This document shows, one piece after another, positions 1-64,000 of a stretch of 64,000 nucleotides of DNA. The translations under genes were made by a program, and so were the position numbers. Within the stretch, counting starts at the first letter, position 1. Each line of letters starts with the position of its first letter. Source of the DNA: Gemmatimonadota bacterium (lineage in GTDB: Bacteria; Latescibacterota; UBA2968; UBA8231); contig JABJJN010000020.1 in assembly GCA_018660835.1 (NCBI GenBank), positions 372,001-436,000 of the forward strand, in the 5' to 3' direction. The notes beneath the pieces were generated by a model. It was given only the letters and a program-made list of their open reading frames with translations. It ran no database searches and was not told the origin of the DNA.

Positions 1-724
1 GCGACAGCTGGAAGTCACTCTGCACAACCACTTGCCCTGTCACGGGATGAAAATACTGCGCCCGAAGTTCCCGCTCCTCACATCCTTCGACTTGTACGAA
101 CTGACCTTTTTCCCAGTCGTGGGCGGGCTTTCTGAGAATCTGGCCACTCGGGGAGACACCAAAGCCAGGATTCGAAACGATGGACGAGTCGAAGGAGAAG
201 GAGCAGCAAATGTCGTCCTGCGGCCATGGAAAAAATGGATGGGCATACCAGACCAGGGGTAGTGGTACTGTGCCCTGATTGGTCACCCTCGTCTCGGACA
301 GGATCCCGCGCTCGTTCAACACGACGCGGCGCTCCACCGTAGCCGACCAGTCACCCAATGACTGCTGTGTCACCATCTGCAACTGTGACGGCGTCTGCGC
401 TACGGACCATTCACAACGTTCGTGAACACGGGAGGTGTTCATTTGCTCAGGATCTGGGTCGGCACTGACGAGACTATTGCCGAGGATCAACCGCACTCCC
501 TCTTCCTCGCCGAGAGCATTGCGGAAGGCTTCAGGCATCCCCTGCCCGTGATAGACCGGAGGGTGCTCCTGGGGGAATACGGGGCCCGCGAGTAGATCAC
601 CGTGCACCGCGTCCGTGACTTGGTAGACGTAGCAACCTGACACGTAACGTGTGCCAAGGCGGCTTTCGTCGTCCACGGGGTCTAAGATGTGCAGCGTCAA
701 CTGCGAGTTGCTCAGAGTATACAT
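1..724 (-). CDS. Mutarotase-like (aldose 1-epimerase superfamily) protein, 3' end outside window
   Basis: An open frame enters from the left edge on the minus strand and can be read without a stop for 241 codons up to an ATG at 724. The protein is rich in beta-strand-like segments, with a WYAHPFF motif near residue 165 that resembles the HPYF/HPxF segment of aldose 1-epimerase and galactose-mutarotase-fold proteins. An RVHERCEW stretch near residue 105 may carry further sugar-contact residues. Members interconvert sugar anomers or bind sugars, usually in the cytoplasm. I chose ATG 724, which has an AGAAGG-like Shine-Dalgarno about 11 bases upstream. An in-frame ATG at 769 is also possible but would overlap the start of the divergent gene. 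The frame is certain; the family call is moderate because the C-terminal half is missing. Confidence 0.6.
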   Translation of the reverse strand, partial: MYTLSNSQLTLHILDPVDDESRLGTRYVSGCYVYQVTDAVHGDLLAGPVFPQEHPPVYHGQGMPEAFRNALGEEEGVRLILGNSLVSADPDPEQMNTSRVHERCEWSVAQTPSQLQMVTQQSLGDWSATVERRVVLNERGILSETRVTNQGTVPLPLVWYAHPFFPWPQDDICCSFSFDSSIVSNPGFGVSPSGQILRKPAHDWEKGQFVQVEGCEERELRAQYFHPVTGQVVVQSDFQLS

Positions 725-767
725 GTCATCGTTGGCCTTCTCGGCGTCGCACCCCGACCTTTGTGGC

Positions 768-1460
768 ATGCGACGAATCTTGCTGTTGTGCTGTGTGTGC
801 CTGCTGCTGCCCGGATCAGTCTGGGCAGGACCACCTCTCGACTTGAGTCGTGTCGATTCCCTCGACCTGACGGGGTATCGCAGCCTGCGGCGTGATGATT
901 TTTCCGGCGCCCATGCTCCGGCTCAATTCCTCCACTCCCAGGTGCTGCCCGTTGCGGTCTCGTGCATTTATGTTGTCGTGAATCCCGGTGCCCGTATCTA
1001 CGCGGAGCCACGAATCGTCGATGGCGTCACAACCTACGTTCCACTCGTCAGCGATCTGTCCTTCCAAGCGGTCCTGTCGAGATCCTGCTCATGGTGGAAC
1101 AAAGAGCACAGTGTATCACCCGCCTACGTGCTTGAACATGAGCAGATCCACTTCGCCCTGTACGAAGTTGCTGCCCGCCGTCTCAATCAGAGCGCCGCGG
1201 GTTTGATCCGATCCTTGCCCGTCTCAACCAAATCAGCGCAATCTGCCATTGCGTCGACACAGCAGTTCCTGCAGCAGAGCCTGAATCGGATGATGCAGCA
1301 GATCGTGAAAGACAATACACGGTTCGATCGCGAAACGTCCTTTGGATTCCAACCTGACCGCCAAGAGCGATGGCGCAGGTCAGCGGACGGTGACCTGGCA
1401 GATCTCGCGGCCCATGCGGTGGAACTTGACCTGCGTCCTCGTGGAAAACCAGATCGGTAA
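768..1460 (+). CDS. Secreted DUF922-like putative zinc peptidase
   Basis: The protein has 230 residues. It opens with a clear signal peptide (MRRILLLCCVCLLLPGSVWA), so it should be exported. Residues 124-129 read HEQIHF, preceded by YVLE and followed by ALYEVAARRL. This matches the HEQxHF(D) signature of DUF922 proteins, which have been proposed to be metal-dependent peptidases although their reaction is not established. The rest is predicted mostly beta in the N-terminal half and helical after the motif. I chose the ATG at 768 because the signal peptide starts there; longer in-frame starts at 651, 687 and 723 would put about 15-40 unrelated residues ahead of it. The start codon overlaps the alternative start of the divergent gene inside the sequence GCATGC. 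It converges on the HAD gene 15 bases downstream. Confidence 0.6.
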   Translation: MRRILLLCCVCLLLPGSVWAGPPLDLSRVDSLDLTGYRSLRRDDFSGAHAPAQFLHSQVLPVAVSCIYVVVNPGARIYAEPRIVDGVTTYVPLVSDLSFQAVLSRSCSWWNKEHSVSPAYVLEHEQIHFALYEVAARRLNQSAAGLIRSLPVSTKSAQSAIASTQQFLQQSLNRMMQQIVKDNTRFDRETSFGFQPDRQERWRRSADGDLADLAAHAVELDLRPRGKPDR

Positions 1461-1475
1461 CAACAACCATCCCTC

Positions 1476-2138
1476 TCATGGTTCCATCTGACCGGAAAAC
1501 AGGTCGCCACACATTTGATCCACTTCCTCCCACGTCATACATCTTCGCAAACGCCCGGCATCCTCCATCTGACGATTCCAGGGCTGGTCCATGAGTGCCA
1601 CGGGGATCTCGAGCTCATCATGTAGCACACCCGCCACAGCAGCCGAGTCCTCCACCGCCAGATCGAAGCCAAGACCTGCGATCTGCTCCATGGGCATCGC
1701 TTCCACACCGTCTGTCATTTCCTGCAGACCACCATAGTTACCGTACTTGTCAGCGAAAATCAGGCGCGTGTGGGCGACTTTTCGATCCTGAAGCCAGCTG
1801 CGTGTCGCTGCAAAGGTCTGCGTAGGCCGCCCCGTCACAATCCACACCTCCACACCGACATCACTCCATCGCGACAGTTGCTCCACCGCGCCCGGACGTG
1901 AACGGTGCTGCTGCAGGACCTTGGGTTCATGGGCATAATGCATGAATTGCCGCAACTCTTGCTGATCGAGTCCGAGGCTAACCCCAAGATCCCATGAGGT
2001 AACATCCTCCAAGTCGACGTGACGACCGAAGTGTTGCTCGAGCAAAGCGAGCAGGTCAATCCCCGTGTCACAGATGACGTCATCGAGATCCACGTAGACC
2101 CGTTTTGGGGCTGCCATCATCATGGGTCTGCTCTTCAT
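1476..2138 (-). CDS. HAD hydrolase, 5'(3')-deoxyribonucleotidase-like
   Basis: A 220-residue cytoplasmic HAD-superfamily protein. Motif I is VDLDDVICDT, with the nucleophile Asp17 and the acid/base Asp19; motif II is WIVTGRP near residue 98. The HADs with a DxDD(V/G) motif and this length include the NT5C-type 5'(3')-deoxyribonucleotidases, which dephosphorylate deoxynucleoside monophosphates, and the match to IFADKYG (motif III Lys) supports that group. A later VEDSA segment near residue 161 gives the motif IV acidic residues. The exact substrate is an inference. The first methionine is used; MMM at residues 6-8 offers alternative starts. It lies between a convergent DUF922-like gene and, 13 bases upstream, the stop of the LamG lipoprotein gene on the same strand, so the two may be co-transcribed. 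Confidence 0.65.
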   Translation of the reverse strand: MKSRPMMMAAPKRVYVDLDDVICDTGIDLLALLEQHFGRHVDLEDVTSWDLGVSLGLDQQELRQFMHYAHEPKVLQQHRSRPGAVEQLSRWSDVGVEVWIVTGRPTQTFAATRSWLQDRKVAHTRLIFADKYGNYGGLQEMTDGVEAMPMEQIAGLGFDLAVEDSAAVAGVLHDELEIPVALMDQPWNRQMEDAGRLRRCMTWEEVDQMCGDLFSGQMEP

Positions 2139-2151
2139 CTGGGTCCGCTCC

Positions 2152-3003
2152 TCATCTGGGCAACGCCGCGGTCAGCAATGAGATCTCCGTATCGCTCAGC
2201 GGTCGATGATAAACACGCAATTCGTCGATGGCGCCTCTCCACCTCTGATGGCCGTGGATCGCGCCAATCTGCGTCGCCATAGAGATGTCGTAACCAATAC
2301 AGTGTTTCTCGGTTTCGTGCACCTCTTCTACAAGCAATCCATCCAGATAGACTCGCAGGTGACTGCCATCGTCCTGTTGCGAGAGGGTCACGGCAAGATG
2401 ATACCAGCGATCCTGTGCATAACGGATCGTCTCGTCATCCCAGTCTGACTTGATACTCGAGCCTTGCGGAATGTCCTCAAACCCGACGTTTGTGAAGCGT
2501 CCTCCATAGAGCTGAAAACTCAGCGGATCGGTACCGCCACGCAGATCGCCACCCCCCAGGATCTGGGCGCCATTGTTGAGTTCATCGACACGAAAGAAGG
2601 CCGTCACCGATGCCTCACACAGTCCGTCCAGAAAGAAGGGAGAGGGCACATCGATCCACGTCGCTCCATCAAAATACGCTGCCTGGCCCACGATCCCGTC
2701 GATCGAACGTTCGCTACCTGAGACGAAACCGTCGTACCCGCCCTTGCTGCAGTCTGTGCCGATCTGGTGAGAATCATCGAAGCACCAGTGTGCGACGAGT
2801 CCTTTTTCGAGGGCGCTCGAACTGGCCTCTGCACCGGTCTTGTCGCTACCTTGCGACCCTGCGCAGCCCGTCAGGAGCAAGGCCACCAGGCCGAAGGTGA
2901 AGGTGAAGGGCGATGAGATCGCCCCTCGCAGAAAAATCGGCCTCACAAATCGCTGTCCAGGGGCGATCGAATCTGGAGAAAACTCTCGTGAGCCATACAT
3001 CAT
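2152..3003 (-). CDS. LamG/concanavalin-like lipoprotein
   Basis: Residues 20-47 form a lipoprotein signal ending in the lipobox LLLTGC, with Cys47 as the lipidated residue, so the protein should be anchored to a membrane. From about residue 65 the sequence follows the LamG/concanavalin A-like jelly-roll pattern: LVAHWCFDD, then GQAAYFDG, a WYHLAVTL strand, RVYLDGLLV and the terminal IDELRVYHRPLSDTEI. Such domains bind carbohydrate or other ligands. The frame stays open upstream to 3243, but that stretch overlaps the divergent DUF362 gene, so I set the start at the ATG at 3003. A GTG at 2946, much closer to the hydrophobic core, is an alternative. The shared divergent promoter with the DUF362 gene suggests a functional link. 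Confidence 0.7.
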   Translation of the reverse strand: MMYGSREFSPDSIAPGQRFVRPIFLRGAISSPFTFTFGLVALLLTGCAGSQGSDKTGAEASSSALEKGLVAHWCFDDSHQIGTDCSKGGYDGFVSGSERSIDGIVGQAAYFDGATWIDVPSPFFLDGLCEASVTAFFRVDELNNGAQILGGGDLRGGTDPLSFQLYGGRFTNVGFEDIPQGSSIKSDWDDETIRYAQDRWYHLAVTLSQQDDGSHLRVYLDGLLVEEVHETEKHCIGYDISMATQIGAIHGHQRWRGAIDELRVYHRPLSDTEISLLTAALPR

Positions 3004-3071
3004 CTGCCGTGTGTCCCCTTCATAGGCCGGACGATATGCGATTGGGTCAGAGGCGACAATATACATCCCCG

Positions 3072-6000
3072 ATGAGTTCCTATACATCCCGGAGGCAATC
3101 ATGGCGCGCGGCGCTGACCGCCGTGATCCTGTTGGGATGGTGCGTCCAGCCTGCCACGGCGACAGAGCCCTTCCAGGTGGCCGTTGTGCCATCCGACGAT
3201 CCCGCCCTGACAACACCCGCGGACCGCACTGATTCGCTGACAACCTCGCAGATCGAGGCGATGGTGCGTCGTGCTGTCCAGTTGAGCGGCGGCCTGGCTC
3301 AGGTCGTTCCTGACACAGCTCGTCTGGTGGTTCTCAAGCCAAATGTTGGCGCACGCCCAAACACAGTGGGTGTCGTCACCGATGCCCGCGTCGTGCGTGC
3401 TGTCGCTCTGATCGTTCATGAGCAAGCACCCAATGCGCGCATATATATCGGTGCTGGCTCGGGCAGTTGGATATCCCCCGATCTCGTGGGGACCGTACCC
3501 GTGTCACTGCATTTCACCATCGACGAGAACCATCGTCGCCACATGTATGATGGTTTTGCCGCGGCCGGTCTGCGCCGGGTGGAGCGCGAACTGCAGGAGC
3601 GTGGCATCGACATCGAATGCTTCGATCTGAATTTCGATCGCGCCATCTTCTCCCGCGTTCCTGGAGGTGGGATGGCGGCCAGCAAATACGCCATTGCCGC
3701 CAGCATTCTCGACGCGGATGCATGGATTGATATCCCCGTCGCCAAAACCCACGGCGCCAAAATCACAGCGGCCATGAAGAACATGTATGGTCTGTTGCCC
3801 GGTCATATCTATGGCTGGAACAAAGGCCGTGGCACGGATGTGATGGAGGGTATCCCCCACACGCCGAGCATCGTCGATGAGTCCTTCGTCGATCTCATGC
3901 TGATCACGGAACCAGACTTTGTCGTCACCGATCTCATCCGCGGCTCGGAAGGTGGCGCCTTCAATGACACCTATCGGCGCAGCAACATCATTGTCGCCGC
4001 GCGAGATCCGATTGCGGCAGATCTGGTCACAGCCCGACTCATGGGTTTCAACCCCGACGATCTGGAATTCGCCGAATTGGCGGCGCGGCGTGGCCATGGC
4101 CCTGGCCAGTACTCGAATGTCGACGTCCGCGGCGCACTGGTGGAGCCCCTGGTCACCCGCTGGATCAAGGCCGGGAGCAGCTACGGCGGCGAGTGGCAGG
4201 AACAGGCCGACTACGGCAAATCACCGCGGCGCTGGTCTCTCTATGGTCCGGTCTCGAAAGATCATGCCTTCGACGACGTCGCCAGCCTGGCACCACGCCC
4301 CGGCCACGATGGTTGGTCCCAACCCGTCTGGTTTGGCCACGACCGCATCGACCTGGATGACCATTTCGACGATCCCATCCGCTGCGCCGTGTATGCGTGG
4401 ACAGACTTCACCATGCCCGAGGATGGTGACGTGAGATTGTGGCTTGGTGCGGATGAAGGGATACAGGTATGGATCGACGGCGAAACTGTGTACAAGGTCG
4501 GCAGAGGATCCTCTCGCCGTCGTGGTCATCGACTCGGCCAGGTGCGCCTACCCTGGACACTGTCTGCGGGTGAACACCGACTCATCATTCGTGCAGATCA
4601 AGGTCGCGGCGCCTTCGAGTTCTCCTTCAACATCTGTGAACCCATCGATGATGTCCGTTATGCAGGCAACTCTTACCTGGGTCTCGATTATCATTTGCCG
4701 GGCACTGCCTCGACAGAGCTCGTCGTTGCTGCCACGGATCGCTGGGCCGATGAAGACCAGAACCAGAGCGACGGTGGCCCCCTGGAATTGTTCTTCGACC
4801 CCTCGGACGACGCCATGGTGCCTGACTCCCTCGTTCTGGTAGAACCACCTGCCGCGCCGGCCCGATCTGATTTCATCGGCGTTGCCACACAGCTGGCCCG
4901 GATCCTCGTCGCGCCGCCCGTGCTGGATGCCCTCGAACAGATGCCTTTTGGCATGACACCGATCGGCCTGGATGCCATCCTCGATGAATCGGTGGCACTC
5001 GACGAGAGGTATGGTCCCCGAATCGACGACCTACTGGACTGGGTCGGCATCGACTATTGGGGTTTCTATGGCCACGGCCCCGAAAAGACTCAGGCTGTGA
5101 TTCGCGGTTTGCTGTCGCGCGGTCTGGTACCGATTCGTGGCCAGGATGGAGTCTTTGAGGCACTGATCGGGTATCGGCAATCGACGGACGACTTTGAGGT
5201 CCTCGTCTCCAACCAACACGCCACGACATGGCAATCGCTTCCCCACTGGTGGTCGAACCCGTGGGAAGGCACCTCAGTGGGGAACGCCCTCTTCTATACC
5301 ACCGCCATAGGCCAACCGGCTGTTCAGCAGGCACTGATCGATTCCTTCGCTCACGTCGCTGTTGCTATGGCCCGACGTACGACGTTGCAGACGGAAGATC
5401 CCTTGCGTGGTGCCGTCACGTTTTCGGCCGGTCTGGCAGCATGGGATGAGAGTGTCGTGATCTGGGAACGAATGCCCCTATCCGCCTCATGGGGCGCAAA
5501 GGGACGAAATCGGCAATTGCTCTCCTGGTTGCGCCGCCGCCATCTGCAACCATTGGCGCAGCAGCGTGAAACGGCGGCGGCCCTTTTTGCCTGGGCAGCA
5601 ACCCAGGCGGCAGACCAGGAGCGCCGGCACGATCTGTCCACAGCTGCCGAAGGCTACGCCTCCACGGCGAGCGTTCTACGCGACCTGGGACATCGCCTGC
5701 CACAGAACCCATGGGGTCTGCTGTTGGACAGCGACGGCGAACGATTGCTTCACCTTGAATCGACACGCGGTCTCATGGCGCAGGCACGCAGCCACGAGCG
5801 GCGCGCCGTCGCCGCCCTGGCCCATCTGTTGCGTCAGGAGCCTCTACCGGAAATCCGTATCGATCCCCTCGCCTCAGCTGCGCAACGGCAGAAGCTTGCC
5901 ACAATTCGTGCTGCCGGCGGCATGGGCGTGCACTACGTGACGCTGCGCGGCGAGACTGCCAAGATCCAGGATTTCAAATCGACGGCTGATCGCCTCTTGC

Positions 6001-6203
6001 AGATCGAAGTACATAGCCCGATCCCTGACCAAGCAGGCTGGCGGATCGAAATGCAGCACGTGCGCGGGCTCGGTGCGTATCGTGTCGTCCAGCGACCCAC
6101 TGCCGACAATGGTTGGCGCCTGGAGGTCCGCGTGCAGGACGACAACCGTGCCTGGGCCACGGAGGGTCTCGAGCTCGTGTTATGGGCCATACGCGAATCT
6201 TGA
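3072..6203 (+). CDS. Secreted DUF362 multidomain protein, paralog A
   Basis: This 1043-residue protein starts with a signal peptide (residues 1-31, ending near ATATEP). Residues about 70-355 match DUF362 (PF04015-like): KPNVG, an AWIDIPVAKTHG motif, AAMKNMYGLLPG, and an ITEPDFVVTD strand. Residues about 413-525 form a beta-sandwich of PA14 or carbohydrate-binding type (IDLDDHFDDPI, WIDGETVY). Residues about 600-745 are a domain I do not recognise with certainty, loosely like a C39/BtrH papain-like fold but lacking a convincing Cys nucleophile. A conserved C-terminal domain covers about 923-1043. The genes at 23710 and 29302 are paralogs. No iron-sulfur Cys cluster is visible, unlike some DUF362 proteins. 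The ATG at 3072 was chosen because the signal peptide begins there. Biochemical function is unknown. Confidence 0.75.
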   Translation: MSSYTSRRQSWRAALTAVILLGWCVQPATATEPFQVAVVPSDDPALTTPADRTDSLTTSQIEAMVRRAVQLSGGLAQVVPDTARLVVLKPNVGARPNTVGVVTDARVVRAVALIVHEQAPNARIYIGAGSGSWISPDLVGTVPVSLHFTIDENHRRHMYDGFAAAGLRRVERELQERGIDIECFDLNFDRAIFSRVPGGGMAASKYAIAASILDADAWIDIPVAKTHGAKITAAMKNMYGLLPGHIYGWNKGRGTDVMEGIPHTPSIVDESFVDLMLITEPDFVVTDLIRGSEGGAFNDTYRRSNIIVAARDPIAADLVTARLMGFNPDDLEFAELAARRGHGPGQYSNVDVRGALVEPLVTRWIKAGSSYGGEWQEQADYGKSPRRWSLYGPVSKDHAFDDVASLAPRPGHDGWSQPVWFGHDRIDLDDHFDDPIRCAVYAWTDFTMPEDGDVRLWLGADEGIQVWIDGETVYKVGRGSSRRRGHRLGQVRLPWTLSAGEHRLIIRADQGRGAFEFSFNICEPIDDVRYAGNSYLGLDYHLPGTASTELVVAATDRWADEDQNQSDGGPLELFFDPSDDAMVPDSLVLVEPPAAPARSDFIGVATQLARILVAPPVLDALEQMPFGMTPIGLDAILDESVALDERYGPRIDDLLDWVGIDYWGFYGHGPEKTQAVIRGLLSRGLVPIRGQDGVFEALIGYRQSTDDFEVLVSNQHATTWQSLPHWWSNPWEGTSVGNALFYTTAIGQPAVQQALIDSFAHVAVAMARRTTLQTEDPLRGAVTFSAGLAAWDESVVIWERMPLSASWGAKGRNRQLLSWLRRRHLQPLAQQRETAAALFAWAATQAADQERRHDLSTAAEGYASTASVLRDLGHRLPQNPWGLLLDSDGERLLHLESTRGLMAQARSHERRAVAALAHLLRQEPLPEIRIDPLASAAQRQKLATIRAAGGMGVHYVTLRGETAKIQDFKSTADRLLQIEVHSPIPDQAGWRIEMQHVRGLGAYRVVQRPTADNGWRLEVRVQDDNRAWATEGLELVLWAIRES

Positions 6204-6297
6204 TCTTTACCCGATTCTTGACCTTCAAACGGGCACCTCTACATTCAACACCAGGGTTTTCGAAGACTTACAGGCCCGACACGGGCAAGGAAATAGA

Positions 6298-6879
6298 ATG
6301 GTCACCATCAGCGATACGGCGGCAGTCAAGATTGTCGAGCTCATTGAGAAGAGCCCGAACCCCGTAAAGGGATTGCGCATCGCCGCCAGCAGTGTCTCCC
6401 CCCTCAAGGTCGACTTCCGCATGGCTTTCATCGGCGACACAGAGGATACCGAGTCAGATCAGGCGATCCCTTTCGAGGGATTTACCGTGTTTGTAGACAA
6501 CGACAGTTCCGAACTCGTCGAGCAGGCAACCGTCGATTTTGTCGAAGGGTTGATGGGATCAGGCTTCAAGATCGAGCGCCCACGCGCCCTGCCAGAGGGA
6601 GTGGATGGCTCCGTCGTCGAACGGGTGCAGCAAGTTCTCGACGAGAAGATCAATCCCGGCGTCGCCGCCCACGGTGGACGGATCTCGCTGATCGATGTGA
6701 AAGACAAAACCGTGTTTGTCCAGCTCGAGGGCGGCTGCCAGGGCTGTGGCATGGCCGAGGTGACACTCAAGCAGGGGATCGAGGTCGCCATTAAGGAAGC
6801 AGTGCCCGAGATCGAAGAGATCTTGGATGTGACCGAACATGCCGATGGTCGAAACCCGTACTATCAGGCGCCAGCATAA
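6298..6879 (+). CDS. nfuA: NfuA-like iron-sulfur cluster carrier protein
   Basis: The 193-residue length matches NfuA of gammaproteobacteria. Residues 1-95 form an A-type (IscA/HesB-like) domain that carries no cysteine, the degenerate state typical of NfuA. Residues 110-190 form a NifU C-terminal domain with the cluster-binding motif GGCQGCG (Cys147 and Cys150). NfuA holds a [4Fe-4S] cluster between two subunits and delivers it to apo-proteins in the cytoplasm. The ATG at 6298 is preceded by an AAGGAAA Shine-Dalgarno-like stretch. It starts 94 bases after the DUF362 gene and ends with a strong terminator. Possible clients in the window are CcoG (two ferredoxin-type clusters) and MoeA-pathway enzymes, but that link is inference. 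Confidence 0.85.
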   Translation: MVTISDTAAVKIVELIEKSPNPVKGLRIAASSVSPLKVDFRMAFIGDTEDTESDQAIPFEGFTVFVDNDSSELVEQATVDFVEGLMGSGFKIERPRALPEGVDGSVVERVQQVLDEKINPGVAAHGGRISLIDVKDKTVFVQLEGGCQGCGMAEVTLKQGIEVAIKEAVPEIEEILDVTEHADGRNPYYQAPA

Positions 6880-6913
6880 TCTCGATCGAGCCTTGATCAG
6901 CATTCCCTGTTCA

Positions 6914-6951
6914 GGGGCGGAAACGCAGTGCGGATCCGCCCCTTCCTTTTT
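6914..6951 (+). terminator. Rho-independent terminator after nfuA
   Basis: A perfect 8-bp stem, GGGGCGGA at 6914-6921 with TCCGCCCC at 6935-6942, closes a 13-base loop. It is followed by the T-rich run TTCCTTTTTCC. It lies between nfuA and moeA and separates their transcripts. Confidence 0.8.
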
Positions 6952-6971
6952 CCTGATGAATCTGCCACACA

Positions 6972-8222
6972 ATGACCGATATGCTTACTGTTGAGGCGGC
7001 ACGAACCGCCGTCCTCGAACGAATACACGCGCTGGGCGACGAGCAGGTCCCTCTCGCCGACGCCCTTGATCGCCATCTGGCCAACGATGTCGCCGCCATT
7101 GCTGACAATCCACCCCATGACAATTCCGCCATGGACGGCTATGCCGTGCGCTTCGCCGACACGGCCACCGCCAGTGGATCGACACCGATACGCCTGCAGG
7201 TCATCGAAGACATCCCTGCCGGCACGGTGCCGCAGCGTAAGGTCAGCACCGGTCAGGCAAGTAGAATCATGACCGGTGCGCCGGTGCCGGAGGGAGCGGA
7301 CACGGTCATTCGCGTCGAGGACACACGCTCAGAAGACGACTGGGTCGAGATCCTCGAGCCGGAGGATGGCGTCGGCGAGAATATCCGTGGACAGGGTGAC
7401 GATATGAAGTCCGGTGAGGTATTGCTGCGGGCCGGGGATCTCGTCGGCCCAGGAGAAATTGGCGTCCTGGCGACGGCGCAACATGCCAACCTGACCGTCA
7501 CTCGCCGGCCCACCATCGCCATTCTGAGTTCAGGAGATGAGTTGGTGGAGGTCGGCGAGCCACTCGGACCCGGACAGATCATCAATAGCAACACACCTGC
7601 CCTCGCCGCGATGGCCCGAGCCTGTGGCGCCGAGCCGGTGGTGCTGCCTGTCGCCCGCGACACCGAAGAAGCCATCCGTGCCAGCATTGTCAGTGCCCTC
7701 TCCTGCGATTTCATCGTCTCCTCCGGTGGCGTCTCCGTAGGCGAGTATGATTATGTGAAGAAGGTCCTGACCGATCTTGGTGCCGAGCAGGTTCTGTGGC
7801 GCGTGGCGATGAAGCCTGGCAAGCCCTTGTTCTTCTGCCTGCTGCAGGAGACACCCTACTTCGGCCTTCCAGGAAACCCCGTGTCCAGCCTTGTGTCCTT
7901 CCTGCAATTCGTACGACCCGCAATTCGCAAGGCGAGCGGCCTCGCCGCCAGCCAGTGGGAATTGCCAACGACTGTGGCGTATATGGAGCATGATGTGGAC
8001 AATCGTGGCGATCGCCGCAGCTTTCTGCGGGCGCGCCTCGCATGGGACAACCAGGGCCGACTGCAGGCCTCTACGGCTCATCGCGCCCAGGGCTCGCACA
8101 TGATCACCTCCATGCTCGGCGCCAATGGTTTTGTCGTGTTGGCACCGGAGGAGCGTGTCGCCGTCGGTGGCGCCGTGACCGTGCAGATCGTTGCAGATCT
8201 GGGCTCGGCAGCGGCAGGGTGA
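6972..8222 (+). CDS. moeA: Molybdopterin molybdenumtransferase MoeA
   Basis: A 416-residue MoeA. It catalyses insertion of molybdate into adenylylated molybdopterin in the cytoplasm, the last general step of Moco synthesis. Diagnostic motifs are present in order: NSAMDGYAV near residue 53, the MTGAPVPEGAD segment near 100, LSSGDELVEVG near 180, SSGGVSVGEYDYVK near 252 and the GLPGNPVSS loop near 298. Length is normal for the family. No other molybdenum cofactor gene is in the window. Its stop codon overlaps the start of nnrS (TGATG), so the two are translationally coupled. This pairing hints at a molybdoenzyme or nitrogen-oxide respiration function elsewhere in the genome, which is inference. 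Confidence 0.93.
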   Translation: MTDMLTVEAARTAVLERIHALGDEQVPLADALDRHLANDVAAIADNPPHDNSAMDGYAVRFADTATASGSTPIRLQVIEDIPAGTVPQRKVSTGQASRIMTGAPVPEGADTVIRVEDTRSEDDWVEILEPEDGVGENIRGQGDDMKSGEVLLRAGDLVGPGEIGVLATAQHANLTVTRRPTIAILSSGDELVEVGEPLGPGQIINSNTPALAAMARACGAEPVVLPVARDTEEAIRASIVSALSCDFIVSSGGVSVGEYDYVKKVLTDLGAEQVLWRVAMKPGKPLFFCLLQETPYFGLPGNPVSSLVSFLQFVRPAIRKASGLAASQWELPTTVAYMEHDVDNRGDRRSFLRARLAWDNQGRLQASTAHRAQGSHMITSMLGANGFVVLAPEERVAVGGAVTVQIVADLGSAAAG

Positions 8223-9385
8223 TGGATTCGCCGCAGCATTCGGCCACGCAGATCCTGCTGGAAGAACCCTTCCGCGTCATGTTCCCAGTGGGCGTCCTGG
8301 CGACCCTGCTGGGCGTCGTGCCATGGCTGACATTCGCCCTTGGTTGGACCCAGCCCCCGTCGAGTTACAGTCACGGGATGCTACAGATTCAGTGTTTTGA
8401 GGCCTCCTTTGCGACGGGCTTCCTGATGACGGCGCTGCCTCGCTTCCTCGAAACGACCCCCACCCGATGGTGGGAACTGCTACTTGGCGTGTGCCTGGCA
8501 CTGGCTATGACTCTCGCCCTGGCGACACAGAATCTGCGCCTGGGTCAGTGGCTATTTCTCGCACTCTTGGTGCATATGCTGATGTTCGGCGCCAGACGCC
8601 TGCGCACACGTGGCGACGATCCACCGCCTTTCTTTGCCTTTCTTCCCATCGGCCTGACAGCAGGCCTCGTCGGCTCCGTCGCCATCCTTCGACCCATCGA
8701 GAGCTTGCCTCGATTGGGAGAGAATCTGATACAACAGGGTATCCTGCTGTGTCTCGTGCTGGCTGTGGGTAGCCATCTGGGTCCACGTCTTCTCTATGGC
8801 CACCGCGGCTTCCCGGAGACAACGACGCCAGCCGCCCACCGTCGTGCTGCGGGCCTGTTCCTGTTGGGATTGCTGCTGCTTGTGAGTTTCTTCATCGAGG
8901 CAGCCGGTGCACGGCAGGCAGGGCTGATTCTGCGAGCGACAATTGTGACGGGGTATCTGCTCACAGTTTTACGCATCTATCGCGTACCGACAACCAATTT
9001 GCTGCATGTGCATTTGCTACGGCTGTCGTTTGTCATGCTCCTCCTCGGCCTATGGGTGGCTGCCATCGCACCGCCCCCCCACCAAATAGCGTCCTTGCAC
9101 CTCACCTTCGTCGGTGGGTTGGGATTGATGACCTTCGTCATCGCCAGTCGCGTCGTCATTGGACACACAGGATTCGAGGATCTCTGGCAGAGCCACCGGG
9201 CGGCCCTCGTGATCCCTCTGTCGCTGATCGCCTTGGCCACGCCACTGCGACTGGCAGCGGACGCCCTCCCCGATCACTACACTGCCTGGTTAGGCGCCAG
9301 TAGCGCCGCATGGGTCGGGGGTGTAGCCCTCTGGGGAGTCATCTTTGTACCAAAAATGTCACCACGTCACGTGGCAGATGACTAA
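8222..9385 (+). CDS. nnrS: NnrS family heme-copper membrane protein
   Basis: A 387-residue polytopic membrane protein with roughly 11-12 hydrophobic segments. It opens with PFRVMFPVGVLATLLG, the usual NnrS N-terminus (P-F-R-x-x-F-P-x-G), and contains the family features HLTFVGGLGLMTFVIASRV and conserved histidines (HGMLQIQCFE near residue 48, LLHVHLLRLSF near 263). NnrS proteins lie in the inner membrane and lessen nitric-oxide stress, often next to denitrification or oxidase genes. The start overlaps the moeA stop by one base. No nitric-oxide reductase or nitrite reductase is present in the window. Confidence 0.85.
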   Translation: MDSPQHSATQILLEEPFRVMFPVGVLATLLGVVPWLTFALGWTQPPSSYSHGMLQIQCFEASFATGFLMTALPRFLETTPTRWWELLLGVCLALAMTLALATQNLRLGQWLFLALLVHMLMFGARRLRTRGDDPPPFFAFLPIGLTAGLVGSVAILRPIESLPRLGENLIQQGILLCLVLAVGSHLGPRLLYGHRGFPETTTPAAHRRAAGLFLLGLLLLVSFFIEAAGARQAGLILRATIVTGYLLTVLRIYRVPTTNLLHVHLLRLSFVMLLLGLWVAAIAPPPHQIASLHLTFVGGLGLMTFVIASRVVIGHTGFEDLWQSHRAALVIPLSLIALATPLRLAADALPDHYTAWLGASSAAWVGGVALWGVIFVPKMSPRHVADD

Positions 9386-9489
9386 GCAGCCAATTGCCAC
9401 AGACCCCTCGTCTGCGGAATATTACGACGACAGACAACCACTACACCTTATGGATCTCAACACCTTCATGATGCAGGAGCGAGCAGACG

Positions 9490-11457
9490 ATGAGTGAAGT
9501 TTATCCCCCGCCCGCCGCCGCCAGCGCCACGGCTCACGTCAAAAGCCATGCGGACTATCTGGCTGAGTACGAGAGTTCGATCGCTGACCCGGAGGCTTAT
9601 TGGGCTGCCCAGGCGGAGCAGTTCACGTGGTTCGAGAAGTGGGACACTGTTCGTCGCTACAACTACGACATGGACAAAGGCCCCGTTTCGATTGAATGGT
9701 TCGTCAACGGCAAGACAAATATCACGACCAATTGTCTGGATCGGCACCTTGAAACGCGAGCTGATCAGACGGCCATCATCTGGGAGGGCAACCGCCCGGA
9801 CGAAGATTCGACCCTGACCTACCGCGAGTTGCACGAGCAGGTATGTAAATTCGCCAATGTGCTCAAGTCGCGGGGCGTGAAGAAGGGCGATCGCGTCTCC
9901 ATCTACATGCCAATGATCCCCGAGCTCGCAGTTGCCATGTTGTCTTGTGCGCGTATTGGCGCCATGCACTCTATCGTCTTCGGTGGATTTTCCTCCGACG
10001 CCCTGGGTGATCGGATCGCTGATGCCACGTGTACGACGTTGATCACGTGCAATGGCAACTATCGCGGCGACAAGCCGGTTCTGCTCAAGCCGAATGCCGA
10101 CGAGGCAATGGCCGCTGCCGAGAAACTGATGGGGCAGCCCGTGCAGACCTGTATTGTCGTGGAGCGCACGAAGGCTGAGGGCGAGTTCGCCTGCGAAATG
10201 CAGGAAGGCCGCGACATCTGGTGGCACGAAGCGATGGCCGGCGCCTCCGCAGAGTGTGAGGCCGAGCCGATGGATGCTGAGGATCCCCTCTTCATCCTCT
10301 ACACATCCGGCTCGACAGGACAGCCAAAGGGTGTGCAGCACACAGTGGGCGGCTACATGGTCTATACCGCCACAACGCACAAATACGTTTTCGACTACCA
10401 CGACGGCGACATCTACTTCTGTGCCGCCGACATCGGTTGGGTCACAGGACACTCCTACATCGTCTATGGCCCGTTGGCCAACGGCGCAACGACGATGATG
10501 TTCGAGGGGATTCCGACATTTCCCAATCCCGATCGTTATTGGCAGATCATCGAGAAGTGGAATGTGACACAATTCTACACAGCACCCACAGCAATCCGTG
10601 CCATTGCGGCTGCTGGGGAAGAATGGCCGGCGAAATACGAGATGCCCTCCCTGCGATTGCTCGGCAGTGTCGGCGAGCCAATCAATCCGGAGGCGTGGCG
10701 TTGGTACTACCGCAATGCCGGCAAAGAACGCTGTCCAATTGTGGATACCTGGTGGCAGACAGAGACCGGTGGAATTCTGATCTCCCCGCTGCCGGGTGCA
10801 ACCGCCCTCAAACCGGGTTCGGCAACCTTCCCCTTCTACGGAATCGAACCTGTGATTCTCGAACCCGAGAAGGGTACCGAGATGGAGGGCAACGACATCT
10901 CCGGTGTGCTGGCGATGAAGGCACCCTGGCCGGGACAGATGCGCACCGTGTATGGCGATCACGAGCGTTTCGAGCAGACGTACTTTCAGCAATACAAGGG
11001 CTACTACTTCACCGGCGATGGATGTCGACGCGACGAGGACGGCTACTACTGGATCACCGGGCGAGTCGATGACGTGATCAATGTCTCTGGCCACCGCATG
11101 GGTACAGCCGAGGTCGAAAGTGCCCTCGTGTTGCACGAGAAGGTCGCCGAGGCAGCCGTTGTTGGTTTTCCACACGAGGTGAAGGGCCAGGGGATCTACG
11201 CGTACGTGACGCTCAATGCGGGCGAGGAATACACGGAAGATCTCAAGAAACTGTTGAAGACCCAGGTCCGCACGGTAATCGGCCCGATCGCCACACCGGA
11301 TGTCATTCATTGGGCACCCGGTCTGCCTAAGACCCGTTCCGGCAAGATCATGCGCCGAATTCTGCGCAAGATCGCCGAGGATGACGTATCCAGCATCGGT
11401 GATACAAGCACCCTTGCAGATCCCGCCGTCGTCGACGATCTGATCGAGCGCAGATAG
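9490..11457 (+). CDS. acs: Acetyl-CoA synthetase
   Basis: The 655-residue length is that of AMP-forming acetyl-CoA synthetases, which turn acetate, ATP and CoA into acetyl-CoA, AMP and pyrophosphate in the cytoplasm. The adenylate-forming core motif [11 protein letters not shown] lies at residues 271-281. WWQTETGG lies near residue 422 and the hinge segment [17 protein letters not shown] near residue 525. The C-terminal [11 protein letters not shown] contains Lys619, the catalytic lysine that is acetylated in well-studied homologs. An AGGAG Shine-Dalgarno sits about 10 bases before the ATG. The gene is alone in its transcript, closed by a strong terminator. A 672-codon antisense open frame covers it but is a shadow of its codon bias. 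Confidence 0.95.
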
Positions 11458-11467
11458 TCTCTCACGC

Positions 11468-11510
11468 CCCCGGGAAGCTGCCATGCAGGTACGCTTCCCG
11501 GGGTTTTTTT
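11468..11510 (+). terminator. Strong Rho-independent terminator after acs, overlapping the next gene's apparent start
   Basis: A perfect 11-bp GC-rich stem, CCCCGGGAAGC (11468-11478) with GCTTCCCGGGG (11493-11503), encloses a 14-base loop. Seven T residues follow at 11504-11510. The only ATG in frame with the next coding region, at 11483, lies inside the loop. Confidence 0.9.
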
Positions 11511-13549
11511 GTCCTCATCTCGCCCGCACAGGTTCACCCATCGCCCACCTGGATCGCAAGCAGCTACTCGACCTGAATCACACGCTTCGCTGGGAATGGC
11601 TGGAACCCAATGGCCTGGGCGGCTGGGCTGCTTCCACCGTCGCCGGTGCTCACACTCGCCGTTATCACGGTTTGCTGGTGGCAGCCGTGCAACCGCCAGT
11701 GGATCGACGCGTCTTGCTGTCACGACTGGACGAGACGCTGCACTTGGAAGACGGTCCCGTCGAATTGTCGTGCAGTCTGTTCCCCAATGCCGTGCATCCC
11801 CAGGGCCACGACCTGCTCACCGAGTTCAGCACCGAGCCCGTGTCGACATGCCGGTATCAGATCGGCGACGTCGTTCTCGAGCGGCTCATCGCCACCGTCC
11901 ATGGGCACAATACGACACTCATGCGCTACCACCTGGTCGCCGCCCCTACTCCAGCCCGCCTCGAACTACGCCCACTCTTTGCCGGTCGTGACTATCACCA
12001 GTTGATGCGTCGCAACGACGACATACAGCGGACTGCACACTTCGATCAGGGCTTACTCTCATACCAGTCATATGAGAATCAACCGACAGTGTATCTACGC
12101 CTGCCTGGTGGCCATTTCGAAGCCGATCCCCACTGGTATTACAACTATCAATATCCGCGCGAAGAAGAACGCGGCCTGGACTTCGAAGAAGACTTATTCT
12201 CCCCGGGCCTGCTGACGGCCGTGCTCCATCCAGGCGAGCATCTCACGATCGTCACCTCCATCGACGCCGAGGATGTGCGGGACGGCGTGCAACCAGATGC
12301 ACTATTCGAGCAGGAGTTACAACGACGTCAGCAACAGCAAACAGCCTGTCCCGAGCTTTTACAGAGTGACGACGTCGGGCGACGCCTCGTGCAGGCAGCG
12401 AGTCACTTCCTCGTTCAGCGTGGCGATTCACGGTCGACGATCCTCGCGGGCTACCCGTGGTTTACCGACTGGGGCCGCGACACGATGATTGCCTTGCCGG
12501 GAACATGCTTGGTGACACGTCGTTTTGGTGAGGCGCGGCGGGTATTGCTGGCCTTCGCCGAGGCCAGCAGTGGCGGTATGATCCCCAATCGCTTCCCCGA
12601 TGCGGGTGACGTGCCCGATTACAATACAGTCGATGCAACACTGTGGTTCTTCCACGCCCTGCGTCGCTATGTCGATGTGAGTGGGGACGAAGAATTCGCC
12701 CGCGAGCACTGGCCCTTGTTGAAACAGATCCTCGACGCACATCGTCGTGGACTCCGCTTTGGGATTGGCGTCGATACAGATGGCCTGCTCTGCGCCGGGC
12801 AGGACGGCACACAGTTGACGTGGATGGATGCCAAGGTCGGCGACTGGGTCGTTACGCCGCGCATTGGCAAACCCGTCGAGATTCAGGCGCTCTGGATCAA
12901 CGCGCTCCATACGGCAGCGCACTTTGCGCGTCGTTTTCACGATTCAGCAACGGCCGAGTCGTGCGCCTCAGATGCCCACCGGGCGACAACCAGTTTCAAC
13001 CGCCGCTTCTGGAACCCGAAGCGGCGTTGTCTCTACGACATCGTCGACGGACCCGATGGCGACGATGACAGCATCCGTCCAAATCAGATCTTTGCCTTGT
13101 CCCTTCCTGTGACCATCGTCGACACCGATCGTGCACAACAGATTCTGGCGGCAGTTGAACGTGAGTTACTTACACCGCGCGGACTGCGCAGCCTGTCGCC
13201 GGCCGATCCCGGTTATCGGGGGATTTATCAGGGACCACCTGTGGAGCGAGATGGGGCTTACCATCAAGGAACCGTGTGGGGATGGTTGATGGGACCCTAT
13301 ATCAGCGCCCTCGTGAGATTCGGCGGCGCAGATGCCACCGGTCGCGCTCGACAGCTCATCGATGGGTTTGGCGCACAACTCGATGAGGCGGGCCTTGATT
13401 CACTGTCTGAGATTTTCGATGGCGACGCACCCCATGCGCCGAAGGGATGTTTCGCACAGGCCTGGAGTGTGGCGGAAGTGCTCCGTGCCCTTTGGGAGGA
13501 TGTCCTTGAGCAGGATCGCCCGGAATGGAGTAACGCCCTTTGTCCGTAG
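11483..13549 (+). CDS. Amylo-alpha-1,6-glucosidase / glycogen debranching enzyme (GH133-like)
   Basis: The frame encodes up to 688 residues. It begins with an N-terminal beta-domain typical of GDE_N proteins (EWLEPNGLGGWA, then STVAGAHTRRYHGLL near residues 35-75). A catalytic (alpha/alpha)6 barrel follows, with DWGRDTMIALPG near residue 330, the TVDATLWFFHAL segment near 380 and QDGTQLTWMDAKVGDWVVTPR near 440; the Asp and Glu of these segments are the likely catalytic acids. Such enzymes hydrolyse alpha-1,6 branch stubs in glycogen. No signal peptide is visible, so it should be cytoplasmic. The N-terminus is uncertain: the first ATG (11483) sits in the loop of the preceding terminator, and no other ATG, GTG or TTG occurs in frame before the conserved region. 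A GGGAAG element 6 bases upstream, in the hairpin's left arm, could serve as ribosome-binding site. Confidence 0.85.
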   Translation: MQVRFPGFFCPHLARTGSPIAHLDRKQLLDLNHTLRWEWLEPNGLGGWAASTVAGAHTRRYHGLLVAAVQPPVDRRVLLSRLDETLHLEDGPVELSCSLFPNAVHPQGHDLLTEFSTEPVSTCRYQIGDVVLERLIATVHGHNTTLMRYHLVAAPTPARLELRPLFAGRDYHQLMRRNDDIQRTAHFDQGLLSYQSYENQPTVYLRLPGGHFEADPHWYYNYQYPREEERGLDFEEDLFSPGLLTAVLHPGEHLTIVTSIDAEDVRDGVQPDALFEQELQRRQQQQTACPELLQSDDVGRRLVQAASHFLVQRGDSRSTILAGYPWFTDWGRDTMIALPGTCLVTRRFGEARRVLLAFAEASSGGMIPNRFPDAGDVPDYNTVDATLWFFHALRRYVDVSGDEEFAREHWPLLKQILDAHRRGLRFGIGVDTDGLLCAGQDGTQLTWMDAKVGDWVVTPRIGKPVEIQALWINALHTAAHFARRFHDSATAESCASDAHRATTSFNRRFWNPKRRCLYDIVDGPDGDDDSIRPNQIFALSLPVTIVDTDRAQQILAAVERELLTPRGLRSLSPADPGYRGIYQGPPVERDGAYHQGTVWGWLMGPYISALVRFGGADATGRARQLIDGFGAQLDEAGLDSLSEIFDGDAPHAPKGCFAQAWSVAEVLRALWEDVLEQDRPEWSNALCP

Positions 13550-13628
13550 AAGTACGGACCGCAGAGGTACAATTACGGACTGTATAGATTCGCACAACCT
13601 CGTACCGTAGAGAGTGAACCTCTCTGCG
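13542..13628. repeat. Inverted repeats between the debranching enzyme and the coiled-coil gene
   Basis: Two dyads lie in the 90-base gap. The first is perfect: GTCCGTA (13542-13548) and TACGGAC (13553-13559) around GAAG, spanning the stop codon. The second pairs CCGCAGAGGT (13559-13568) with ACCTCTCTGCGG (13617-13628), complementary apart from a 2-base bulge. A further copy of TACGGAC occurs between them. They could be operator sites or an mRNA hairpin; no T-run follows, so a terminator is unlikely. Confidence 0.4.
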
Positions 13629-13638
13629 GAGCGAGACC

Positions 13639-14007
13639 GTGCTCGATATCCTGTTTTCCACTCCTGTCATCAGCTCCCTCGTGGTCGCCGCCTGCGCTGC
13701 CTTTGGCGTCAGTGTTGTCAGCGGCTTTGTACGTGATCGTTCGACTCTCGACCAGAAGCGCAAGAAGGTCGAGAAAATCCTGAAGAAGCTGCGCGCACAG
13801 ATTGCCGAGCGCGAAAGCACCATCCAGCAGTTGCAGCAAGAGGTGGACGAGTTGCGTCCGCTGCATGACCGCCTCGATGAATACCACGAGGAACTCAGCC
13901 AGATGCAGCTTGCCGCGGAACGCCAGGCCATGCTGGATGAGGAGAAAAGCCCAGCCCGCGACACGGACGACGAGTTCAGCCGCAGCCGCCACCGCGTCGA
14001 TCGCTGA
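13639..14007 (+). CDS. Small membrane-anchored coiled-coil protein
   Basis: A 122-residue hypothetical protein. Residues 5-30 (ISSLVVAACAAFGVSVVSGFV) form one transmembrane helix. Residues 36-105 are a strongly charged heptad-repeat coiled coil with EKILKKLRAQIAERES and IQQLQQEVDELRPL, and the tail is acidic and Arg-rich. The layout recalls small YhcB/DUF1043-like or phage-shock-like envelope proteins, but I cannot assign a family. The start is a GTG at 13639 with GGAG about 8 bases upstream. It stands alone, flanked by unusual inverted repeats upstream and the cbb3 operon regulatory region downstream. Confidence 0.6.
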   Translation: MLDILFSTPVISSLVVAACAAFGVSVVSGFVRDRSTLDQKRKKVEKILKKLRAQIAERESTIQQLQQEVDELRPLHDRLDEYHEELSQMQLAAERQAMLDEEKSPARDTDDEFSRSRHRVDR

Positions 14008-14110
14008 TCAGCCCCCTGTCTTCGATTCCGCTTCGTCTCGACCACTCCCTTCTCTTCGCGACCACCTCGAGTGAGGCATTCGTGTCACATGCGTCGCGGA
14101 TCCGGCCCCT

Positions 14111-14130
14111 GTGAGACAAGGTTGTCTCAC
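14111..14130. promoter_or_regulatory. Perfect 20-bp palindrome, candidate operator
   Basis: GTGAGACAA and TTGTCTCAC are exact reverse complements separated by GG. The site lies 185 bases before the ccoI start and 104 bases after the coiled-coil gene's stop. Position and symmetry suit a dimeric regulator of the cbb3/copper ATPase operon. As an 8-bp stem with a 4-base loop it might instead end the upstream transcript, but only four T residues follow, six bases later. Confidence 0.5.
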
Positions 14131-14302
14131 GACGATTTTGAGATAGGAGCTGCCGGGTTACGGTGGGTCGGGCTCATTCACGTCGCGATCAGGCTTAGTT
14201 CGAATCTTGTATTCTGTTTATTAACAGACACTTACCGATCCACGCTGGAATCTTCCGCACAATGATTCCCTAAGGCAGTAGTCGCTGGTACTTCCCTTGC
14301 TC

Positions 14303-14308
14303 AAGGAG
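14303..14308 (+). promoter_or_regulatory. Shine-Dalgarno that sets the ccoI start
   Basis: AAGGAG lies 6 bases before the GTG at 14315. The longer frame would start at a TTG at 14297, upstream of this site, so the GTG is the likely start. Confidence 0.75.
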
Positions 14309-14314
14309 TCCAGT

Positions 14315-16780
14315 GTGACCACTAGCCCACCCATCCCCGCTCTCGTCTGCGATCACTGCGGACAGTCCTGCCTCGACACTCGTGTCGAGGCGCTTGACCG
14401 GCTGTTCTGTTGCCACGGCTGTCGCACCGTGTTTGAGATTCTGCAGGACAATGGCCTGACCCACTACTACCGCCTCGAAGACCGACCCGGCATCCGCCTC
14501 GACAACGCAGAGGAACACGCAAGTCGTTTCAGCTATCTGGATGATGAAACACTGCAGGCGCAGTTATTGGACTTCAGCAATGGTGTCACGGCGACGATCA
14601 CCCTGCGCCTGCCACAGATTCACTGTGCCTCCTGTGTCTGGCTCCTCGAGAATCTGCGCCGCCTCGAACCTGCTGTAGCGCATTCAGAGGTCGACTTTCT
14701 CCGGCGCGAACTTGCTGTGACCTACCAGGTCGACTCCCTGTCCCTGCGTCGCCTGGTTGAACGACTTGCGTCGATTGGCTACGAACCGGAGATCACTCTC
14801 GACGCGACAACGCCAAAAACTGGATTCACTCAGGATCCGCTGTTGCGCAAGATCGGCATCGCCGGATTCTGCTTTGGCAATGCGATGCTTTTCAGTCTGC
14901 CGGAGTATTTCGCCGACGCAGGTGAGTTGAACACATCCTGGCAGCGACTCTTCAGTGGGTTGAATCTGGTCCTCGCCCTGCCCGTCCTGCTCTACAGCAG
15001 CACCGATTATCTGCGCGGCGCCCTACGCAGCCTCTCGCAGGCAACGACAACCATCGACGTCCCCATTGCCCTGGGGATCGTCGCGCTATTCTCCCGAAGC
15101 CTCTACGAGATCGTCAGTGGCGCAGGTCCGGGATACATGGACTCCTTCACGGGCCTCGTGTTCTTCCTCCTGTTGGGCAAACTCTTTCAGCGCAACAGTT
15201 TTTCGGCGTTGAGCTTCGAGCGTGACTACCGCTCCTATTTCCCTCTCGCCGTGAATGTGCGAGATGGACACGAGGAGGTGAGCGTCCCCGTCTCTGCCCT
15301 CGAACCGGGCCAGAGAATCATCGCCCGCCATGGCGAGTTGATCCCCGCCGATTGCCGCCTGCTCTCAACCCATGCCCTGTTGGACTTCAGCTATGTCACA
15401 GGTGAGTCGGATCCTGTCGAGGCCAGCCGCGGCGATCAGGTCTGGGCAGGTGGACGCGTAGTCAGTGGCGCCATCGAGCTCGTCGTTTTGCGTGACGTAT
15501 CACAGAGTTATCTGACACGATTGTGGAATCAGGATCTCTTCCATGGTCCGGCCACGGACGACCTGTCCCTGCTCGCCAATCGCTTCAGTCGCTGGTTCAC
15601 AGCAGCTGTGGTCAGCATCGCCGTCCTGACCGCTCTGTACTGGTTGCAGGCCGATCCAACCATCGCCATACACGCCGCCACGTCGGTACTGATTATCGCA
15701 TGTCCCTGCGCCCTGGCCCTGTCGACGCCCTTCACGACAGGTGCCGCCATGAACCTGCTGGCTCGCGTCGGACTCTATCTGCGCGAAGGCTCCGTCGTCG
15801 AAAAACTCGCAGGGATCTCAACGATTGTATTCGACAAGACCGGCACGCTGACCTCAACGCATCACAGTGACGTTGTCTTTGCAGGCACCGACGGTGATCT
15901 CACGGCGGCGCAGAAACTCGGCCTTGCAGCACTGCTGTCGAACTCCGTTCACCCTCTGAGTCGAAAACTGCTGGACCAATTACCGGCGGCCACTTCGCCA
16001 GAAGTCGCTGAATATCTGGAGGCACCGGGACTGGGCATCAGCGGCAGAATCGACAAGACGTCTTGGTGTGTCGGGTCGAGACAGTGGTTGATCCAGAACG
16101 GCGTGCCCCTGGAGCGGATCGTGGCCGGCACGGGCTCGGAGCAGTTGCATGCAGATGACCAGGACCCAACAGGTGCCACCGTCCACATCGCGGCCAATAG
16201 CATCCATCTCGGCATGTACAGATTGGGTCATGCCTATCGCGGCGGCCTGAGTCAGCTCATGGCACAGCTGCGCCGGCGCTATCAGTTGATGTTGTTGTCG
16301 GGCGACAACGATCGTGAACGCCAGCGCCTGTTGCCACTGATGGGTGACTCGACGCAGATGCACTTCTCCCAGTCGCCTGAGCAGAAGCTCGCCACCGTGC
16401 AGCGACTCGAACAGTCGCAATCTGTGATGATGGTCGGGGATGGTCTCAACGACGCCGGCGCGCTGCGCGGCAGCAGTGTCGGTATTGCCGTGAGCGAACA
16501 GATCGCCGCGTTCTCGCCCGCCTGTGATGGCATACTGGATGCAGACGCCATCCATCGCTTGCCGGCAATTCTGCACTTCGCACGGCTCTGCCTGGGCATC
16601 GTGATCGCCAGTTTCATCCTGTCATTGGCCTACAACATCATCGGCTTGAGTTTCGCCGTGCGCGGCAACCTGTCACCCCTGTTGAGTGCCGTGTTAATGC
16701 CTCTCAGTTCAGTCAGTGTCATCGCCTTCACGGCCATCGCGACACGCGGTGCCGCCAGATGGACAGGCCTTCGCCCATGA
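14315..16780 (+). CDS. ccoI: Copper-exporting P1B-type ATPase CcoI
   Basis: An 821-residue heavy-metal P-type ATPase needed to supply copper for cbb3 oxidase assembly at the inner membrane. The N-terminus carries the Cys-rich metal-binding segment typical of CcoI/FixI (CDHCGQSC, then CCHGC), followed by an HMA domain with CASC at residues 104-107. Membrane helices include the CPC ion site at 463-465. The phosphorylation motif DKTGTLT starts at Asp507 and GDGLNDAGAL near residue 710. The start is the GTG at 14315, chosen for its AAGGAG. The stop overlaps the ccoS start (ATGA). Placing ccoI and ccoS first in the operon, before the oxidase subunits, differs from the usual NOQP-GHIS order. Confidence 0.93.
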   Translation: MTTSPPIPALVCDHCGQSCLDTRVEALDRLFCCHGCRTVFEILQDNGLTHYYRLEDRPGIRLDNAEEHASRFSYLDDETLQAQLLDFSNGVTATITLRLPQIHCASCVWLLENLRRLEPAVAHSEVDFLRRELAVTYQVDSLSLRRLVERLASIGYEPEITLDATTPKTGFTQDPLLRKIGIAGFCFGNAMLFSLPEYFADAGELNTSWQRLFSGLNLVLALPVLLYSSTDYLRGALRSLSQATTTIDVPIALGIVALFSRSLYEIVSGAGPGYMDSFTGLVFFLLLGKLFQRNSFSALSFERDYRSYFPLAVNVRDGHEEVSVPVSALEPGQRIIARHGELIPADCRLLSTHALLDFSYVTGESDPVEASRGDQVWAGGRVVSGAIELVVLRDVSQSYLTRLWNQDLFHGPATDDLSLLANRFSRWFTAAVVSIAVLTALYWLQADPTIAIHAATSVLIIACPCALALSTPFTTGAAMNLLARVGLYLREGSVVEKLAGISTIVFDKTGTLTSTHHSDVVFAGTDGDLTAAQKLGLAALLSNSVHPLSRKLLDQLPAATSPEVAEYLEAPGLGISGRIDKTSWCVGSRQWLIQNGVPLERIVAGTGSEQLHADDQDPTGATVHIAANSIHLGMYRLGHAYRGGLSQLMAQLRRRYQLMLLSGDNDRERQRLLPLMGDSTQMHFSQSPEQKLATVQRLEQSQSVMMVGDGLNDAGALRGSSVGIAVSEQIAAFSPACDGILDADAIHRLPAILHFARLCLGIVIASFILSLAYNIIGLSFAVRGNLSPLLSAVLMPLSSVSVIAFTAIATRGAARWTGLRP

Positions 16781-16968
16781 GCGCTCTCTACATGCTGATC
16801 GGCTGCAGCATCACTGTAGCTTTGATTTTTCTTGCGGCGTTTCTCTGGGCCCTCCGGTCCGAACAATATCGAGATACGCACACACCTGCGATGCGGATGC
16901 TCTTCGAGGAGGAATCCGCTCACGACAATTCACATCCCCGCGACTCTGGTGAGGAGAATAACACGTGA
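16777..16968 (+). CDS. ccoS: cbb3 oxidase maturation protein CcoS
   Basis: A 63-residue protein with one transmembrane helix (residues 4-25) starting MSALYMLIGCS and followed by WALRSEQYRD, the CcoS/FixS pattern. CcoS is needed to place heme and copper in the catalytic subunit. It overlaps ccoI by four bases and its TGA overlaps the GTG start of the oxidase gene. The tail after residue 40 is acidic and hydrophilic and longer than in many homologs. The start at 16777 is favoured over the ATG at 16759. Confidence 0.85.
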   Translation: MSALYMLIGCSITVALIFLAAFLWALRSEQYRDTHTPAMRMLFEEESAHDNSHPRDSGEENNT

Positions 16969-19535
16969 CCATAGACAATAAGCAGAACCCGGCGGCTGCC
17001 GCCGCCAGCTCATCACCACCTCTGGACGAGTTTCACTATGACAATCGCACGGTCCGCGACTTTGGTGTCGCCACCCTCGTCTGGGGAATCGTCGGATTCC
17101 TTGTAGGGCTGATCGTGGCCCTCAAGCTCGTCTACCCAGAGTTCCTCGGGGCCATCCCGCAGCTGTCCTATGGACGCCTGCGACCACTGCATACAAATGC
17201 GGTCATCTTCGCCTTTGCGGGCAATGCCATCTTCTTCGGCGTCTACTATTCCCTGCCACGCCTCTGCAAAGCGCCTATGTGGAGCACTGCCCTGAGTCGG
17301 ATTCACTTCTGGGGCTGGCAATTGATCATCGTCGCCGCAGCGCTGACGCTGACAGCGGGAATCAACACGAGCAAGGAATACGCTGAGCTCGAGTGGCCCA
17401 TCGACATCGCCATCGCTCTGATCTGGGTCGTGTTTGGCGCCAACATGATGGCGACGATCTACACGCGTCGAGTACGTCACATGTATGTGGCCATCTGGTT
17501 CTATCTGGCCACATTCCTCACCGTCGCTCTACTGCACATCGTCAATTCACTCGCCCTGCCGGTGAGTCTATTCAAGAGCTACTCCGTGTATGCCGGCGTA
17601 CAGGATGCGCTCGTGCAGTGGTGGTATGGCCACAATGCGGTCGCCTTCTTCCTGACCACGCCATTCCTGGGGATCATGTACTACTTCATCCCGAAGGTGG
17701 CGAACCGTCCCGTGTTCTCCTATCGACTGTCAATCATCCATTTCTGGGCACTCGTGTTTATCTACATCTGGGCGGGTCCTCATCATCTGCTCTACACGGC
17801 ATTGCCAGAATGGGCTCAGTCTCTTGGCGTCGTCTTTTCGATCATGCTCATCGCCCCCTCCTGGGGTGGTATGATCAATGGGCTGCTGACCCTGCGCGGT
17901 GCATGGGACACCGTACGCGAGAGTCCAGTTTTGAAGTTCCTCGTCATCGGTATCACCGCCTATGGCATGGCAACCTTCGAGGGCCCCATGATGGCCCTCA
18001 AGAACGTCAACGCCCTGACGCACTACACAGACTACACCATCGCCCACGTTCACATGGGTGCCCTCGCCTGGAATGGCGGTCTCACCTTCGCCATGCTCTA
18101 CTACATCTTCCCGAAGATCTTTCGCACGGAGCTGTACTCCGTCAAGATGGCGAACCAGCATTTCTGGCTGGCTACGCTGGGGATCATCTTCTACGTCCTG
18201 TCCATGTATTTCGGCGGCATCACACAGAGTCTGATGTGGAAGGAATTCACCGCCGAAGGCTTGCTGCGTTATCCGAACTTCCTGGAGACAGTGACGCAGA
18301 TCATTCCCATGTATGGACTGCGGGCCGTGGGGGGTGGCATGTACATCCTTGGCGCGTTGCTGTGTGTCTACAATATCTGGTGCACTGTGCGCCAGGGAGA
18401 TCTGTTGGCTGCCGAGCCAGATCAGGCGGCACCCCTTGCCGAGGGACGCCTGCATCGTGACACGTCGATCCACCGCTGGCTCGAGAGTCGTCCCACACAG
18501 TTCGCCATCCTGACACTCATTGCGGCCCTGATCGGTGGCGTCGTCGAATACGTGCCAACGGCCCTGATCAAGTCGAATATCCCCACGATTGCCGCCGTAA
18601 AACCTTATACACCCCTCGAGTTGGAGGGTCGCGACGTCTATATCGCGGAAGGCTGCAATGGTTGTCACTCGCAGATGATTCGGCCCTTCCGTTCAGAGGT
18701 CGAACGCTACGGCGACTACTCGAAGGCCGGTGAATTCGTCTACGATCACCCCTTCCTCTGGGGATCGAAACGGACCGGCCCCGATCTGCACCGAGTCGGC
18801 GGCAAGTATCCGGATTCGTGGCACGCGCTGCACATGAAGGACCCCGCAGCGACATCACCCGGTACGATCATGCCAGCGTATCCCTGGCTCTTTGACGATC
18901 ACTACGACGCGTCGGCGATCGGTTCCAAGGTCGCTGCCATGCGCACACTCGGCGTTCCCTATGAAGAGGGCTACGAGGAACGCGCCAGCGATGATATGCT
19001 GCAGCAGGCGCGCAAGATTGCTTCAGGCCTGACGGAGAGTGGCATGGAGATCGATGCCAATAGCCAGCTCGTCGCCCTTGTGGCCTATCTGCAACGTCTG
19101 GGCACGGACATTCGCTCCGACCCAGCCTACGTGCAGCAGCTGGAATCAATGATGACGAAGGTCGCGACGGGACCAGGATTCGAAGGGGCTCGACTACTCG
19201 TCGACGCGGCGGACGTCACGGCGGGCAAAGAGATCTTCAATGCTCAGCGCAACCTCTGTTACACCTGCCATCGCAACGACCTGGGTGGCCAGGTGGGACC
19301 GAATCTGACGGACGGACACTGGCTGCACGGCTGTACCGTCGCCGAGATCATGAGCAACATCAAGAGTGGTTTCCAGATGAAGGGCATGCTGCCCTATGGC
19401 AGTGGCAAGTCACTCACAGAGCAGGAGCTGCAGCAGGTGGCAAGCTTCATCATTTCCCTCCAGGGAAGTTCGCCTGGCAACCCGAAGGCCGTCGATCCCG
19501 AGCGCGCCTCACCTTGCCAAGCCCAGAGCTGGTAG
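16965..19535 (+). CDS. ccoNO: cbb3 cytochrome c oxidase fusion: CcoN + CcoO + CcoP heme domain
   Basis: An 856-residue fusion. Residues 25-490 are CcoN, the heme-copper catalytic subunit. The low-spin heme ligands are in RPLHTNAVIF and IAHVHMG, and the CuB ligands in WYGHNAVAF and the GPHH pair; the Tyr in FIYIWAGPHH is the likely cross-linked residue. Residues about 515-715 are CcoO, with one anchor helix and heme-c site CNGCH (Cys564-His568). Residues about 745-845 are a further class I cytochrome c domain with CYTCH (Cys765-His769) and NLTDGHWLHG, IKSGFQMKGMLP and a SLQGSSPGNPKA end, all hallmarks of a CcoP C-terminal domain. CcoN-CcoO fusions are known; adding the CcoP heme domain is unusual. 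Total c-type hemes are two, against three in canonical enzymes. The start is a GTG overlapping the ccoS stop, with GAGGAG upstream. Confidence 0.92.
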   Translation: MTIDNKQNPAAAAASSSPPLDEFHYDNRTVRDFGVATLVWGIVGFLVGLIVALKLVYPEFLGAIPQLSYGRLRPLHTNAVIFAFAGNAIFFGVYYSLPRLCKAPMWSTALSRIHFWGWQLIIVAAALTLTAGINTSKEYAELEWPIDIAIALIWVVFGANMMATIYTRRVRHMYVAIWFYLATFLTVALLHIVNSLALPVSLFKSYSVYAGVQDALVQWWYGHNAVAFFLTTPFLGIMYYFIPKVANRPVFSYRLSIIHFWALVFIYIWAGPHHLLYTALPEWAQSLGVVFSIMLIAPSWGGMINGLLTLRGAWDTVRESPVLKFLVIGITAYGMATFEGPMMALKNVNALTHYTDYTIAHVHMGALAWNGGLTFAMLYYIFPKIFRTELYSVKMANQHFWLATLGIIFYVLSMYFGGITQSLMWKEFTAEGLLRYPNFLETVTQIIPMYGLRAVGGGMYILGALLCVYNIWCTVRQGDLLAAEPDQAAPLAEGRLHRDTSIHRWLESRPTQFAILTLIAALIGGVVEYVPTALIKSNIPTIAAVKPYTPLELEGRDVYIAEGCNGCHSQMIRPFRSEVERYGDYSKAGEFVYDHPFLWGSKRTGPDLHRVGGKYPDSWHALHMKDPAATSPGTIMPAYPWLFDDHYDASAIGSKVAAMRTLGVPYEEGYEERASDDMLQQARKIASGLTESGMEIDANSQLVALVAYLQRLGTDIRSDPAYVQQLESMMTKVATGPGFEGARLLVDAADVTAGKEIFNAQRNLCYTCHRNDLGGQVGPNLTDGHWLHGCTVAEIMSNIKSGFQMKGMLPYGSGKSLTEQELQQVASFIISLQGSSPGNPKAVDPERASPCQAQSW

Positions 19536-19544
19536 GAGACCGAC

Positions 19545-19736
19545 ATGTATAAGGAAGTCCTTGCTTCGATTGATGGGGTAGCGATCTACCCCATCATCTC
19601 ACTGGTGATCTTCTTCACCTTTTTCGTCGGCCTCCTCGCCTGGTTCGTTCTGGCCGACCGCACACGACTGCAGCGCTTCGCGCGCCTGCCACTCGACGAC
19701 GACAATGCCGACAAGGAGGCGACATCCCATGGCTGA
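19545..19736 (+). CDS. ccoQ: cbb3 oxidase small subunit CcoQ
   Basis: A 63-residue single-helix membrane protein. The helix (residues 15-37, with [17 protein letters not shown]) is followed by a basic then acidic tail, which fits CcoQ/FixQ. CcoQ stabilises the interaction of CcoP with CcoNO. The start is nine bases after the fusion gene's stop, and the last eight bases overlap the following ccoP-anchor gene. Confidence 0.75.
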
Positions 19737-20064
19737 ACTGCAAGAAGGCGAAGTGCTGCACGGACACGAATACGACGGCATACAGGAACTCGACAATGAT
19801 CTGCCCAGATGGTGGTTGTTTGGATTTTACTTCACCATCGTCTTTGGTGTGGTCTATTGGATCTACTACCACATGTCGAGCCTGGGACCGAGTCCCGAGC
19901 AGGAGTTTCTGCGTGAGATGGCAGACGCCGGGTATCGCGTGCCCAGTGCTGCCCTTCAGGGTGTGACCGAGCAGGACCTGTTGCTGGGCGTCGTCGGCGT
20001 GCTGTGTGCCATTGGCGCCCTCATCTTTGCGGAGTTGTTACGCGCTGATCGTAGCGACAGCTAA
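19729..20064 (+). CDS. CcoP N-terminal anchor (FixP_N-like) without heme domains
   Basis: The 111-residue protein has [18 protein letters not shown] followed by a transmembrane helix with [15 protein letters not shown], the standard N-terminus of CcoP/FixP. A second hydrophobic segment lies at residues 84-103. In canonical CcoP this anchor is followed by two heme-c domains; here no CxxCH occurs at all. One CcoP-like heme domain is found instead at the C-terminus of the upstream fusion. The AAGGAG at 19713-19718 gives a good ribosome-binding site for the ATG at 19729. Its likely role is structural, holding the assembled oxidase, but this is inferred. Confidence 0.8.
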
Positions 20065-20074
20065 GCAAGACCGA

Positions 20075-21496
20075 ATGGCAACGCCACGCACAGCTTACGA
20101 GGAGAATTTCCGCGATCATCTGGGCAATGTCGCGCCCGATGGCTCACGGACGAAGATCCGTCCTCGCAAGCCACGCGGGCCCTTTCACCGGGCCCGCGTG
20201 GGCGTGAGTTGGTTGTTGCTGGCGGTTCTGTTTGGTGGCCCCTTCATCACCATCAATGGCCATCCACTGCTGTTGTTGAATGTCATTGAGCGCAAGTTCG
20301 TTCTGTTCGGCGTGCCCTTCTGGCCGCAGGACCTGTTTTTGTTTCTCCTCGTCGTACTCACCATCGTCGTCTTCATCGTCCTGTTTACATCGATCTTCGG
20401 TCGCCTCTGGTGTGGCTGGGCTTGTCCGCAGACGATTTTCCTGGAGATGGTCTTTCGCAAGATCGAGTATTTGCTCGAGGGCGATGGTGTGCAGCAGCGA
20501 CGTCTTGATAAGGCACCGTGGACGACGGACAAGATCATTCGCAAGACGTCCAAACACGGCATCTATCTGGCCTTGTCCTTTCTGATTTCGAACACCTTCC
20601 TTGCCTATGTCATCGGCATTGATCAGCTCTGGGTCATCGTCACCGATCCACCCAGTCAGCATCTGGTCGGTCTGTTCACGATCACCATCTTCAGTCTGGT
20701 CTTTTATGGTGTCTTTGCCCGTTTCCGTGAGCAGGCCTGCATCATCGCCTGCCCATACGGACGCTGGCAATCGGTGATGGTGAATCGCGAGACGATTGCC
20801 GTCACGTATGACAACAAGCGCGGTGAACCACGGGGCAAAGCACGTCGAGATGGCGAGGATGTCGACGGACTCGGCGACTGCGTCGAGTGCCGACAGTGTG
20901 TCCAGGTCTGCCCCACAGGAATCGACATTCGCAATGGCATTCAGATGGAATGTGTGAATTGCACGGCCTGCATCGATGCCTGTGATGAGATCATGGATCG
21001 CGTGGAACGGCCGCGGGGGCTGGTTCGCTATTCGTCACTTGGTCGAATTGAAGAGGGCCGTCAGCGCGTGCTGACGCCACGAACGGTGGGCTACGGCGCC
21101 GTACTGGTCGCTTTGCTGGTGACGGTCGTTATCTTGTTCAGCACGCGTGCGCAGGTGCAGGCTGTCATCCTGCGCGAACCGGGGAAACTCTACAATGAGT
21201 TGTCCGATGGACGGCTATCCAACTTCTATTCTGTGAAAATCATCAACAAGACCTTCGAGGAAATCCCCGTAGAAATCCGTCTGCTGACACCACCGGAGGG
21301 AGAGCTGATCTATCTCGGCGATTTCTCCTCGGTGCCACCTCAGGGGATCGCTGAGGGGCGTTTCTATCTGGCACTGCCCAGGAATATTCTTTCTGCAGGC
21401 CGCAATGACATTCACTTTTCTGTCGTTTCCGGGAGTGAAAGCGTGTCCGAGATCACATCAAGCTTCCTTGCACCCCACGATGTCGGTGCACCATGA
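20075..21496 (+). CDS. ccoG: cbb3 oxidase accessory ferredoxin-type protein CcoG
   Basis: A 473-residue membrane protein with about five helices and cytoplasmic iron-sulfur domains, matching CcoG/RdxA/FixG. Cysteine motifs in order are CGWACPQ, CIIACPYGRW, CVECRQCVQVCP and CVNCTACIDACD, enough for two [4Fe-4S] clusters plus further cysteines. The C-terminal 110 residues are an immunoglobulin-like FixG_C domain. CcoG is reported to reduce Cu(II) to Cu(I) for cbb3 biogenesis. The ATG at 20075 was chosen because upstream in-frame codons overlap the previous gene. The final four bases overlap fixH. Confidence 0.93.
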   Translation: MATPRTAYEENFRDHLGNVAPDGSRTKIRPRKPRGPFHRARVGVSWLLLAVLFGGPFITINGHPLLLLNVIERKFVLFGVPFWPQDLFLFLLVVLTIVVFIVLFTSIFGRLWCGWACPQTIFLEMVFRKIEYLLEGDGVQQRRLDKAPWTTDKIIRKTSKHGIYLALSFLISNTFLAYVIGIDQLWVIVTDPPSQHLVGLFTITIFSLVFYGVFARFREQACIIACPYGRWQSVMVNRETIAVTYDNKRGEPRGKARRDGEDVDGLGDCVECRQCVQVCPTGIDIRNGIQMECVNCTACIDACDEIMDRVERPRGLVRYSSLGRIEEGRQRVLTPRTVGYGAVLVALLVTVVILFSTRAQVQAVILREPGKLYNELSDGRLSNFYSVKIINKTFEEIPVEIRLLTPPEGELIYLGDFSSVPPQGIAEGRFYLALPRNILSAGRNDIHFSVVSGSESVSEITSSFLAPHDVGAP

Positions 21497-21960
21497 GTGC
21501 CGGCGACCGGGGCAGATCCTGGGCGTGGGGCATCATTGCGGGATACGTCGTGTTTGTCGCCCTCACGCTGACCATGGTCGGTATCGCCTTCTCCATGCGT
21601 GTCGATCTGGTCAGCGATGATTACTACCAACGCGAGATGAATCACCAGCAGCACATTGATCGTGTTGCGCGCACCGCCGCTCTGCCAGAGGGTGTCGAGT
21701 GGACGGTGAGCCACCAGAATGGCGTGTTCGTCTTCCATCTGCCCGCAGACCACTTCGGTCATGATCTGGCAGGGCAGATCCACTTTTATCGTCCCGACAA
21801 TGTCGACCTCGATCGAGCCTACGACATCAGCCTCGATCGGACGGGGGAACAGCATATCGCCGCTGATGAACTGGCTCCGGGACACTGGCGTATTCGCATT
21901 GAGTGGACGGCACAGGGGCTCGACTATTACAGCGAACGTACTCTGAGCTTTGGAGCGTAG
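21493..21960 (+). CDS. ccoH: FixH/CcoH family cbb3 assembly protein
   Basis: A 155-residue protein with one N-terminal helix (residues 8-32) and a periplasmic beta-rich domain. The segment VSDDYYQREMNHQQ after the helix and the WRIRIEW strand near residue 136 are typical of FixH. CcoH takes part in cbb3 assembly and interacts with CcoP. It overlaps ccoG by four bases and its TAG overlaps the GTG start of the next gene. Confidence 0.87.
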   Translation: MSAGDRGRSWAWGIIAGYVVFVALTLTMVGIAFSMRVDLVSDDYYQREMNHQQHIDRVARTAALPEGVEWTVSHQNGVFVFHLPADHFGHDLAGQIHFYRPDNVDLDRAYDISLDRTGEQHIAADELAPGHWRIRIEWTAQGLDYYSERTLSFGA

Positions 21961-22658
21961 TGGACGCCTGGACAGCATTACTTCTGGGACTCGGCGGTAG
22001 CCTGCACTGCGTTGGCATGTGTGGCCCCCTGGCCCTGGCCTTGTCAGGTGGAAGCAACCGACGGGCCGCCTTTCTCCTGGGTCGTGTACTCTACAATGGC
22101 GGTCGTGTCCTCACCTATGTCCTGCTTGGTGGACTGTTTGGCTTGCTCGGTGGCTGGCTCCAGATGGCCGGATGGCAGCAGACACTGTCTGTCGCAGTAG
22201 GTGCCATCATCCTCGTCAGCACAACGTTGACTCTGTTGCGACGACGTCTGCCGTTGGCTTCGTTGCCGGCCCGTGTCGTGGACACACTCAAACGCGCCCT
22301 GGGCAGACTGCTGCGGCTCGAATCGCCCTCAGGGCTGCTGTCGATTGGTGTCCTGAATGGCTTGTTGCCCTGTGGTCTGGTGTATGTCGCCCTTGCCGGC
22401 TCTGTGACAACCGGTGGTGTGGTACAGGGCATGACCTATATGGCACTGTTCGGTGCCGGCACGATCCCACTCATGCTGACAACCAGTCTGATGGGGCGTT
22501 TGATCCTGCGCCCGCGCGTGCAGGCTCTGGCCCTGCGAGCAGTCCCAGTAAGCATGTTGCTCCTCGGATTCTGGTTCGTGCTACGCGGGCTGGGATTGGG
22601 GATTCCCTATCTGTCGCCCATTCTCGGCGCTGACGGCATGGCGCATCATGGTCATTGA
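21960..22658 (+). CDS. SafE/UreH-domain sulfite-exporter-like membrane protein of the cbb3 operon
   Basis: A 232-residue protein with six or so hydrophobic helices. It opens LLLGLGGSLHCVGMCGPLALALS, the Cys-containing first helix of TauE/SafE-type (PF13386) proteins commonly found at the end of cco operons. GLLPCGLVYVALAGS in the second half is the internal repeat of that motif. These proteins are believed to help heavy-metal or copper handling during oxidase assembly; the substrate is not known. The start is GTG at 21960, overlapping the stop of fixH by one base. It is the last gene in the operon. Confidence 0.82.
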   Translation: MDAWTALLLGLGGSLHCVGMCGPLALALSGGSNRRAAFLLGRVLYNGGRVLTYVLLGGLFGLLGGWLQMAGWQQTLSVAVGAIILVSTTLTLLRRRLPLASLPARVVDTLKRALGRLLRLESPSGLLSIGVLNGLLPCGLVYVALAGSVTTGGVVQGMTYMALFGAGTIPLMLTTSLMGRLILRPRVQALALRAVPVSMLLLGFWFVLRGLGLGIPYLSPILGADGMAHHGH

Positions 22659-22776
22659 CCACCGATCTGCCCCGAACTGAAGATCGCATCCGTCGTGACT
22701 GACTCGACAGGCAGGGTCATTGTCCCCTTCCTTTGCAGTCTGCACCAGTCAAACCAGCCACGGGAGTCCGCGATTC

Positions 22777-23634
22777 ATGCCCGCTCTTTCTGCTCAGCAA
22801 ATCAGTGACTATCACCGCGACGGCTTCGTCGTCGTACCGCAATTTCTGGATCGTGAGGAGACGGACCTGCTGGGTCGTGCGGCGCGCGAGGACCGTGAAC
22901 TCGACCGCCGTAGCCAGGGTCGTGCAGACGGTGAAGGCGGTTCGGTGCGCATGTCTCTGTGGAATCAACCAGGCAATGGCATTTATGGCATGGTTGCACG
23001 TTCTGCTCGTGTCGTCGATTCCATGGAGGGAATCCTCGAGGGTGAAGTCTACCACTATCACTCCAAAATGATTCTGAAGGATCCCGAGGTGGGAGGCGCC
23101 TGGACGTGGCATCAGGATTACGGCTATTGGTATCAGAATGGCGCATTGTTTCCACTGATGTCGAGTGTGATGATTGCCGTCGATGCCGCAACGCGACTCA
23201 ATGGCTGTCTGCAGGTCCTGAGGGGCTCACACCTGATGGGACGGGTCGACCACGAACTGACGGGAGAGCAGGCAGGTGCCAATCTCGAACGGGTCACCGA
23301 AGCTGAGAAGGTCCTGGAGAATGTGCATGTGGAGCTCGCTCCGGGAGATGCCGTGTTCTTTCACTGCAACACCCTGCACCGCTCCGACCGCAATGCCTCA
23401 CCGGATCCACGCTGGTCGCTGATCTGCTGCTACAATGCGGCACGCAACGACCCCTACAAAGACTCCCACCATCCACGCTACACACCACTTGCTAAAGTGC
23501 CTGATACGGCGATCAAGGAAGTGGGCATCAAACGCTTCGACGATGACGACAGCGACGTCGCCTGGATGGGCGACGAGGATGAAAGCGCCGCAAGTCTCGC
23601 CGATCGTATCGGCCTGGAACGCCGCGAGAGTTAG
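22777..23634 (+). CDS. Phytanoyl-CoA dioxygenase (PhyH) family oxygenase
   Basis: A 285-residue Fe(II)/2-oxoglutarate-dependent oxygenase. The first metal ligands are in WHQDYG (His112, Asp114), the distal histidine is His201 in CNTLHRSDRN, and RWSL at about residue 210 supplies the 2-oxoglutarate-binding Arg. The N-terminus ISDYHRDGFVVVPQFLDREET is the usual PhyH opening, and GCLQVLRGSH precedes the distal His. The substrate cannot be read; the family hydroxylates lipids, amino acids or secondary metabolites. The ATG at 22777 has CGGGAG upstream. It lies 118 bases after the cbb3 operon and 75 before the second DUF362 gene, whose promoter region appears separate. Confidence 0.87.
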   Translation: MPALSAQQISDYHRDGFVVVPQFLDREETDLLGRAAREDRELDRRSQGRADGEGGSVRMSLWNQPGNGIYGMVARSARVVDSMEGILEGEVYHYHSKMILKDPEVGGAWTWHQDYGYWYQNGALFPLMSSVMIAVDAATRLNGCLQVLRGSHLMGRVDHELTGEQAGANLERVTEAEKVLENVHVELAPGDAVFFHCNTLHRSDRNASPDPRWSLICCYNAARNDPYKDSHHPRYTPLAKVPDTAIKEVGIKRFDDDDSDVAWMGDEDESAASLADRIGLERRES

Positions 23635-23640
23635 AATCGT

Positions 23641-23699
23641 CTGTCGTTGACATTGTTCCACCTGATCGGGTAAAGTTCGGCCTCACCCTGCAACGACAG
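23641..23699. promoter_or_regulatory. Candidate promoter flanked by a 9-bp inverted repeat
   Basis: CTGTCGTTG (23641-23649) and CAACGACAG (23691-23699) are exact reverse complements 41 bases apart. Between them is TTGACA at 23647-23652, partly in the left arm, with TAAAGT at 23671-23676 after an 18-base spacer as a weak -10. The right arm ends 10 bases before the DUF362 start codon. A repressor bridging both arms is conceivable but unproven. Confidence 0.35.
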
Positions 23700-23709
23700 G
23701 TCGAAGATC

Positions 23710-26700
23710 ATGCGTCTCGCAGTGGCCATTGCCACTCTGTTTCTTGGTGTCGCCGTCCAGGCTCAGCCCTTCACGGTTGCCATCACCGCTTCCGACGATC
23801 CTGCCCTGGCGGCACCAGCAGCTCGCGCGGATACACTGACAGTCAGTCAGGTCGAGCAGATGGTTCGCCGCGCCGTGCACATGGCGGGGGGCCTCGGCGA
23901 GGTCATCGCCGACACGGCACGCCTCGTCGTGATCAAGCCGAATGTTGTGACGCCGCAGGCTTCCGGTTCGGGGGTCGTCGCTGATACGCGGATCGTGCGC
24001 GCCGTGGCACTACTCGTCCACGAAGTCGCGCCCCATGCACGCATCTTGATCGCAGAGGGAGCTGGTGGCTGGATCTCACCGGCCAAGCAAGATTGCGTCG
24101 ATGTCGGTGGTTGGCTCGTCGAAGATGGATTCGAGGCGGCTGGTCATCGGGCGACGGCAGCCGAACTGCGCCAACTGGGAATCGATGTCGAGTGCTTCGA
24201 TCTGAATTTCGATCGCGTACTGACCCTCGTACCACCCACGGGTGGCCTGTCGATGGAGGAGTATGATCTGGCGGCGTCCATCATCGAAGCGGACGCCTGG
24301 ATCAATGTGCCCGTCGCCAAGACCCACGGCACAAAAATCACATGTTGCCTCAAGAATCAGTTTGGACTGTTCCCCGGCATCGTCTACGGGTGGAACAAGA
24401 CACGCGGTACCGAAGGGCACCGCGGCATTCCACATGCACCGCGGGTCATCGATGAGACCTTCATCGATCTGTTGTCCCTGACGGAACCTGATTTCCACGT
24501 CGTCGACATGATCGCCGGCGCGGAGGGCGGCGCCTCCTCCGGGAAACCGAAGCGTTCGAATCTGATCGTCGCCGGACGCGACGCCATCTCGACAGATCTC
24601 GTTGTGGCGCAACTGATGGGATTCAACCCCGACGACTTTGAGTATGCGCCCCTTGGCTATCAGCACGACATCGGGCCGGGCAGCATCGACCACGTCACCG
24701 TCCGGGGCGGCAGTGTCATCGATCTCGCAGATCGCTTCAAGAAAGCCAGCATGGACTACACGAGCGAGTGGGCGGAGCATGCCGGTTTTGGCATGGGGCC
24801 GCGACGCTGGACCTTGCTGGGGCCACTCGATCGTGATCATGCCTTTGGCGAAGCCGACTTGCGTGCCTTGTCGCCGACGCCGGGCAAGGATGGCTGGACC
24901 GAGATCACACGCTTCGGCGATGACCGCATCGATCTTGATAAGTTTTATGACGATCCAACCCACTGTGCAGTCTACGCCTTCACGCGCTTCACCATGGCGA
25001 CGTCAGACTCAGTCCGCGTGTGGGTTAGCTCGGACGAAGATCTGCAGGTGTGGATCGATGGGGAGTCGGTCCATCAATTCGAGGGCCGCCGCCGCCACGT
25101 TCTCGGCGGCACACGCGAACACGCTTATATCGAAGCGGGAGAACACACGCTGGTTGTGCGTGCCGGTCAGCGTCGCGGACGATTCGACTTCTCCATCAAC
25201 ATCTGTGAACCCATCGACGATCCTCTGTACGCCGGCAATCGTTATCCAGGTGTCCGCTACTTCGTCACGCAGCGCGGTGAGACCACGACGGCATCGCGGC
25301 AAATAGCTGCTGAGCATATACGCGAAGATGGCCGCGGCGAAGCATACTTCGAAAGCACCCTCACAGAATTTGATCCTGTGTCTGCGTCGCGCGTAGCTGC
25401 CGACTCAATTCTTCTCGCTGATCGCCCCTTTCCGGCGACAACCGCCATGGCCCACGTAGCCATGGCCATCGCAGGTCAGCCGAGCGATATGATCGATTCC
25501 GCCACCGCCCAGTTCATGGGGGTGCTGCCCGTTCAATTCGGCTACATGGAGTCCGGTGGTTGGTTCGACAGAGAATTGGTGCCGCCAGGACGACTGTTGT
25601 CGTGGCTCGGTCTCGACTACGATGTGCGCGCTGGCCTGCGAAGCCGTGAGAGTAGGAAAATCATTCATGGCTGGTTAAGTGAGGGCCGGATACCCATTCT
25701 CGGGTACGGGGACGCATGGTTTGCCGCGACGGGGATCCGTCACCGCGACGATGCCGTCGACTTGCACTGGGTCACCCATGAAGAAGGGGCAGACACGACC
25801 TACTGGCAGGAGCTGCGTGGTAATTGGTGGGGGCAATTCTCGGGAGATAACTGGCAGAATTGTCCCGTCATCGTCGTCGAGCGCCGTGGTCCACCGCCGA
25901 CCTTCGAGTCTCTCACCGACAGCATTACACATCTCATCGTCGAGATGGGGACCAAGCCGCAGTTACAGGGACGCGGCAAGCCCTGGGGTGAAGACCCCTT
26001 CCCTGGCGGTCTGAATGCATGGGACGAATGGATCGTGCAGTGGGAGAGACATCCCCTGACACGCCAATGGCTCGAGGAAGATGAGCAGATGCGGCGGCAG
26101 CTGACGAATCTGTCACAGGACTGGTCTCTCGGTTATATCGTGTGGTCGCGTCGCCGCATATCTGACTACTGTGCATCCGCAGCTCAGCGCCTGGCGTCAG
26201 ATCGGCGCGCTTCTTATCTGCAAGAGGCTGCAAGGTCCTATGACGTCGTGACGAAATCCATGCAGCAGGTCCTCGATGCCTTACCGGAGAGAAGTTCCGG
26301 CGACTGGACTGAGGAGGATCTTCTGCGGATCGAGAAATTGCCAGAGACGTTGACCTATTGGAAACAGGCCCGCACTGCCGAACGCGATGCCTTGAGTTCC
26401 CTGTCGCAGATGCTCGGTGCGGGTGGTCTGCCAACTATCCGCCTGGATCCACTGCGAAATCTCGACAGAGGCACACGCCTGGCCACCTGGCGCGCCGAAA
26501 CGAGTCGTGGTGTTTTCGATCTGACGCTGCAGGGCGATCAATTGTCCCTTGAGCTCGTATTTGGTCGTCAGCCCGAAGGGCCGACCAGTCAGATCGCTGC
26601 CGCTTTCGAGCAGCAAGAGGGCTACGCCGTCGCACTCGAGGTCGTGGCAGGGCCTGGACGTTACCAGATCCTCGAACAACCTGACGCGGCCAATGACTGG

Positions 26701-26781
26701 ACCACGCGAATCCGCATCGATGATCACAACAGCTGGCAGAGTGGCACGGAGCTCAATATCTGGGCAGTGCCCGTCGACTAG
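23710..26781 (+). CDS. Secreted DUF362 multidomain protein, paralog B
   Basis: This 1023-residue paralog shares domain order with the gene at 3072. A signal peptide covers residues 1-19 (ending VAVQAQ). DUF362 follows at about 70-350 with IKPNVV, AWINVPVAKTHG and CCLKNQFGLFPG. The beta-sandwich spans about 393-505 (IDLDKFYDDPT, WIDGESVH, ending INICEPIDD). The unassigned third domain spans about 590-720, and a helical linker leads to the conserved C-terminal domain at about 903-1023 (LPTIRLDPL, RYQILEQPDAANDW). Paralog A has the matching LPEIRIDPL and YRVVQRPTADNGW. The function is unknown; the protein is probably periplasmic or extracellular. A candidate promoter with flanking inverted repeats precedes it, so it is likely regulated on its own. 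Confidence 0.75.
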   Translation: MRLAVAIATLFLGVAVQAQPFTVAITASDDPALAAPAARADTLTVSQVEQMVRRAVHMAGGLGEVIADTARLVVIKPNVVTPQASGSGVVADTRIVRAVALLVHEVAPHARILIAEGAGGWISPAKQDCVDVGGWLVEDGFEAAGHRATAAELRQLGIDVECFDLNFDRVLTLVPPTGGLSMEEYDLAASIIEADAWINVPVAKTHGTKITCCLKNQFGLFPGIVYGWNKTRGTEGHRGIPHAPRVIDETFIDLLSLTEPDFHVVDMIAGAEGGASSGKPKRSNLIVAGRDAISTDLVVAQLMGFNPDDFEYAPLGYQHDIGPGSIDHVTVRGGSVIDLADRFKKASMDYTSEWAEHAGFGMGPRRWTLLGPLDRDHAFGEADLRALSPTPGKDGWTEITRFGDDRIDLDKFYDDPTHCAVYAFTRFTMATSDSVRVWVSSDEDLQVWIDGESVHQFEGRRRHVLGGTREHAYIEAGEHTLVVRAGQRRGRFDFSINICEPIDDPLYAGNRYPGVRYFVTQRGETTTASRQIAAEHIREDGRGEAYFESTLTEFDPVSASRVAADSILLADRPFPATTAMAHVAMAIAGQPSDMIDSATAQFMGVLPVQFGYMESGGWFDRELVPPGRLLSWLGLDYDVRAGLRSRESRKIIHGWLSEGRIPILGYGDAWFAATGIRHRDDAVDLHWVTHEEGADTTYWQELRGNWWGQFSGDNWQNCPVIVVERRGPPPTFESLTDSITHLIVEMGTKPQLQGRGKPWGEDPFPGGLNAWDEWIVQWERHPLTRQWLEEDEQMRRQLTNLSQDWSLGYIVWSRRRISDYCASAAQRLASDRRASYLQEAARSYDVVTKSMQQVLDALPERSSGDWTEEDLLRIEKLPETLTYWKQARTAERDALSSLSQMLGAGGLPTIRLDPLRNLDRGTRLATWRAETSRGVFDLTLQGDQLSLELVFGRQPEGPTSQIAAAFEQQEGYAVALEVVAGPGRYQILEQPDAANDWTTRIRIDDHNSWQSGTELNIWAVPVD

Positions 26782-26906
26782 GCTGCAGTCCTCATCGGTC
26801 AGGGCATCGTTCGCATGGCAGCAGGGCGTCATATAGATGAGCGTGAGGTCCGCCAATCTCTCTGGCAACCTTGCTCCCAATTGCGACCCCATCTATCGTA
26901 GCCGGC

Positions 26907-28520
26907 ATGACTGATCTATTGATACGACATGGCCGAGTGATCGATGGCACGGGCACGCCCGCCATCGACGCCGATATTGCGATCACCGATGGTCGTATCA
27001 CCGCCATCGGCGATCTTAGGCTTACACGGGCAACGGACACGATCGACGCCAGTGGCCGCATGGTGACGCCCGGCTTCATCGACATACATACACACTCCGA
27101 TCTGACCTTGATGCTCGAAGGGCGAGCCCCGTCCTCCGTTGCCCAGGGCATTACGACGCAGATCGCTGGTAACTGTGGCGTGTCAGCGGCACCCACACGT
27201 GACTTCGAACCCTACTATGGCCCCCTCGATCCGGCGATGACGCGGGGACTGGTCTGCGATTGGACTGGCTTCGACGACTATTTCCAGCGTCTGCAGCAGC
27301 AGGGCGTAGGCACGAATGTGGCGACACTGGTGGGCCACGGGAACATTCGCGTCGCTGCCATGGGATACGATGATCGTGCCCCGACAGCATCCGAGATGGA
27401 CAGGATGCGCGCCCTGACGCAGCAGGCGATGCAGGACGGCGCCGTGGGTCTGTCCACAGGGCTTGCCTATGCGCCAGGCCCCTTCGCGCAATTGGATGAG
27501 CTCATCGAACTGGGCAAGGTCATCGGCGAATTTGGCGGTATCTACACATCCCATATTCGCAACCAGACGGAAGGTATCGCCGACGCGGTGGGTGAGGTCA
27601 TCGCCGTAGGCGAAGGTGCTGGCATTGCCGCACATGTATCGCATATGCAACCGGGCTCCCCCATGATTGGCGCCACAGCCGACTTGTTGCGCACCATGGA
27701 TGACCTGCGTCGCCGCGGCGTCGATGTAAGTTGTGATGCGATCCCCTATACGGTGGGCTCTACGACACTCAAGTCCCTGTTGCCCCCGTGGTCACTCGAT
27801 GGCGGTGACGAAGCACTGATTGCCAGGCTTCACGATCCGATCATGCGGGACAAGATCAAGGCTGATACGATGACCCATGGGGCCGAATCGGGCGGCAGCC
27901 GCAAGCGCAACCTGGTCAAAGACGGCGACTGGGAGAAAATCTGGCTGGGCAGTTCGGGGCCCGCCAACGAGCACCTGACGGGCAAGTCCTTCGCCGAAAT
28001 TGGTCGCCTGCGTCAACAGGATCCTCACGAGGCCGTCCTTGATATCCTGATCGAAGAAGAGGCCCGCCCATGGATGCTGGCGGAAGACGTCTCGGAAGAG
28101 GACTTTCTAAATATCGCCCGTCACGAAGCGGGTGGCATCATATCCGATGGCTTCTCACTGATCCCGGAAGGCGTCCTTGCGGAAGGCAAACATCACCCAC
28201 GCTCCTATGCTGCCTTCCCATATTTCTTGCGTCACTTCATCCGCGAGCAACAAGCCATGACCTGGGAACAAGCCATCCACAAGTTGACCGGGCATGCTGC
28301 GACTCGTTTTCGGATCGCCGATCGGGGCCTGCTGCGCGAAGGCCTGTGGGCAGACATAGTCATCTTCGATGCCGAACAGATTGGCGAGCAGGCGGATTTC
28401 GATCAACCCTATCGCTTTCCACGCGGTATCGATCACGTATTCATCAATGGCGTGGCCGCTCTTCGCGACGGCCAACTGCAGGACAGCCGCTCGGGCAGGA
28501 TTCTGCGCCACGCCGCCTGA
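26907..28520 (+). CDS. N-acyl-D-amino-acid deacylase (D-aminoacylase) family amidohydrolase
   Basis: A 537-residue amidohydrolase of the D-aminoacylase type. It opens DLLIRHGRVIDGTGTPAIDADIAI, has the metal site GFIDIHTHSD at about residues 56-65, GNCGVS near 89, LVGHGNIR near 141, the HIRNQ histidine near 213 and HVSHMQ near 248. The C-terminal ADIVIFDAEQIGEQADFDQP is the standard beta-sandwich return of this family. Enzymes of this group cleave N-acyl-D-amino acids; some relatives act on other amides. No signal peptide is present, so it is cytoplasmic. The methionine at 26907 was preferred to 26871, because MTDLLIRHG is the family start. The DUF1080 gene follows 24 bases downstream with a strong Shine-Dalgarno. 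Confidence 0.87.
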   Translation: MTDLLIRHGRVIDGTGTPAIDADIAITDGRITAIGDLRLTRATDTIDASGRMVTPGFIDIHTHSDLTLMLEGRAPSSVAQGITTQIAGNCGVSAAPTRDFEPYYGPLDPAMTRGLVCDWTGFDDYFQRLQQQGVGTNVATLVGHGNIRVAAMGYDDRAPTASEMDRMRALTQQAMQDGAVGLSTGLAYAPGPFAQLDELIELGKVIGEFGGIYTSHIRNQTEGIADAVGEVIAVGEGAGIAAHVSHMQPGSPMIGATADLLRTMDDLRRRGVDVSCDAIPYTVGSTTLKSLLPPWSLDGGDEALIARLHDPIMRDKIKADTMTHGAESGGSRKRNLVKDGDWEKIWLGSSGPANEHLTGKSFAEIGRLRQQDPHEAVLDILIEEEARPWMLAEDVSEEDFLNIARHEAGGIISDGFSLIPEGVLAEGKHHPRSYAAFPYFLRHFIREQQAMTWEQAIHKLTGHAATRFRIADRGLLREGLWADIVIFDAEQIGEQADFDQPYRFPRGIDHVFINGVAALRDGQLQDSRSGRILRHAA

Positions 28521-28544
28521 CACAACACTTCAAGGAGGGGTATC

Positions 28545-29297
28545 ATGGGAAAACTGGGATACGACGACACGGAATTCATCACGGGGCAGCCTTGGCGCGT
28601 GCACGACAGCAAACGACCTGCACCGCCGGTCGTGACACCTGCCGACAAGGTCGGTGATCCCCCATCCGATGCGGTGGTCCTCTTCGACGGGGCCAACCTG
28701 AGCGAGTGGGAAAGCTGCAAAGAGCCAGGAACCGATGCAGGCTGGAAGGTCGACGGTGGCTTCATGGAAGTCGTGAAGGGCACAGGCGACATTCAGACGA
28801 TCAAACGCTTTGGGGATTGCCAGTTGCATATCGAATGGGCCGCCCCCGAAAAAGTGGAGGGAGACAGCCAGGGTCGCGGCAACAGTGGCGTCTTTCTTCT
28901 CGCCGACGACAATCGCAGTGGCTACGAAATCCAGGTACTCGATTGTTTTGACAATCCGACCTATGCCGATGGTTCGACAGGTTCGATCTATGGTCAGTAT
29001 CCGCCATTGGTGAATGGCTGCCGCAAGCCAGGTGAGTGGCAGAGCTACGATATCATCTTTGAAGCACCCATCTGGGATGAGGGTTGGATCGTCGCTCCCG
29101 CCTTCGTCACGGTCATGCACAATGGCCTGCTCTTACACCATCGCCAGGAGTGCCTGGGCCCGACGGGCCATCGAAATGTTTGTCGTTACGCAGCGCCGGA
29201 TCCCGATGTGGGCGCTCTGCGCTTGCAGGACCATGGTGACGCCGTACGCTTCCGCAACATCTGGATGCGTCCACTCTTCGGCTACGACGGCAGTTAG
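28545..29297 (+). CDS. DUF1080 (3-keto-disaccharide hydrolase-like) protein
   Basis: A 250-residue jelly-roll protein with the DUF1080 landmarks: DAVVLFDGANLSEWES at about residues 42-57, LHIEWAAP near 94, RGNSGVFLL near 110, YEIQVLDCF near 126, GEWQSYDIIFEAP near 163 and FRNIWMRPL at the end. The fold resembles laminin G/concanavalin domains, and some DUF1080 members hydrolyse 3-keto-glycosides. No signal peptide is seen, which is unusual since many homologs are secreted. AAGGAGGGG precedes the ATG by 4 bases. The next DUF362 gene begins five bases after its stop, so the deacylase, this gene and the third DUF362 gene appear to form one operon with MarC. Confidence 0.85.
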   Translation: MGKLGYDDTEFITGQPWRVHDSKRPAPPVVTPADKVGDPPSDAVVLFDGANLSEWESCKEPGTDAGWKVDGGFMEVVKGTGDIQTIKRFGDCQLHIEWAAPEKVEGDSQGRGNSGVFLLADDNRSGYEIQVLDCFDNPTYADGSTGSIYGQYPPLVNGCRKPGEWQSYDIIFEAPIWDEGWIVAPAFVTVMHNGLLLHHRQECLGPTGHRNVCRYAAPDPDVGALRLQDHGDAVRFRNIWMRPLFGYDGS

Positions 29298-29301
29298 ACA
29301 C

Positions 29302-31962
29302 ATGCGTTCGCATGACATCGATTTGAGAATTGATGCGGGCGTCTCGATCGAGACCTTGTTAGAGACAGAGGGGCGCCGGCCAGTCCGGTGCCCCCTTCTC
29401 TTTTCCGCATTTGCCGCCACCTGCCTTGCCTTTGCAGCAACGACTAGTCCGCAACCCGTCTCAGCGGCATCAACGGTGGCCATGGTACGCTCCGACGATG
29501 CCACTCTGCATGAGCCCATCGCCCGTGATCAGCGACTCGACTACCACCGTCATGTTCTACCCATGGTTCAGCGTGTGCTCGAGCAGTCGAAGCTGAAAGA
29601 TCTCGTCGACGCCGCCACCACAGGGACAGATGGCGTCGTGGATGTTGTATGCAAAGTGAATATCGTCCACGCCGAACACGTACAGGGCGACGTCACCGAT
29701 TGGCGCGTCGTAAAGGCCGTGGTGCAGACCATTCATGCGTGGCGCCCTGAGGTGAAGCTGACCATCGCCGAAGGGGGCGTCTGGTTTCCGCCGGAGCGCA
29801 CCGATCTGCATGCCATGGAGCCAAGCACCGAAATCGGTGATGGCTTCGAAACAGCTGGTTACCGGGCCTTGCTCACCGACCCGGATCTGGCTGATGTGAA
29901 TCTGCACATCGTCGATCTGAACTACGACGATACCATCGAGAAGACACCACCAGGCGGCGGTCTCGTCGCCGAGACCTATCACGTCCCCCGCACCGTCTCA
30001 GATGCGGATCTCTTCATCGACATGCCGGTGATGAAAGTGACCGGTGCCATCGGCATGACGGTGGCCATGAAGAATCTGATCGGCACGGCCCCCGGCATGA
30101 AATACGGCTGGTCGAAGTCACGAGGCTGGCCCCCAGACAGTGGCAATCCGGGCCTGTGGCATACGTCGCGCACCCTTGATGAAACCCTCGTTGATCTTAC
30201 GGGGGTCGTCGAGGCTGACTTTGCCGTCGTCGACGCGATCATGTGTATGGAGCGTGGTCGCATCATCGCCGATGGCGGCATGCCGACACGTCGCAACATC
30301 GTCTTCGCAGGCAACGATCTGGTCGCCGTCGACGCCGTGGCAACGAGACTGATGGGCATGAATCCATTGGACATGGAATACCTGCAACTTGGCCAGCGAC
30401 GCGGCCTGGGCATCGCCGATCTGGACCGTGTACAATTGCTTGGTGACCTGGAAGATCTCACGGATCGCTTCCACAAGTATCCTATGGCGTGGGGCGAGGG
30501 CCACTATGGCATGGGACAGAGAACATGGTTGTTGAAGGGCCCAATCCCCACTGACGAGGATGAGCAGACGCCGATCGAACCACACACATCACCGACGCCT
30601 GCAAGTGATGGCTGGAGCAGCCCCGTCTACTTTCACGACGACAAGATTGATCTGGATCGCTACTACAACGATCCCATCCATAGTGTCGCCTATGCGTACG
30701 CCGAGTTCGACGCGCCACGCGACGAAGACGCTGAAATCTGGGTCGGGTCAGATGAGGGGTTGGTCATCTTCATCGACGGCGAACAGGTGTACGAGTATGG
30801 TGGCCGTCGGCGCCACAAACTCCCCAACGACCGCATTCCCATCACGCTGACACGAGGCACACATCGTGTGTTGGTACGAGCCCATCAGCGACGTGGTGAG
30901 TTTGATTTCAGCTTGAAGATTTGCGAAGTCGAGCCAGACTTACGTTATGACGGCAACCACGTGTTTGGACTCACCTGGCATGTCCCTGGCGAGGCCACAC
31001 ATGATGTGACCGAAATACTTGTCGTAGGTGACAATCGCAGCGGGCGCGGCGAGTGGTACGAAGCACATGAGGTAGATACGACGTCTCCCAATCGGGTTTT
31101 CCTCAAGTCCATTCTGCCGTGGTATGGTCGAGCGCCGTGGATTCGCCTCGAGTGGCCCCTGATGTGGGGAGATGAGATGGAGTTGCAGGCGAATCTGAAC
31201 GGCAGTCGTCTCGAAGTCCTCAGTGGCAATGTTCAAGCCTTCCGACTGGAACCCGAGGGCCCACTTGAGGGCCCACGGTCCGATGTAGAGTTGGTCGTTG
31301 ACGGGACGTCCCTCGGCAAACTGCCGAACAGCCGCGTACGACTGGCTCGCAATGACGAAGGCACCTGGTCGATGGCAGTTGCCGAGCCATTGGATTGGGA
31401 GAAGCTCGGCTTCATCGGCGAGGCCGTTGAAGCTCTGGATCGTGATCATCGCGAGGGTGAATTTGACTCCCGACTCGGCAATATGTTCACCGACGCCGCA
31501 TTGATGGCGACCGGGGCTGACGTGGCCTTTCAGAACAACGGTGGCATCCGTCAGGACATTGAAGCGGACTTCATTTCCATCCGCGACATCTTCCGCATCA
31601 ACTTTCCAAACGACCTCTACACCTTCCCTTTGACGGGTGCCGAGTTGCTCGAAGTACTGGAGTTTGATGCACGCGATGGAAAACCGCGGCCCATGCAAGT
31701 CGGCGGCATGAACTACGTCGTTGATCGCACGCTACCGGAAGGGCAGCGCATCGTTGCATCAGACATTGACCCAGAAGAGACCTATACGATCACTTCACAA
31801 GCCTACCTCTGCGACCGCGCGCCACGATTTTTCGGTCGCGAAATCAATGCGACGAACACGGGCATTCAAACCGTAGAGTCGCAGATCCGACTCATTCAAC
31901 AGACGCCTCGACTCAGGGCTCCGGCGACGGGACGTATCCGAGTTACCGTGCAAGACCAGTGA
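29302..31962 (+). CDS. DUF362 protein fused to a 5'-nucleotidase C-terminal domain, paralog C
   Basis: An 886-residue protein. A hydrophobic export segment lies at residues 32-55 (PLLFSAFAATCLAFAATTS), behind a 30-residue polar extension. DUF362 follows at about 85-360 with DLFIDMPVMKVTG and VAMKNLIGTAPG. The beta-sandwich shared with paralogs A and B spans about 435-545 (IDLDRYYNDPI, FIDGEQVYEYGGRRR). Residues about 703-860 match the C-terminal domain of 5'-nucleotidases (PF02872): DSRLGNMFTDAAL, GADVAFQNNGGIRQDI, ISIRDIF and LYTFPLTGAELLEVLE. The metallophosphoesterase domain that normally precedes it is absent. The protein lacks the third and fourth domains of A and B. The start ATG at 29302 lies just after the DUF1080 stop, and its TGA overlaps the MarC start. 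Confidence 0.78.
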   Translation: MRSHDIDLRIDAGVSIETLLETEGRRPVRCPLLFSAFAATCLAFAATTSPQPVSAASTVAMVRSDDATLHEPIARDQRLDYHRHVLPMVQRVLEQSKLKDLVDAATTGTDGVVDVVCKVNIVHAEHVQGDVTDWRVVKAVVQTIHAWRPEVKLTIAEGGVWFPPERTDLHAMEPSTEIGDGFETAGYRALLTDPDLADVNLHIVDLNYDDTIEKTPPGGGLVAETYHVPRTVSDADLFIDMPVMKVTGAIGMTVAMKNLIGTAPGMKYGWSKSRGWPPDSGNPGLWHTSRTLDETLVDLTGVVEADFAVVDAIMCMERGRIIADGGMPTRRNIVFAGNDLVAVDAVATRLMGMNPLDMEYLQLGQRRGLGIADLDRVQLLGDLEDLTDRFHKYPMAWGEGHYGMGQRTWLLKGPIPTDEDEQTPIEPHTSPTPASDGWSSPVYFHDDKIDLDRYYNDPIHSVAYAYAEFDAPRDEDAEIWVGSDEGLVIFIDGEQVYEYGGRRRHKLPNDRIPITLTRGTHRVLVRAHQRRGEFDFSLKICEVEPDLRYDGNHVFGLTWHVPGEATHDVTEILVVGDNRSGRGEWYEAHEVDTTSPNRVFLKSILPWYGRAPWIRLEWPLMWGDEMELQANLNGSRLEVLSGNVQAFRLEPEGPLEGPRSDVELVVDGTSLGKLPNSRVRLARNDEGTWSMAVAEPLDWEKLGFIGEAVEALDRDHREGEFDSRLGNMFTDAALMATGADVAFQNNGGIRQDIEADFISIRDIFRINFPNDLYTFPLTGAELLEVLEFDARDGKPRPMQVGGMNYVVDRTLPEGQRIVASDIDPEETYTITSQAYLCDRAPRFFGREINATNTGIQTVESQIRLIQQTPRLRAPATGRIRVTVQDQ

Positions 31963-32591
31963 CAGAAACCTTCGTCATCGCCCTCACTACTTTTGTGGCC
32001 ACCATCGGTCCCATCGATGTGGCCGCCATGTTCGCCGCTATGACACCCGGTGTGGCCGGCGCAAAGCGGCGAGCGATGGCTACACGGGGCATTGCAGTCG
32101 CCGCCTGTATTCTGCTGATCTTCGCTTTTGTCGGGCAACCCCTGCTGCAGGCTCTAGGCATCTCCTTGCCCGCGTTGCGTGTCGCTGGCGGAATCCTGTT
32201 GCTGTTGATCGGTATCGACATGGTCTTCGCTCGGACCTCCGGTGGCGTCTCCACGACGGATGACGAGCGCGCAGAGGCTGAGACACGTGAGGACATCTCC
32301 GTATTTCCCCTGGCGACGCCCTTAATCGCCGGCCCGGGCACGATGGGTGCTTTGATCCTGTTGATGGCGGACACTGAAGGGGACGCACAGCTACAGATCA
32401 CCGTCGTCGCCACGCTGCTTGGCGTGTTAACCCTGACCTGGCTGCTATTGCTAGGAGCAGCGGGGGTTTCACGACTGCTGGGCGTGACGGGATTGCATGT
32501 CGTGACGCGTGTCTTCGGTGTCTTGCTCACGGCTCTGGCAGTGCAGTTCATGTTTGACGGAATCGCCGGCAGTGGCTTGCTACCGACCTAG
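31959..32591 (+). CDS. MarC family (UPF0056) membrane protein
   Basis: A 210-residue inner-membrane protein with six hydrophobic helices. It opens TFVIALTTFVATIGPIDVAAMFAAMTPG (compare the MarC motif F-P-I-x-NPIG-x-xPxF), and the second half has VFPLATPLIAGPGTMGALILL, the most conserved MarC segment. The usual N-P-I-G/N-P motif at the start of the family reads GPIDVAAMF here. MarC proteins have no firmly known transport substrate. Translation starts at a GTG that overlaps the stop of the DUF362 fusion gene (GTGA). It converges on the nitronate-monooxygenase-like gene. Confidence 0.85.
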   Translation: MTETFVIALTTFVATIGPIDVAAMFAAMTPGVAGAKRRAMATRGIAVAACILLIFAFVGQPLLQALGISLPALRVAGGILLLLIGIDMVFARTSGGVSTTDDERAEAETREDISVFPLATPLIAGPGTMGALILLMADTEGDAQLQITVVATLLGVLTLTWLLLLGAAGVSRLLGVTGLHVVTRVFGVLLTALAVQFMFDGIAGSGLLPT

Positions 32592-32612
32592 GCCATAGGA
32601 TCGACCAGACAG

Positions 32613-32648
32613 AAAAATGGCTCCCCTTGCCGCTGCAATGGGAGCCAT
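32613..32648 (-). terminator. Terminator for the nitronate-monooxygenase-like gene
   Basis: ATGGCTCCC (32617-32625) and GGGAGCCAT (32640-32648) form a perfect 9-bp stem with a 14-base loop. Read on the minus strand the stem runs into TTTTT. On the plus strand it could also weakly end the MarC transcript. Confidence 0.75.
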
Positions 32649-32691
32649 TCCTCGTTCTGCTGGCCAAGATATGATCCGGGCTCGCCCTGCC

Positions 32692-34275
32692 TTACGCGTG
32701 GTCGCCAGTGGCCGTCTGAACCTCGGCCTTGTCAGCGCCGTGGGCGCCATTGCCATTGCCCGCGTCCGTCTGACTATTGGCCATGACAGTTTGACCATTG
32801 TCTGATTCCACCTGCGCTGCAACAGCGTCAGGCAACGGGGCGTCGTCCTCTGCCGGCGGCGAGCGTAGAAAGTCGAGCACCTGTTTGGCTGAATAGGAGG
32901 TAGCTCCGTCTTTCAGAAAACGGGTCACCATGATGACATCGTCACCGGAGGTGAGGATCGGGGTCTCCGTAAAACCGGTTTTCTGCAACTGCGCCTGGCC
33001 GACATTGGCCATCAGTGCATTGCAGAGACACTTCCTGCCGACCGTCGCCTCTTCTTCGCCGCCCTTCTTAACATATTCGTCAACTGGTTCACTGGCGCAA
33101 CGCAGGACGATCTTGCCATCTACTTTCGCCGGCGCCCGCAGATACCCCAGATCGCAGATACGGGGGCGACTCTCATAGATCGCTTGTTCTGAACCAGACC
33201 CCTCCAGTGGCACAACCTTAAAGGGGAATCCCGTGGGCGACGCGGTGGCGTCAGTGTAGACGCGAATACCGTTCTCGACGATGCTGTGCAGTGCTTTCTG
33301 TCTCAGCGCCGGATCAACACCGGATTCCTCGCACAGACTGAAGGCGGAGCCCACCTGAATGCCGGTGGCACCGTGTTCTTGGGCACGCTGCAGACGATCG
33401 GGGCCGCCGTAACCGCCCGCGAGCCAGAAAGGTCGGCCGATCTCGGCGATCTTTGCCAAATCGACGTCGTCCTTGGGACCATAGATCGGTTCGCCACTCT
33501 CGGTCAGCTTGAGTTGACCGCGGGGCGGCGCATTGTGTCCACCCGCGACAGGATACTCAATGATGAACCCGTCTACATGACCCGATGCCTTCTTCGACAA
33601 AGACAGAGCCAGCGTCGCCGACGCGATGATGGCCAGGAAATACGGTCGCTTCAGAACGACATCCTCTGACACGCCGACCACCTCTGCCGGGTCGAATTCA
33701 GTAAAGGTCTCTTCACCCGTCGGCTGGTCATCGACGGAGAGTTTGTATCGTGCCTTGAGATGTTGGCTCAGCGTGTCGAGGGCGCCGGGAATCTGCCGCG
33801 GGATGCCGGCACCCATCAGCACATAGTCGACCCCCGCGAGCATGGCGCCGTAGGCCGATGCCAGGTGCGGGATCTGGATCTTCTCAAGGAAGTTGATGCC
33901 CACCTTGCCATCGTGGCCCTCTTTGGCCAGAAAGACCTCGACGAAATTGGCGACGACGGTGAGACGCAACCCGGCGAGGCTGGTCTTGACCTTGTACATG
34001 GGCGCCAACTTGAAAGACTCGTCAGCCCCCTTGCCGCCTTCGCGGTAGTAGGTATTGAAAACGTCTTCGGCGACCTGGGGCACGGGAAAGTGGTCGAGGG
34101 CTCGACGAATGTGGCCGCCGATGTCACCGAGTTGAAGTCGTCGCGCCAGGACCGAGTTGATCGACGTGCCTGAAACGACACCGAGTGCACCTTGCTGGGA
34201 CGTGGCCCGGGCGAGGTTCCAGCCGGAGACGGCGATACCCATGCCGCCCTGAATAATCTGGGGATGCCCCGTCAT
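32692..34275 (-). CDS. Nitronate monooxygenase (2-nitropropane dioxygenase)-like FMN protein
   Basis: A 527-residue protein with a TIM-barrel FMN-binding core. It opens PQIIQGGMGIAVSGWNLARATSQQGALGVVSG, the usual NMO N-terminus. It continues with GVDYVLMGAGIP, FIIEYPVAGGHNAP (the AGGH phosphate-binding segment) and FWLAGGYGGPDRL, QEHGATGIQVGSAF. The last 150 residues are an extra region with the CLCNALMANVGQ cysteine pair and a hydrophilic Gly/Asn/Asp-rich tail after residue 480, longer than typical 320-350-residue NMOs. It probably oxidises alkyl nitronates or acts as an enoyl reductase-like flavoenzyme; which of these is unclear. Cytoplasmic, monocistronic, with a clear terminator. Confidence 0.78.
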   Translation of the reverse strand: MTGHPQIIQGGMGIAVSGWNLARATSQQGALGVVSGTSINSVLARRLQLGDIGGHIRRALDHFPVPQVAEDVFNTYYREGGKGADESFKLAPMYKVKTSLAGLRLTVVANFVEVFLAKEGHDGKVGINFLEKIQIPHLASAYGAMLAGVDYVLMGAGIPRQIPGALDTLSQHLKARYKLSVDDQPTGEETFTEFDPAEVVGVSEDVVLKRPYFLAIIASATLALSLSKKASGHVDGFIIEYPVAGGHNAPPRGQLKLTESGEPIYGPKDDVDLAKIAEIGRPFWLAGGYGGPDRLQRAQEHGATGIQVGSAFSLCEESGVDPALRQKALHSIVENGIRVYTDATASPTGFPFKVVPLEGSGSEQAIYESRPRICDLGYLRAPAKVDGKIVLRCASEPVDEYVKKGGEEEATVGRKCLCNALMANVGQAQLQKTGFTETPILTSGDDVIMVTRFLKDGATSYSAKQVLDFLRSPPAEDDAPLPDAVAAQVESDNGQTVMANSQTDAGNGNGAHGADKAEVQTATGDHA

Positions 34276-34454
34276 AGAGGCCTATGATCCGTCAAAATAC
34301 CTGCTTGGTAATCAGCCTGAAGAAATCCACCTGAAAGACTCCCTAACAAGGTAAGGTTTCAAACGCCAGTAGGGCACCCCCCAACAACCAAATTTAGCCG
34401 CTGTGGAGGTACATAAACGTTTGTATAGGTAGGCACTTGCTCAGAGGGCTGGGC

Positions 34455-35843
34455 TCAGAGAGAGCGCATGCGCGTTTCCCCATACCACTGCCCCATCCTC
34501 TCATACAGACCCCCACGAGCCACCTGGCCTTCGGCGGCGTCGTAAAGATTGTGCAACTCATCGGGGTCGCTGCGCAGATCATACAGCTCGCCATAGGACT
34601 GCCCCAGGTAGGCCACCAATTTCCAGTCTCGACTGCGTACCATGACGCGCTGACCGTGCTCTGAGAAGACCGTATCGTGCACACTCTCCTGTTCACCGGC
34701 CAGTTGCCCAGACAAGGGTTGCCCCATGGCCCCTTCGAGTGCTTCAAGACCGGCCATCTGCAGGAAGGTTGGCCCCAGATCGATCAGCTCCACCAGTGGA
34801 TCGCGGGTTCCCTGGGCCATGACGCCGGCACCGGCGAAAACCAAAGGGACACGGGCGACCGGGTCATAGTGACTCGAGAATTTGTAGACCTGATGATGAT
34901 CACCAAGGCAATCCCCGTGGTCGGATGTGAAGACAAACAAGGTATTGTCCAGTTGGCCTCGCGCCTCGACACAGGCCACGATCTTCCCAACCCAGTCGTC
35001 CATCAGCGTCACATTCGCGTAGTAGTGCTTGCGCATGCGCCGAATGCGCTCGGGCGTCGCTCGGCTCCACCAGACAGCAGCCGGTGATCGTCTGCCATCC
35101 ATTCCGTCCATCGCCGCCTGTTGAGGGGGCGGCTTGGTAGCCAGTTCGCCATCATATCCCACGGGATCCGGCACGTCCACATCATCATACAGACGCAGAA
35201 AAGATTCCGTCACGTCATAGGGATCGTGGGGCCCGGTGAATCCGCACCAGAGGAACAGGGGCCGTTGAAAATCACATTCTTCGAGGTATTCAACCGTCGT
35301 TCGCCCGACATAGTTGTCAGGATACAGATCATCATCATGAGGCCAGACCGTCGCCTGCAGTCTGTCGGGCCAGTCGTCGATTTGCTTGTAGTACGTGAGC
35401 GCCGGCCGCTTGAGGCCATGATGGGCTAGAAAGAGATCGTAGTCATCCGGGTCCGGACCGTGATGGCCCTGCTGATAGTTCTTGTTTTCTACAACCGTAC
35501 GATGCTCAAAGCCTACGGGCAGTCGAATGGGCGCCGTATGCATCTTGCCCACATTGGCCGTCTGATATCCACCTGCCCGCAGCGACTCGATCCAGTTTGG
35601 CTGGTCGGGTCGCAGCCATTGTTCATTCCCCTCCACGCCGTGTGAGTGCACGTACTGACTCGAAACGATGCTGTTGCGTGAAGGACCACATACTGCCCCC
35701 TGGGCAAAGGCATGAGTAAAGCTCACGCCGCGGCGGGCGAGACGGTCGATGTGAGGTGTGATCATGTGTTGGTAACCATTGCAGGCCAGCGTATCCCAGC
35801 GCTGCTGGTCGGTCATGATCAGAATGATGTTGGGTTGACTCAT
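34455..35843 (-). CDS. Sulfatase (formylglycine type), sulfatase 1
   Basis: A 462-residue sulfatase of the alkaline-phosphatase fold. PNIILIMTDQQRWD begins the protein and supplies the metal-binding Asp residues. The formylglycine motif is CGPSR at residues 52-56; Cys52 must be oxidised by a maturase. FTSDHGDCLGDHHQ near residue 305 supplies the remaining metal ligands, and NVGKMH is near 97. DLYPDNYVGRTTV and the C-terminal LYDLRSDPDELHNL are typical of the choline-sulfatase or DUF4976-type branch. The start was placed at the MSQPN methionine (35843); the longer frame to 35927 only adds unrelated residues. No signal peptide is visible. It diverges from glycerol kinase. Confidence 0.88.
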   Translation of the reverse strand: MSQPNIILIMTDQQRWDTLACNGYQHMITPHIDRLARRGVSFTHAFAQGAVCGPSRNSIVSSQYVHSHGVEGNEQWLRPDQPNWIESLRAGGYQTANVGKMHTAPIRLPVGFEHRTVVENKNYQQGHHGPDPDDYDLFLAHHGLKRPALTYYKQIDDWPDRLQATVWPHDDDLYPDNYVGRTTVEYLEECDFQRPLFLWCGFTGPHDPYDVTESFLRLYDDVDVPDPVGYDGELATKPPPQQAAMDGMDGRRSPAAVWWSRATPERIRRMRKHYYANVTLMDDWVGKIVACVEARGQLDNTLFVFTSDHGDCLGDHHQVYKFSSHYDPVARVPLVFAGAGVMAQGTRDPLVELIDLGPTFLQMAGLEALEGAMGQPLSGQLAGEQESVHDTVFSEHGQRVMVRSRDWKLVAYLGQSYGELYDLRSDPDELHNLYDAAEGQVARGGLYERMGQWYGETRMRSL

Positions 35844-35982
35844 TTGCGCCTTGGCATGGGGTGAGGCGGCGCATAAACTCCCGCGCCTGCCCCACATGTC
35901 CGGACTCACATGTATAGGTCTGCACATAATGCCAAAAAGAGACGTGGATCAAATGACCCAGATCAGTTGCTCGCAGAATCAG

Positions 35983-36003
35983 ATAACCTCCACGATAGGT
36001 TAT
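35983..36003. promoter_or_regulatory. 7-bp inverted repeat in the glpK leader
   Basis: ATAACCT (35983-35989) and AGGTTAT (35997-36003) are exact reverse complements around a 7-base loop, and end 5 bases before the glpK ATG. It could be a regulator site in the divergent sulfatase-glpK region or an mRNA hairpin near the ribosome-binding site. Confidence 0.3.
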
Positions 36004-36008
36004 GCAGG

Positions 36009-37511
36009 ATGAGCCTCGTCCTGGCCCTGGATCAGGGAACAACTAGTTCGCGTGCCCTCGCCTTCGATGCAGGCGGCGAGATTCGTGGCATGGCACAAGA
36101 GGAATTTGACCAACATTACCCACGGCCCGGATGGGTAGAGCATGATGCGAGTGAAATCTGGCGCATGCAGGCACGGCTTGTGGATGCAGCCCTGGCCACC
36201 GCCGGGGCAAGGGGCGAGCAGATCGCTGCTGTGGGTATCGCCAATCAGCGTGAGACGACACTGATCTGGGATCGGAAGACAGGCGAGCCGATCCATCATG
36301 CCATCGTCTGGCAGGATCGGCGCACCGCACCCACGTGTGATCGAATCCGTGCCGACGGCGCCCACGACCTGATTCTGCAGCGAACAGGTCTGATTCTGGA
36401 TGCGTACTTCTCCGCCACCAAAATCGCCTGGCTCCTCGATCATGTAAGCGGTGCTCGAACTCGCGCAGAGCGCGGCGAACTCGCCTTTGGCACGATGGAT
36501 TCCTGGCTCGCATGGCAGCTCACCGATAGCGATCTGCATATCACCGATGTGACCAATGCCTGTCGCACCTTGCTCTACAACATTCACACGCAGCAATGGG
36601 ACCAGGAATTACTCGACCTGTTCAGGATCCCTCGGCCATTGCTGCCACAGGTGCGATCGTCATCGGAAATCTATGGCGAGATCACCTCGATCCCCTCTCT
36701 GCGTGGTGTACCGCTGGCAGGCATCGCTGGCGACCAGCAAGCGGCAACATTTGGCCAGGTCTGCTTTACTCCCGGCATGGCCAAGTGCACCTATGGGACA
36801 GGTTGTTTCATGCTGCTCAATACCGGGGTCCAGGCGCGATCCTCCAGCCATCAGTTGCTCACGACGGTGGGTTGGCAACTGGGCGGACAGGATCGTGACA
36901 TCGTTCATGCCCTGGAAGGATCTGTATTTGTGGGCGGTGCGATTGTGCAGTGGTTGCGCGACGGCCTCGGCATCATCAAATCATCCACCGAGGTGGAATC
37001 CCTCGCCGCATCAGTCGGCGACAGTGGGGGCGTGTTCCTCGTACCTGCCCTCGCCGGACTGGGTGCGCCACACTGGGACCCCTATGCGCGTGGCACAATT
37101 CTCGGGCTCACAGCGGGCAGCACAGCAGGCCACATCGCTCGCGCGGCACTGGAGGGCATCGCCTTTCAGGTCGCCGATCTGGCGCAGGCGATGAATGCCG
37201 ACGCCGTGACGCCTCTGTCCCAATTGCGTGTAGATGGAGGTGCGGCAGCGAACGATCTGCTCATGCAGTTCCAGGCAGACCTGCTGCAGGTGCCCGTCCT
37301 GCGCCCGCAGACACAGGAAACGACCGCCCTCGGAGCCGCCTACCTCGCCGGACTGGCGAGTGGTTACTGGCACACCCTCGATGAACTCAGTTCCCAGTGG
37401 CAGGTGTCGCGCATCTACGAACCTGGCATTTCACCGACCATGGCCGCTGCCCTTCGCTCACGTTGGTCAGAGGCCGTCGACAGATCTCGTCGGTGGGCGA
37501 CACCTGAGTAA
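36009..37511 (+). CDS. glpK: Glycerol kinase
   Basis: A 500-residue FGGY-family kinase, the normal length for Glp[15 protein letters not shown] at residues 5-18 is the ATP/phosphate loop. [12 protein letters not shown] near 40, [10 protein letters not shown] near 97, [14 protein letters not shown] near 240 and [15 protein letters not shown] near 260 are all classic GlpK motifs. It phosphorylates glycerol to glycerol 3-phosphate in the cytoplasm. No GlpF or GlpD is in the window, but the glycerophosphodiesterase at 49764 would release glycerol 3-phosphate or its precursors. The ATG at 36009 has GCAGG just upstream. It is convergent with the DUF5916 gene, with a gap of only 15 bases. Confidence 0.94.
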
Positions 37512-37526
37512 ACCGGCCGCAGGTCC

Positions 37527-40058
37527 CTAGAATCCCATCCAGCGGTTGATCTTGATGAGGAAGATATTGTCACCCTCGTCACCAAAGGATCGGCCCGCGT
37601 CTCCAAGGGGCTCAAAGTCGGGGTCTCTCGTGTCATCGAAGTCCCGATCTCGATTCTGCTGCCACACGACAAAAATCGTGCTCCCCGGCGCGTACTCCCA
37701 GCGCGTCACGAGATTGAAGCGCAGGGACCTACGATGGAAATCGGGGTTGTCTTCCAGGTCGGCGTAGGGAACGAAATCGTATGATCGCGCCCGCGCCAAC
37801 TCCTTGATCTTGCCGTAGTCACCGGTTGTCACAAAGGGCTGAAGGAAGAGCTGCGTGCTCAGAAAGGGTGTGAAAGCGAGTGTGCTACGGACGCCGATTT
37901 CGAAGGTCTTATTCGTCAGTTCACCGAAGATGAAACGGTCGTCTTCGTCGTCACCATCGCTGTCGACATTCTCCAGCCACTGCGCGTCCCTCCGGGAGTA
38001 GTTGTAACCCGGTTCAATTTCGATCTCGATGTTCGACGCCGGCTTCAACTCGATTTCGATACCATTCCATGTGGAGAGATTGTCGCCATCCAGCCCCCAA
38101 CGAACATTTGCCCCCATCCAGCCGCTGATCGCATTGCGATCATCCGTCCACACGTCCATCGCCCAGCGATTGGATCCAGGGTTGCGCATGACCGGGCCGC
38201 CGCGAGTGACCAGATCATCCCATGCGTCTCGACTGTGGTCGAGGCCCATCCAAAAGCCCCAGTAGTTATGCAGGTCATGCCACATGTTGAAATTGATGCC
38301 ACGGGACAGATTATCACCATCGAAGTTGCCATGCTGCCAGACATTGAGATTGAATCCTGAGCGCCGGGCGAACCAATAGGGTTCCAGGAATTTGTAGAAG
38401 ATGTGGACACCAGCCTGGGTCCGATCGTTGCGACGCATGAAACCCAGGTCATTGGCATTGAAGCCGCGAGACCGCGCATCAACGTAGGCTTGCCCACCCA
38501 AGCGTCCGGAGAATTTGGAGAAATACAGAGCGCTCTCCCAACCCGTATCACGATCGTCGTCCTGACCCGCCTTACTGACAGCGAGGCGACTGTAGACGCG
38601 ATAGGCATTGTCCTTCCACTTCACATGCACATCACCTGCGCCGACATAGGCCGGATCGAATCCTTCGCCATTGACGGCTGTCAGTTGTGCGCCCACCGTC
38701 GAATTATTCAACAGATCCTGTTGAACCCGACCGACGAAGTAGTTGGTCAATGGTTCGACTTCGACGCGGCGGCGGACCGTATCAACCAGACCCGTTTCCG
38801 GGTCGGTAAGACGCTGATCGATGATTGCCTCTTCGCTGCCAGTGACCGCATTCAGCAGACCGAAGGCGGTTCGGTTCTTCGTCTTCCCCGAAATCTTCAC
38901 AGCGCCAAGAATCGTCGTGTTGTCCGGACGATCAACGAGATCACTGTCATCAGGCAAGTCGAAGCGTGTGGGCTGTCTACCGATGCGACGCGAGTGATAG
39001 AGACGCGTCGGTTCTTCTATACCATTGATGCCCGGGCCTGGGCTCTCAAAAATCTGGTTGCCTTCAAGAAAGAAGGGTCGCCGCTCACGTAGAAATGTCT
39101 CAAAAACACCCAGATTGAGGACAGCAGGGTCTGCCTCGACCTGACCGAAGTCAGGATTGATCGTGCCATTGAGACTGATATTGGATGTCAGCCCATAGCG
39201 CACATCGATCCCGGCTGTGCCCAAGAGATCAGTCTCATCCTTGCCACCGTCCTCAGCTCGAGACAGGGTCGCGCGCCCAAGACTGAAGGGGAAAATCTCG
39301 AGACTTTGCTTCGGCTCAATCCCTTCGATCCCCTCCAGATGACCGAAGCGGGACGTCCAGCCACTGGTGCCGCGGGGCAAAAAATTCCAGTGCACCCACT
39401 CCTGTCGACGAGAGATATGGCGGAAAGCATTGAGTCCCCAGGTGTACACAGGTTTTTCGCCGAAACGCAACACGTGATAGGGGATGCGCATCTCCACACT
39501 CCAACCATCAGGCCGCATGGCGGTCTTTGCCTCCCATACGCCATCCCATGTACGATCATCGTCATCGTCGTTGAAAATGATGCCATCACGAATCCATCCC
39601 GATGGCCCCACGACAAAGAATCGGCCTGTCTGGTGGTCGTGATGAGGATCGAGATTGATCTCAAAAACGTCTCGCTCACGCCACTCATCACGCCGCGAGA
39701 GCACGGCGGTGATGCTGTCGGGCTCTGTATCGTAGCAGACTGCACCGATGTAGATCGCGTCATCGTCGTAGAGGATCTGAAATGTCGTCTTTTGCGTTGC
39801 CGGCTCGCCCTGGTCAGGATCACCTTGGGTGAAACCAGTCTGCAGCGGAGCTGCGGCCCATTCCGCTACCTCGACACGCCCGTCGAGAATGGGGGGCTGA
39901 TTTGCACGTATCGCATGCGCAGTACGCTGCGGGTGTGAGAGCCAGTGCTGCATGCGCTCATCCGCTGAATCGATGACGGTTTCTTCGGTTTCGTCGGCCC
40001 CAATGGTGCTGGCCATCATTGCCGCTAGACACAAGGCAACGAGGTAGGTCTGTTTCAC
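37527..40058 (-). CDS. DUF5916 outer-membrane protein with CBM9-like domain
   Basis: An 843-residue exported protein with a signal peptide (MKQTYLVALCLAAMMASTIGA). Residues about 50-240 form a CBM9-like carbohydrate-binding domain (PPILDGRVEVAEW, LYDDDAIYIGAVCYD, VEMRIPYHVLRF). The rest matches DUF5916, including the highly conserved NPDFGQVEADPAVLNLGVFETFLRE (split here for length) and RRPFFLEGNQIFE at about residues 310-350. After that come alternating amphipathic strands with many aromatic residues, suggesting a beta-barrel in the outer membrane, ending with an aromatic Phe (RWMGF), a normal barrel C-terminus. The function is unknown; such proteins are common in polymer-degrading heterotrophs. 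Single gene. Confidence 0.85.
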   Translation of the reverse strand: MKQTYLVALCLAAMMASTIGADETEETVIDSADERMQHWLSHPQRTAHAIRANQPPILDGRVEVAEWAAAPLQTGFTQGDPDQGEPATQKTTFQILYDDDAIYIGAVCYDTEPDSITAVLSRRDEWRERDVFEINLDPHHDHQTGRFFVVGPSGWIRDGIIFNDDDDDRTWDGVWEAKTAMRPDGWSVEMRIPYHVLRFGEKPVYTWGLNAFRHISRRQEWVHWNFLPRGTSGWTSRFGHLEGIEGIEPKQSLEIFPFSLGRATLSRAEDGGKDETDLLGTAGIDVRYGLTSNISLNGTINPDFGQVEADPAVLNLGVFETFLRERRPFFLEGNQIFESPGPGINGIEEPTRLYHSRRIGRQPTRFDLPDDSDLVDRPDNTTILGAVKISGKTKNRTAFGLLNAVTGSEEAIIDQRLTDPETGLVDTVRRRVEVEPLTNYFVGRVQQDLLNNSTVGAQLTAVNGEGFDPAYVGAGDVHVKWKDNAYRVYSRLAVSKAGQDDDRDTGWESALYFSKFSGRLGGQAYVDARSRGFNANDLGFMRRNDRTQAGVHIFYKFLEPYWFARRSGFNLNVWQHGNFDGDNLSRGINFNMWHDLHNYWGFWMGLDHSRDAWDDLVTRGGPVMRNPGSNRWAMDVWTDDRNAISGWMGANVRWGLDGDNLSTWNGIEIELKPASNIEIEIEPGYNYSRRDAQWLENVDSDGDDEDDRFIFGELTNKTFEIGVRSTLAFTPFLSTQLFLQPFVTTGDYGKIKELARARSYDFVPYADLEDNPDFHRRSLRFNLVTRWEYAPGSTIFVVWQQNRDRDFDDTRDPDFEPLGDAGRSFGDEGDNIFLIKINRWMGF

Positions 40059-40205
40059 AGGTTCATCCGGGTGTTATTTGATGATTGAGTCCAGGGTTCA
40101 ACATGTCAGCAATGGGCGGACAGTGTCAAGAAATCGCCCCCACTGGCTGGTTAGTTCCCGCAATGCCACGAATGGTTTACAAGAGCCTCAAAAAAAGGTG
40201 CTCCA

Positions 40206-41192
40206 ATGAATCTGCTGGAACGAGACGATCTACCCACACTCCTGACCGGATGCATTCAGACGGAGCCCACTTCGTCTGGTCTGATCCTGCGGCGCCTGAC
40301 AAGCAAGCAACTGGCACATTTCAAGTCTCTCGGTGAGCCTTCCGATATCCGCGCCCGTTGCGCCGCCGGCATCATGTTATGCTTCGACACCGACTCTCCG
40401 ACACTGGATCTCACGGGACGAATCCTGACAGGGGCCCGCACCTATGCTGGCTTCGACGTCGAGGTAGATGGGCGCGTAATCGAGGCACACCGGATCGATA
40501 CCAGTCCCGAGACAAGGACCCTGCGTCTTTTCGACCTGCCGGCTGGGCCGACTCGCCGGATTGTGGTCACTTTTCCGCAGAGTGCGATTGTCGAGCTCGA
40601 TGCGTTGACCCTGGCAAGTGGCAGCAAGGCAGCCGCCTCGGCATCAAACCGCAAGAGATACCTGGCGATCGGCGATTCCATCACCCACGGGATGGATGCT
40701 CGCGGCCCCTCATCCGCCTACGCCGTGCAACTGGCCCGATTGCTGGATATGGAACTGCTCAACGTTGGCGTGGGCGGCCACATCTACGACCTGGAAGCCC
40801 TCGATGACGATTTACCCTTCAAACCAGATCTGGTGACGATTGCCTATGGCACCAATGATTGGAGTCGTGGCACAAGTCAGGCCGAGATCGCCGCAACTGT
40901 GAAGCAGTATCTGACACGCCTGCTCGAGTCCACCGCCGCAGCGGCCAGCGTGTATGTGCTAACGCCGATATGGCGTCAGAACGGCGACGAAGCCAAACCG
41001 AGTGGGACACTCGTCGAGTTTTCCAGCGCCATCGCCACCGCAGCGTCCACCTTTGAAGCGGTGAGGGTCGTCGACGGCACGACCCTCGTACCACATCTGC
41101 CCGACCTTTATGCTGATGGCGTTCATCCGAGTGATGAAGGTTTTCTGCACTACGCGATCAATCTGGGTCGCGCCATAGGATCTGCGAGTTGA
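40206..41192 (+). CDS. SGNH/GDSL esterase with N-terminal beta-sandwich (CE2-like)
   Basis: A 328-residue cytoplasmic-looking protein. Residues 25-140 are beta-rich, with FDVEVDGRVIEAHRI and PTRRIVVTFPQSA, resembling the jelly-roll domain of CE2 acetyl esterases. Residues 148-325 are the SGNH hydrolase: block I AIGDSITHGMDA (nucleophile Ser), GVGGHIYDLE (block II Gly), AYGTNDWS (block III Asn) and DGVHPSDEGF (catalytic Asp-His). The likely reaction is deacetylation of a carbohydrate, which would fit its neighbour. The stop overlaps the start of the 1193-residue gene by one base (TGATG), so the two are translationally coupled. AAGGTG lies before the ATG. Confidence 0.83.
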   Translation: MNLLERDDLPTLLTGCIQTEPTSSGLILRRLTSKQLAHFKSLGEPSDIRARCAAGIMLCFDTDSPTLDLTGRILTGARTYAGFDVEVDGRVIEAHRIDTSPETRTLRLFDLPAGPTRRIVVTFPQSAIVELDALTLASGSKAAASASNRKRYLAIGDSITHGMDARGPSSAYAVQLARLLDMELLNVGVGGHIYDLEALDDDLPFKPDLVTIAYGTNDWSRGTSQAEIAATVKQYLTRLLESTAAAASVYVLTPIWRQNGDEAKPSGTLVEFSSAIATAASTFEAVRVVDGTTLVPHLPDLYADGVHPSDEGFLHYAINLGRAIGSAS

Positions 41193-44100
41193 TGCAACTC
41201 GACTCCGCTCTGGAGCTGATGACGGATGGCGCGGCGAGTGCCATCATCGTCACGCCGGTAGACGGTTCCCTCGATTCGCATGCGAGACAGATCGTTGCAT
41301 GCATTCGCACGCGACTGGGTGTCACCCTCGACATCGTCAGTGACTCCGTTGCACTGGATACGATGGCGATCAACACCGCTGCACTGCAGCCATCGCAAAC
41401 TCGTCATGTTCTGGCCCTCGGCTGCCTGGCAAACAATCGTCTCATCGCATCTGTCTATCAACGCTTCAATACCCTCGTGGATCGTTGGTATCCGGGCGCG
41501 GGGGGCTTCGTTCTGCAGACGATTATGTCACCCTATCGGATGGGGGACCACATGCTGGTCGTGGGTGGTAGTGATGTCGACGGTGTCGCCCAGGCAACCC
41601 AGACATTGCTCAGAGAGCTCGAAGCCACGTCAGATGGTCGCCTGCCCTGGCGACTCGAGGTGCAGTTGGGAGATGACCACCTGCCGCTACCCGAGGATCG
41701 CATGGATCGCCTCGGCATGGCGACCAGCGAGATACCCGGTGCCCACAGTGCCCTTCCTGAAACGCCCTATGAGGCAGGCTTTCGCGGCGGATCCATGCAC
41801 AATCACCTGCTGCGGCTCGGGATGTATGGTCCCCACGCGGACAATATGCATCTGTCGCGTTCATCCCAGTTGGGTTTGCGATATCTGTATTCGGGTCGTT
41901 CTCACGATGCCGCCGCCTACCGCAGCGTCTTGCTGGAAGAGGCCGCTGCAGGCGTCATTGGCACCCTCTACCACTACAAGTCGGTGCGCATGTTCCAACT
42001 GTGGGCACTGTTGCGCGGGGCGCCGGTTTTCGACGAAGACGATCGCACCTTGGTTGATACAGCCATCCGAAACTATCTGCTGCACACCAGCGGCCTGGCC
42101 AGCAAAGACGTGATTCGTTCCGCCTCGGATGGCGTTGGGATCTTCAGTCGCCACATTGCCTGCGAGGCGTTGAATCTGTGGATCGGCGCTGACTGGTTGT
42201 GGCGACTCACCGGCGAACAGCTATGGCTGCAGGAGCAAATGATCGCTGATGACTATTTCGACTCGCAGGCAGGCACGGATGTCCCCCTCACGGGATTGAC
42301 GGAGGGCTACGCCTCCTATCTGGAAGTCGTACTCGAGTGGATGCTGTGGAGTTGTCCTGCAAGGATCACCAGCGATCCCCACATCCGCATCTGGGCCCAG
42401 CGCGTGCTGGGCTTATGTACGAATGCGGGTCAATTGGTCTTGGGCCCACAGACCGATACGAGTCGATACCCCTATCACCTGCTGCGTAGACTCTCGTATC
42501 TGCTCGACGACGGATCGTATTTGTTCGTGGCGCATCTCCGCGAGGAGCAAGTTCGACTCGGCAACGACCGTCTGCTCCAGTTCTCAGCAGGTCAGGCATA
42601 TGCCTCCGACGTTGAGGCAAGGAAACCAGAGTCTGCCCAGGGCTTCTTTGTGCATCCGATGAACGAGAGACTGCGGCAGTGGAAGGCTTCGTCGATTCCC
42701 GCCGGCGCCGGTTTCGATCGCATCGAAGGCCGCAGCGGCTGGAGTACAGACGACGATTACCTGCTGGTCGTCGGCGTCCGCAGTGGTGGCAAGAGTCTCC
42801 CGAATGTGGGAAACCTGGCAGCCTATGAACGCTTCGGCCAACGGCTGATTACCTCCCACGCGGTGCCGCTCTATCCTCGCAGTGGTAGTGCCTGGCGCCA
42901 TTCGACGGTCACCGTCAATGTCGGTGGATGTAGTACCGGCATCGCGGCAGGCGCGCACCTGTTGGACACGCAGAACCTGAGCGGTGGCCATCTGCTCTCC
43001 TATCGCGTCGATGCGCCTGGACTCTACAGTTGGACACGTGAGCTTTTCTGGAAGCCCGAAGCGTATCTGCTGGCCATCGACAGGGTACACTTGGAGAGGG
43101 ATGAACCCTCCATGATGAGCGTGAACTGGCGATGTGGAGGTGAGATCGAGCAGATCGTGGATAGCGTCGCAACGATTTGCTTCCCCGATGCGGCAGAGCA
43201 AACGCAGTTCTTCGTCCACATAGACGCAGCGGCTGAACTAACCGCTATGACGGACCACTATCCAGCTCTTGGCATGCCACCTGGGAGTGCCCGTATTCCA
43301 GAATCAATGTTGCACGCCACACGCAGCAGCGGCTTGGACACAACAACTGGAGTTCGCAGTGATCCCGATCTCAAGGATCACGCCGCCATAGCGCAGGTGG
43401 GCAGAGACATGGAGGTCCTCAGTCTGCTGCACGCGGTCGAGGGCCCTGATAACGCAGCCTATCACCTGGTGACGGATGGGGATGGCTGGATCATTGAGGG
43501 TCCCGACGGTTGCCGCGTCAGTCGCGGTCAGGATGGCACGCTGAACGTCGAAAGCATTGACGTGCCTACGGCGTCGGATAGACGCAGACGAAAATCGGCG
43601 CCTCGGGTTATAGAGCAGGTTGCCGCAGCAGGGCCATCACCAGCCTGGCAGCTTGAGCTTCGAGATCCGCCCAGTGTCTGGACTCAGCAAGTTCGGAATC
43701 GTTCACTCGCCGTCGGCACAGAGTCAGGGGATGTGATCGTCGTCGATCCAGCGGGGGTCGAGAAATGGTCCACGCCGCTCGATACACCGATCACGGCTCT
43801 GAGGTTTGCCGATGACGATTTGCTAGCCGGCACAGAAAGCGGCCAGATTGTTCGTTTCGATGCGCAGGGCCAGATCGTGTGGTCGTACGACAGCCAGTTT
43901 CGCAGCGAACGTGACTTCTGGCCCTGGTGGTTTCTACCGACACCTCGAATCGGTGCGCTCGCATGCGGCAAGGATACTGCCACGGGACAATGTGTCGTGG
44001 CGGCGGGGACGGGCAGCACGAGTCTCAATTTCCTGGATGGCGACACAGGCGCTCTGTTGGCAGACGTCGTGAGCCCCTACGGTTTGCCTGACCGAATCCA

Positions 44101-44773
44101 ATCACATGTGTCGTCCAACGGCGAAATGCGCTTTTTCGAGGGTCACTCCTGGTTGACGTGCGGCTCCTCGATTCGTGCATGGGTCCCCCCCAATGCGGCA
44201 ACCACAATTGCCGTACCTATGGCGCACGATCAACCTGCGATCAGCTATAGCGACAGCGTGGATGCCATGGGCCGCTCCACGGAAGGCTGGGACACTTGTG
44301 GCGTCGTCGATTTTTGGGTCGGCCGCCTGGAACCTCAATCCCCTCTCGTCGTGATCGTGCTACGACACGGAGCGGTCAATCAGCTCACGGCCTACGAGGA
44401 GGAGACGGGCAAACCATTGTGGGACATGGGGATCGGTGGCTCTCCCGTCGCACTGGCCGTGCTACCAGGCCGGGATACCGCTGCCGCTCGCTGCTACGTG
44501 GCAGAGCAGTTTGGCTGGGTCACGACAGTCGATGGGCAGGGGCAACGAGTGACAGCGACCCGCATCGACACGTCACTGACGGGGATGTCTGTGAAGGGTG
44601 ATCATCTGGTACTGTGGAATCAGGATCGCCTCTACCTTACAAGCGATACAGGACAACGGGCCGTCGACCTGGGGGGCGTTCCCCTCGGCTGGTTCGACGG
44701 TGATGGCGTCGCCGGAATGCTCAGCACACAGGCTGATAAGCTCGTGTTCACGACGATACCGGATGGTCCTTAG
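41192..44773 (+). CDS. Large lyase-like (alpha/alpha toroid plus beta-sandwich) protein with C-terminal beta-propeller
   Basis: A 1193-residue protein I cannot place in one family. Residues about 1-170 are an alpha/beta domain with LALGCLANNRLIASVY and HMLVVGGSDVDGVAQA, resembling the N-terminal domains of some glycan-degrading enzymes (GH67/GH20b-like). Residues about 200-540 are helical and Trp/Tyr/His-rich, as in the (alpha/alpha)6 toroid of polysaccharide lyases and heparinase II/III-like proteins (LYHYKSVRMFQLW, GLTEGYASYLEVVLEW). Residues about 545-790 look like a lyase beta-sandwich. After a basic linker (SDRRRRKSAPR, near 800) residues about 830-1193 form a PQQ- or WD-like propeller with repeated LAVGTESGDVIVVDPAG and LLAGTESGQIVRFDAQG. 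No signal peptide is visible. Coupled to the SGNH esterase; convergent with a sulfatase. A role in degrading an acetylated, perhaps sulfated, glycan is inferred. Confidence 0.6.
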   Translation: MQLDSALELMTDGAASAIIVTPVDGSLDSHARQIVACIRTRLGVTLDIVSDSVALDTMAINTAALQPSQTRHVLALGCLANNRLIASVYQRFNTLVDRWYPGAGGFVLQTIMSPYRMGDHMLVVGGSDVDGVAQATQTLLRELEATSDGRLPWRLEVQLGDDHLPLPEDRMDRLGMATSEIPGAHSALPETPYEAGFRGGSMHNHLLRLGMYGPHADNMHLSRSSQLGLRYLYSGRSHDAAAYRSVLLEEAAAGVIGTLYHYKSVRMFQLWALLRGAPVFDEDDRTLVDTAIRNYLLHTSGLASKDVIRSASDGVGIFSRHIACEALNLWIGADWLWRLTGEQLWLQEQMIADDYFDSQAGTDVPLTGLTEGYASYLEVVLEWMLWSCPARITSDPHIRIWAQRVLGLCTNAGQLVLGPQTDTSRYPYHLLRRLSYLLDDGSYLFVAHLREEQVRLGNDRLLQFSAGQAYASDVEARKPESAQGFFVHPMNERLRQWKASSIPAGAGFDRIEGRSGWSTDDDYLLVVGVRSGGKSLPNVGNLAAYERFGQRLITSHAVPLYPRSGSAWRHSTVTVNVGGCSTGIAAGAHLLDTQNLSGGHLLSYRVDAPGLYSWTRELFWKPEAYLLAIDRVHLERDEPSMMSVNWRCGGEIEQIVDSVATICFPDAAEQTQFFVHIDAAAELTAMTDHYPALGMPPGSARIPESMLHATRSSGLDTTTGVRSDPDLKDHAAIAQVGRDMEVLSLLHAVEGPDNAAYHLVTDGDGWIIEGPDGCRVSRGQDGTLNVESIDVPTASDRRRRKSAPRVIEQVAAAGPSPAWQLELRDPPSVWTQQVRNRSLAVGTESGDVIVVDPAGVEKWSTPLDTPITALRFADDDLLAGTESGQIVRFDAQGQIVWSYDSQFRSERDFWPWWFLPTPRIGALACGKDTATGQCVVAAGTGSTSLNFLDGDTGALLADVVSPYGLPDRIQSHVSSNGEMRFFEGHSWLTCGSSIRAWVPPNAATTIAVPMAHDQPAISYSDSVDAMGRSTEGWDTCGVVDFWVGRLEPQSPLVVIVLRHGAVNQLTAYEEETGKPLWDMGIGGSPVALAVLPGRDTAAARCYVAEQFGWVTTVDGQGQRVTATRIDTSLTGMSVKGDHLVLWNQDRLYLTSDTGQRAVDLGGVPLGWFDGDGVAGMLSTQADKLVFTTIPDGP

Positions 44774-44795
44774 CTCAAACCCAATTCGGAGTTAG

Positions 44796-46241
44796 TCACG
44801 TGCCCCCGTCTGCAGCGACGCCCTGGGCGGCACCGGCCTTTACCTCCTCCAGGATTTGTTTTAGCTCGGCGACAATCTTCGGTTGGTCACCGTAGCGATT
44901 CACTCGTTGACCGAGATCCTCGCGCAAATCGTAGAGTTCACCCGGATGTGAGTGTGGTTCATACCCACGCTGCTGTTGCAGCCACTCCGGTTCCTTGTTG
45001 TCCCCGCCTGTCGCATCATCGATGAAAACCCAGTCACCACGACGAATCGCGAAGCGCCCCGTCATACTGTGGTGGACGGCACAGCGCCTGACCGGACCTG
45101 CGCCCCGTAACAGCGGCACAATGCTGACGCTATCCTCCCCGGCACCGTCCGGGACATCACACGCCGCAAGTTCAGCACAGGTCGCCATCAGATCACCCAG
45201 CGTCGTGAGGTGATTACATGAACTACCCGCTTCGATCACCTCGGGCCAACGAGCGACGAAAGGCACCCGGTGGCCCCCCTCCCAGGCGTCGCGTTTGAGA
45301 CCACGCAGATCCCCCATGCTGTAATGGTCATGCTCGCGAATCCGCTCGTAGGCGAAGTGCTCCGGCCCATTGTCACTGGTGAAGATGATGAGCGTATTCT
45401 GATCCTTGCCCTCACGCTCGAGGGCGTCCATCACCTGCCCCACACACCAGTCCACCTCACAGACATAGTCACCATACTCACCGGCCCCACTCAGACCGCG
45501 AAAATCGGCGGTGGGCACGATGGGGGTGTGTGGTGCAGTGAGGGGAAAATAGAGGAAGAAGGGTTCGTCATCCGCCTGCTCGATGTAGTCGACAACACGC
45601 CCCGTAAGGGTGGGCATGACCTGATCCAGCGCCCAGTCAGGAACCATCTGCCCTGGGGCACCGAACATCTCCTCTGGCTTAGCTACGGTCGGCACGTCGA
45701 CAACATGGTCATCTTCGAACCACGTATAGGGTGGGAAGTTTGGAACGTCATCACCGAAGTAGCTTTCGAAGCCATGGTCCGTCGGGCCACCACGCATCGG
45801 CTTCGTGTAGTCGATCAGCGACTCGACGCCGGGGCGCTGCTCACGATCAAAGCTGCCAAAATCCACGTGATCATTTGCTCGTGATCCATCGGTCAATTCC
45901 CAGTCCCAACCCAGGTGCCACTTGCCAATGCAAGCCGTCCGGTATCCCGCGTCTCGCAGGACATCTGCCACGGTCGGCCTCTCTGGCTCGATCAGTGCTG
46001 CATCCCACTGCCAGACGATGCCATTCTTGAGACGCGAACGCCAGCAATAGCGCCCCGTCAGGACAGCGTAGCGACTCGGTGTGCAGACACTCGAAGGTGC
46101 ATGCGCATTGGTAAATCGCATGCCCTGCTGTGCAAGCCGATCCAGATGCGGTGTAGGGATCCTGGAGTGGGAGTTGTTGCAACCCATATCTCCATATCCC
46201 ATGTCGTCGGCGAGGATGTAGATGACATTAGGTCGACTCAT
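44796..46241 (-). CDS. Sulfatase (arylsulfatase A-like), sulfatase 2
   Basis: A 481-residue sulfatase. PNVIYILADDMGYGDMG opens the protein with the metal-binding Asp pair, and the formylglycine motif CTPSR is at residues 53-57, followed by YAVLTGRY. CIGKWHLG near residue 105 and FTSDNGPEH near 289 complete the active site. The C-terminal region ends with a hydrophilic segment (YDLREDLGQRVNRYGDQP). The first codon of the open frame is GTG (46244) but the ATG at 46241 is preferred. There is no signal peptide. It is the last gene of a minus-strand cluster starting at the DRE-TIM lyase; the UroD/MtaA-like gene ends 15 bases upstream. Confidence 0.88.
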   Translation of the reverse strand: MSRPNVIYILADDMGYGDMGCNNSHSRIPTPHLDRLAQQGMRFTNAHAPSSVCTPSRYAVLTGRYCWRSRLKNGIVWQWDAALIEPERPTVADVLRDAGYRTACIGKWHLGWDWELTDGSRANDHVDFGSFDREQRPGVESLIDYTKPMRGGPTDHGFESYFGDDVPNFPPYTWFEDDHVVDVPTVAKPEEMFGAPGQMVPDWALDQVMPTLTGRVVDYIEQADDEPFFLYFPLTAPHTPIVPTADFRGLSGAGEYGDYVCEVDWCVGQVMDALEREGKDQNTLIIFTSDNGPEHFAYERIREHDHYSMGDLRGLKRDAWEGGHRVPFVARWPEVIEAGSSCNHLTTLGDLMATCAELAACDVPDGAGEDSVSIVPLLRGAGPVRRCAVHHSMTGRFAIRRGDWVFIDDATGGDNKEPEWLQQQRGYEPHSHPGELYDLREDLGQRVNRYGDQPKIVAELKQILEEVKAGAAQGVAADGGT

Positions 46242-46256
46242 CACACACTCATTCTC

Positions 46257-47339
46257 TTAGTTGTAGGTGCCCAGGCGCAGTCCCTCGTCAACGAAGTATC
46301 GATACGTCTCGTAATCGGTCGTTGTCGGAATGGAGTGGTCGGAATGCAGAATGTAGCCAGAGCCCTCCATGAGCTGCGGAATCTTCGCCTCCAGTTCGGC
46401 GCGGATGGCGTCTCGATCATTGGCGACCAGATTGCGCGCATCCATGCCACCGAAGAGCGTCAGACGGTCGCCAAAGGCTGATTTGATGCGTAGCGGATCC
46501 ATTCCCGCCTTTACCTCCATCACCTGCAGGCAATCGATGCCAGCGTCCACCATATCGGGCAGCAGTGGCTCGATAAATCCGCACGAATGCATGATGACAG
46601 GAAGTCCGAGGGAATGGGCGAAGGCCATCGTCTTCTCGTGCGCCGGTTTGATGATCTCTCGATACATCGTCGGCGACATAAAGGGACGCTGTTTGAAACC
46701 CATGTCCTCATAGTACCAGATACCGTCGGGCAGCCCCTCCTCGGCAAAGAGAATCTCCTGCAATTGAATCGATAGATCCACAAAGGTCATGGCCATGTCC
46801 CTGACCCAGTCCGGATCCACGGCCATGCCCACCAGCATGTGCTCGTGTCCGCACACGGGATGCATTAGTTCGAAGCAATTGACCCCGGCCCAGCAGAAGA
46901 AGCGGTCTGTCTCGGCTGCTTCGCGTCGAGCCTTTCGATATCCTTCGAAATTGATCCGGCGCCTGTCAGGGACCAGTCGCGGTTTGATCAGTTCCTCCCA
47001 GGCGGGCCGCTCCTTCACAGCGAAATCAACATGCTCAGGTGTGGAGGAGTGCAGCTTGTGGCGGCGCAGGACGGCGCCATTGCCATCACGAGTAAGGACG
47101 GTCTCGTCGGTCTCCTCGAGGATCTCCGGTTCGAAGTCCAGGTCAGCCACCATATTGAAGGGCCACAGAGTCGTCATATCAAAACCGAAGTGCGACGCCA
47201 GATCCTCGCCGACCCTGATATGTCCGCCCGCCTGCCACTTCTGCAGTGTGTCACCCCAGAAGTGCTCGTAGAGCCCGATTCGATCGACTGGTTTTCGCTG
47301 CAGGATGTTGCCGATGCGCTCGATACCGGTCATTGCCAT
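46257..47339 (-). CDS. Uroporphyrinogen decarboxylase family protein, MtaA/methyltransferase-like
   Basis: A 360-residue TIM-barrel protein of the UroD superfamily. The N-terminus (MTGIERIGNILQRKPVDRIGLYE) fits the group that includes corrinoid methyltransferases. The motif IMHSCGFIEPLLPDMVDAGIDCLQ (read in two parts) near residues 250-273 supplies His, Cys and a second Cys like the zinc site of MtaA/MtbA. Thus it is more likely a methyl transfer enzyme or a relative than heme biosynthesis HemE; the substrate is unknown. No corrinoid protein gene is nearby. The start was set at the MAMTG methionine (47339), because the upstream 63 codons lack family resemblance. It lies 89 bases after the stop of the toroid gene. 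Confidence 0.8.
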   Translation of the reverse strand: MAMTGIERIGNILQRKPVDRIGLYEHFWGDTLQKWQAGGHIRVGEDLASHFGFDMTTLWPFNMVADLDFEPEILEETDETVLTRDGNGAVLRRHKLHSSTPEHVDFAVKERPAWEELIKPRLVPDRRRINFEGYRKARREAAETDRFFCWAGVNCFELMHPVCGHEHMLVGMAVDPDWVRDMAMTFVDLSIQLQEILFAEEGLPDGIWYYEDMGFKQRPFMSPTMYREIIKPAHEKTMAFAHSLGLPVIMHSCGFIEPLLPDMVDAGIDCLQVMEVKAGMDPLRIKSAFGDRLTLFGGMDARNLVANDRDAIRAELEAKIPQLMEGSGYILHSDHSIPTTTDYETYRYFVDEGLRLGTYN

Positions 47340-47428
47340 GAGTGTTGTCCTGATGTGAGAGCTGCACATTTCTTTAAGGAATCCATACAGTAGGAAACCC
47401 CAATTTGCCCATCTCTCACAAGGGGCGA

Positions 47429-48421
47429 TCAGAGTCCGATCGCTGAGAGGCGACCCGCGGCGCGCAGAACACCCATCGCCTCTGCCGTGACGATCTCGTT
47501 CTTCTTCTTGCGACTGCTCCCCCCCCAATTGATGAGATTGGCACCGGCGCCGGCGTCGCGACCCACCCGATAGAATTTTCCCTCCGCAGGAAAACCACCG
47601 TCCGGTAGTTGCTTGCTCTCCAGCAGATCGAGGGCATCCGTGCAGCGCTCGTCGTCAATCCGTCCTGCCTCCATCATCACTTTCAGACCGAAGAGAATGT
47701 CGTAGTGCCAATAGCAGGGATAGTGGAGTGCCGTGAATTCATTTTTGATCACCTTTCCATCGCGGCGGCGTTTGTACATGCGACGCGCCAGGAATACGTC
47801 CGCTGCTCGCATCGCAGCATCGCGGGAAACGTCACTACCTGTCAGTTTTGCATGCAGATTCAAGCCACGCAGGGGCAGCAGAGTCTCCATGAAGGACGAC
47901 ATCTGCGCCTTCGGTTTCATGTCGCAATTCCAGCCACCATCGGGCCACTGCCACTGCAGCAGACGCGCAACCAGTTCGTCGACCCGTTCATCTGCCAGCC
48001 CAAGACGCAACAGATAGAAGATGGCGTTGCCTTCCTGCGAGGCGTGGTTTCGGTGCAGGTCTTTGACGACTCGTTCCTTGATCGACTTCTCGTGCTCCGC
48101 AGAAAACAACCACTCGTAGACCTGATCACGCAGGGGGATCAGCTGTTTGTCCCCCTCGCGGTAGTTGAGATCTGCCAGGATCGACAGCACCCAATGGGCG
48201 CCGCGCCACTTGTCGTATGGATGCAGTTGAATCCGGCCATTGGACTCGCGATCAGCCATCATTGTCTTCACCAGGACCGATTCGCGCACCTCGTCACGTA
48301 GAATGCGCGCCTCCTTCGAGGATCGTTCCTTGCCAATCACGTCCACGGCAATCCGGTGACGGATGTGGGGCTCACTGTGATAGCGCAGTTGTTCGATGAG
48401 ATCAGGCGGGATATCGGCCAT
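47429..48421 (-). CDS. Alpha/alpha-toroid (terpenoid-cyclase/prenyltransferase-like) protein of unknown function
   Basis: A 330-residue all-helical protein. The repeats LLQWQWPDGGWNCD near residue 165 and LESKQLPDGGFPAEGKF near 275 resemble QW repeats of squalene cyclases and prenyltransferase beta subunits. No DxDD or DCTAE catalytic acid motif is visible, so catalysis as a terpene cyclase is doubtful. WALL/WVLSIL segments and RNHASQEGNAIFYLLRLG fill the other helices. Many uncharacterised homolog-like proteins with this fold exist in heterotrophic bacteria. The MADIPPD methionine at 48421 was chosen; the upstream frame overlaps the next gene. It starts seven bases after the stop of the DRE-TIM gene, so co-translation is likely. 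Confidence 0.65.
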   Translation of the reverse strand: MADIPPDLIEQLRYHSEPHIRHRIAVDVIGKERSSKEARILRDEVRESVLVKTMMADRESNGRIQLHPYDKWRGAHWVLSILADLNYREGDKQLIPLRDQVYEWLFSAEHEKSIKERVVKDLHRNHASQEGNAIFYLLRLGLADERVDELVARLLQWQWPDGGWNCDMKPKAQMSSFMETLLPLRGLNLHAKLTGSDVSRDAAMRAADVFLARRMYKRRRDGKVIKNEFTALHYPCYWHYDILFGLKVMMEAGRIDDERCTDALDLLESKQLPDGGFPAEGKFYRVGRDAGAGANLINWGGSSRKKKNEIVTAEAMGVLRAAGRLSAIGL

Positions 48422-48428
48422 AGGGACC

Positions 48429-49628
48429 CTACTCGCTGTCGACGGCACCACCCGCCAGGGCGATGGCAAGGAATTCGTCGTCATGCAGCGGTCTGTGATG
48501 GGCGATACCGGCTCGCTGGCTGCTGAGCAGGATGTCCTGCAATTGTTGTGGACTGGAAGTAAGGCCCAGGTCGGTGAGTTTCTTCTCAACCGCCCCGAGG
48601 TCACTCCATTTGCCTACCACAACGCGTGGCGATCGTCCCACGACTTCGGGTTCAAAAGCAAAGGCGAGGCGACGTTCACCGGCGGCGGCTAACTTGGCTG
48701 TGCCACCCCACCTCTCGACACTGAAGGCACCATCACCAACGATCGGTTTGAAATACCCACACTCGATGCCCGTGATATCGGCCACGAGACGACTTAAGTC
48801 AGGCAGCATCGCCAGATTCACACCTGTGTCGACACCATAGAGAATCTCCAGGGCCGCCGCGACCTCATCCAGGGGAGCATTGCCGGCGCGATAGCCGACG
48901 CCATTGACACACACATTGAGTCCGACAGCACCAGCATCATACGCTGCCAGGACATTGGCCGTAGACAGGCCGAAATCATTGTGACAGTGCACGTCTACAT
49001 CGAGTCCACTCCACTGTTTCATCTTGCCCACGACGTAACTCACCGCCGGTGGACGCATCACACCATAGCTGTCGACCATGGTCACCGCCTTGGCGCCCAT
49101 ATCCCGTGCCATCTCCACAGCGCTGCGGATGTGTTCGAGGGGTGTGCGGGAGACCTCTGGCATGAAGAGATTCGCATGACAACCCGCCGCGACAGCGGCG
49201 GCGATCTGATCGGCAGCGACCTGCTCTAGTTCGGCGCGTGACTTGCCCAGATAATGGGTCTGCTGATGTTCGCCGATCAGATACCAGATCATGATATGGC
49301 GCACGCCGAGATCGATGGCTCTGCCCACACGCTCGGGATTCCAGTCGACGTAGAGATCCAATGGCAATTGTCGGTCCATGATCGCCCGCACCGCCTCGAG
49401 CCAACCTGGAACGGTCAAAAACAACTCCGTGCGTTTCAGACCTGTTGCCGCCAGCGCCTCGGCAATGCGCACCTTGTCATCGACATTGTAGGCGAGGTCG
49501 GCGCATTCCTCGCCGTCGCGAATCGTAATGTCGTGCAGCTCAACCCGATGTGGCTCAACGGCGACGTCAGCGTCGAAATTGTGTGGACTCACCGACCAGT
49601 GGTCCGTCTTCCACGGCTGTGCGCTCAT
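48429..49628 (-). CDS. DRE-TIM metallolyase (HMG-CoA lyase / 2-isopropylmalate synthase-like)
   Basis: A 399-residue TIM-barrel protein. HDITIRDGEECADLAY near residues 32-47 is the DRE-type metal and catalytic loop (D-I-T-I-R-D-G-E). LFMPEVSRTPLEHIRSAVEMARDMGA near 155 and the strand VDVHCHNDFGLSTANVLAAYDAGA near 215 (H-x-H-N-D metal ligands) confirm the family. Members include homocitrate and isopropylmalate synthases, HMG-CoA lyase and 4-hydroxy-2-oxovalerate aldolase; none of these is clearly favoured. First gene of the cluster; AAAGGAGATACC lies just before the ATG, a strong ribosome-binding site. It diverges from the GDPD gene. Confidence 0.83.
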   Translation of the reverse strand: MSAQPWKTDHWSVSPHNFDADVAVEPHRVELHDITIRDGEECADLAYNVDDKVRIAEALAATGLKRTELFLTVPGWLEAVRAIMDRQLPLDLYVDWNPERVGRAIDLGVRHIMIWYLIGEHQQTHYLGKSRAELEQVAADQIAAAVAAGCHANLFMPEVSRTPLEHIRSAVEMARDMGAKAVTMVDSYGVMRPPAVSYVVGKMKQWSGLDVDVHCHNDFGLSTANVLAAYDAGAVGLNVCVNGVGYRAGNAPLDEVAAALEILYGVDTGVNLAMLPDLSRLVADITGIECGYFKPIVGDGAFSVERWGGTAKLAAAGERRLAFAFEPEVVGRSPRVVVGKWSDLGAVEKKLTDLGLTSSPQQLQDILLSSQRAGIAHHRPLHDDEFLAIALAGGAVDSE

Positions 49629-49763
49629 GGTATCTCCTTTTGATGGCGAGTCACCAACTCGTCATGGGACTCGTCGCACGCTAAGGGAACTTCGCGACAT
49701 CGACAAGTGTCGGTTACTTTCGCGTGTCAACCTGCATACCTCTGACTCGCTGACTGCAGTCCA

Positions 49764-50672
49764 ATGCTTTTACGCCTGACAAAACTTGCCCTCCGCCTCG
49801 TACTCACCCTCTACGTCGGTGCACTGCTCGTCGCCTTCGTTCTCGAGCCTGAGCCACTGCCATCCCATCCATTCTTTGACCGGGACACGGCCATGCCTCT
49901 GGTCATTGCCCATCGCGGGGGGCCTGAGCTTGGCCCCGAGAGCACCCTCTACACATATAACGAGGTCGCTGAATTGGGTGTGGAAGTCCTTGAGATGGAT
50001 GTACACACGACCGTCGATGGGCACCTGATGGTCGCCCATGATTCTCGCGTGGACCGCATCACGAATGGCTCGGGTCGAATTGCCGAGATGACCTTGGCCG
50101 AGATCCGTGCCCTCGACGCGGGATTCCATTGGACGCCTGATGGGGAAACGTATCCCATGCGCAGTCAGGGCATTATGATGCCCACCGTCATCGAGATGTT
50201 TGCAGCCTTTCGTGAGAAACGTTTCGTCATCGAACTCAAGAGCCGCAGCGCACAAACGGCACGTGATTTGTGTGCTGCTGTCTCAGATCACAACCTGCAG
50301 GACAGGGTTGCGGTCACCTCCTTCGCTGATGATGCTCTGGAGGCCTTTCGCGAGGAATGTCCGGGCGTCCTCACCTCTGCCACCGCCGGCGAGGTTGCCA
50401 TATTCTGGGCGTTGCACACGCTTCGCCTGGATGACCTCTACGCATCAACTCCCTTCAGTGTTTTCATGGTGCCGATCGATTTTGGCCCCCTCAATGTCGT
50501 CGATGAACGTTTTGCCGAAACATGTCATGAACGGAATATCGCTTTGCAGGTGTGGACGATTGACGAACCCGAACAGATGCGATGGCTCATCCGCATTGGC
50601 GCAGATGGCATCATGACCGATCGCCCGACCCTTTTACTCGATCTACTCTCAGAGGTTGCTGTCGATGACTGA
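49764..50672 (+). CDS. Glycerophosphodiester phosphodiesterase, membrane-anchored
   Basis: A 302-residue GDPD. The N-terminal helix (residues 4-27) is an uncleaved anchor or signal. Catalytic features: VIAHRGGPELGPEST near residue 47 (catalytic His and metal-binding Glu), VLEMDVHTTVDGHLMVAHD near 75 (E-x-D and catalytic His), and FVIELKSR near 155. The C-terminal IALQVWTIDEPEQM and GADGIMTDRPTLL are the usual last strands. The second-site Asn of the canonical PENT motif is Ser (PEST). It hydrolyses glycerophosphodiesters to glycerol 3-phosphate and an alcohol, probably at the outer face of the inner membrane. Its last codons overlap the ABC ATPase gene. Confidence 0.87.
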   Translation: MLLRLTKLALRLVLTLYVGALLVAFVLEPEPLPSHPFFDRDTAMPLVIAHRGGPELGPESTLYTYNEVAELGVEVLEMDVHTTVDGHLMVAHDSRVDRITNGSGRIAEMTLAEIRALDAGFHWTPDGETYPMRSQGIMMPTVIEMFAAFREKRFVIELKSRSAQTARDLCAAVSDHNLQDRVAVTSFADDALEAFREECPGVLTSATAGEVAIFWALHTLRLDDLYASTPFSVFMVPIDFGPLNVVDERFAETCHERNIALQVWTIDEPEQMRWLIRIGADGIMTDRPTLLLDLLSEVAVDD

Positions 50673-51408
50673 TCCCGCGGATCGCAGCTCAGTGGATCGC
50701 GCCTCGGCGGTTGGCACAGAAACCGTACTTGATGTCAGGAATCTGTCGAAAACTTACATCAGCGGCGACCGCCCCTTGACCGTCCTCGACGACGTGAGTT
50801 TCGCCATCGGAGCAGGCTCGGCGAATGCGATCGTCGGACCTTCTGGCAGCGGCAAGACGACATTGCTCGGGTTGTGTGCCGGTCTCGATCAAGCAAGCAA
50901 GGGCAAGGTCGTCCTTGCAGGAACACCACTGAGCGACTTGGATGAAGATGCTCGCGCCCGCCTGCGCAATGAAAGGGTCGGATTTGTGTTTCAGACATTC
51001 CAGCTCGTTCCCACTCTCAGTGCCGTCGAGAATGTTGCCGTTCCTCTTGAACTACGTGGTGAACACGGTGCCATGCGGCGTGCTGCCGAGTTACTCGAAC
51101 GCGTCGGACTCGCAGATCGCCTGCACCACTATCCGACACAGTTGTCGGGTGGTGAGCAGCAACGCGTCGGCATCGCCCGTGCTTTCATCAACCGGCCGAA
51201 GATTCTCTTCGCCGACGAACCGACAGGTAGCCTGGACGGACAGACAGGTGGTGCCATAGAGGACCTGCTCTTCGAGATCAATGCGGAAGCCGGTACTACC
51301 CTCATCGTCGTCACCCATGACCTTGAGCTGGCCACACGAACAGGACGTGTCATTCGCCTGCGAGATGGACGGATTGTCGATGACGAGTCCGATGTGATGA
51401 CCACATGA
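50665..51408 (+). CDS. ABC transporter ATP-binding protein, YbbA/LolD-like
   Basis: A 247-residue ABC ATPase. Walker A is GPSGSGKTT (Lys64), the Q-loop lies in FVFQTFQLVPTLSAVENV, the signature is LSGGEQQRVGIARA, Walker B is ILFADEPTGSLD, and the H-loop is VVTHD. The sequence and the neighbouring FtsX-type permease identify the MacB/LolD/YbbA subfamily. It powers a mechanotransmission export system rather than solute uptake. The ATG at 50665 overlaps the GDPD stop, and its own stop overlaps the permease start by four bases. Confidence 0.92.
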   Translation: MTDPADRSSVDRASAVGTETVLDVRNLSKTYISGDRPLTVLDDVSFAIGAGSANAIVGPSGSGKTTLLGLCAGLDQASKGKVVLAGTPLSDLDEDARARLRNERVGFVFQTFQLVPTLSAVENVAVPLELRGEHGAMRRAAELLERVGLADRLHHYPTQLSGGEQQRVGIARAFINRPKILFADEPTGSLDGQTGGAIEDLLFEINAEAGTTLIVVTHDLELATRTGRVIRLRDGRIVDDESDVMTT

Positions 51409-53930
51409 ACTGGGTTCTGCGCACCGCGTGGCGGGATAGTCGCGGACGCCGCCGTCGACTCTTCCTGTACACCGGCGCGATCGCCGTAGGCATTGCCGCC
51501 CTTACATCGTTGCGAGGCCTTGGTCACACGATGGCGGCAAGTGTTGATCTGCAGGCGCAGACGCTACTTGGTGCAGACATCGAGGTCGAGAGCAATCTGC
51601 CCTTCAGTGCCAAAACCGCAGCCATTCTCGACTCAATCGGTGGCGAGCAATCGGTTCAGGTGGAATTCAATTCGATGGTCTTACTGCCACGGGTGGGGGG
51701 CGCACGCCTGGCGCAGGTACGCGCCCATGAGGGTGGCTACCCCTACTATGGCCAGTTGCAAACGGTTCCTGCCGAGGCGGCCGACACATGGCAGAGCTCA
51801 GGCGGGGCCCTCGTGGATGAGGCCATGCTCCTGCAGTTCGACGCGACCATCGGTGATTCAATTCGCGTCGGCGAGGCAAACTTCATCATCAGTGGTCGAT
51901 TGCTGAATGTGCCGGGAGAGACCTCACTACGCAGTGATGTGCAACCGCGTGTGTTTATCCCTTTGCGATTTCTGGCGGCAACAGGATTAGTGAAACGTGG
52001 CAGCCGCGTCGAATATCGCCGCTACTTCCGCCGCCCAGATGGGGAGGATGTGGCGAAACTCGCACAGCGGATGCGCCACCAGCTCGAGGATGAGAATGTC
52101 GACGTAGACACGGTGGAAGACCGCAAGCGGCGCCTCGGCAGAACCCTTGGAAATCTCTATCGCTTCCTCGGCCTGGGGAGTTTTGTTGCCCTGCTGTTGG
52201 GTGCAGTCGGCGTGGCCAGCGCCATTCATGCGCATGTGGAACAGAAGCTGGAGACGGTGGCCATCTTCCGCTCCCTCGGTGCCACTTCCGGCCAGACGCT
52301 GCGCATCTATCTGCTGCAAGCTGGTGCAATGGGTCTCGTTGGCTCGGTACTGGGTGCTGCTGCAGGGAGTCTTTTCCTGCTCTTCCTTCCGGGACTGCTG
52401 TCAGATTTTCTACCATCAGAACTGGCTCAGGTCGACATCCGGTGGTCTGTGTGGCCCTTGCTGGAAGCGGCCGCCATCGGCTCATCGATCGCGGTATTGT
52501 TCGCCGCCCTGCCTCTGCTGGCCGTGCGACGTGCCTCGCCGCTACTGGCCCTGCGCGCCTCCTATGAAGAAACCCAACCCGCTGGCGATGGCGGTTGGCG
52601 TGCCGGATTGATCGGTTTGTGTATTCTGGCCACCTGGTTGCTGGCTCTGTGGCTCGCTGGGCGCGCCGATCACGCCCTCTACTTCTCTGGTGGCACCCTT
52701 GTCGCTTTCCTGATGCTCGCTCTGGCTGCGCGTGTATTGCGCGGTGCAGTCCGACGGTGGTTTCCCGCCACCTGGAGTTTTGTCTGGCGCCAGGGCCTGG
52801 CTAATCTCTATCGACCACACAACCAGACGCTGTTGTTACTCGTCAGTCTCGGACTCGGGACTTTTCTCGTCACAACGCTCTACAGTGCACAGAGCTCGAT
52901 TGTCGCCCACATCGAGAATGTCACAGGAGGCGATCAGCCCAATGTCGTGCTCTTCGACATCCAGACGGATCAGAAGGATGACGTCGTTGCCCTCGTCGAC
53001 TCCCTTGGCATGCCCGTGCTCGAGTTGGTGCCCATCGTCACGATGCACATTGCTGCCGTAAAGGGTGTTCCCGTTGAGGAACTGACAGGTGAGAACAGGG
53101 GCCGCCGCGGACGCTGGGCCTTCGAGCGCGAATACCGCTCAACGTATCGAGAGAATCTATCCGACTCGGAGACGATCGTCGCCGGTCAGTGGCGTACTTC
53201 GACAACAGATACCGTCTTTGTCTCTCTTGAAACAGGCATTGGCACTGCCCTCAACGTGGTACCGGGTGATTCAGTCACATTCGATGTGCAGGGCGTGCCC
53301 ATTCATGCGATTGTGGGTAGTCTGCGCAGTGTCGAATGGCAGCGAATCATGCCGAATTTCCTGTGTGTATTTCCAGGAGGCGTGTTGGAGGCTGCTCCAC
53401 AATTCCACGTATTGACGACGAGTGGACCCAACAGTGTCGTTCGTGCTGAATTGCAGCGACGCGCCGTGAGTCGTTTCCCCAACGTATCCATCATCGATCT
53501 GGATCTTGTCCTGAAGACCGTCGACAGCATCCTGTCCAAGGTGGCCGTCGTCGTGCGCATCATGGCGTTCTTTTCGGTCTTTACGGGATTGATCGTCCTC
53601 GTCGCCGTGGTGTCGAGCAGTTACTTCCAGCGACTGCGGGAGAGCGCCCTGCTGCGCACGCTTGGTGCCACGCGGGCACGGGTGTCCCGCATTCTCGTCG
53701 TTGAATATCTGTTGTTAGGTGGATTGGCCGGGATCACAGGCCTGGCCCTGTCGCTGTTGGGCGGTTGGGGTCTGACGCGCTACGTCTTCGAAGTCACCTT
53801 CGCCCCACCATGGGCGAGCCTGGCCGCCGTGCTCGCCATCGTTCCACTAGCGACGGTCATCGTCGGTGTCTTCGGTAGTCGTGGGATCCACGCTGCCCCG
53901 CCCCTCGAGATTCTGCGCGTCGCCGACTGA
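51405..53930 (+). CDS. FtsX-like ABC permease, YbbP type
   Basis: An 841-residue permease with the YbbP layout. The N-terminal helix (residues 18-38) is followed by a large periplasmic MacB-PCD-like domain (residues 45-245). An FtsX block of three helices lies at about 260-390, two more helices at about 400-450, and a further domain and second FtsX block at about 700-835 (VVVRIMAFFSVFTGLIVLV, RTLGATRARVSRILVVEYLLLGG). It works with the ATPase encoded just upstream, like the E. coli YbbA-YbbP pair that is linked with tesA. The tail end of the gene overlaps the antisense tesA gene by 84 bases. Confidence 0.87.
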   Translation: MNWVLRTAWRDSRGRRRRLFLYTGAIAVGIAALTSLRGLGHTMAASVDLQAQTLLGADIEVESNLPFSAKTAAILDSIGGEQSVQVEFNSMVLLPRVGGARLAQVRAHEGGYPYYGQLQTVPAEAADTWQSSGGALVDEAMLLQFDATIGDSIRVGEANFIISGRLLNVPGETSLRSDVQPRVFIPLRFLAATGLVKRGSRVEYRRYFRRPDGEDVAKLAQRMRHQLEDENVDVDTVEDRKRRLGRTLGNLYRFLGLGSFVALLLGAVGVASAIHAHVEQKLETVAIFRSLGATSGQTLRIYLLQAGAMGLVGSVLGAAAGSLFLLFLPGLLSDFLPSELAQVDIRWSVWPLLEAAAIGSSIAVLFAALPLLAVRRASPLLALRASYEETQPAGDGGWRAGLIGLCILATWLLALWLAGRADHALYFSGGTLVAFLMLALAARVLRGAVRRWFPATWSFVWRQGLANLYRPHNQTLLLLVSLGLGTFLVTTLYSAQSSIVAHIENVTGGDQPNVVLFDIQTDQKDDVVALVDSLGMPVLELVPIVTMHIAAVKGVPVEELTGENRGRRGRWAFEREYRSTYRENLSDSETIVAGQWRTSTTDTVFVSLETGIGTALNVVPGDSVTFDVQGVPIHAIVGSLRSVEWQRIMPNFLCVFPGGVLEAAPQFHVLTTSGPNSVVRAELQRRAVSRFPNVSIIDLDLVLKTVDSILSKVAVVVRIMAFFSVFTGLIVLVAVVSSSYFQRLRESALLRTLGATRARVSRILVVEYLLLGGLAGITGLALSLLGGWGLTRYVFEVTFAPPWASLAAVLAIVPLATVIVGVFGSRGIHAAPPLEILRVAD

Positions 53931-54575
53931 CACCTGCCGAGCTGCAACCAGCTCCTTCAGGTGCTGCCAGACCGTCGCCCCGACGATCTGGTGCCCCAGC
54001 TTGTTCGGGTGGATGTCGTCGACATTCAGCTCGGGATTCGCCGCGACCCCCTCCAACAAGAATGGGATCAGACTCGCATCGTTCGCTGCCGCCAGATGAG
54101 GATAGATCGTGGCAAAGGTGTCGGTGTAGGTGGAACCGAGATTGGGTGGAATCAGCACACCCGCAATAACCAGGGCCGCCTGCGGATGTTTCGCTTGTAC
54201 CCGGGTCAGAATGGTTTGAAGATTCTCGCGCGTGGAAGCAAGGGGCACGCCGCGCAGACCGTCATTTCCACCGAGTTCGAGTACGAAGATGTCGACCTTC
54301 TCGTGCGCCGACAGAACCCAGTCAATTCGACGAGCACCGGCAGCCGACGTCTCGCCACTGAGCCCGGCATTCACCACTTCTCCCTGCCAGCCGAGTGAAT
54401 CGATCGTGCTCTGCACGACGGCTGGATAAGCCAGTTGCCGCGTGAGACCGTAGCCTGAGGTGAGACTATCGCCGAAGAAGAGAATCTTGGGGCCCTGGGC
54501 GAGGGCACCAGACGCCATCGCCATGAGCAAGAGCATCGTAAGGCGTAGTGACTGGCTTGGGACTGATCGACTCAT
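53847..54575 (-). CDS. tesA: TesA-like periplasmic GDSL esterase/thioesterase
   Basis: A 242-residue SGNH hydrolase with a signal peptide (MSRSVPSQSLRLTMLLLMAMASGALAQ). Block I is FFGDSLTSGYGL (nucleophile Ser37), NAGLSGETSA carries the block II Gly, LELGGNDGLRG block III Asn, and DDIHPNKLGH the catalytic Asp-His. The closest known enzymes are TesA / arylesterase proteins, which hydrolyse acyl esters and acyl-CoA in the periplasm. It is convergent with the YbbP-type gene, with 84 bases of 3' overlap. In E. coli, tesA is divergent from ybbA, so the neighbourhood is conserved but the orientation differs. The C-terminal 20 residues are acidic and lie in the overlap. Confidence 0.88.
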   Translation of the reverse strand: MSRSVPSQSLRLTMLLLMAMASGALAQGPKILFFGDSLTSGYGLTRQLAYPAVVQSTIDSLGWQGEVVNAGLSGETSAAGARRIDWVLSAHEKVDIFVLELGGNDGLRGVPLASTRENLQTILTRVQAKHPQAALVIAGVLIPPNLGSTYTDTFATIYPHLAAANDASLIPFLLEGVAANPELNVDDIHPNKLGHQIVGATVWQHLKELVAARQVSVGDAQNLEGRGSVDPTTTEDTDDDRR

Positions 54576-54764
54576 CGTCTTACCGGGATAGAAGGTGCAG
54601 TCGGTGGATGGGACCTGATTACGATACCATTGGAGCGCCTTGACTACCAGCTCTGTGTGTCGCCCAACAACTCGCCTTGCTCTGCCTGTCGATGTGGAAC
54701 GAGATTGGGCCGTGCCTAAATGGCAGTGATGTCCCTCGACTCAAAATCGCCGGAGACAGCAAAT

Positions 54765-55733
54765 ATGACGCGAATCCTTGCAGACACACTACGATCGTGG
54801 TCAACCCAGGCTCTGGTGACGACCGGTGTGCCAACAGACGATGCGGCACAGATTGCCGGCTATCTCGTCGATGTCGACCTGCGAGGCATCAAGACCCATG
54901 GAACAAGGCAGCTGCGTCGTTATGTGGGGGAGTTCCAACAACAGCAGGTCAATCCGTCGCCTACACAGTCAGTACTACGCGAGACAGACAATAGCATCCG
55001 CTACGATGGCGACGGGGGAGCAGGTTATCTGGTCGCCACCCTCGCGTGCGATCGTGCCTGTGAAAAAGCCAAGGAGGTGGGTCTCGCCGTCGGCTCCACA
55101 TGCCACCATGGTCACGTTGGCAGTGCCGGGATTTACGCACGCCGTGCCTTGACCCACGGCTTGATCAGTTGGGGCATGGCGGGCGGTAGAAATTGGCGCA
55201 AGCCGGAAGCGGCTGAAGCGACCGTATGGGACGCCATGATGTCCCCACCCATGTGTTTCGGCGTGCCATCCGCTGCGGGCGGCCCTCCCTTGGTATTAGA
55301 CATGAATGCCAATCAATTTCACCCGCGCGAGCAAGCGGATGAAGCCCTGGCGGCAGGTTTCCATCGCTCCGTCTTTGGCAGCCTCGGTATGCGTTTCATC
55401 TCCACCCTGCTGGCCGGTGCATTGTGCGGCACATTGGAGGATGACAGGCAATCAACCTGGGAGAAGGCGACGCGCGGCTTCCTCTTTATCGTACTTGATC
55501 CTGACCTGGTCGGGGACGCAGAGGCCTTTCGCACCACAGCACGGTCCATCCTGGATCAGTCCCTTTCACTCAAGCCAATGGCAGGCACCGACGAAGCAGC
55601 CTTGCCTGGAACGATGGAGTGGCGTCGCGAAAGCGAGCGCCAGCAGACGGGAATTCCCCTACCGGACGATCACAGGGATCAATTGCTGCAGATCGCAGCA
55701 GAATTGAGCATCGCACCACCCGCATGGCTGTGA
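54765..55733 (+). CDS. Ldh-type (malate/L-lactate dehydrogenase 2 family) oxidoreductase
   Basis: A 322-residue NAD(P)-dependent oxidoreductase of the YlbC/Ldh_2 family. GVPTDDAAQIAGYLVDVDLRGIKTHGTRQLRRYV near residues 22-55 is the conserved opening, ending in the H-G-x-x-R signature. CHHGHVGSAGIYARRA near 105 carries the catalytic histidines. DMNANQFHP near 182 and the C-terminal LPDDHRDQLLQIA match as well. The family reduces 2-oxo acids; the substrate is not deducible. I chose the MTRILAD methionine (54765), with GGAG 10 bases upstream, over 54720. A truncated amidohydrolase fragment follows two bases after the stop. Confidence 0.82.
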   Translation: MTRILADTLRSWSTQALVTTGVPTDDAAQIAGYLVDVDLRGIKTHGTRQLRRYVGEFQQQQVNPSPTQSVLRETDNSIRYDGDGGAGYLVATLACDRACEKAKEVGLAVGSTCHHGHVGSAGIYARRALTHGLISWGMAGGRNWRKPEAAEATVWDAMMSPPMCFGVPSAAGGPPLVLDMNANQFHPREQADEALAAGFHRSVFGSLGMRFISTLLAGALCGTLEDDRQSTWEKATRGFLFIVLDPDLVGDAEAFRTTARSILDQSLSLKPMAGTDEAALPGTMEWRRESERQQTGIPLPDDHRDQLLQIAAELSIAPPAWL

Positions 55734-55735
55734 GG

Positions 55736-55873
55736 ATGATGCCTGATCTGATCGTAGATACGCGTGCACATATCTACAATGCTGACGAGACACGCTTAGC
55801 CGATGATCGCCAAACCTGCCGTCCACCTGTGGGGACAGGTGACATCGAGCACCTGCGCCGCGAAGCGGAGTAG
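55736..55873 (+). pseudogene. 5' remnant of an amidohydrolase gene
   Basis: A 45-codon frame begins two bases after the Ldh gene and ends in TAG. It reads PDLIVDTRAHIYNADE, then RPPVGTGDIEHLRREAE, which strongly resembles the first 45 residues of Amidohydro_2 proteins (IVDTHxHIYxxDE...RPPxGxGxxxHLxREM). The first metal-binding His is replaced by Arg (DTRAH), and the remaining ~240 residues of the family are absent, since the minus-strand phosphoesterase gene ends 11 bases later. It is best read as a deletion remnant of a gene once co-transcribed with the Ldh gene. Confidence 0.6.
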
Positions 55874-55884
55874 GAACTTCTTCG

Positions 55885-56997
55885 CTATTTGTTCAGGCGA
55901 AGCTGGTCGAAGACACGCCCGTCTACATCTACCGCCTGTAGTTCCAGGGTGGGTCCGGCAATGGAGACGTGCACGAAGTGCGGTACCGCCTGTGCCTGTG
56001 CCGTGTGCCAGGCTCGCTTTGGATGAAACCAGTCCGGCTTGGCGCCAGCGCCGCCGGCAACGATGTAGATCGTCCCGTCGACCACATCGAGTTGGCCCTG
56101 GCGGATGGGATGACTGCGCTCGTAGACGATCGTGTGTGAATTGAACACGACATCGACCTTCGCCGCGTCCACATCGGCACCCAATTCTCGCATCTGCGGC
56201 ACCTCGTAGTCACCGGACACGTACGGCGGATAGTGGTAGAAGGCGAATTGCCAGGTGGAACTGGCACCACGTCTCAGATCATCACGCAGGAAGGTGCGTT
56301 GCGCCGACGTCGACTCCATCTCACTCGTGCTTTGTGGACATCCTTCCACATAGTCAACCAGACGAGTCGTATCGGCAGCGGTGAAATGCGCATTGCCAAA
56401 GTCGAAGCCGTAGTAGTTTCCCGGCTCAGGGAAATCGGTGAAACGATAGAACCAGTCCGCATTCTCTTCGTGGTTGCCTGGGCACAGATAGAAAGGCGTG
56501 TTGTGTAGCAGATTCTTGGCAGGGCCAAAGAAAAAGCGCGCCCAATCGTCGTAGTTGCTCCCTCGCGAGACCGCGTCTCCGACGACGATGAGAACATCAG
56601 GACGATAGCGAGCGATCTGTTCGAAGATACCCTCGTTGATCTTGTCGTCGCCGTAACCACCCGTCTCACTTGTCACGCAGAAACTGAAGGGCGTTGCTTC
56701 CTCTGGTGCTGAATTCAGCGTGTGCAACGCCTCTTCACCGGCAACGCGATAGTGATACTCACGCCCACTTTCGAGACCTTCTATTCTGATGCGATGGATA
56801 CGTGCCGCCTGCACTTCGCACACAGATCGCCGCGATCCTTCCACGGTCTTTGCCGCACCCGACAGACCCGCGTGGACCGCCTCGGTTTCGAACCACTCTA
56901 CCTCACCGACCTGGTCATCAGCTGTTTCCCACATCACCGTCACAGCATCCGTCGTTGGCCACTGCAGATAGGGTCCTTTGAGCAAATTCGTCATCAT
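55885..56997 (-). CDS. Metallophosphoesterase with purple-acid-phosphatase-like N-terminal domain, altered metal site
   Basis: A 370-residue protein. Residues 3-95 are a fibronectin-like PAP N-domain (KGPYLQWPTTDAVTVMWET, ESGREYHYRVAG). The rest is a calcineurin-like phosphoesterase: RPDVLIVVGDAVSRG near 130, CPGNHEENADWF near 170, FAFYHYPPYVSG near 245 and NSHTIVYERSHP near 280. In the family the first motif reads GDxG with a metal-binding Asp and the last reads GHxHxYER; here the first segment is TSETGG (Glu for Asp) and the last keeps one His but has Ile for the second. Catalysis may therefore be altered. No signal peptide is present. Its ATG overlaps the PHP gene's stop by four bases. Confidence 0.78.
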   Translation of the reverse strand: MMTNLLKGPYLQWPTTDAVTVMWETADDQVGEVEWFETEAVHAGLSGAAKTVEGSRRSVCEVQAARIHRIRIEGLESGREYHYRVAGEEALHTLNSAPEEATPFSFCVTSETGGYGDDKINEGIFEQIARYRPDVLIVVGDAVSRGSNYDDWARFFFGPAKNLLHNTPFYLCPGNHEENADWFYRFTDFPEPGNYYGFDFGNAHFTAADTTRLVDYVEGCPQSTSEMESTSAQRTFLRDDLRRGASSTWQFAFYHYPPYVSGDYEVPQMRELGADVDAAKVDVVFNSHTIVYERSHPIRQGQLDVVDGTIYIVAGGAGAKPDWFHPKRAWHTAQAQAVPHFVHVSIAGPTLELQAVDVDGRVFDQLRLNK

Positions 56998-57938
56998 CGC
57001 TTCTCCAGCCAAAATGGTTGCGACCAGCCCATGGCAGCACCGCGTCCGTAACACTCGGCGCGGGCATAGATCTCGCCACGGTTCATGTCGCCGAGGGGGG
57101 CAGCAAGGATCTCAGCCACACTCAGCGTGCTGTCCCCTCCTGCGTCCTTCTTCAGGATCACACCACCATTCACAATCCAGCGCACTTGCTCCGCATTGGA
57201 TGTGACATATGCCGTACCATTGCTGACGCCAACCGCGTCGATGCGGACACCGGTAGAGGCCGTAAATCGCCCCGCCGCGAGGGCCTCCACAATTCCCACT
57301 GCGTCCACACTTCGCCCCTGGGGCCACTGCACTCTATTCCAACCGATGAAACGATCCGCTTCGTCGTGCTGATCGTCTGTGGCGTGCCCCCAGACTCGTC
57401 TACCAGCACTCAGTAGGCGATCCCAGCGATCCGTCGCCAACGCCACACCTGACAGTCGTTCAATCACCCCACAGTAGATCTCCATGCCACGCAGACCCTC
57501 CATCGACAGCAGCAATTCGTCCGTCGCATAGTCTGGAAAAGGGGTCCAGTTTGGGTGATCGAAAACGAAGAGGCCACCCCCGGCCTCGACCGCCTGCAGG
57601 ATCTGTGGTGCTGTGAGTTGTCGCGCCGGAAGTGCCGTACGGGCACCCAGATGCATCAAGGTCTGTCCCCGATCGGAACTGACTTCGACGGCAGGTAGCA
57701 GACAGAGCGTTGCTTGCGGATAGTCCTCTGGGTCGACGAAGAGGTCGTGCTCGCTCAAGGCCAGATATTGATATCCGGCTGCTTCGTATGCATCAATCAA
57801 TTGCTGCGGCGTCTCGTGTCCATCTGACAGGGTCGAGTGTCCGTGATGATTCCCACGCAGCCAATCACTTGGGACATCGGGATCGAGATAGGGCGAGAGA
57901 AAGTGATATGAGTCAGCCATTGCGGCCTGTCTAGACAT
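56994..57938 (-). CDS. PHP-domain (CehA/McbA-like) metallohydrolase
   Basis: A 314-residue PHP-fold protein. GNHHGHSTLSDGH near residue 30 holds the first metal-binding His cluster, YLALSEHDLF near 58 the second, LPAVEVS near 80 the Glu, VFDHPNW near 125 and WGHATDDQHDEADRF near 180 the later His/Asp ligands. Such proteins hydrolyse phosphoesters or aryl esters; CehA-type members act on carbamates. The start is uncertain among 57962, 57938 and 57920; the ATG at 57938 is chosen because it overlaps the sulfatase stop by eight bases, as elsewhere in this operon. Cytoplasmic. Confidence 0.78.
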   Translation of the reverse strand: MSRQAAMADSYHFLSPYLDPDVPSDWLRGNHHGHSTLSDGHETPQQLIDAYEAAGYQYLALSEHDLFVDPEDYPQATLCLLPAVEVSSDRGQTLMHLGARTALPARQLTAPQILQAVEAGGGLFVFDHPNWTPFPDYATDELLLSMEGLRGMEIYCGVIERLSGVALATDRWDRLLSAGRRVWGHATDDQHDEADRFIGWNRVQWPQGRSVDAVGIVEALAAGRFTASTGVRIDAVGVSNGTAYVTSNAEQVRWIVNGGVILKKDAGGDSTLSVAEILAAPLGDMNRGEIYARAECYGRGAAMGWSQPFWLEKR

Positions 57939-59277
57939 CTGCTCGCTTCGAACTGTCATCAAGCCGACGCATCTGCTCTATCGCCTCACTCAGGTCACGT
58001 ACTCGTTCAACTTCATCGTTGACCAGATCCTGCTCTTCGTGGGGATCTCTGACAATGTCAAATAGCTCGTTGACGCGTTCACCCTCTATCTCACGATCGA
58101 TGAGTTTCCAATCACCGTGACGAACGCCGAGATTCCGGTCACCACGAAAATTCCAGAACAGCGTTCGATCATCCGGGCTTTCTTCAAGTGATGCGCCGAC
58201 GCCTTCGATCTGCGCCCACACGTCGCGACCATCCCACTGTGGATCATGCTCAAGCGTCGCACCTGCGAGTTGGATGAAGGTTGGCATCCAGTCGACGACC
58301 TGCAGTGGGGCGTCGACGACACCCGGCGCCAGATGACTGCGCCAGTTCACCAGAGTGGGCACCCGTACACCGCCCTCATAGAGCTGTGCCTTCACGCCCC
58401 GATAAGGAAGATTGGATCCCAACCGCGCATACGCCTCCTGCCAACCAGGATACTTGTCGGTTCCATGCAATGGCAGATCATTGATCCCACCATTGTCGGA
58501 AGTGAAGACGACGATCGTGTTCTCCCGTTCGCAGGTCCGCTCCAGTGCCTCCAGCAGTTGTCCGATGGCGGCATCCATGTGGCTCGTGTAGGCGGCGTAT
58601 TTACGAAAGGATGCATCTCTTGCCGGATCATCGTCGAAGTGAACACCATCATACTGAGCGACGGAATCCTGTGTTGGTTTGATCGGCACGTGTACCGCCG
58701 TGAAAGGCACATAACAGAACCAGGGACCCTTTCGAGACTCGATCCACTCGACGGCCTGACGTGCAATAAGATCCGTAACGTGCCCTTGCTCTTCCATCAG
58801 GGTGCCATCGGAATGCCACGTAACCGAGTGCTCACCACGCTTGTAGAAGTGGTTGTACGGGTCCACGCCCCCCGCCAGACTGCCATAGGCTCGATCAAAT
58901 CCGAAATGATTCGGTCCAAATTGCGGCGCTGAGCCCAGATGCCATTTGCCGAACAGACCCGTCTCGTATCCCGCCAAACGCAGAGTGGTTGCGAGAGTGA
59001 CATAACCATCCGGCAGCACGGGCGCATTCGATGGCACCGTCGCGTGCGCGCCAAATCGACTGGGGTGTCTACCCGTCAGCAGGGAGGCCCGTGTCGGCGT
59101 GCACATGGGGCAGACGTAGTGTTGGGTGAGTTCCACACTGTCCGTGGCGAGACGATCCAGAATCGGCGTGCGAATCGGTGCGCCGTGAAATCCGACATCT
59201 CCCCAACCCAGATCGTCGGCAAGGATATAGAGAATATTGGGTTGATCGGGTTTGGCAGGCTCAGCCTGATCAGGCAT
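57931..59277 (-). CDS. Sulfatase (arylsulfatase A-like), sulfatase 3
   Basis: A 448-residue sulfatase. PNILYILADDLGWGDVG near residues 13-29 and the formylglycine motif CTPTR at 59-63, followed by ASLLTGRHPSRFG, are diagnostic. The CxPxR core has Thr rather than the common Ser at the fourth position, which is tolerated in the family. LFGKWHLG near 106 and VVFTSDNGG near 265 complete the active site. The methionine at 59277 (MPDQAEPAKP) is used; the frame upstream belongs to the aldolase gene. There is no signal peptide. Its start overlaps the aldolase stop by eight bases, and the PHP gene overlaps its end, giving one translationally coupled operon. Confidence 0.88.
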   Translation of the reverse strand: MPDQAEPAKPDQPNILYILADDLGWGDVGFHGAPIRTPILDRLATDSVELTQHYVCPMCTPTRASLLTGRHPSRFGAHATVPSNAPVLPDGYVTLATTLRLAGYETGLFGKWHLGSAPQFGPNHFGFDRAYGSLAGGVDPYNHFYKRGEHSVTWHSDGTLMEEQGHVTDLIARQAVEWIESRKGPWFCYVPFTAVHVPIKPTQDSVAQYDGVHFDDDPARDASFRKYAAYTSHMDAAIGQLLEALERTCERENTIVVFTSDNGGINDLPLHGTDKYPGWQEAYARLGSNLPYRGVKAQLYEGGVRVPTLVNWRSHLAPGVVDAPLQVVDWMPTFIQLAGATLEHDPQWDGRDVWAQIEGVGASLEESPDDRTLFWNFRGDRNLGVRHGDWKLIDREIEGERVNELFDIVRDPHEEQDLVNDEVERVRDLSEAIEQMRRLDDSSKRADV

Positions 59278-60055
59278 CCTGACCCCCTCTGGCCGCCTGT
59301 AGAATCTGCAACCCCGTGTTGTAGAGATTGTTGAAATCGCCACTGATGCTGATCCACTGCACCCCTCGTTCGATCCATGCAGGGACCTGGACTGGATCCC
59401 ATCCCATCGACAGCCCCATCCACTTGTCTGTCTGGCGTGTCGCCTTCACCACCTGCTCACCGACGGCGATGACCCGCTCATGGCCCTGCTGACCGGGCAA
59501 CCCCATGGATCCGGCCAGATCGCTGAAGCCAAGGCAGACACCATCCAGACCATCCACGGCGAGGATCTCGTCGAGTGCTTCAACGGCGTCGGTATGCTCG
59601 ATCTGTACGAAAACCAGGATCTGTTCATCCGCATCCTGCAGATACTCTGGGTAGGGTATGCCACCAAAACCACGTCCCCTGCGCGGTCCGAAGCCTCGAT
59701 CACCCACGGGCGGATACTTACACGCTGACACGACACGTTGTACATCTTCGACACGGCGAACCTGTGGCACAACGACACCGGCGGGATGCAACTCCAGGAT
59801 CGGTTTGATGATGTCCGGGTCGCCATTGGGCACGCGGATCAACGGTGCGCAACCCGTACCCCGCACGGCCATCACATGTCCCAGGGCAATTGGTATATCG
59901 ATAGGACAGTGCTCCATGTCGATCCAAGTGAAATCGTAGCCTGCATCCCCCACGAGTTCGGAAATCGCCGGATCGGAGAAGGTGATACCAGTGCCAATAC
60001 AAGGCTCGCCGCTGGCAATCCTGGCTCGAAAGCGGTCGATGTGATTGATGGTCAT
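59270..60055 (-). CDS. HpcH/HpaI family class II aldolase
   Basis: A 261-residue TIM-barrel aldolase. GTGITFSDPAISELVGDAGYDFTWIDMEHCPID near residues 20-52 is the family opening, with the catalytic acids. PLIRVPNGDPDIIKPILELHPAGVVVPQV follows near 70-98, VGDRGFGPRRG near 118 supplies the Arg that binds the substrate, and VFVQIEHTDAVEALDEI (Glu metal ligand) is near 148. Family members retro-aldol-cleave 2-oxo-dicarboxylates such as 4-hydroxy-2-oxoheptanedioate to pyruvate and an aldehyde. First gene of the minus-strand operon with the sulfatase, PHP hydrolase and phosphoesterase. Together these could process a sulfated and phosphorylated compound. Confidence 0.85.
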   Translation of the reverse strand: MTINHIDRFRARIASGEPCIGTGITFSDPAISELVGDAGYDFTWIDMEHCPIDIPIALGHVMAVRGTGCAPLIRVPNGDPDIIKPILELHPAGVVVPQVRRVEDVQRVVSACKYPPVGDRGFGPRRGRGFGGIPYPEYLQDADEQILVFVQIEHTDAVEALDEILAVDGLDGVCLGFSDLAGSMGLPGQQGHERVIAVGEQVVKATRQTDKWMGLSMGWDPVQVPAWIERGVQWISISGDFNNLYNTGLQILQAARGGQDA

Positions 60056-60126
60056 GTGGATCCTCAGGCAGTGACATGGGAGGGATGGGCGGCAAAGGTC
60101 AGTCCTGTCTCAGGCGGCGTCCAGCA

Positions 60127-60156
60127 TTGCCTTTTGCGGCGATGTCCTTGTATCAT
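60127..60156 (+). promoter_or_regulatory. Candidate sigma-70 promoter before the flippase gene
   Basis: TTGCCT (60127-60132) and TATCAT (60151-60156) are separated by 18 bases and lie about 75 bases before the flippase ATG, in the divergent region with the aldolase operon. Match to consensus is modest. Confidence 0.25.
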
Positions 60157-60231
60157 GGCCGAGGACACACGACTCACCATGCAGACTGACCAACACAGGA
60201 CGACGTTCAGACCGATGCTGCAGCGAACTCC

Positions 60232-61554
60232 ATGACACCGAGCGATGACGCCGAAGGCACTCACGACAGTGCCCTGCGACGCTTGCTACGCAACGCCGGC
60301 TACCTGCTGGGTAGTCGCGTCCTGCGCGACGGCATGGGGCTCGTCGCACTCGCACTGGTCGCCCGTCACCTTGGTCCCGGTGGATTCGGCATCATTGCCC
60401 TGCTGCAGTCCTACACCTTTACCATCAACTGGCTTGTCAATTTTCAGACATGGCAGGCGATCGTTCGTTATGGCGCTGAACTAGAGGGTGAAGACCAGCG
60501 TCCGGCCCTGCGCGGCTTGCTCAGACTCTCTCTCCTGCTCGATGCGGGGACAGCATTGCTCGGTGGCCTTCTTGGCTGGACACTGGCTGGTTGGATCGGA
60601 CAACTGTGGGGATGGGACGCAGAAACGGTTCGCCTCGCACGTTGGTATTGCCTGCTCGTCATCGTCCCCGACTGGACCGGGACATGGACCGGTATCCTGC
60701 GACTCTTCGATCGCTTTGGTGTGATGTCCGCACAGGGGATCGCGGCATCGACGATCAAATTGGTTGGTGCCATCGTCGGTCTGACGGGGCAGTGGCAGAT
60801 CGGCGACTTCGTATGGCTGTGGATGATCGCGGAGGCGACGAGCCTGCTGCTGGCCGCGCTGCTGGCCATGTGGGTCGCCGTTGGCGAAGGGGTTGTATTT
60901 GGTCCCGCCGCGACACCACGAGCTGTACTGCATTCGCATCCAGGTTTGCTCGGTTTCTTCGTGTCCACGAATTGGCACACGACAGTGCGCATGGCATCCA
61001 AGGAAGTGGACACACTCATCATCGGTGGAATCCTTGGCAATGCAAGTGCCGGTCTCTACAAGATCGTCAAGCAGGTTGCGAGCGTTCTGTCTCGGGCCGC
61101 CGACCCCCTCTACCAGGCGGTCTATCCGGAATTGGCCAAGCTGTGGTCCGCTGGTGATCATGCAGGATTTCGCCAGCTCTTGAGAAAATCGACTTGGATG
61201 GGTCTGGCAGCAGGGATCGGCTTCCTGGCCGTGTTCACCCTCGCCGGACGCTGGGTCCTGGTCACACTCCTGGGCGGTGACTACGCAGCTGCCTATGAGC
61301 CGACGCAGATCTATCTGGCCGCCGTCGCCGTGCAGGCGACGACCTTTGCCTTCCATCCCGCTGCCCTGGCCATGGACAAACCAGCTAACTCACTCTACGT
61401 GTTGTTGGCGGTCACTCTGATCTATTTCGCACTTCTCGTGCCTGCTGTGCAGTTGTGGTCTCTCCACGGCGCCGCAGCGGCGTATGTCGTGTTTTACGTC
61501 GCTTGGGCACTTGTCATCGGCTGGCGTCTTAGAGGATGGATGCGGCAGGCCTGA
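60232..61554 (+). CDS. Oligosaccharide flippase (Wzx / polysaccharide biosynthesis) family protein
   Basis: A 440-residue integral membrane protein with about 12 helices. The N-terminus LLRNAGYLLGSRVLRDGMGLVALALVARHLGPGGFGIIALLQS (read in parts) is the classic polysaccharide-synthesis flippase start: R/G-rich cytoplasmic loop, first helix and LGPxxFG. KEVDTLIIGGILGNASAGLYKIVKQVAS near residue 253 is the conserved middle helix pair. Members flip undecaprenyl-linked oligosaccharides across the inner membrane for O-antigen, capsule or exopolysaccharide. No glycosyltransferase genes lie next to it in the window. It starts 177 bases from the divergent aldolase operon. Confidence 0.83.
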   Translation: MTPSDDAEGTHDSALRRLLRNAGYLLGSRVLRDGMGLVALALVARHLGPGGFGIIALLQSYTFTINWLVNFQTWQAIVRYGAELEGEDQRPALRGLLRLSLLLDAGTALLGGLLGWTLAGWIGQLWGWDAETVRLARWYCLLVIVPDWTGTWTGILRLFDRFGVMSAQGIAASTIKLVGAIVGLTGQWQIGDFVWLWMIAEATSLLLAALLAMWVAVGEGVVFGPAATPRAVLHSHPGLLGFFVSTNWHTTVRMASKEVDTLIIGGILGNASAGLYKIVKQVASVLSRAADPLYQAVYPELAKLWSAGDHAGFRQLLRKSTWMGLAAGIGFLAVFTLAGRWVLVTLLGGDYAAAYEPTQIYLAAVAVQATTFAFHPAALAMDKPANSLYVLLAVTLIYFALLVPAVQLWSLHGAAAAYVVFYVAWALVIGWRLRGWMRQA

Positions 61555-61642
61555 GACACCTGCCGGTGGCTTTCTGTCACGCCATCGTGATACGATCCAG
61601 CGGGATTGGGTGGGCGCCACGATCTCAGCTATCTTGTCGATC

Positions 61643-62611
61643 ATGACGACCGACGAATTGTTATCACTCTACCGAACCCTGTTCACGATTCGGCTTTTCG
61701 AGCAGAGTTGTATTCAACTCTACCGCGAGGGCCTGGTGCATGGTTATCTGCATCCCTACCTCGGTGAGGAAGCGATCGCTACGGGGGTGTGTGCTGCCCT
61801 TGGCCCTGATGATTACATCGTCAGTACGCATCGGGGGCATGGACACTGCATCGCACGAGGTGGCCAGATCGAGCGCATGGTCGCCGAGATCATCGGCAAA
61901 GAAACCGGCTACTGTCGCGGCTTTGGCGGCTCCATGCACATTGCCGATATGGAAACCGGAAACCTCGGTGCCAATGGCATCGTCGGTGCCGGCATCCCCA
62001 TCGGTGTTGGCGCCGCCCTCGGTGCAACGATTCGAAAGGAACAACGCGTCTGTGTTGTATTTACCTCCGATGGAGCAGCCAATCACGGCACCTTCGGCGA
62101 GGCATTGAATCTGGCGGCGATCTGGAATCTGCCCCTGATGCTTGTCGTCGAGAACAATCAGTTTGCCGTTTCCACGCCGATCGACAAGTCGAGTCGGGTC
62201 GCCGATCTCTATCACCGTGGCGAGGGCTATGGTGTGCATTCTGTTGCGATCGATGGCAACGACGTGGTAGAAGTCTTACATGAAGCACAACAATCCAGGC
62301 AACGCTGCCTGGATGGCGACGGCCCCGTATTGATTGAGGCCAAGACCTATCGTCAGGCGGGACACCACGTCAATGATCCTGGCAGCTATATGCCTGCAGA
62401 TCAGGTGGCCCACTACAAAGCCCACGACCCGCTGCTGGTTTGCCGCCGGCACCTGTCGGCGTCGGGCGCTGACTCGTCGCAAGCGGACGCCATCGAAGCC
62501 GAGGTGCACACAGCGATGGATGCCGCCGTCCTGTTTGCGCGTGACAGCCCGGAACCATCCGTCGAAGACTTTCTGCACTTCGTCCATGAAGCTGCCGGTG
62601 GTTCGCGATGA
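61643..62611 (+). CDS. pdhA: 2-oxoacid dehydrogenase E1 component, alpha subunit (pyruvate dehydrogenase-like)
   Basis: A 322-residue thiamine-diphosphate enzyme subunit. MTTDELLSLYRTLFTIRLFEQSC opens like PDH/AcoA E1 alpha. RGHGHCIARGG near residue 65 and FGGSMHIAD near 94 are conserved. TSDGAANHGTFGEALNLAAIWNLPLMLVVENN (residues ~145-176, read in two parts) is the ThDP motif, with Ser in place of the usual first Gly of GDG. The complex decarboxylates pyruvate, or acetoin in the Aco variants; the E1 genes alone do not decide which. The ATG at 61643 was chosen. The stop overlaps the E1 beta start by four bases. Confidence 0.87.
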   Translation: MTTDELLSLYRTLFTIRLFEQSCIQLYREGLVHGYLHPYLGEEAIATGVCAALGPDDYIVSTHRGHGHCIARGGQIERMVAEIIGKETGYCRGFGGSMHIADMETGNLGANGIVGAGIPIGVGAALGATIRKEQRVCVVFTSDGAANHGTFGEALNLAAIWNLPLMLVVENNQFAVSTPIDKSSRVADLYHRGEGYGVHSVAIDGNDVVEVLHEAQQSRQRCLDGDGPVLIEAKTYRQAGHHVNDPGSYMPADQVAHYKAHDPLLVCRRHLSASGADSSQADAIEAEVHTAMDAAVLFARDSPEPSVEDFLHFVHEAAGGSR

Positions 62612-63591
62612 CGATGCGAGATCTGCTATATCGCGATGCCCTCAATGAAGCACTGCATGAAGCGATGGATCTCGACCCAACCGTTTTCTGCATCGGTGTA
62701 GGCATCGCGGAACGTGGTGGCTCCTACAAGGTCACGGATGGATTGCTGGCGAAATACGGTCCGAAACGAGTCATCGACACGCCCATTGCTGAAGCCTCCG
62801 TCGTCGGCACAGGTGTCGGTGCAGCGATCACCGGCATGCGCCCCGTCGTTGAGATACTCTTCGTCGACTTTTCTTTGCTCGTCATGGACCAGGTCGTGAA
62901 TCAGGCAGCCAAATTACGCTTGATGACAGGTGGCCAGGGGTCGGTTCCCCTCGTGCTGCGCACGCAGGGCGGTGTCGGTGATGGCGTAGCCGCGCAACAT
63001 TCACAGAGCCTTGAGGCACTTTTCTACCACATACCGGGTCTCAAACTCGTGATGCCCTCAACACCCTACGACGCAAAGGGACTGTTGCGGGCGGCGATCG
63101 CAGATGATGGTCCTGTGATCTTCATCGAACACAAGCTGCTCTACATGACTCAGGGTCCCGTCCCTGAAGAGGAATACATCGTCGAATTGGGATCGGCTGA
63201 TATCAAGCGCAGCGGTCGCGACTGCACTCTGATCGCCTGGTCGAATATGATTCCCCGAAGCCTGGAAGCCGCCGAGAGACTCAGCGCCGAAGGTCTGGAG
63301 GTAGAGGTCATCGATCCGCGGACACTCGTTCCCTTCGATCATGCGACGGTTCTCGAGTCCGTCCGGCGTACTGAACACGTCGTTATCGTTCAGGAAGCGG
63401 TGCGACGTGGCGGCATTGCCTCAGATATCGCTTCCGTGATTCAGGCGGAAGCCTTCGATTATCTCGATGCACCCATCGAAATTGTCGCCGGTCTGGATAC
63501 CCCCATTCCCTATAGCCGTCCTCTTGAACAAGCCTGTATTCCGCAAGTGGATGACATCGTCGCCGGCGTGAAACGTGCGGTGTATTCATGA
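62608..63591 (+). CDS. pdhB: 2-oxoacid dehydrogenase E1 component, beta subunit
   Basis: A 327-residue transketolase-like beta subunit. RDALNEALHEAMDLDPTVFCIGVGI near the start, then DTPIAEASVVGTGVGAAITGMRPVVEI near 55-80, with the conserved Glu that activates ThDP in PIAEAS. FVDFSLLVMDQVVNQAAKLRLMTGGQ near 87 and the transketolase C-domain (TLIAWSNMIPRSLEAA, EVIDPRTLVPFD) are complete. It pairs with the alpha subunit to form the E1 heterotetramer. The stop overlaps the E2 start (ATGA). Confidence 0.9.
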   Translation: MTMRDLLYRDALNEALHEAMDLDPTVFCIGVGIAERGGSYKVTDGLLAKYGPKRVIDTPIAEASVVGTGVGAAITGMRPVVEILFVDFSLLVMDQVVNQAAKLRLMTGGQGSVPLVLRTQGGVGDGVAAQHSQSLEALFYHIPGLKLVMPSTPYDAKGLLRAAIADDGPVIFIEHKLLYMTQGPVPEEEYIVELGSADIKRSGRDCTLIAWSNMIPRSLEAAERLSAEGLEVEVIDPRTLVPFDHATVLESVRRTEHVVIVQEAVRRGGIASDIASVIQAEAFDYLDAPIEIVAGLDTPIPYSRPLEQACIPQVDDIVAGVKRAVYS

Positions 63592-64000
63592 CACCCGTCG
63601 TGATGCCCCAAGTGGGTGAGAATCTGACAACTGGCGTCGTCGTGGAGTGGCTCAAGAGTGAGGGAGAGGTTGTGGCTCGGGGCGACGTAGTCGCCATCGT
63701 CGAATCAGAGAAAGCAGCCTTCGAGGTCATCGCTGCAGCGGGTGGCACATTGCTCAAGATTCTGCGTGCTGCCGGTGAGCAGGTAGAGGTCCTGGCGACC
63801 ATTGCCTGCATCGGTGAAGCCGGGGAAATCGTCGATCTGGATGCAATGGCCGCTGCGAGCCAGACACGTGGTAGCCTGACGGCGGACGGCGAGAGCGCCC
63901 GCAACCAGAAGGAACCCGCATCGGCAGCGACACGCGGCGATAGCTCGCCATCCATCACCAGCGCGTCACTCACCGATTCATCGCCTATGCGATCGAGGCT
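63588..64000 (+). CDS. Lipoyl-domain E2 acyltransferase, 3' end outside window
   Basis: The first 137 codons of the E2 component are present. Residues 2-77 are a lipoyl domain (MPQVGENLTTGVVVEWL) with the lipoylated lysine in VESEKAAFEV at about residue 44. A Ser/Ala/Asp-rich flexible linker follows to the window edge. E2 transfers the acyl group from E1 to CoA. The core catalytic domain is beyond the window, so pyruvate versus acetoin or branched-chain specificity cannot be told. Coupled to the E1 beta gene by a four-base overlap. Confidence 0.85.
   Translation, partial: MTPVVMPQVGENLTTGVVVEWLKSEGEVVARGDVVAIVESEKAAFEVIAAAGGTLLKILRAAGEQVEVLATIACIGEAGEIVDLDAMAAASQTRGSLTADGESARNQKEPASAATRGDSSPSITSASLTDSSPMRSR

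Follow-up and report, generated by a model that had tools for sequence, protein, structure and literature searches.

The CcoP subunit of cbb3 oxidases is usually seen as one unit, being at the same time the anchor to CcoN and the carrier of the hemes through which electrons enter the enzyme. Fused CcoNO oxidases of Bacteroidota and Ignavibacteriota (NF011053, PRK14485), of which that of Melioribacter roseus is an example mentioned in PMC5492636, have CcoN and CcoO in one polypeptide, with a small protein and CcoP encoded downstream. The oxidase locus described here, located in a window of 64,000 nucleotides (the whole stretch of DNA that was analyzed), shares these features. However, in the relatives examined the FixP_N protein carries the CcoP heme domain, whereas the window has this domain on CcoNO and a FixP_N protein devoid of CxxCH. 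A description of such an oxidase, with a heme-less CcoP and the heme domain on CcoNO, was not found in the published literature searched.

The fusion is best viewed in the frame of the whole operon, which spans positions 14297-22658, with all genes on the + strand. The first gene (14297..16780) encodes a ccoI-like heavy-metal P-type ATPase, assigned by its Pfam domains (E1-E2_ATPase, HMA, ATPase-cat_bd) and operon position, which would deliver Cu to CcoN. It is followed by ccoS (FixS, an assembly protein; 16759..16968; PF03597, 66.6 bits; TIGR00847, 45.2 bits) and by the gene for the 856-residue CcoN-CcoO-CcoP(heme domain) fusion (16965..19535), recognized by Pfam and motifs, whose GTG start overlaps the ccoS stop (GTGA). 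Downstream are the genes for a 63-residue ccoQ-like protein (19545..19736) and a 111-residue heme-less CcoP (19729..20064), ccoG (FixG/RdxA, an accessory protein; 20075..21496; TIGR02745, 423.2 bits), ccoH (FixH; 21493..21960; PF05751, 81.1 bits) and a gene for a DsbD_2 family membrane protein (21951..22658; PF13386, 146 bits). The ccoQ-like protein gave no match in the Pfam search and was assigned by its position and its 38-67% identity to the equally placed small protein of six related loci. An ORF similar to the DsbD_2 membrane protein is also next in line at the L190 and L191 loci.

An earlier sequence-only reading had placed here, with the right coordinates, a CcoN-CcoO-cytochrome c fusion with CxxCH motifs at residues 564 and 765. 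Pfam searches gave COX1 at residues 30-458 (397.6 bits), FixO at 503-716 (318.9 bits) and Cytochrome_CBB3 at 749-829 (43.3 bits, with a cut-off of 27). The CcoN part (residues 1-490; 16965..18434) scored 630.4 bits with TIGR00780 (cut-off 583.15) and retrieved five CcoN sequences from the PDB with E values of 2.6e-163 or better. Its alignment to 3mk7_A and 9g6b_A indicates that the segments LHTNA, WWYGHN, YIWAGPHH, TFEGPM and HVHxGAL are kept; these contain what we take to be the ligand residues. In the CcoO part (residues ~501-716; 18465..19112), which scored 242.7 bits with TIGR00781 (cut-off 200.65) and ends in RLGTDI, the CNGCH motif is found at 564-568, and C564, C567 and H568 are invariant in the alignment (A1). 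The score with the fused CcoNO model NF011053 was 1221.5 bits (cut-off 1080). CcoP as a single protein, combining FixP_N anchor and heme domain, was not found, since its parts are on different proteins, and with TIGR00782 (cut-off 179.95) the anchor reached 61.9 bits and the fused domain 44.3 bits. As judged from its sequence, the window oxidase most likely belongs to the cbb3-type (C-family) oxygen reductases, in the branch where CcoN and CcoO are fused and CcoP is mono-heme.

Beyond the usual CcoNO end, a linker of ~27 residues (717-743; 19113..19193), placed by alignment with CcoP heme parts and the CcoNO ends of relatives, leads to the relocated heme domain and its tail (residues ~744-856; 19194..19532), with CYTCH (765-769), Met 808, Cys 790 and Cys 851 as landmarks. 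The proposal that this segment is of the CcoP type was supported by a tree built from 123 cytochrome domains (in a short search, with SH-aLRT as the one measure of support), where it is nested among CcoP domains. The five fused domains group at 98, are joined at 93 by the CcoP domains of L140, L009, L149, L122 and L135, and belong to a 34-row clade (99) that otherwise contains CcoP only and is far from the CcoO cytochromes. The CcoP heme domains among which it is nested, with up to 59-60% identity, are those of a Bacteroidota lineage. In the alignment, the tail (NPKAVDPER..C) agrees with those of CcoPs; a tail cysteine is present in all 23 CcoPs with the HGC cysteine, and the window domain has both, a pair missing from some close CcoPs (L122 and L135 are without HGC). 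C765, C768, H769 and M808 are invariant in 40 rows, M808 being the predicted axial heme ligand. At E up to 0.01 the domain found six PDB sequences, each of them a CcoP chain; against the di-heme CcoP 6xkw_p it scored 28.6 bits with domain 1 and 32.7 bits with domain 2, and its TIGR00782 alignment spans model positions 108-203. When the full-length fusion was modeled with AlphaFold, pLDDT was <50 over most of the C-terminal domain, so that its docking on CcoO is not readable. A separate model of the domain has a cytochrome c fold (pLDDT 84); its best 50 of 287 structural matches include no cbb3 entry, and the predicted fold thus does not single out CcoP. On the basis of tree and tail, residues ~744-856 are a CcoP-type heme domain, with invariant motifs and a predicted fold in line with this assignment.

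The same architecture was found in four more genomes besides that of the window (G000), which makes 5 of the 64 searched in the phylum, all in the same family; a search in related genomes had been suggested from the sequence. The fusion recurs in G005, G007 and G019 over query residues 13-856, with 74-82% identity and no stop; L087-L089 show a single open frame, as the window does, and in G009 the fusion lies in two adjacent frames, split where the CcoN part gives way to the CcoO part. In these four genomes it is followed by a CcoQ-like ORF and then by a FixP_N ORF without CxxCH. The G000 assembly (93% complete, 105 contigs, 8% estimated contamination) could have raised the suspicion of a chimera or a frameshift in one metagenome bin, but the same error would be needed in all the genomes with the single-frame gene; this recurrence excludes an artefact of a single assembly, to which we assign a negligible probability.

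In the phylum of G064, FixP_N was above cut-off in 251 of 395 genomes, and among the matches listed for the fusion in these 395 genomes none extends beyond query residue 768. Long frames in G176 (998 aa), G246, G197 and G247 were rejected as fusions, having one CxxCH in the CcoNO frame, and query matches in G760 (1003-aa frame) and G619 (975-aa frame) stop at 719 and 740. The shortest FixP_N frame among the matches listed, that of G452 (156 aa), comes from a CcoP that does bear heme and runs off the end of its contig. Two genomes of the class of G263, G708 and G625, have the heme domain on CcoNO in addition to a CcoP that still bears heme; they represent 2 of the 65 CcoNO-bearing genomes of the order of G708. 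Fused CcoNO was present at 110 loci (80 + 30), and CcoP could be read at all but L061, L123 and L144. Among the resulting 107 CcoP ORFs, 103 are mono-heme. With mono-heme CcoP being the norm beside fused CcoNO, two c-hemes is the ancestral number. The sequence-only reading, by which the window lineage lost a second CcoP heme and was left with two c-hemes in place of three, was therefore discarded; the two are inherited.

That the 111-residue protein corresponds to the CcoP N-terminal anchor without heme was confirmed by FixP_N at residues 8-51 (PF14715, 77.6 bits) and the absence of CxxCH. It aligns with the CcoP N-terminus to ~residue 75 and ends in a new hydrophobic stretch (residues 81-107, from hydropathy), predicted to span the membrane as a second helix; AAGGAGG is found upstream of the gene. 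Given that 106 of the 107 CcoP ORFs beside fused CcoNO bear heme, the exception (L021, rejected as a heme-less CcoP) being an ORF that ends at the contig end, the anchor might be viewed as the decaying remnant of a degenerate operon with an inactive oxidase. However, the anchor is under purifying selection (dN 0.020 and dS 0.244 between G005 and G009; dN/dS about 0.08), CcoNO and the fused heme domain are likewise constrained in the same analysis, the CcoN segments are intact and profile searches located the accessory genes ccoG, ccoH, ccoI and ccoS in the operon, all of which makes decay very improbable. Continued selection on an anchor without heme implies that the FixP_N helix is needed in its own right.

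One CcoNO was found in G000. The fused domain could be an extra electron-entry cytochrome, comparable to the third CcoP heme of Neisseria, with an unlinked CcoP completing the oxidase; G708 and G625, where a fused domain exists alongside CcoP, are in line with this, and the completeness and contamination of the G000 assembly leave room for a second CcoP outside it. Yet no such gene was found in this assembly, where the sole FixP_N match is the operon copy and a TIGR00782 search (E up to 1e-5) gave no full CcoP. TIGR00782 had two matches away from the operon; both are di-heme cytochromes that lack FixP_N and lie on a long separate tree branch. Along with the identical state of the operon in five genomes of the family, this renders an unlinked CcoP unlikely, if less so than decay of the operon.

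Regarding the origin of the arrangement, five C-extended CcoNOs formed one clade (98/83) in a 55-row CcoNO tree from which the sequence after RLGTDI had been removed, and L150, L183, L194, L010, L011, L012, L055 and L058, in which the cutting motifs were not found, were left out. Further trees were built on chosen subsets of 38 domains and 35 CcoNO rows; in the latter, also without the extension, the C-extended genes were united at 95/92. L119 was omitted from the CcoNO trees owing to a frame break. The fused genes are all in the same branch of these trees, and the CcoNO of G708/G625 is sister to that of the window. Because G708/G625 also hold both copies of the heme domain, we prefer an order of events in which the domain was probably copied first onto CcoNO and the original was lost later. 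The earlier idea that the domain had been moved stands in that it is on the fusion and off the anchor, but a simple move fits the two copies in G708/G625 less well.

Alternatively, two independent events may have taken place, the window lineage having moved its own CcoP domain and G708/G625 having duplicated theirs separately. The best free 115-column domain tree places the window domains beside the CcoP domains of G708/G625 rather than their fused ones (71/81), and a tree in which the fused domains of G708/G625 were held with their own CcoPs exceeded the free one by 1.6 log units (p-AU 0.635). Keeping the seven fused domains together had a cost of 2.6 log units (p-AU 0.214), so that the domain tree, leaving a single fusion unconfirmed, would be compatible with one or two origins. 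The CcoNO-cytochrome fusions with a kept CcoP in L053, L055 and L058 also point to repeated origins of such fusions. Against two events, the CcoNO trees without the extension unite the C-extended genes, the extension begins after an identical RLGTDI end, and with C-extended CcoNO in so few genomes of the G708 order a chance double on adjacent branches is less likely. We regard two events as a tentative possibility, which shares architecture and mechanism with the copy-then-loss explanation and is not exclusive of it in those respects.

Copy followed by loss would have produced a working cbb3 oxidase in which the CcoP heme domain is tethered to CcoNO while CcoP, its heme lost, is kept as structural anchor. 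This is the explanation we favor, with a confidence that is moderate because the separate-duplication tree scored slightly above the free tree. A copy of the domain would have been joined to the C-terminus of CcoNO via the linker, and in the window lineage CcoP would then have shed its own heme domain, ending in the second hydrophobic helix and remaining packed on CcoN as a structural or assembly subunit. In an active enzyme, a c-type donor in the periplasm, itself probably supplied by alternative complex III, would reduce the tethered heme, and electrons would pass to the CcoO heme c, heme b and heme b3-CuB within one polypeptide. An NrfD gene (C84:20668-21633) near another COX1 (C84:14362-15690) on contig C84, the one candidate Act gene examined, suggests that alternative complex III may be present. 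In canonical cbb3 oxidases the path is cp2, cp1, co, b, b3, and CcoH crosslinks to CcoP and CcoN, as stated in PMC7876108. Rather than the change in electron-entry path that had been predicted, the same domain would probably keep its place in the chain, on a different polypeptide.

With somewhat less assurance, we consider that the relatives keep an ancestral state (two c-hemes, on CcoP), an intermediate one (three, on both) and a derived one (two, on CcoNO), CcoP in the last being structural, non-redox and provided with a second helix, and the heme being hard-wired to the catalytic chain. The anchor and heme-carrier roles of CcoP would be on separate proteins in the window oxidase; if true, the assembly role of CcoP is separable from its redox role, and the three states offer ready constructs for exploring what CcoP contributes to assembly, to the docking of donors and to the formation of supercomplexes.

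Other known systems share parts of this organization. The CcoO-cytochrome c proteins of NF011054 (PRK14486) also have a cytochrome c domain after CcoO in one chain, but this model (294 positions) has no CcoN, and on the window fusion it covers residues 506-833 with 252.5 bits, below its cut-off of 447. The operons of G708/G625 have, as in the window, a CcoP-type heme domain on CcoNO after RLGTDI, but keep a mono-heme CcoP, with three predicted c-hemes. The L053, L055 (Maribellus) and L058 fusions likewise present an extra CxxCH domain behind CcoO; unlike that of the window, these domains have other positions in the domain tree and are accompanied by a CcoP that has kept its heme, and the CcoNO of L055 and L058 falls outside the branch of the window. 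Finally, in Neisseria, with a tri-heme CcoP and a truncated di-heme form, a heme domain of a cbb3 subunit has also been gained and lost by fusion and truncation. In that case the extra domain has been traced to cytochrome c5, in what PMC2924362 reports on CcoP with two or three hemes, and, in contrast to the window, the two or three hemes are still on CcoP.

The cbb3 operon of the window comprises eight genes on the + strand: those for a ccoI-like ATPase (14297-16780), ccoS (16759-16968), the CcoN-CcoO-cytochrome c fusion (16965-19535), a CcoQ-like small protein (19545-19736), a FixP_N protein (19729-20064), ccoG (20075-21496), ccoH (21493-21960) and a DsbD_2-family membrane protein (21951-22658). 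The 856-aa fusion contains COX1 (residues 30-458), FixO (503-716) and Cytochrome_CBB3 (749-829) domains, with CxxCH motifs at residues 564 and 765. The FixP_N protein, whose ATG is preceded by AAGGAGG, has 111 aa and lacks CxxCH over its whole sequence, in agreement with the heme-less CcoP anchor proposed in the sequence-only reading. Outside the operon, three ORFs (34458-35927, 44799-46241, 57934-59277 (-)) resemble sulfatases in an N-terminal motif.

The third segment of the fusion had been suggested to be of CcoP type, and a phylogeny of 123 cytochrome domains, built by a short search with SH-aLRT values, bore this out. The five fused domains formed one clade (98), nested in a 34-row clade (99) otherwise made up of CcoP domains, where they grouped with those of loci L140, L009, L149, L122 and L135 (93). 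CcoO cytochromes were far from them, and the other di-heme cytochromes of the window genome formed a long separate branch elsewhere. Homology to CcoP starts at about LLVDAADVTAGKEIF (residue 744) and continues to the end, tail included, with identities up to 59% (L140, L149) and 60% (CcoP of genome G708). Met 808 and CxxCH were invariant across 40 aligned domains, and the isolated domain was modelled as a cytochrome c fold (pLDDT 84). By its sequence, the C-terminal domain is a CcoP heme domain. A cysteine following the PNLTD..W.HG motif was present in 23 of 106 CcoPs, all 23 with a tail cysteine as well, which occurred alone in 8 more; the window domain has both (C790 and C851), and they probably form a disulfide. 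The HGC cysteine is missing in L122 and L135, so that the pair is not found in all close CcoPs.

The fusion was found in 5 of the 64 genomes searched in the phylum, all within one family of 25, as a single open frame in four (G000, the window genome, G005, G007 and G019) and as two adjacent frames in G009. In the latter (L119, C123, around 4134) the frame breaks between the CcoN and CcoO parts, either by assembly error or as a real break. Downstream, all five carry a CcoQ-like ORF followed by a FixP_N ORF without CxxCH; the architecture is real and no artefact. The sixth match, in G017 (another genus of the family), is a distant CcoN/CcoO-like gene (L091/L115, C276) in two pieces with one stop, with 28% identity over the CcoN part and 44% in the other piece. 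The window genome yielded one CcoNO and one FixP_N; its two TIGR00782 matches outside the operon (C29:267467 and C95:85693) are di-heme cytochromes without FixP_N, so no separate di-heme CcoP was found there. The one at C95:85693-86079 (L006) lies near a third, divergent COX1 protein (C95:83371-84660; L162, L121; 219 bits).

The anchor aligns with CcoP N-termini up to about residue 75, and its residues 9-52 match solved CcoP chains. Where the heme domain would stand there is a strongly hydrophobic stretch (residues 81-107, Kyte-Doolittle mean up to 2.45), with a comparable one in the same place in all four anchors examined and none in the corresponding place of the CcoPs of L140, L149, L009 and L132. 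Should this stretch be a transmembrane helix, it would bring the C-terminus back into the cytoplasm. The anchor is under constraint, since dN was 0.020 and dS 0.244 between G005 and G009, dS being saturated or nearly so over longer distances.

A second CcoP heme domain had been supposed lost. Among 107 CcoP ORFs readable beside fused CcoNO (80 relatives from public genomes and 30 from further genomes), 103 had one CxxCH, three had two and one had none (L021, because its contig ends there). Two c-hemes is the ancestral number, and such a loss does not apply to this lineage. In the SAR324-cluster locus L077 (10574-11503), the two heme domains of CcoP stand in tandem and closely resemble each other, probably because a recent duplication restored the di-heme form, while in L013 (10328-11566) and L016 (10208-11596) an extra cytochrome c domain precedes the FixP_N anchor.

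With respect to how the domain reached CcoNO, simple deletion was ruled out because ccoQ and the FixP_N part remain downstream. Of 391 genomes drawn from the class of G263, 186 gave a match, and in two of them, G708 and G625, one uninterrupted frame covers query residues 20-852 and 19-851 of the fusion; within the order of G708, where 123 genomes were searched, these are two of 65 that matched. Each also encodes a FixP_N-anchored CcoP that carries a CxxCH itself, so that a CcoP-type heme domain is present on both proteins (L190, G708:C81; L191, G625:C48), and their oxidases are predicted to hold three c-hemes. The location on CcoNO proposed earlier stands, but for its origin copying fits better than a simple move. 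CcoNO genes of the window, G005, G007, G708 and G625 formed one clade (98/83) in a 55-row tree with all sequence after RLGTDI, the usual CcoNO end, removed, and the same C-extended grouping appeared at 95/92 in a 35-row tree with a less strict cut. This speaks against a separate duplication in G708/G625, for which the short domain tree offers some support: left free, it joined the window's domains to the CcoP domains of G708/G625 (71/81), and uniting the fused domains of these two genomes with their own CcoPs improved the score of the free tree by 1.6 log units (p-AU 0.635). Constraining all seven fused domains together cost 2.6 log units (p-AU 0.214). Since the CcoNO tree unites the extended genes while the domain tree does not decide, a single series of events, with copying of the domain first and loss of the CcoP heme later, is the better account, although not proven. 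The family's CcoNO genes are nested inside a Bacteroidota branch (a label resting on L009), which, along with their patchy presence (5/25 genomes, some incomplete), suggests lateral transfer.

CcoN residues 25-478 align with solved cbb3 subunits, including segments that we take to hold the heme and CuB ligands. With one CcoP heme, electrons would pass from the donor to heme 765, CcoO heme 564, heme b and b3-CuB, the path from heme 765 onwards now lying inside one polypeptide chain. In the model enzyme the path is described as cytochrome c2, cp2, cp1, co, b and b3 (PMC7876108). Electrons need not enter in another order than in relatives; the tether alone would differ. An NrfD gene, the subunit looked at, lies near another COX1 on contig C84 of the window genome, which would fit alternative complex III as the donor. 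The anchor may be retained because its FixP_N helix packs on CcoN or serves assembly; CcoH has been reported to crosslink with both CcoP and CcoN (PMC7876108).

Other CcoNO-cytochrome c fusions (L053, L055, L058) keep a mono-heme CcoP, and their extra domains lie elsewhere in the domain tree; fusion at this end of CcoNO has evidently happened repeatedly. Among the matches listed, no title or abstract opening of the open-licence literature described a CcoP without heme next to a CcoNO that bears heme, an arrangement that appears to be new within that literature. The CcoNO fusion itself is known, as in Melioribacter (PMC5492636), and the window protein shares it with the NCBIfam family NF011053; the CcoO-cytochrome c fusion is likewise named there, as NF011054, under whose cut-off the window protein scores.
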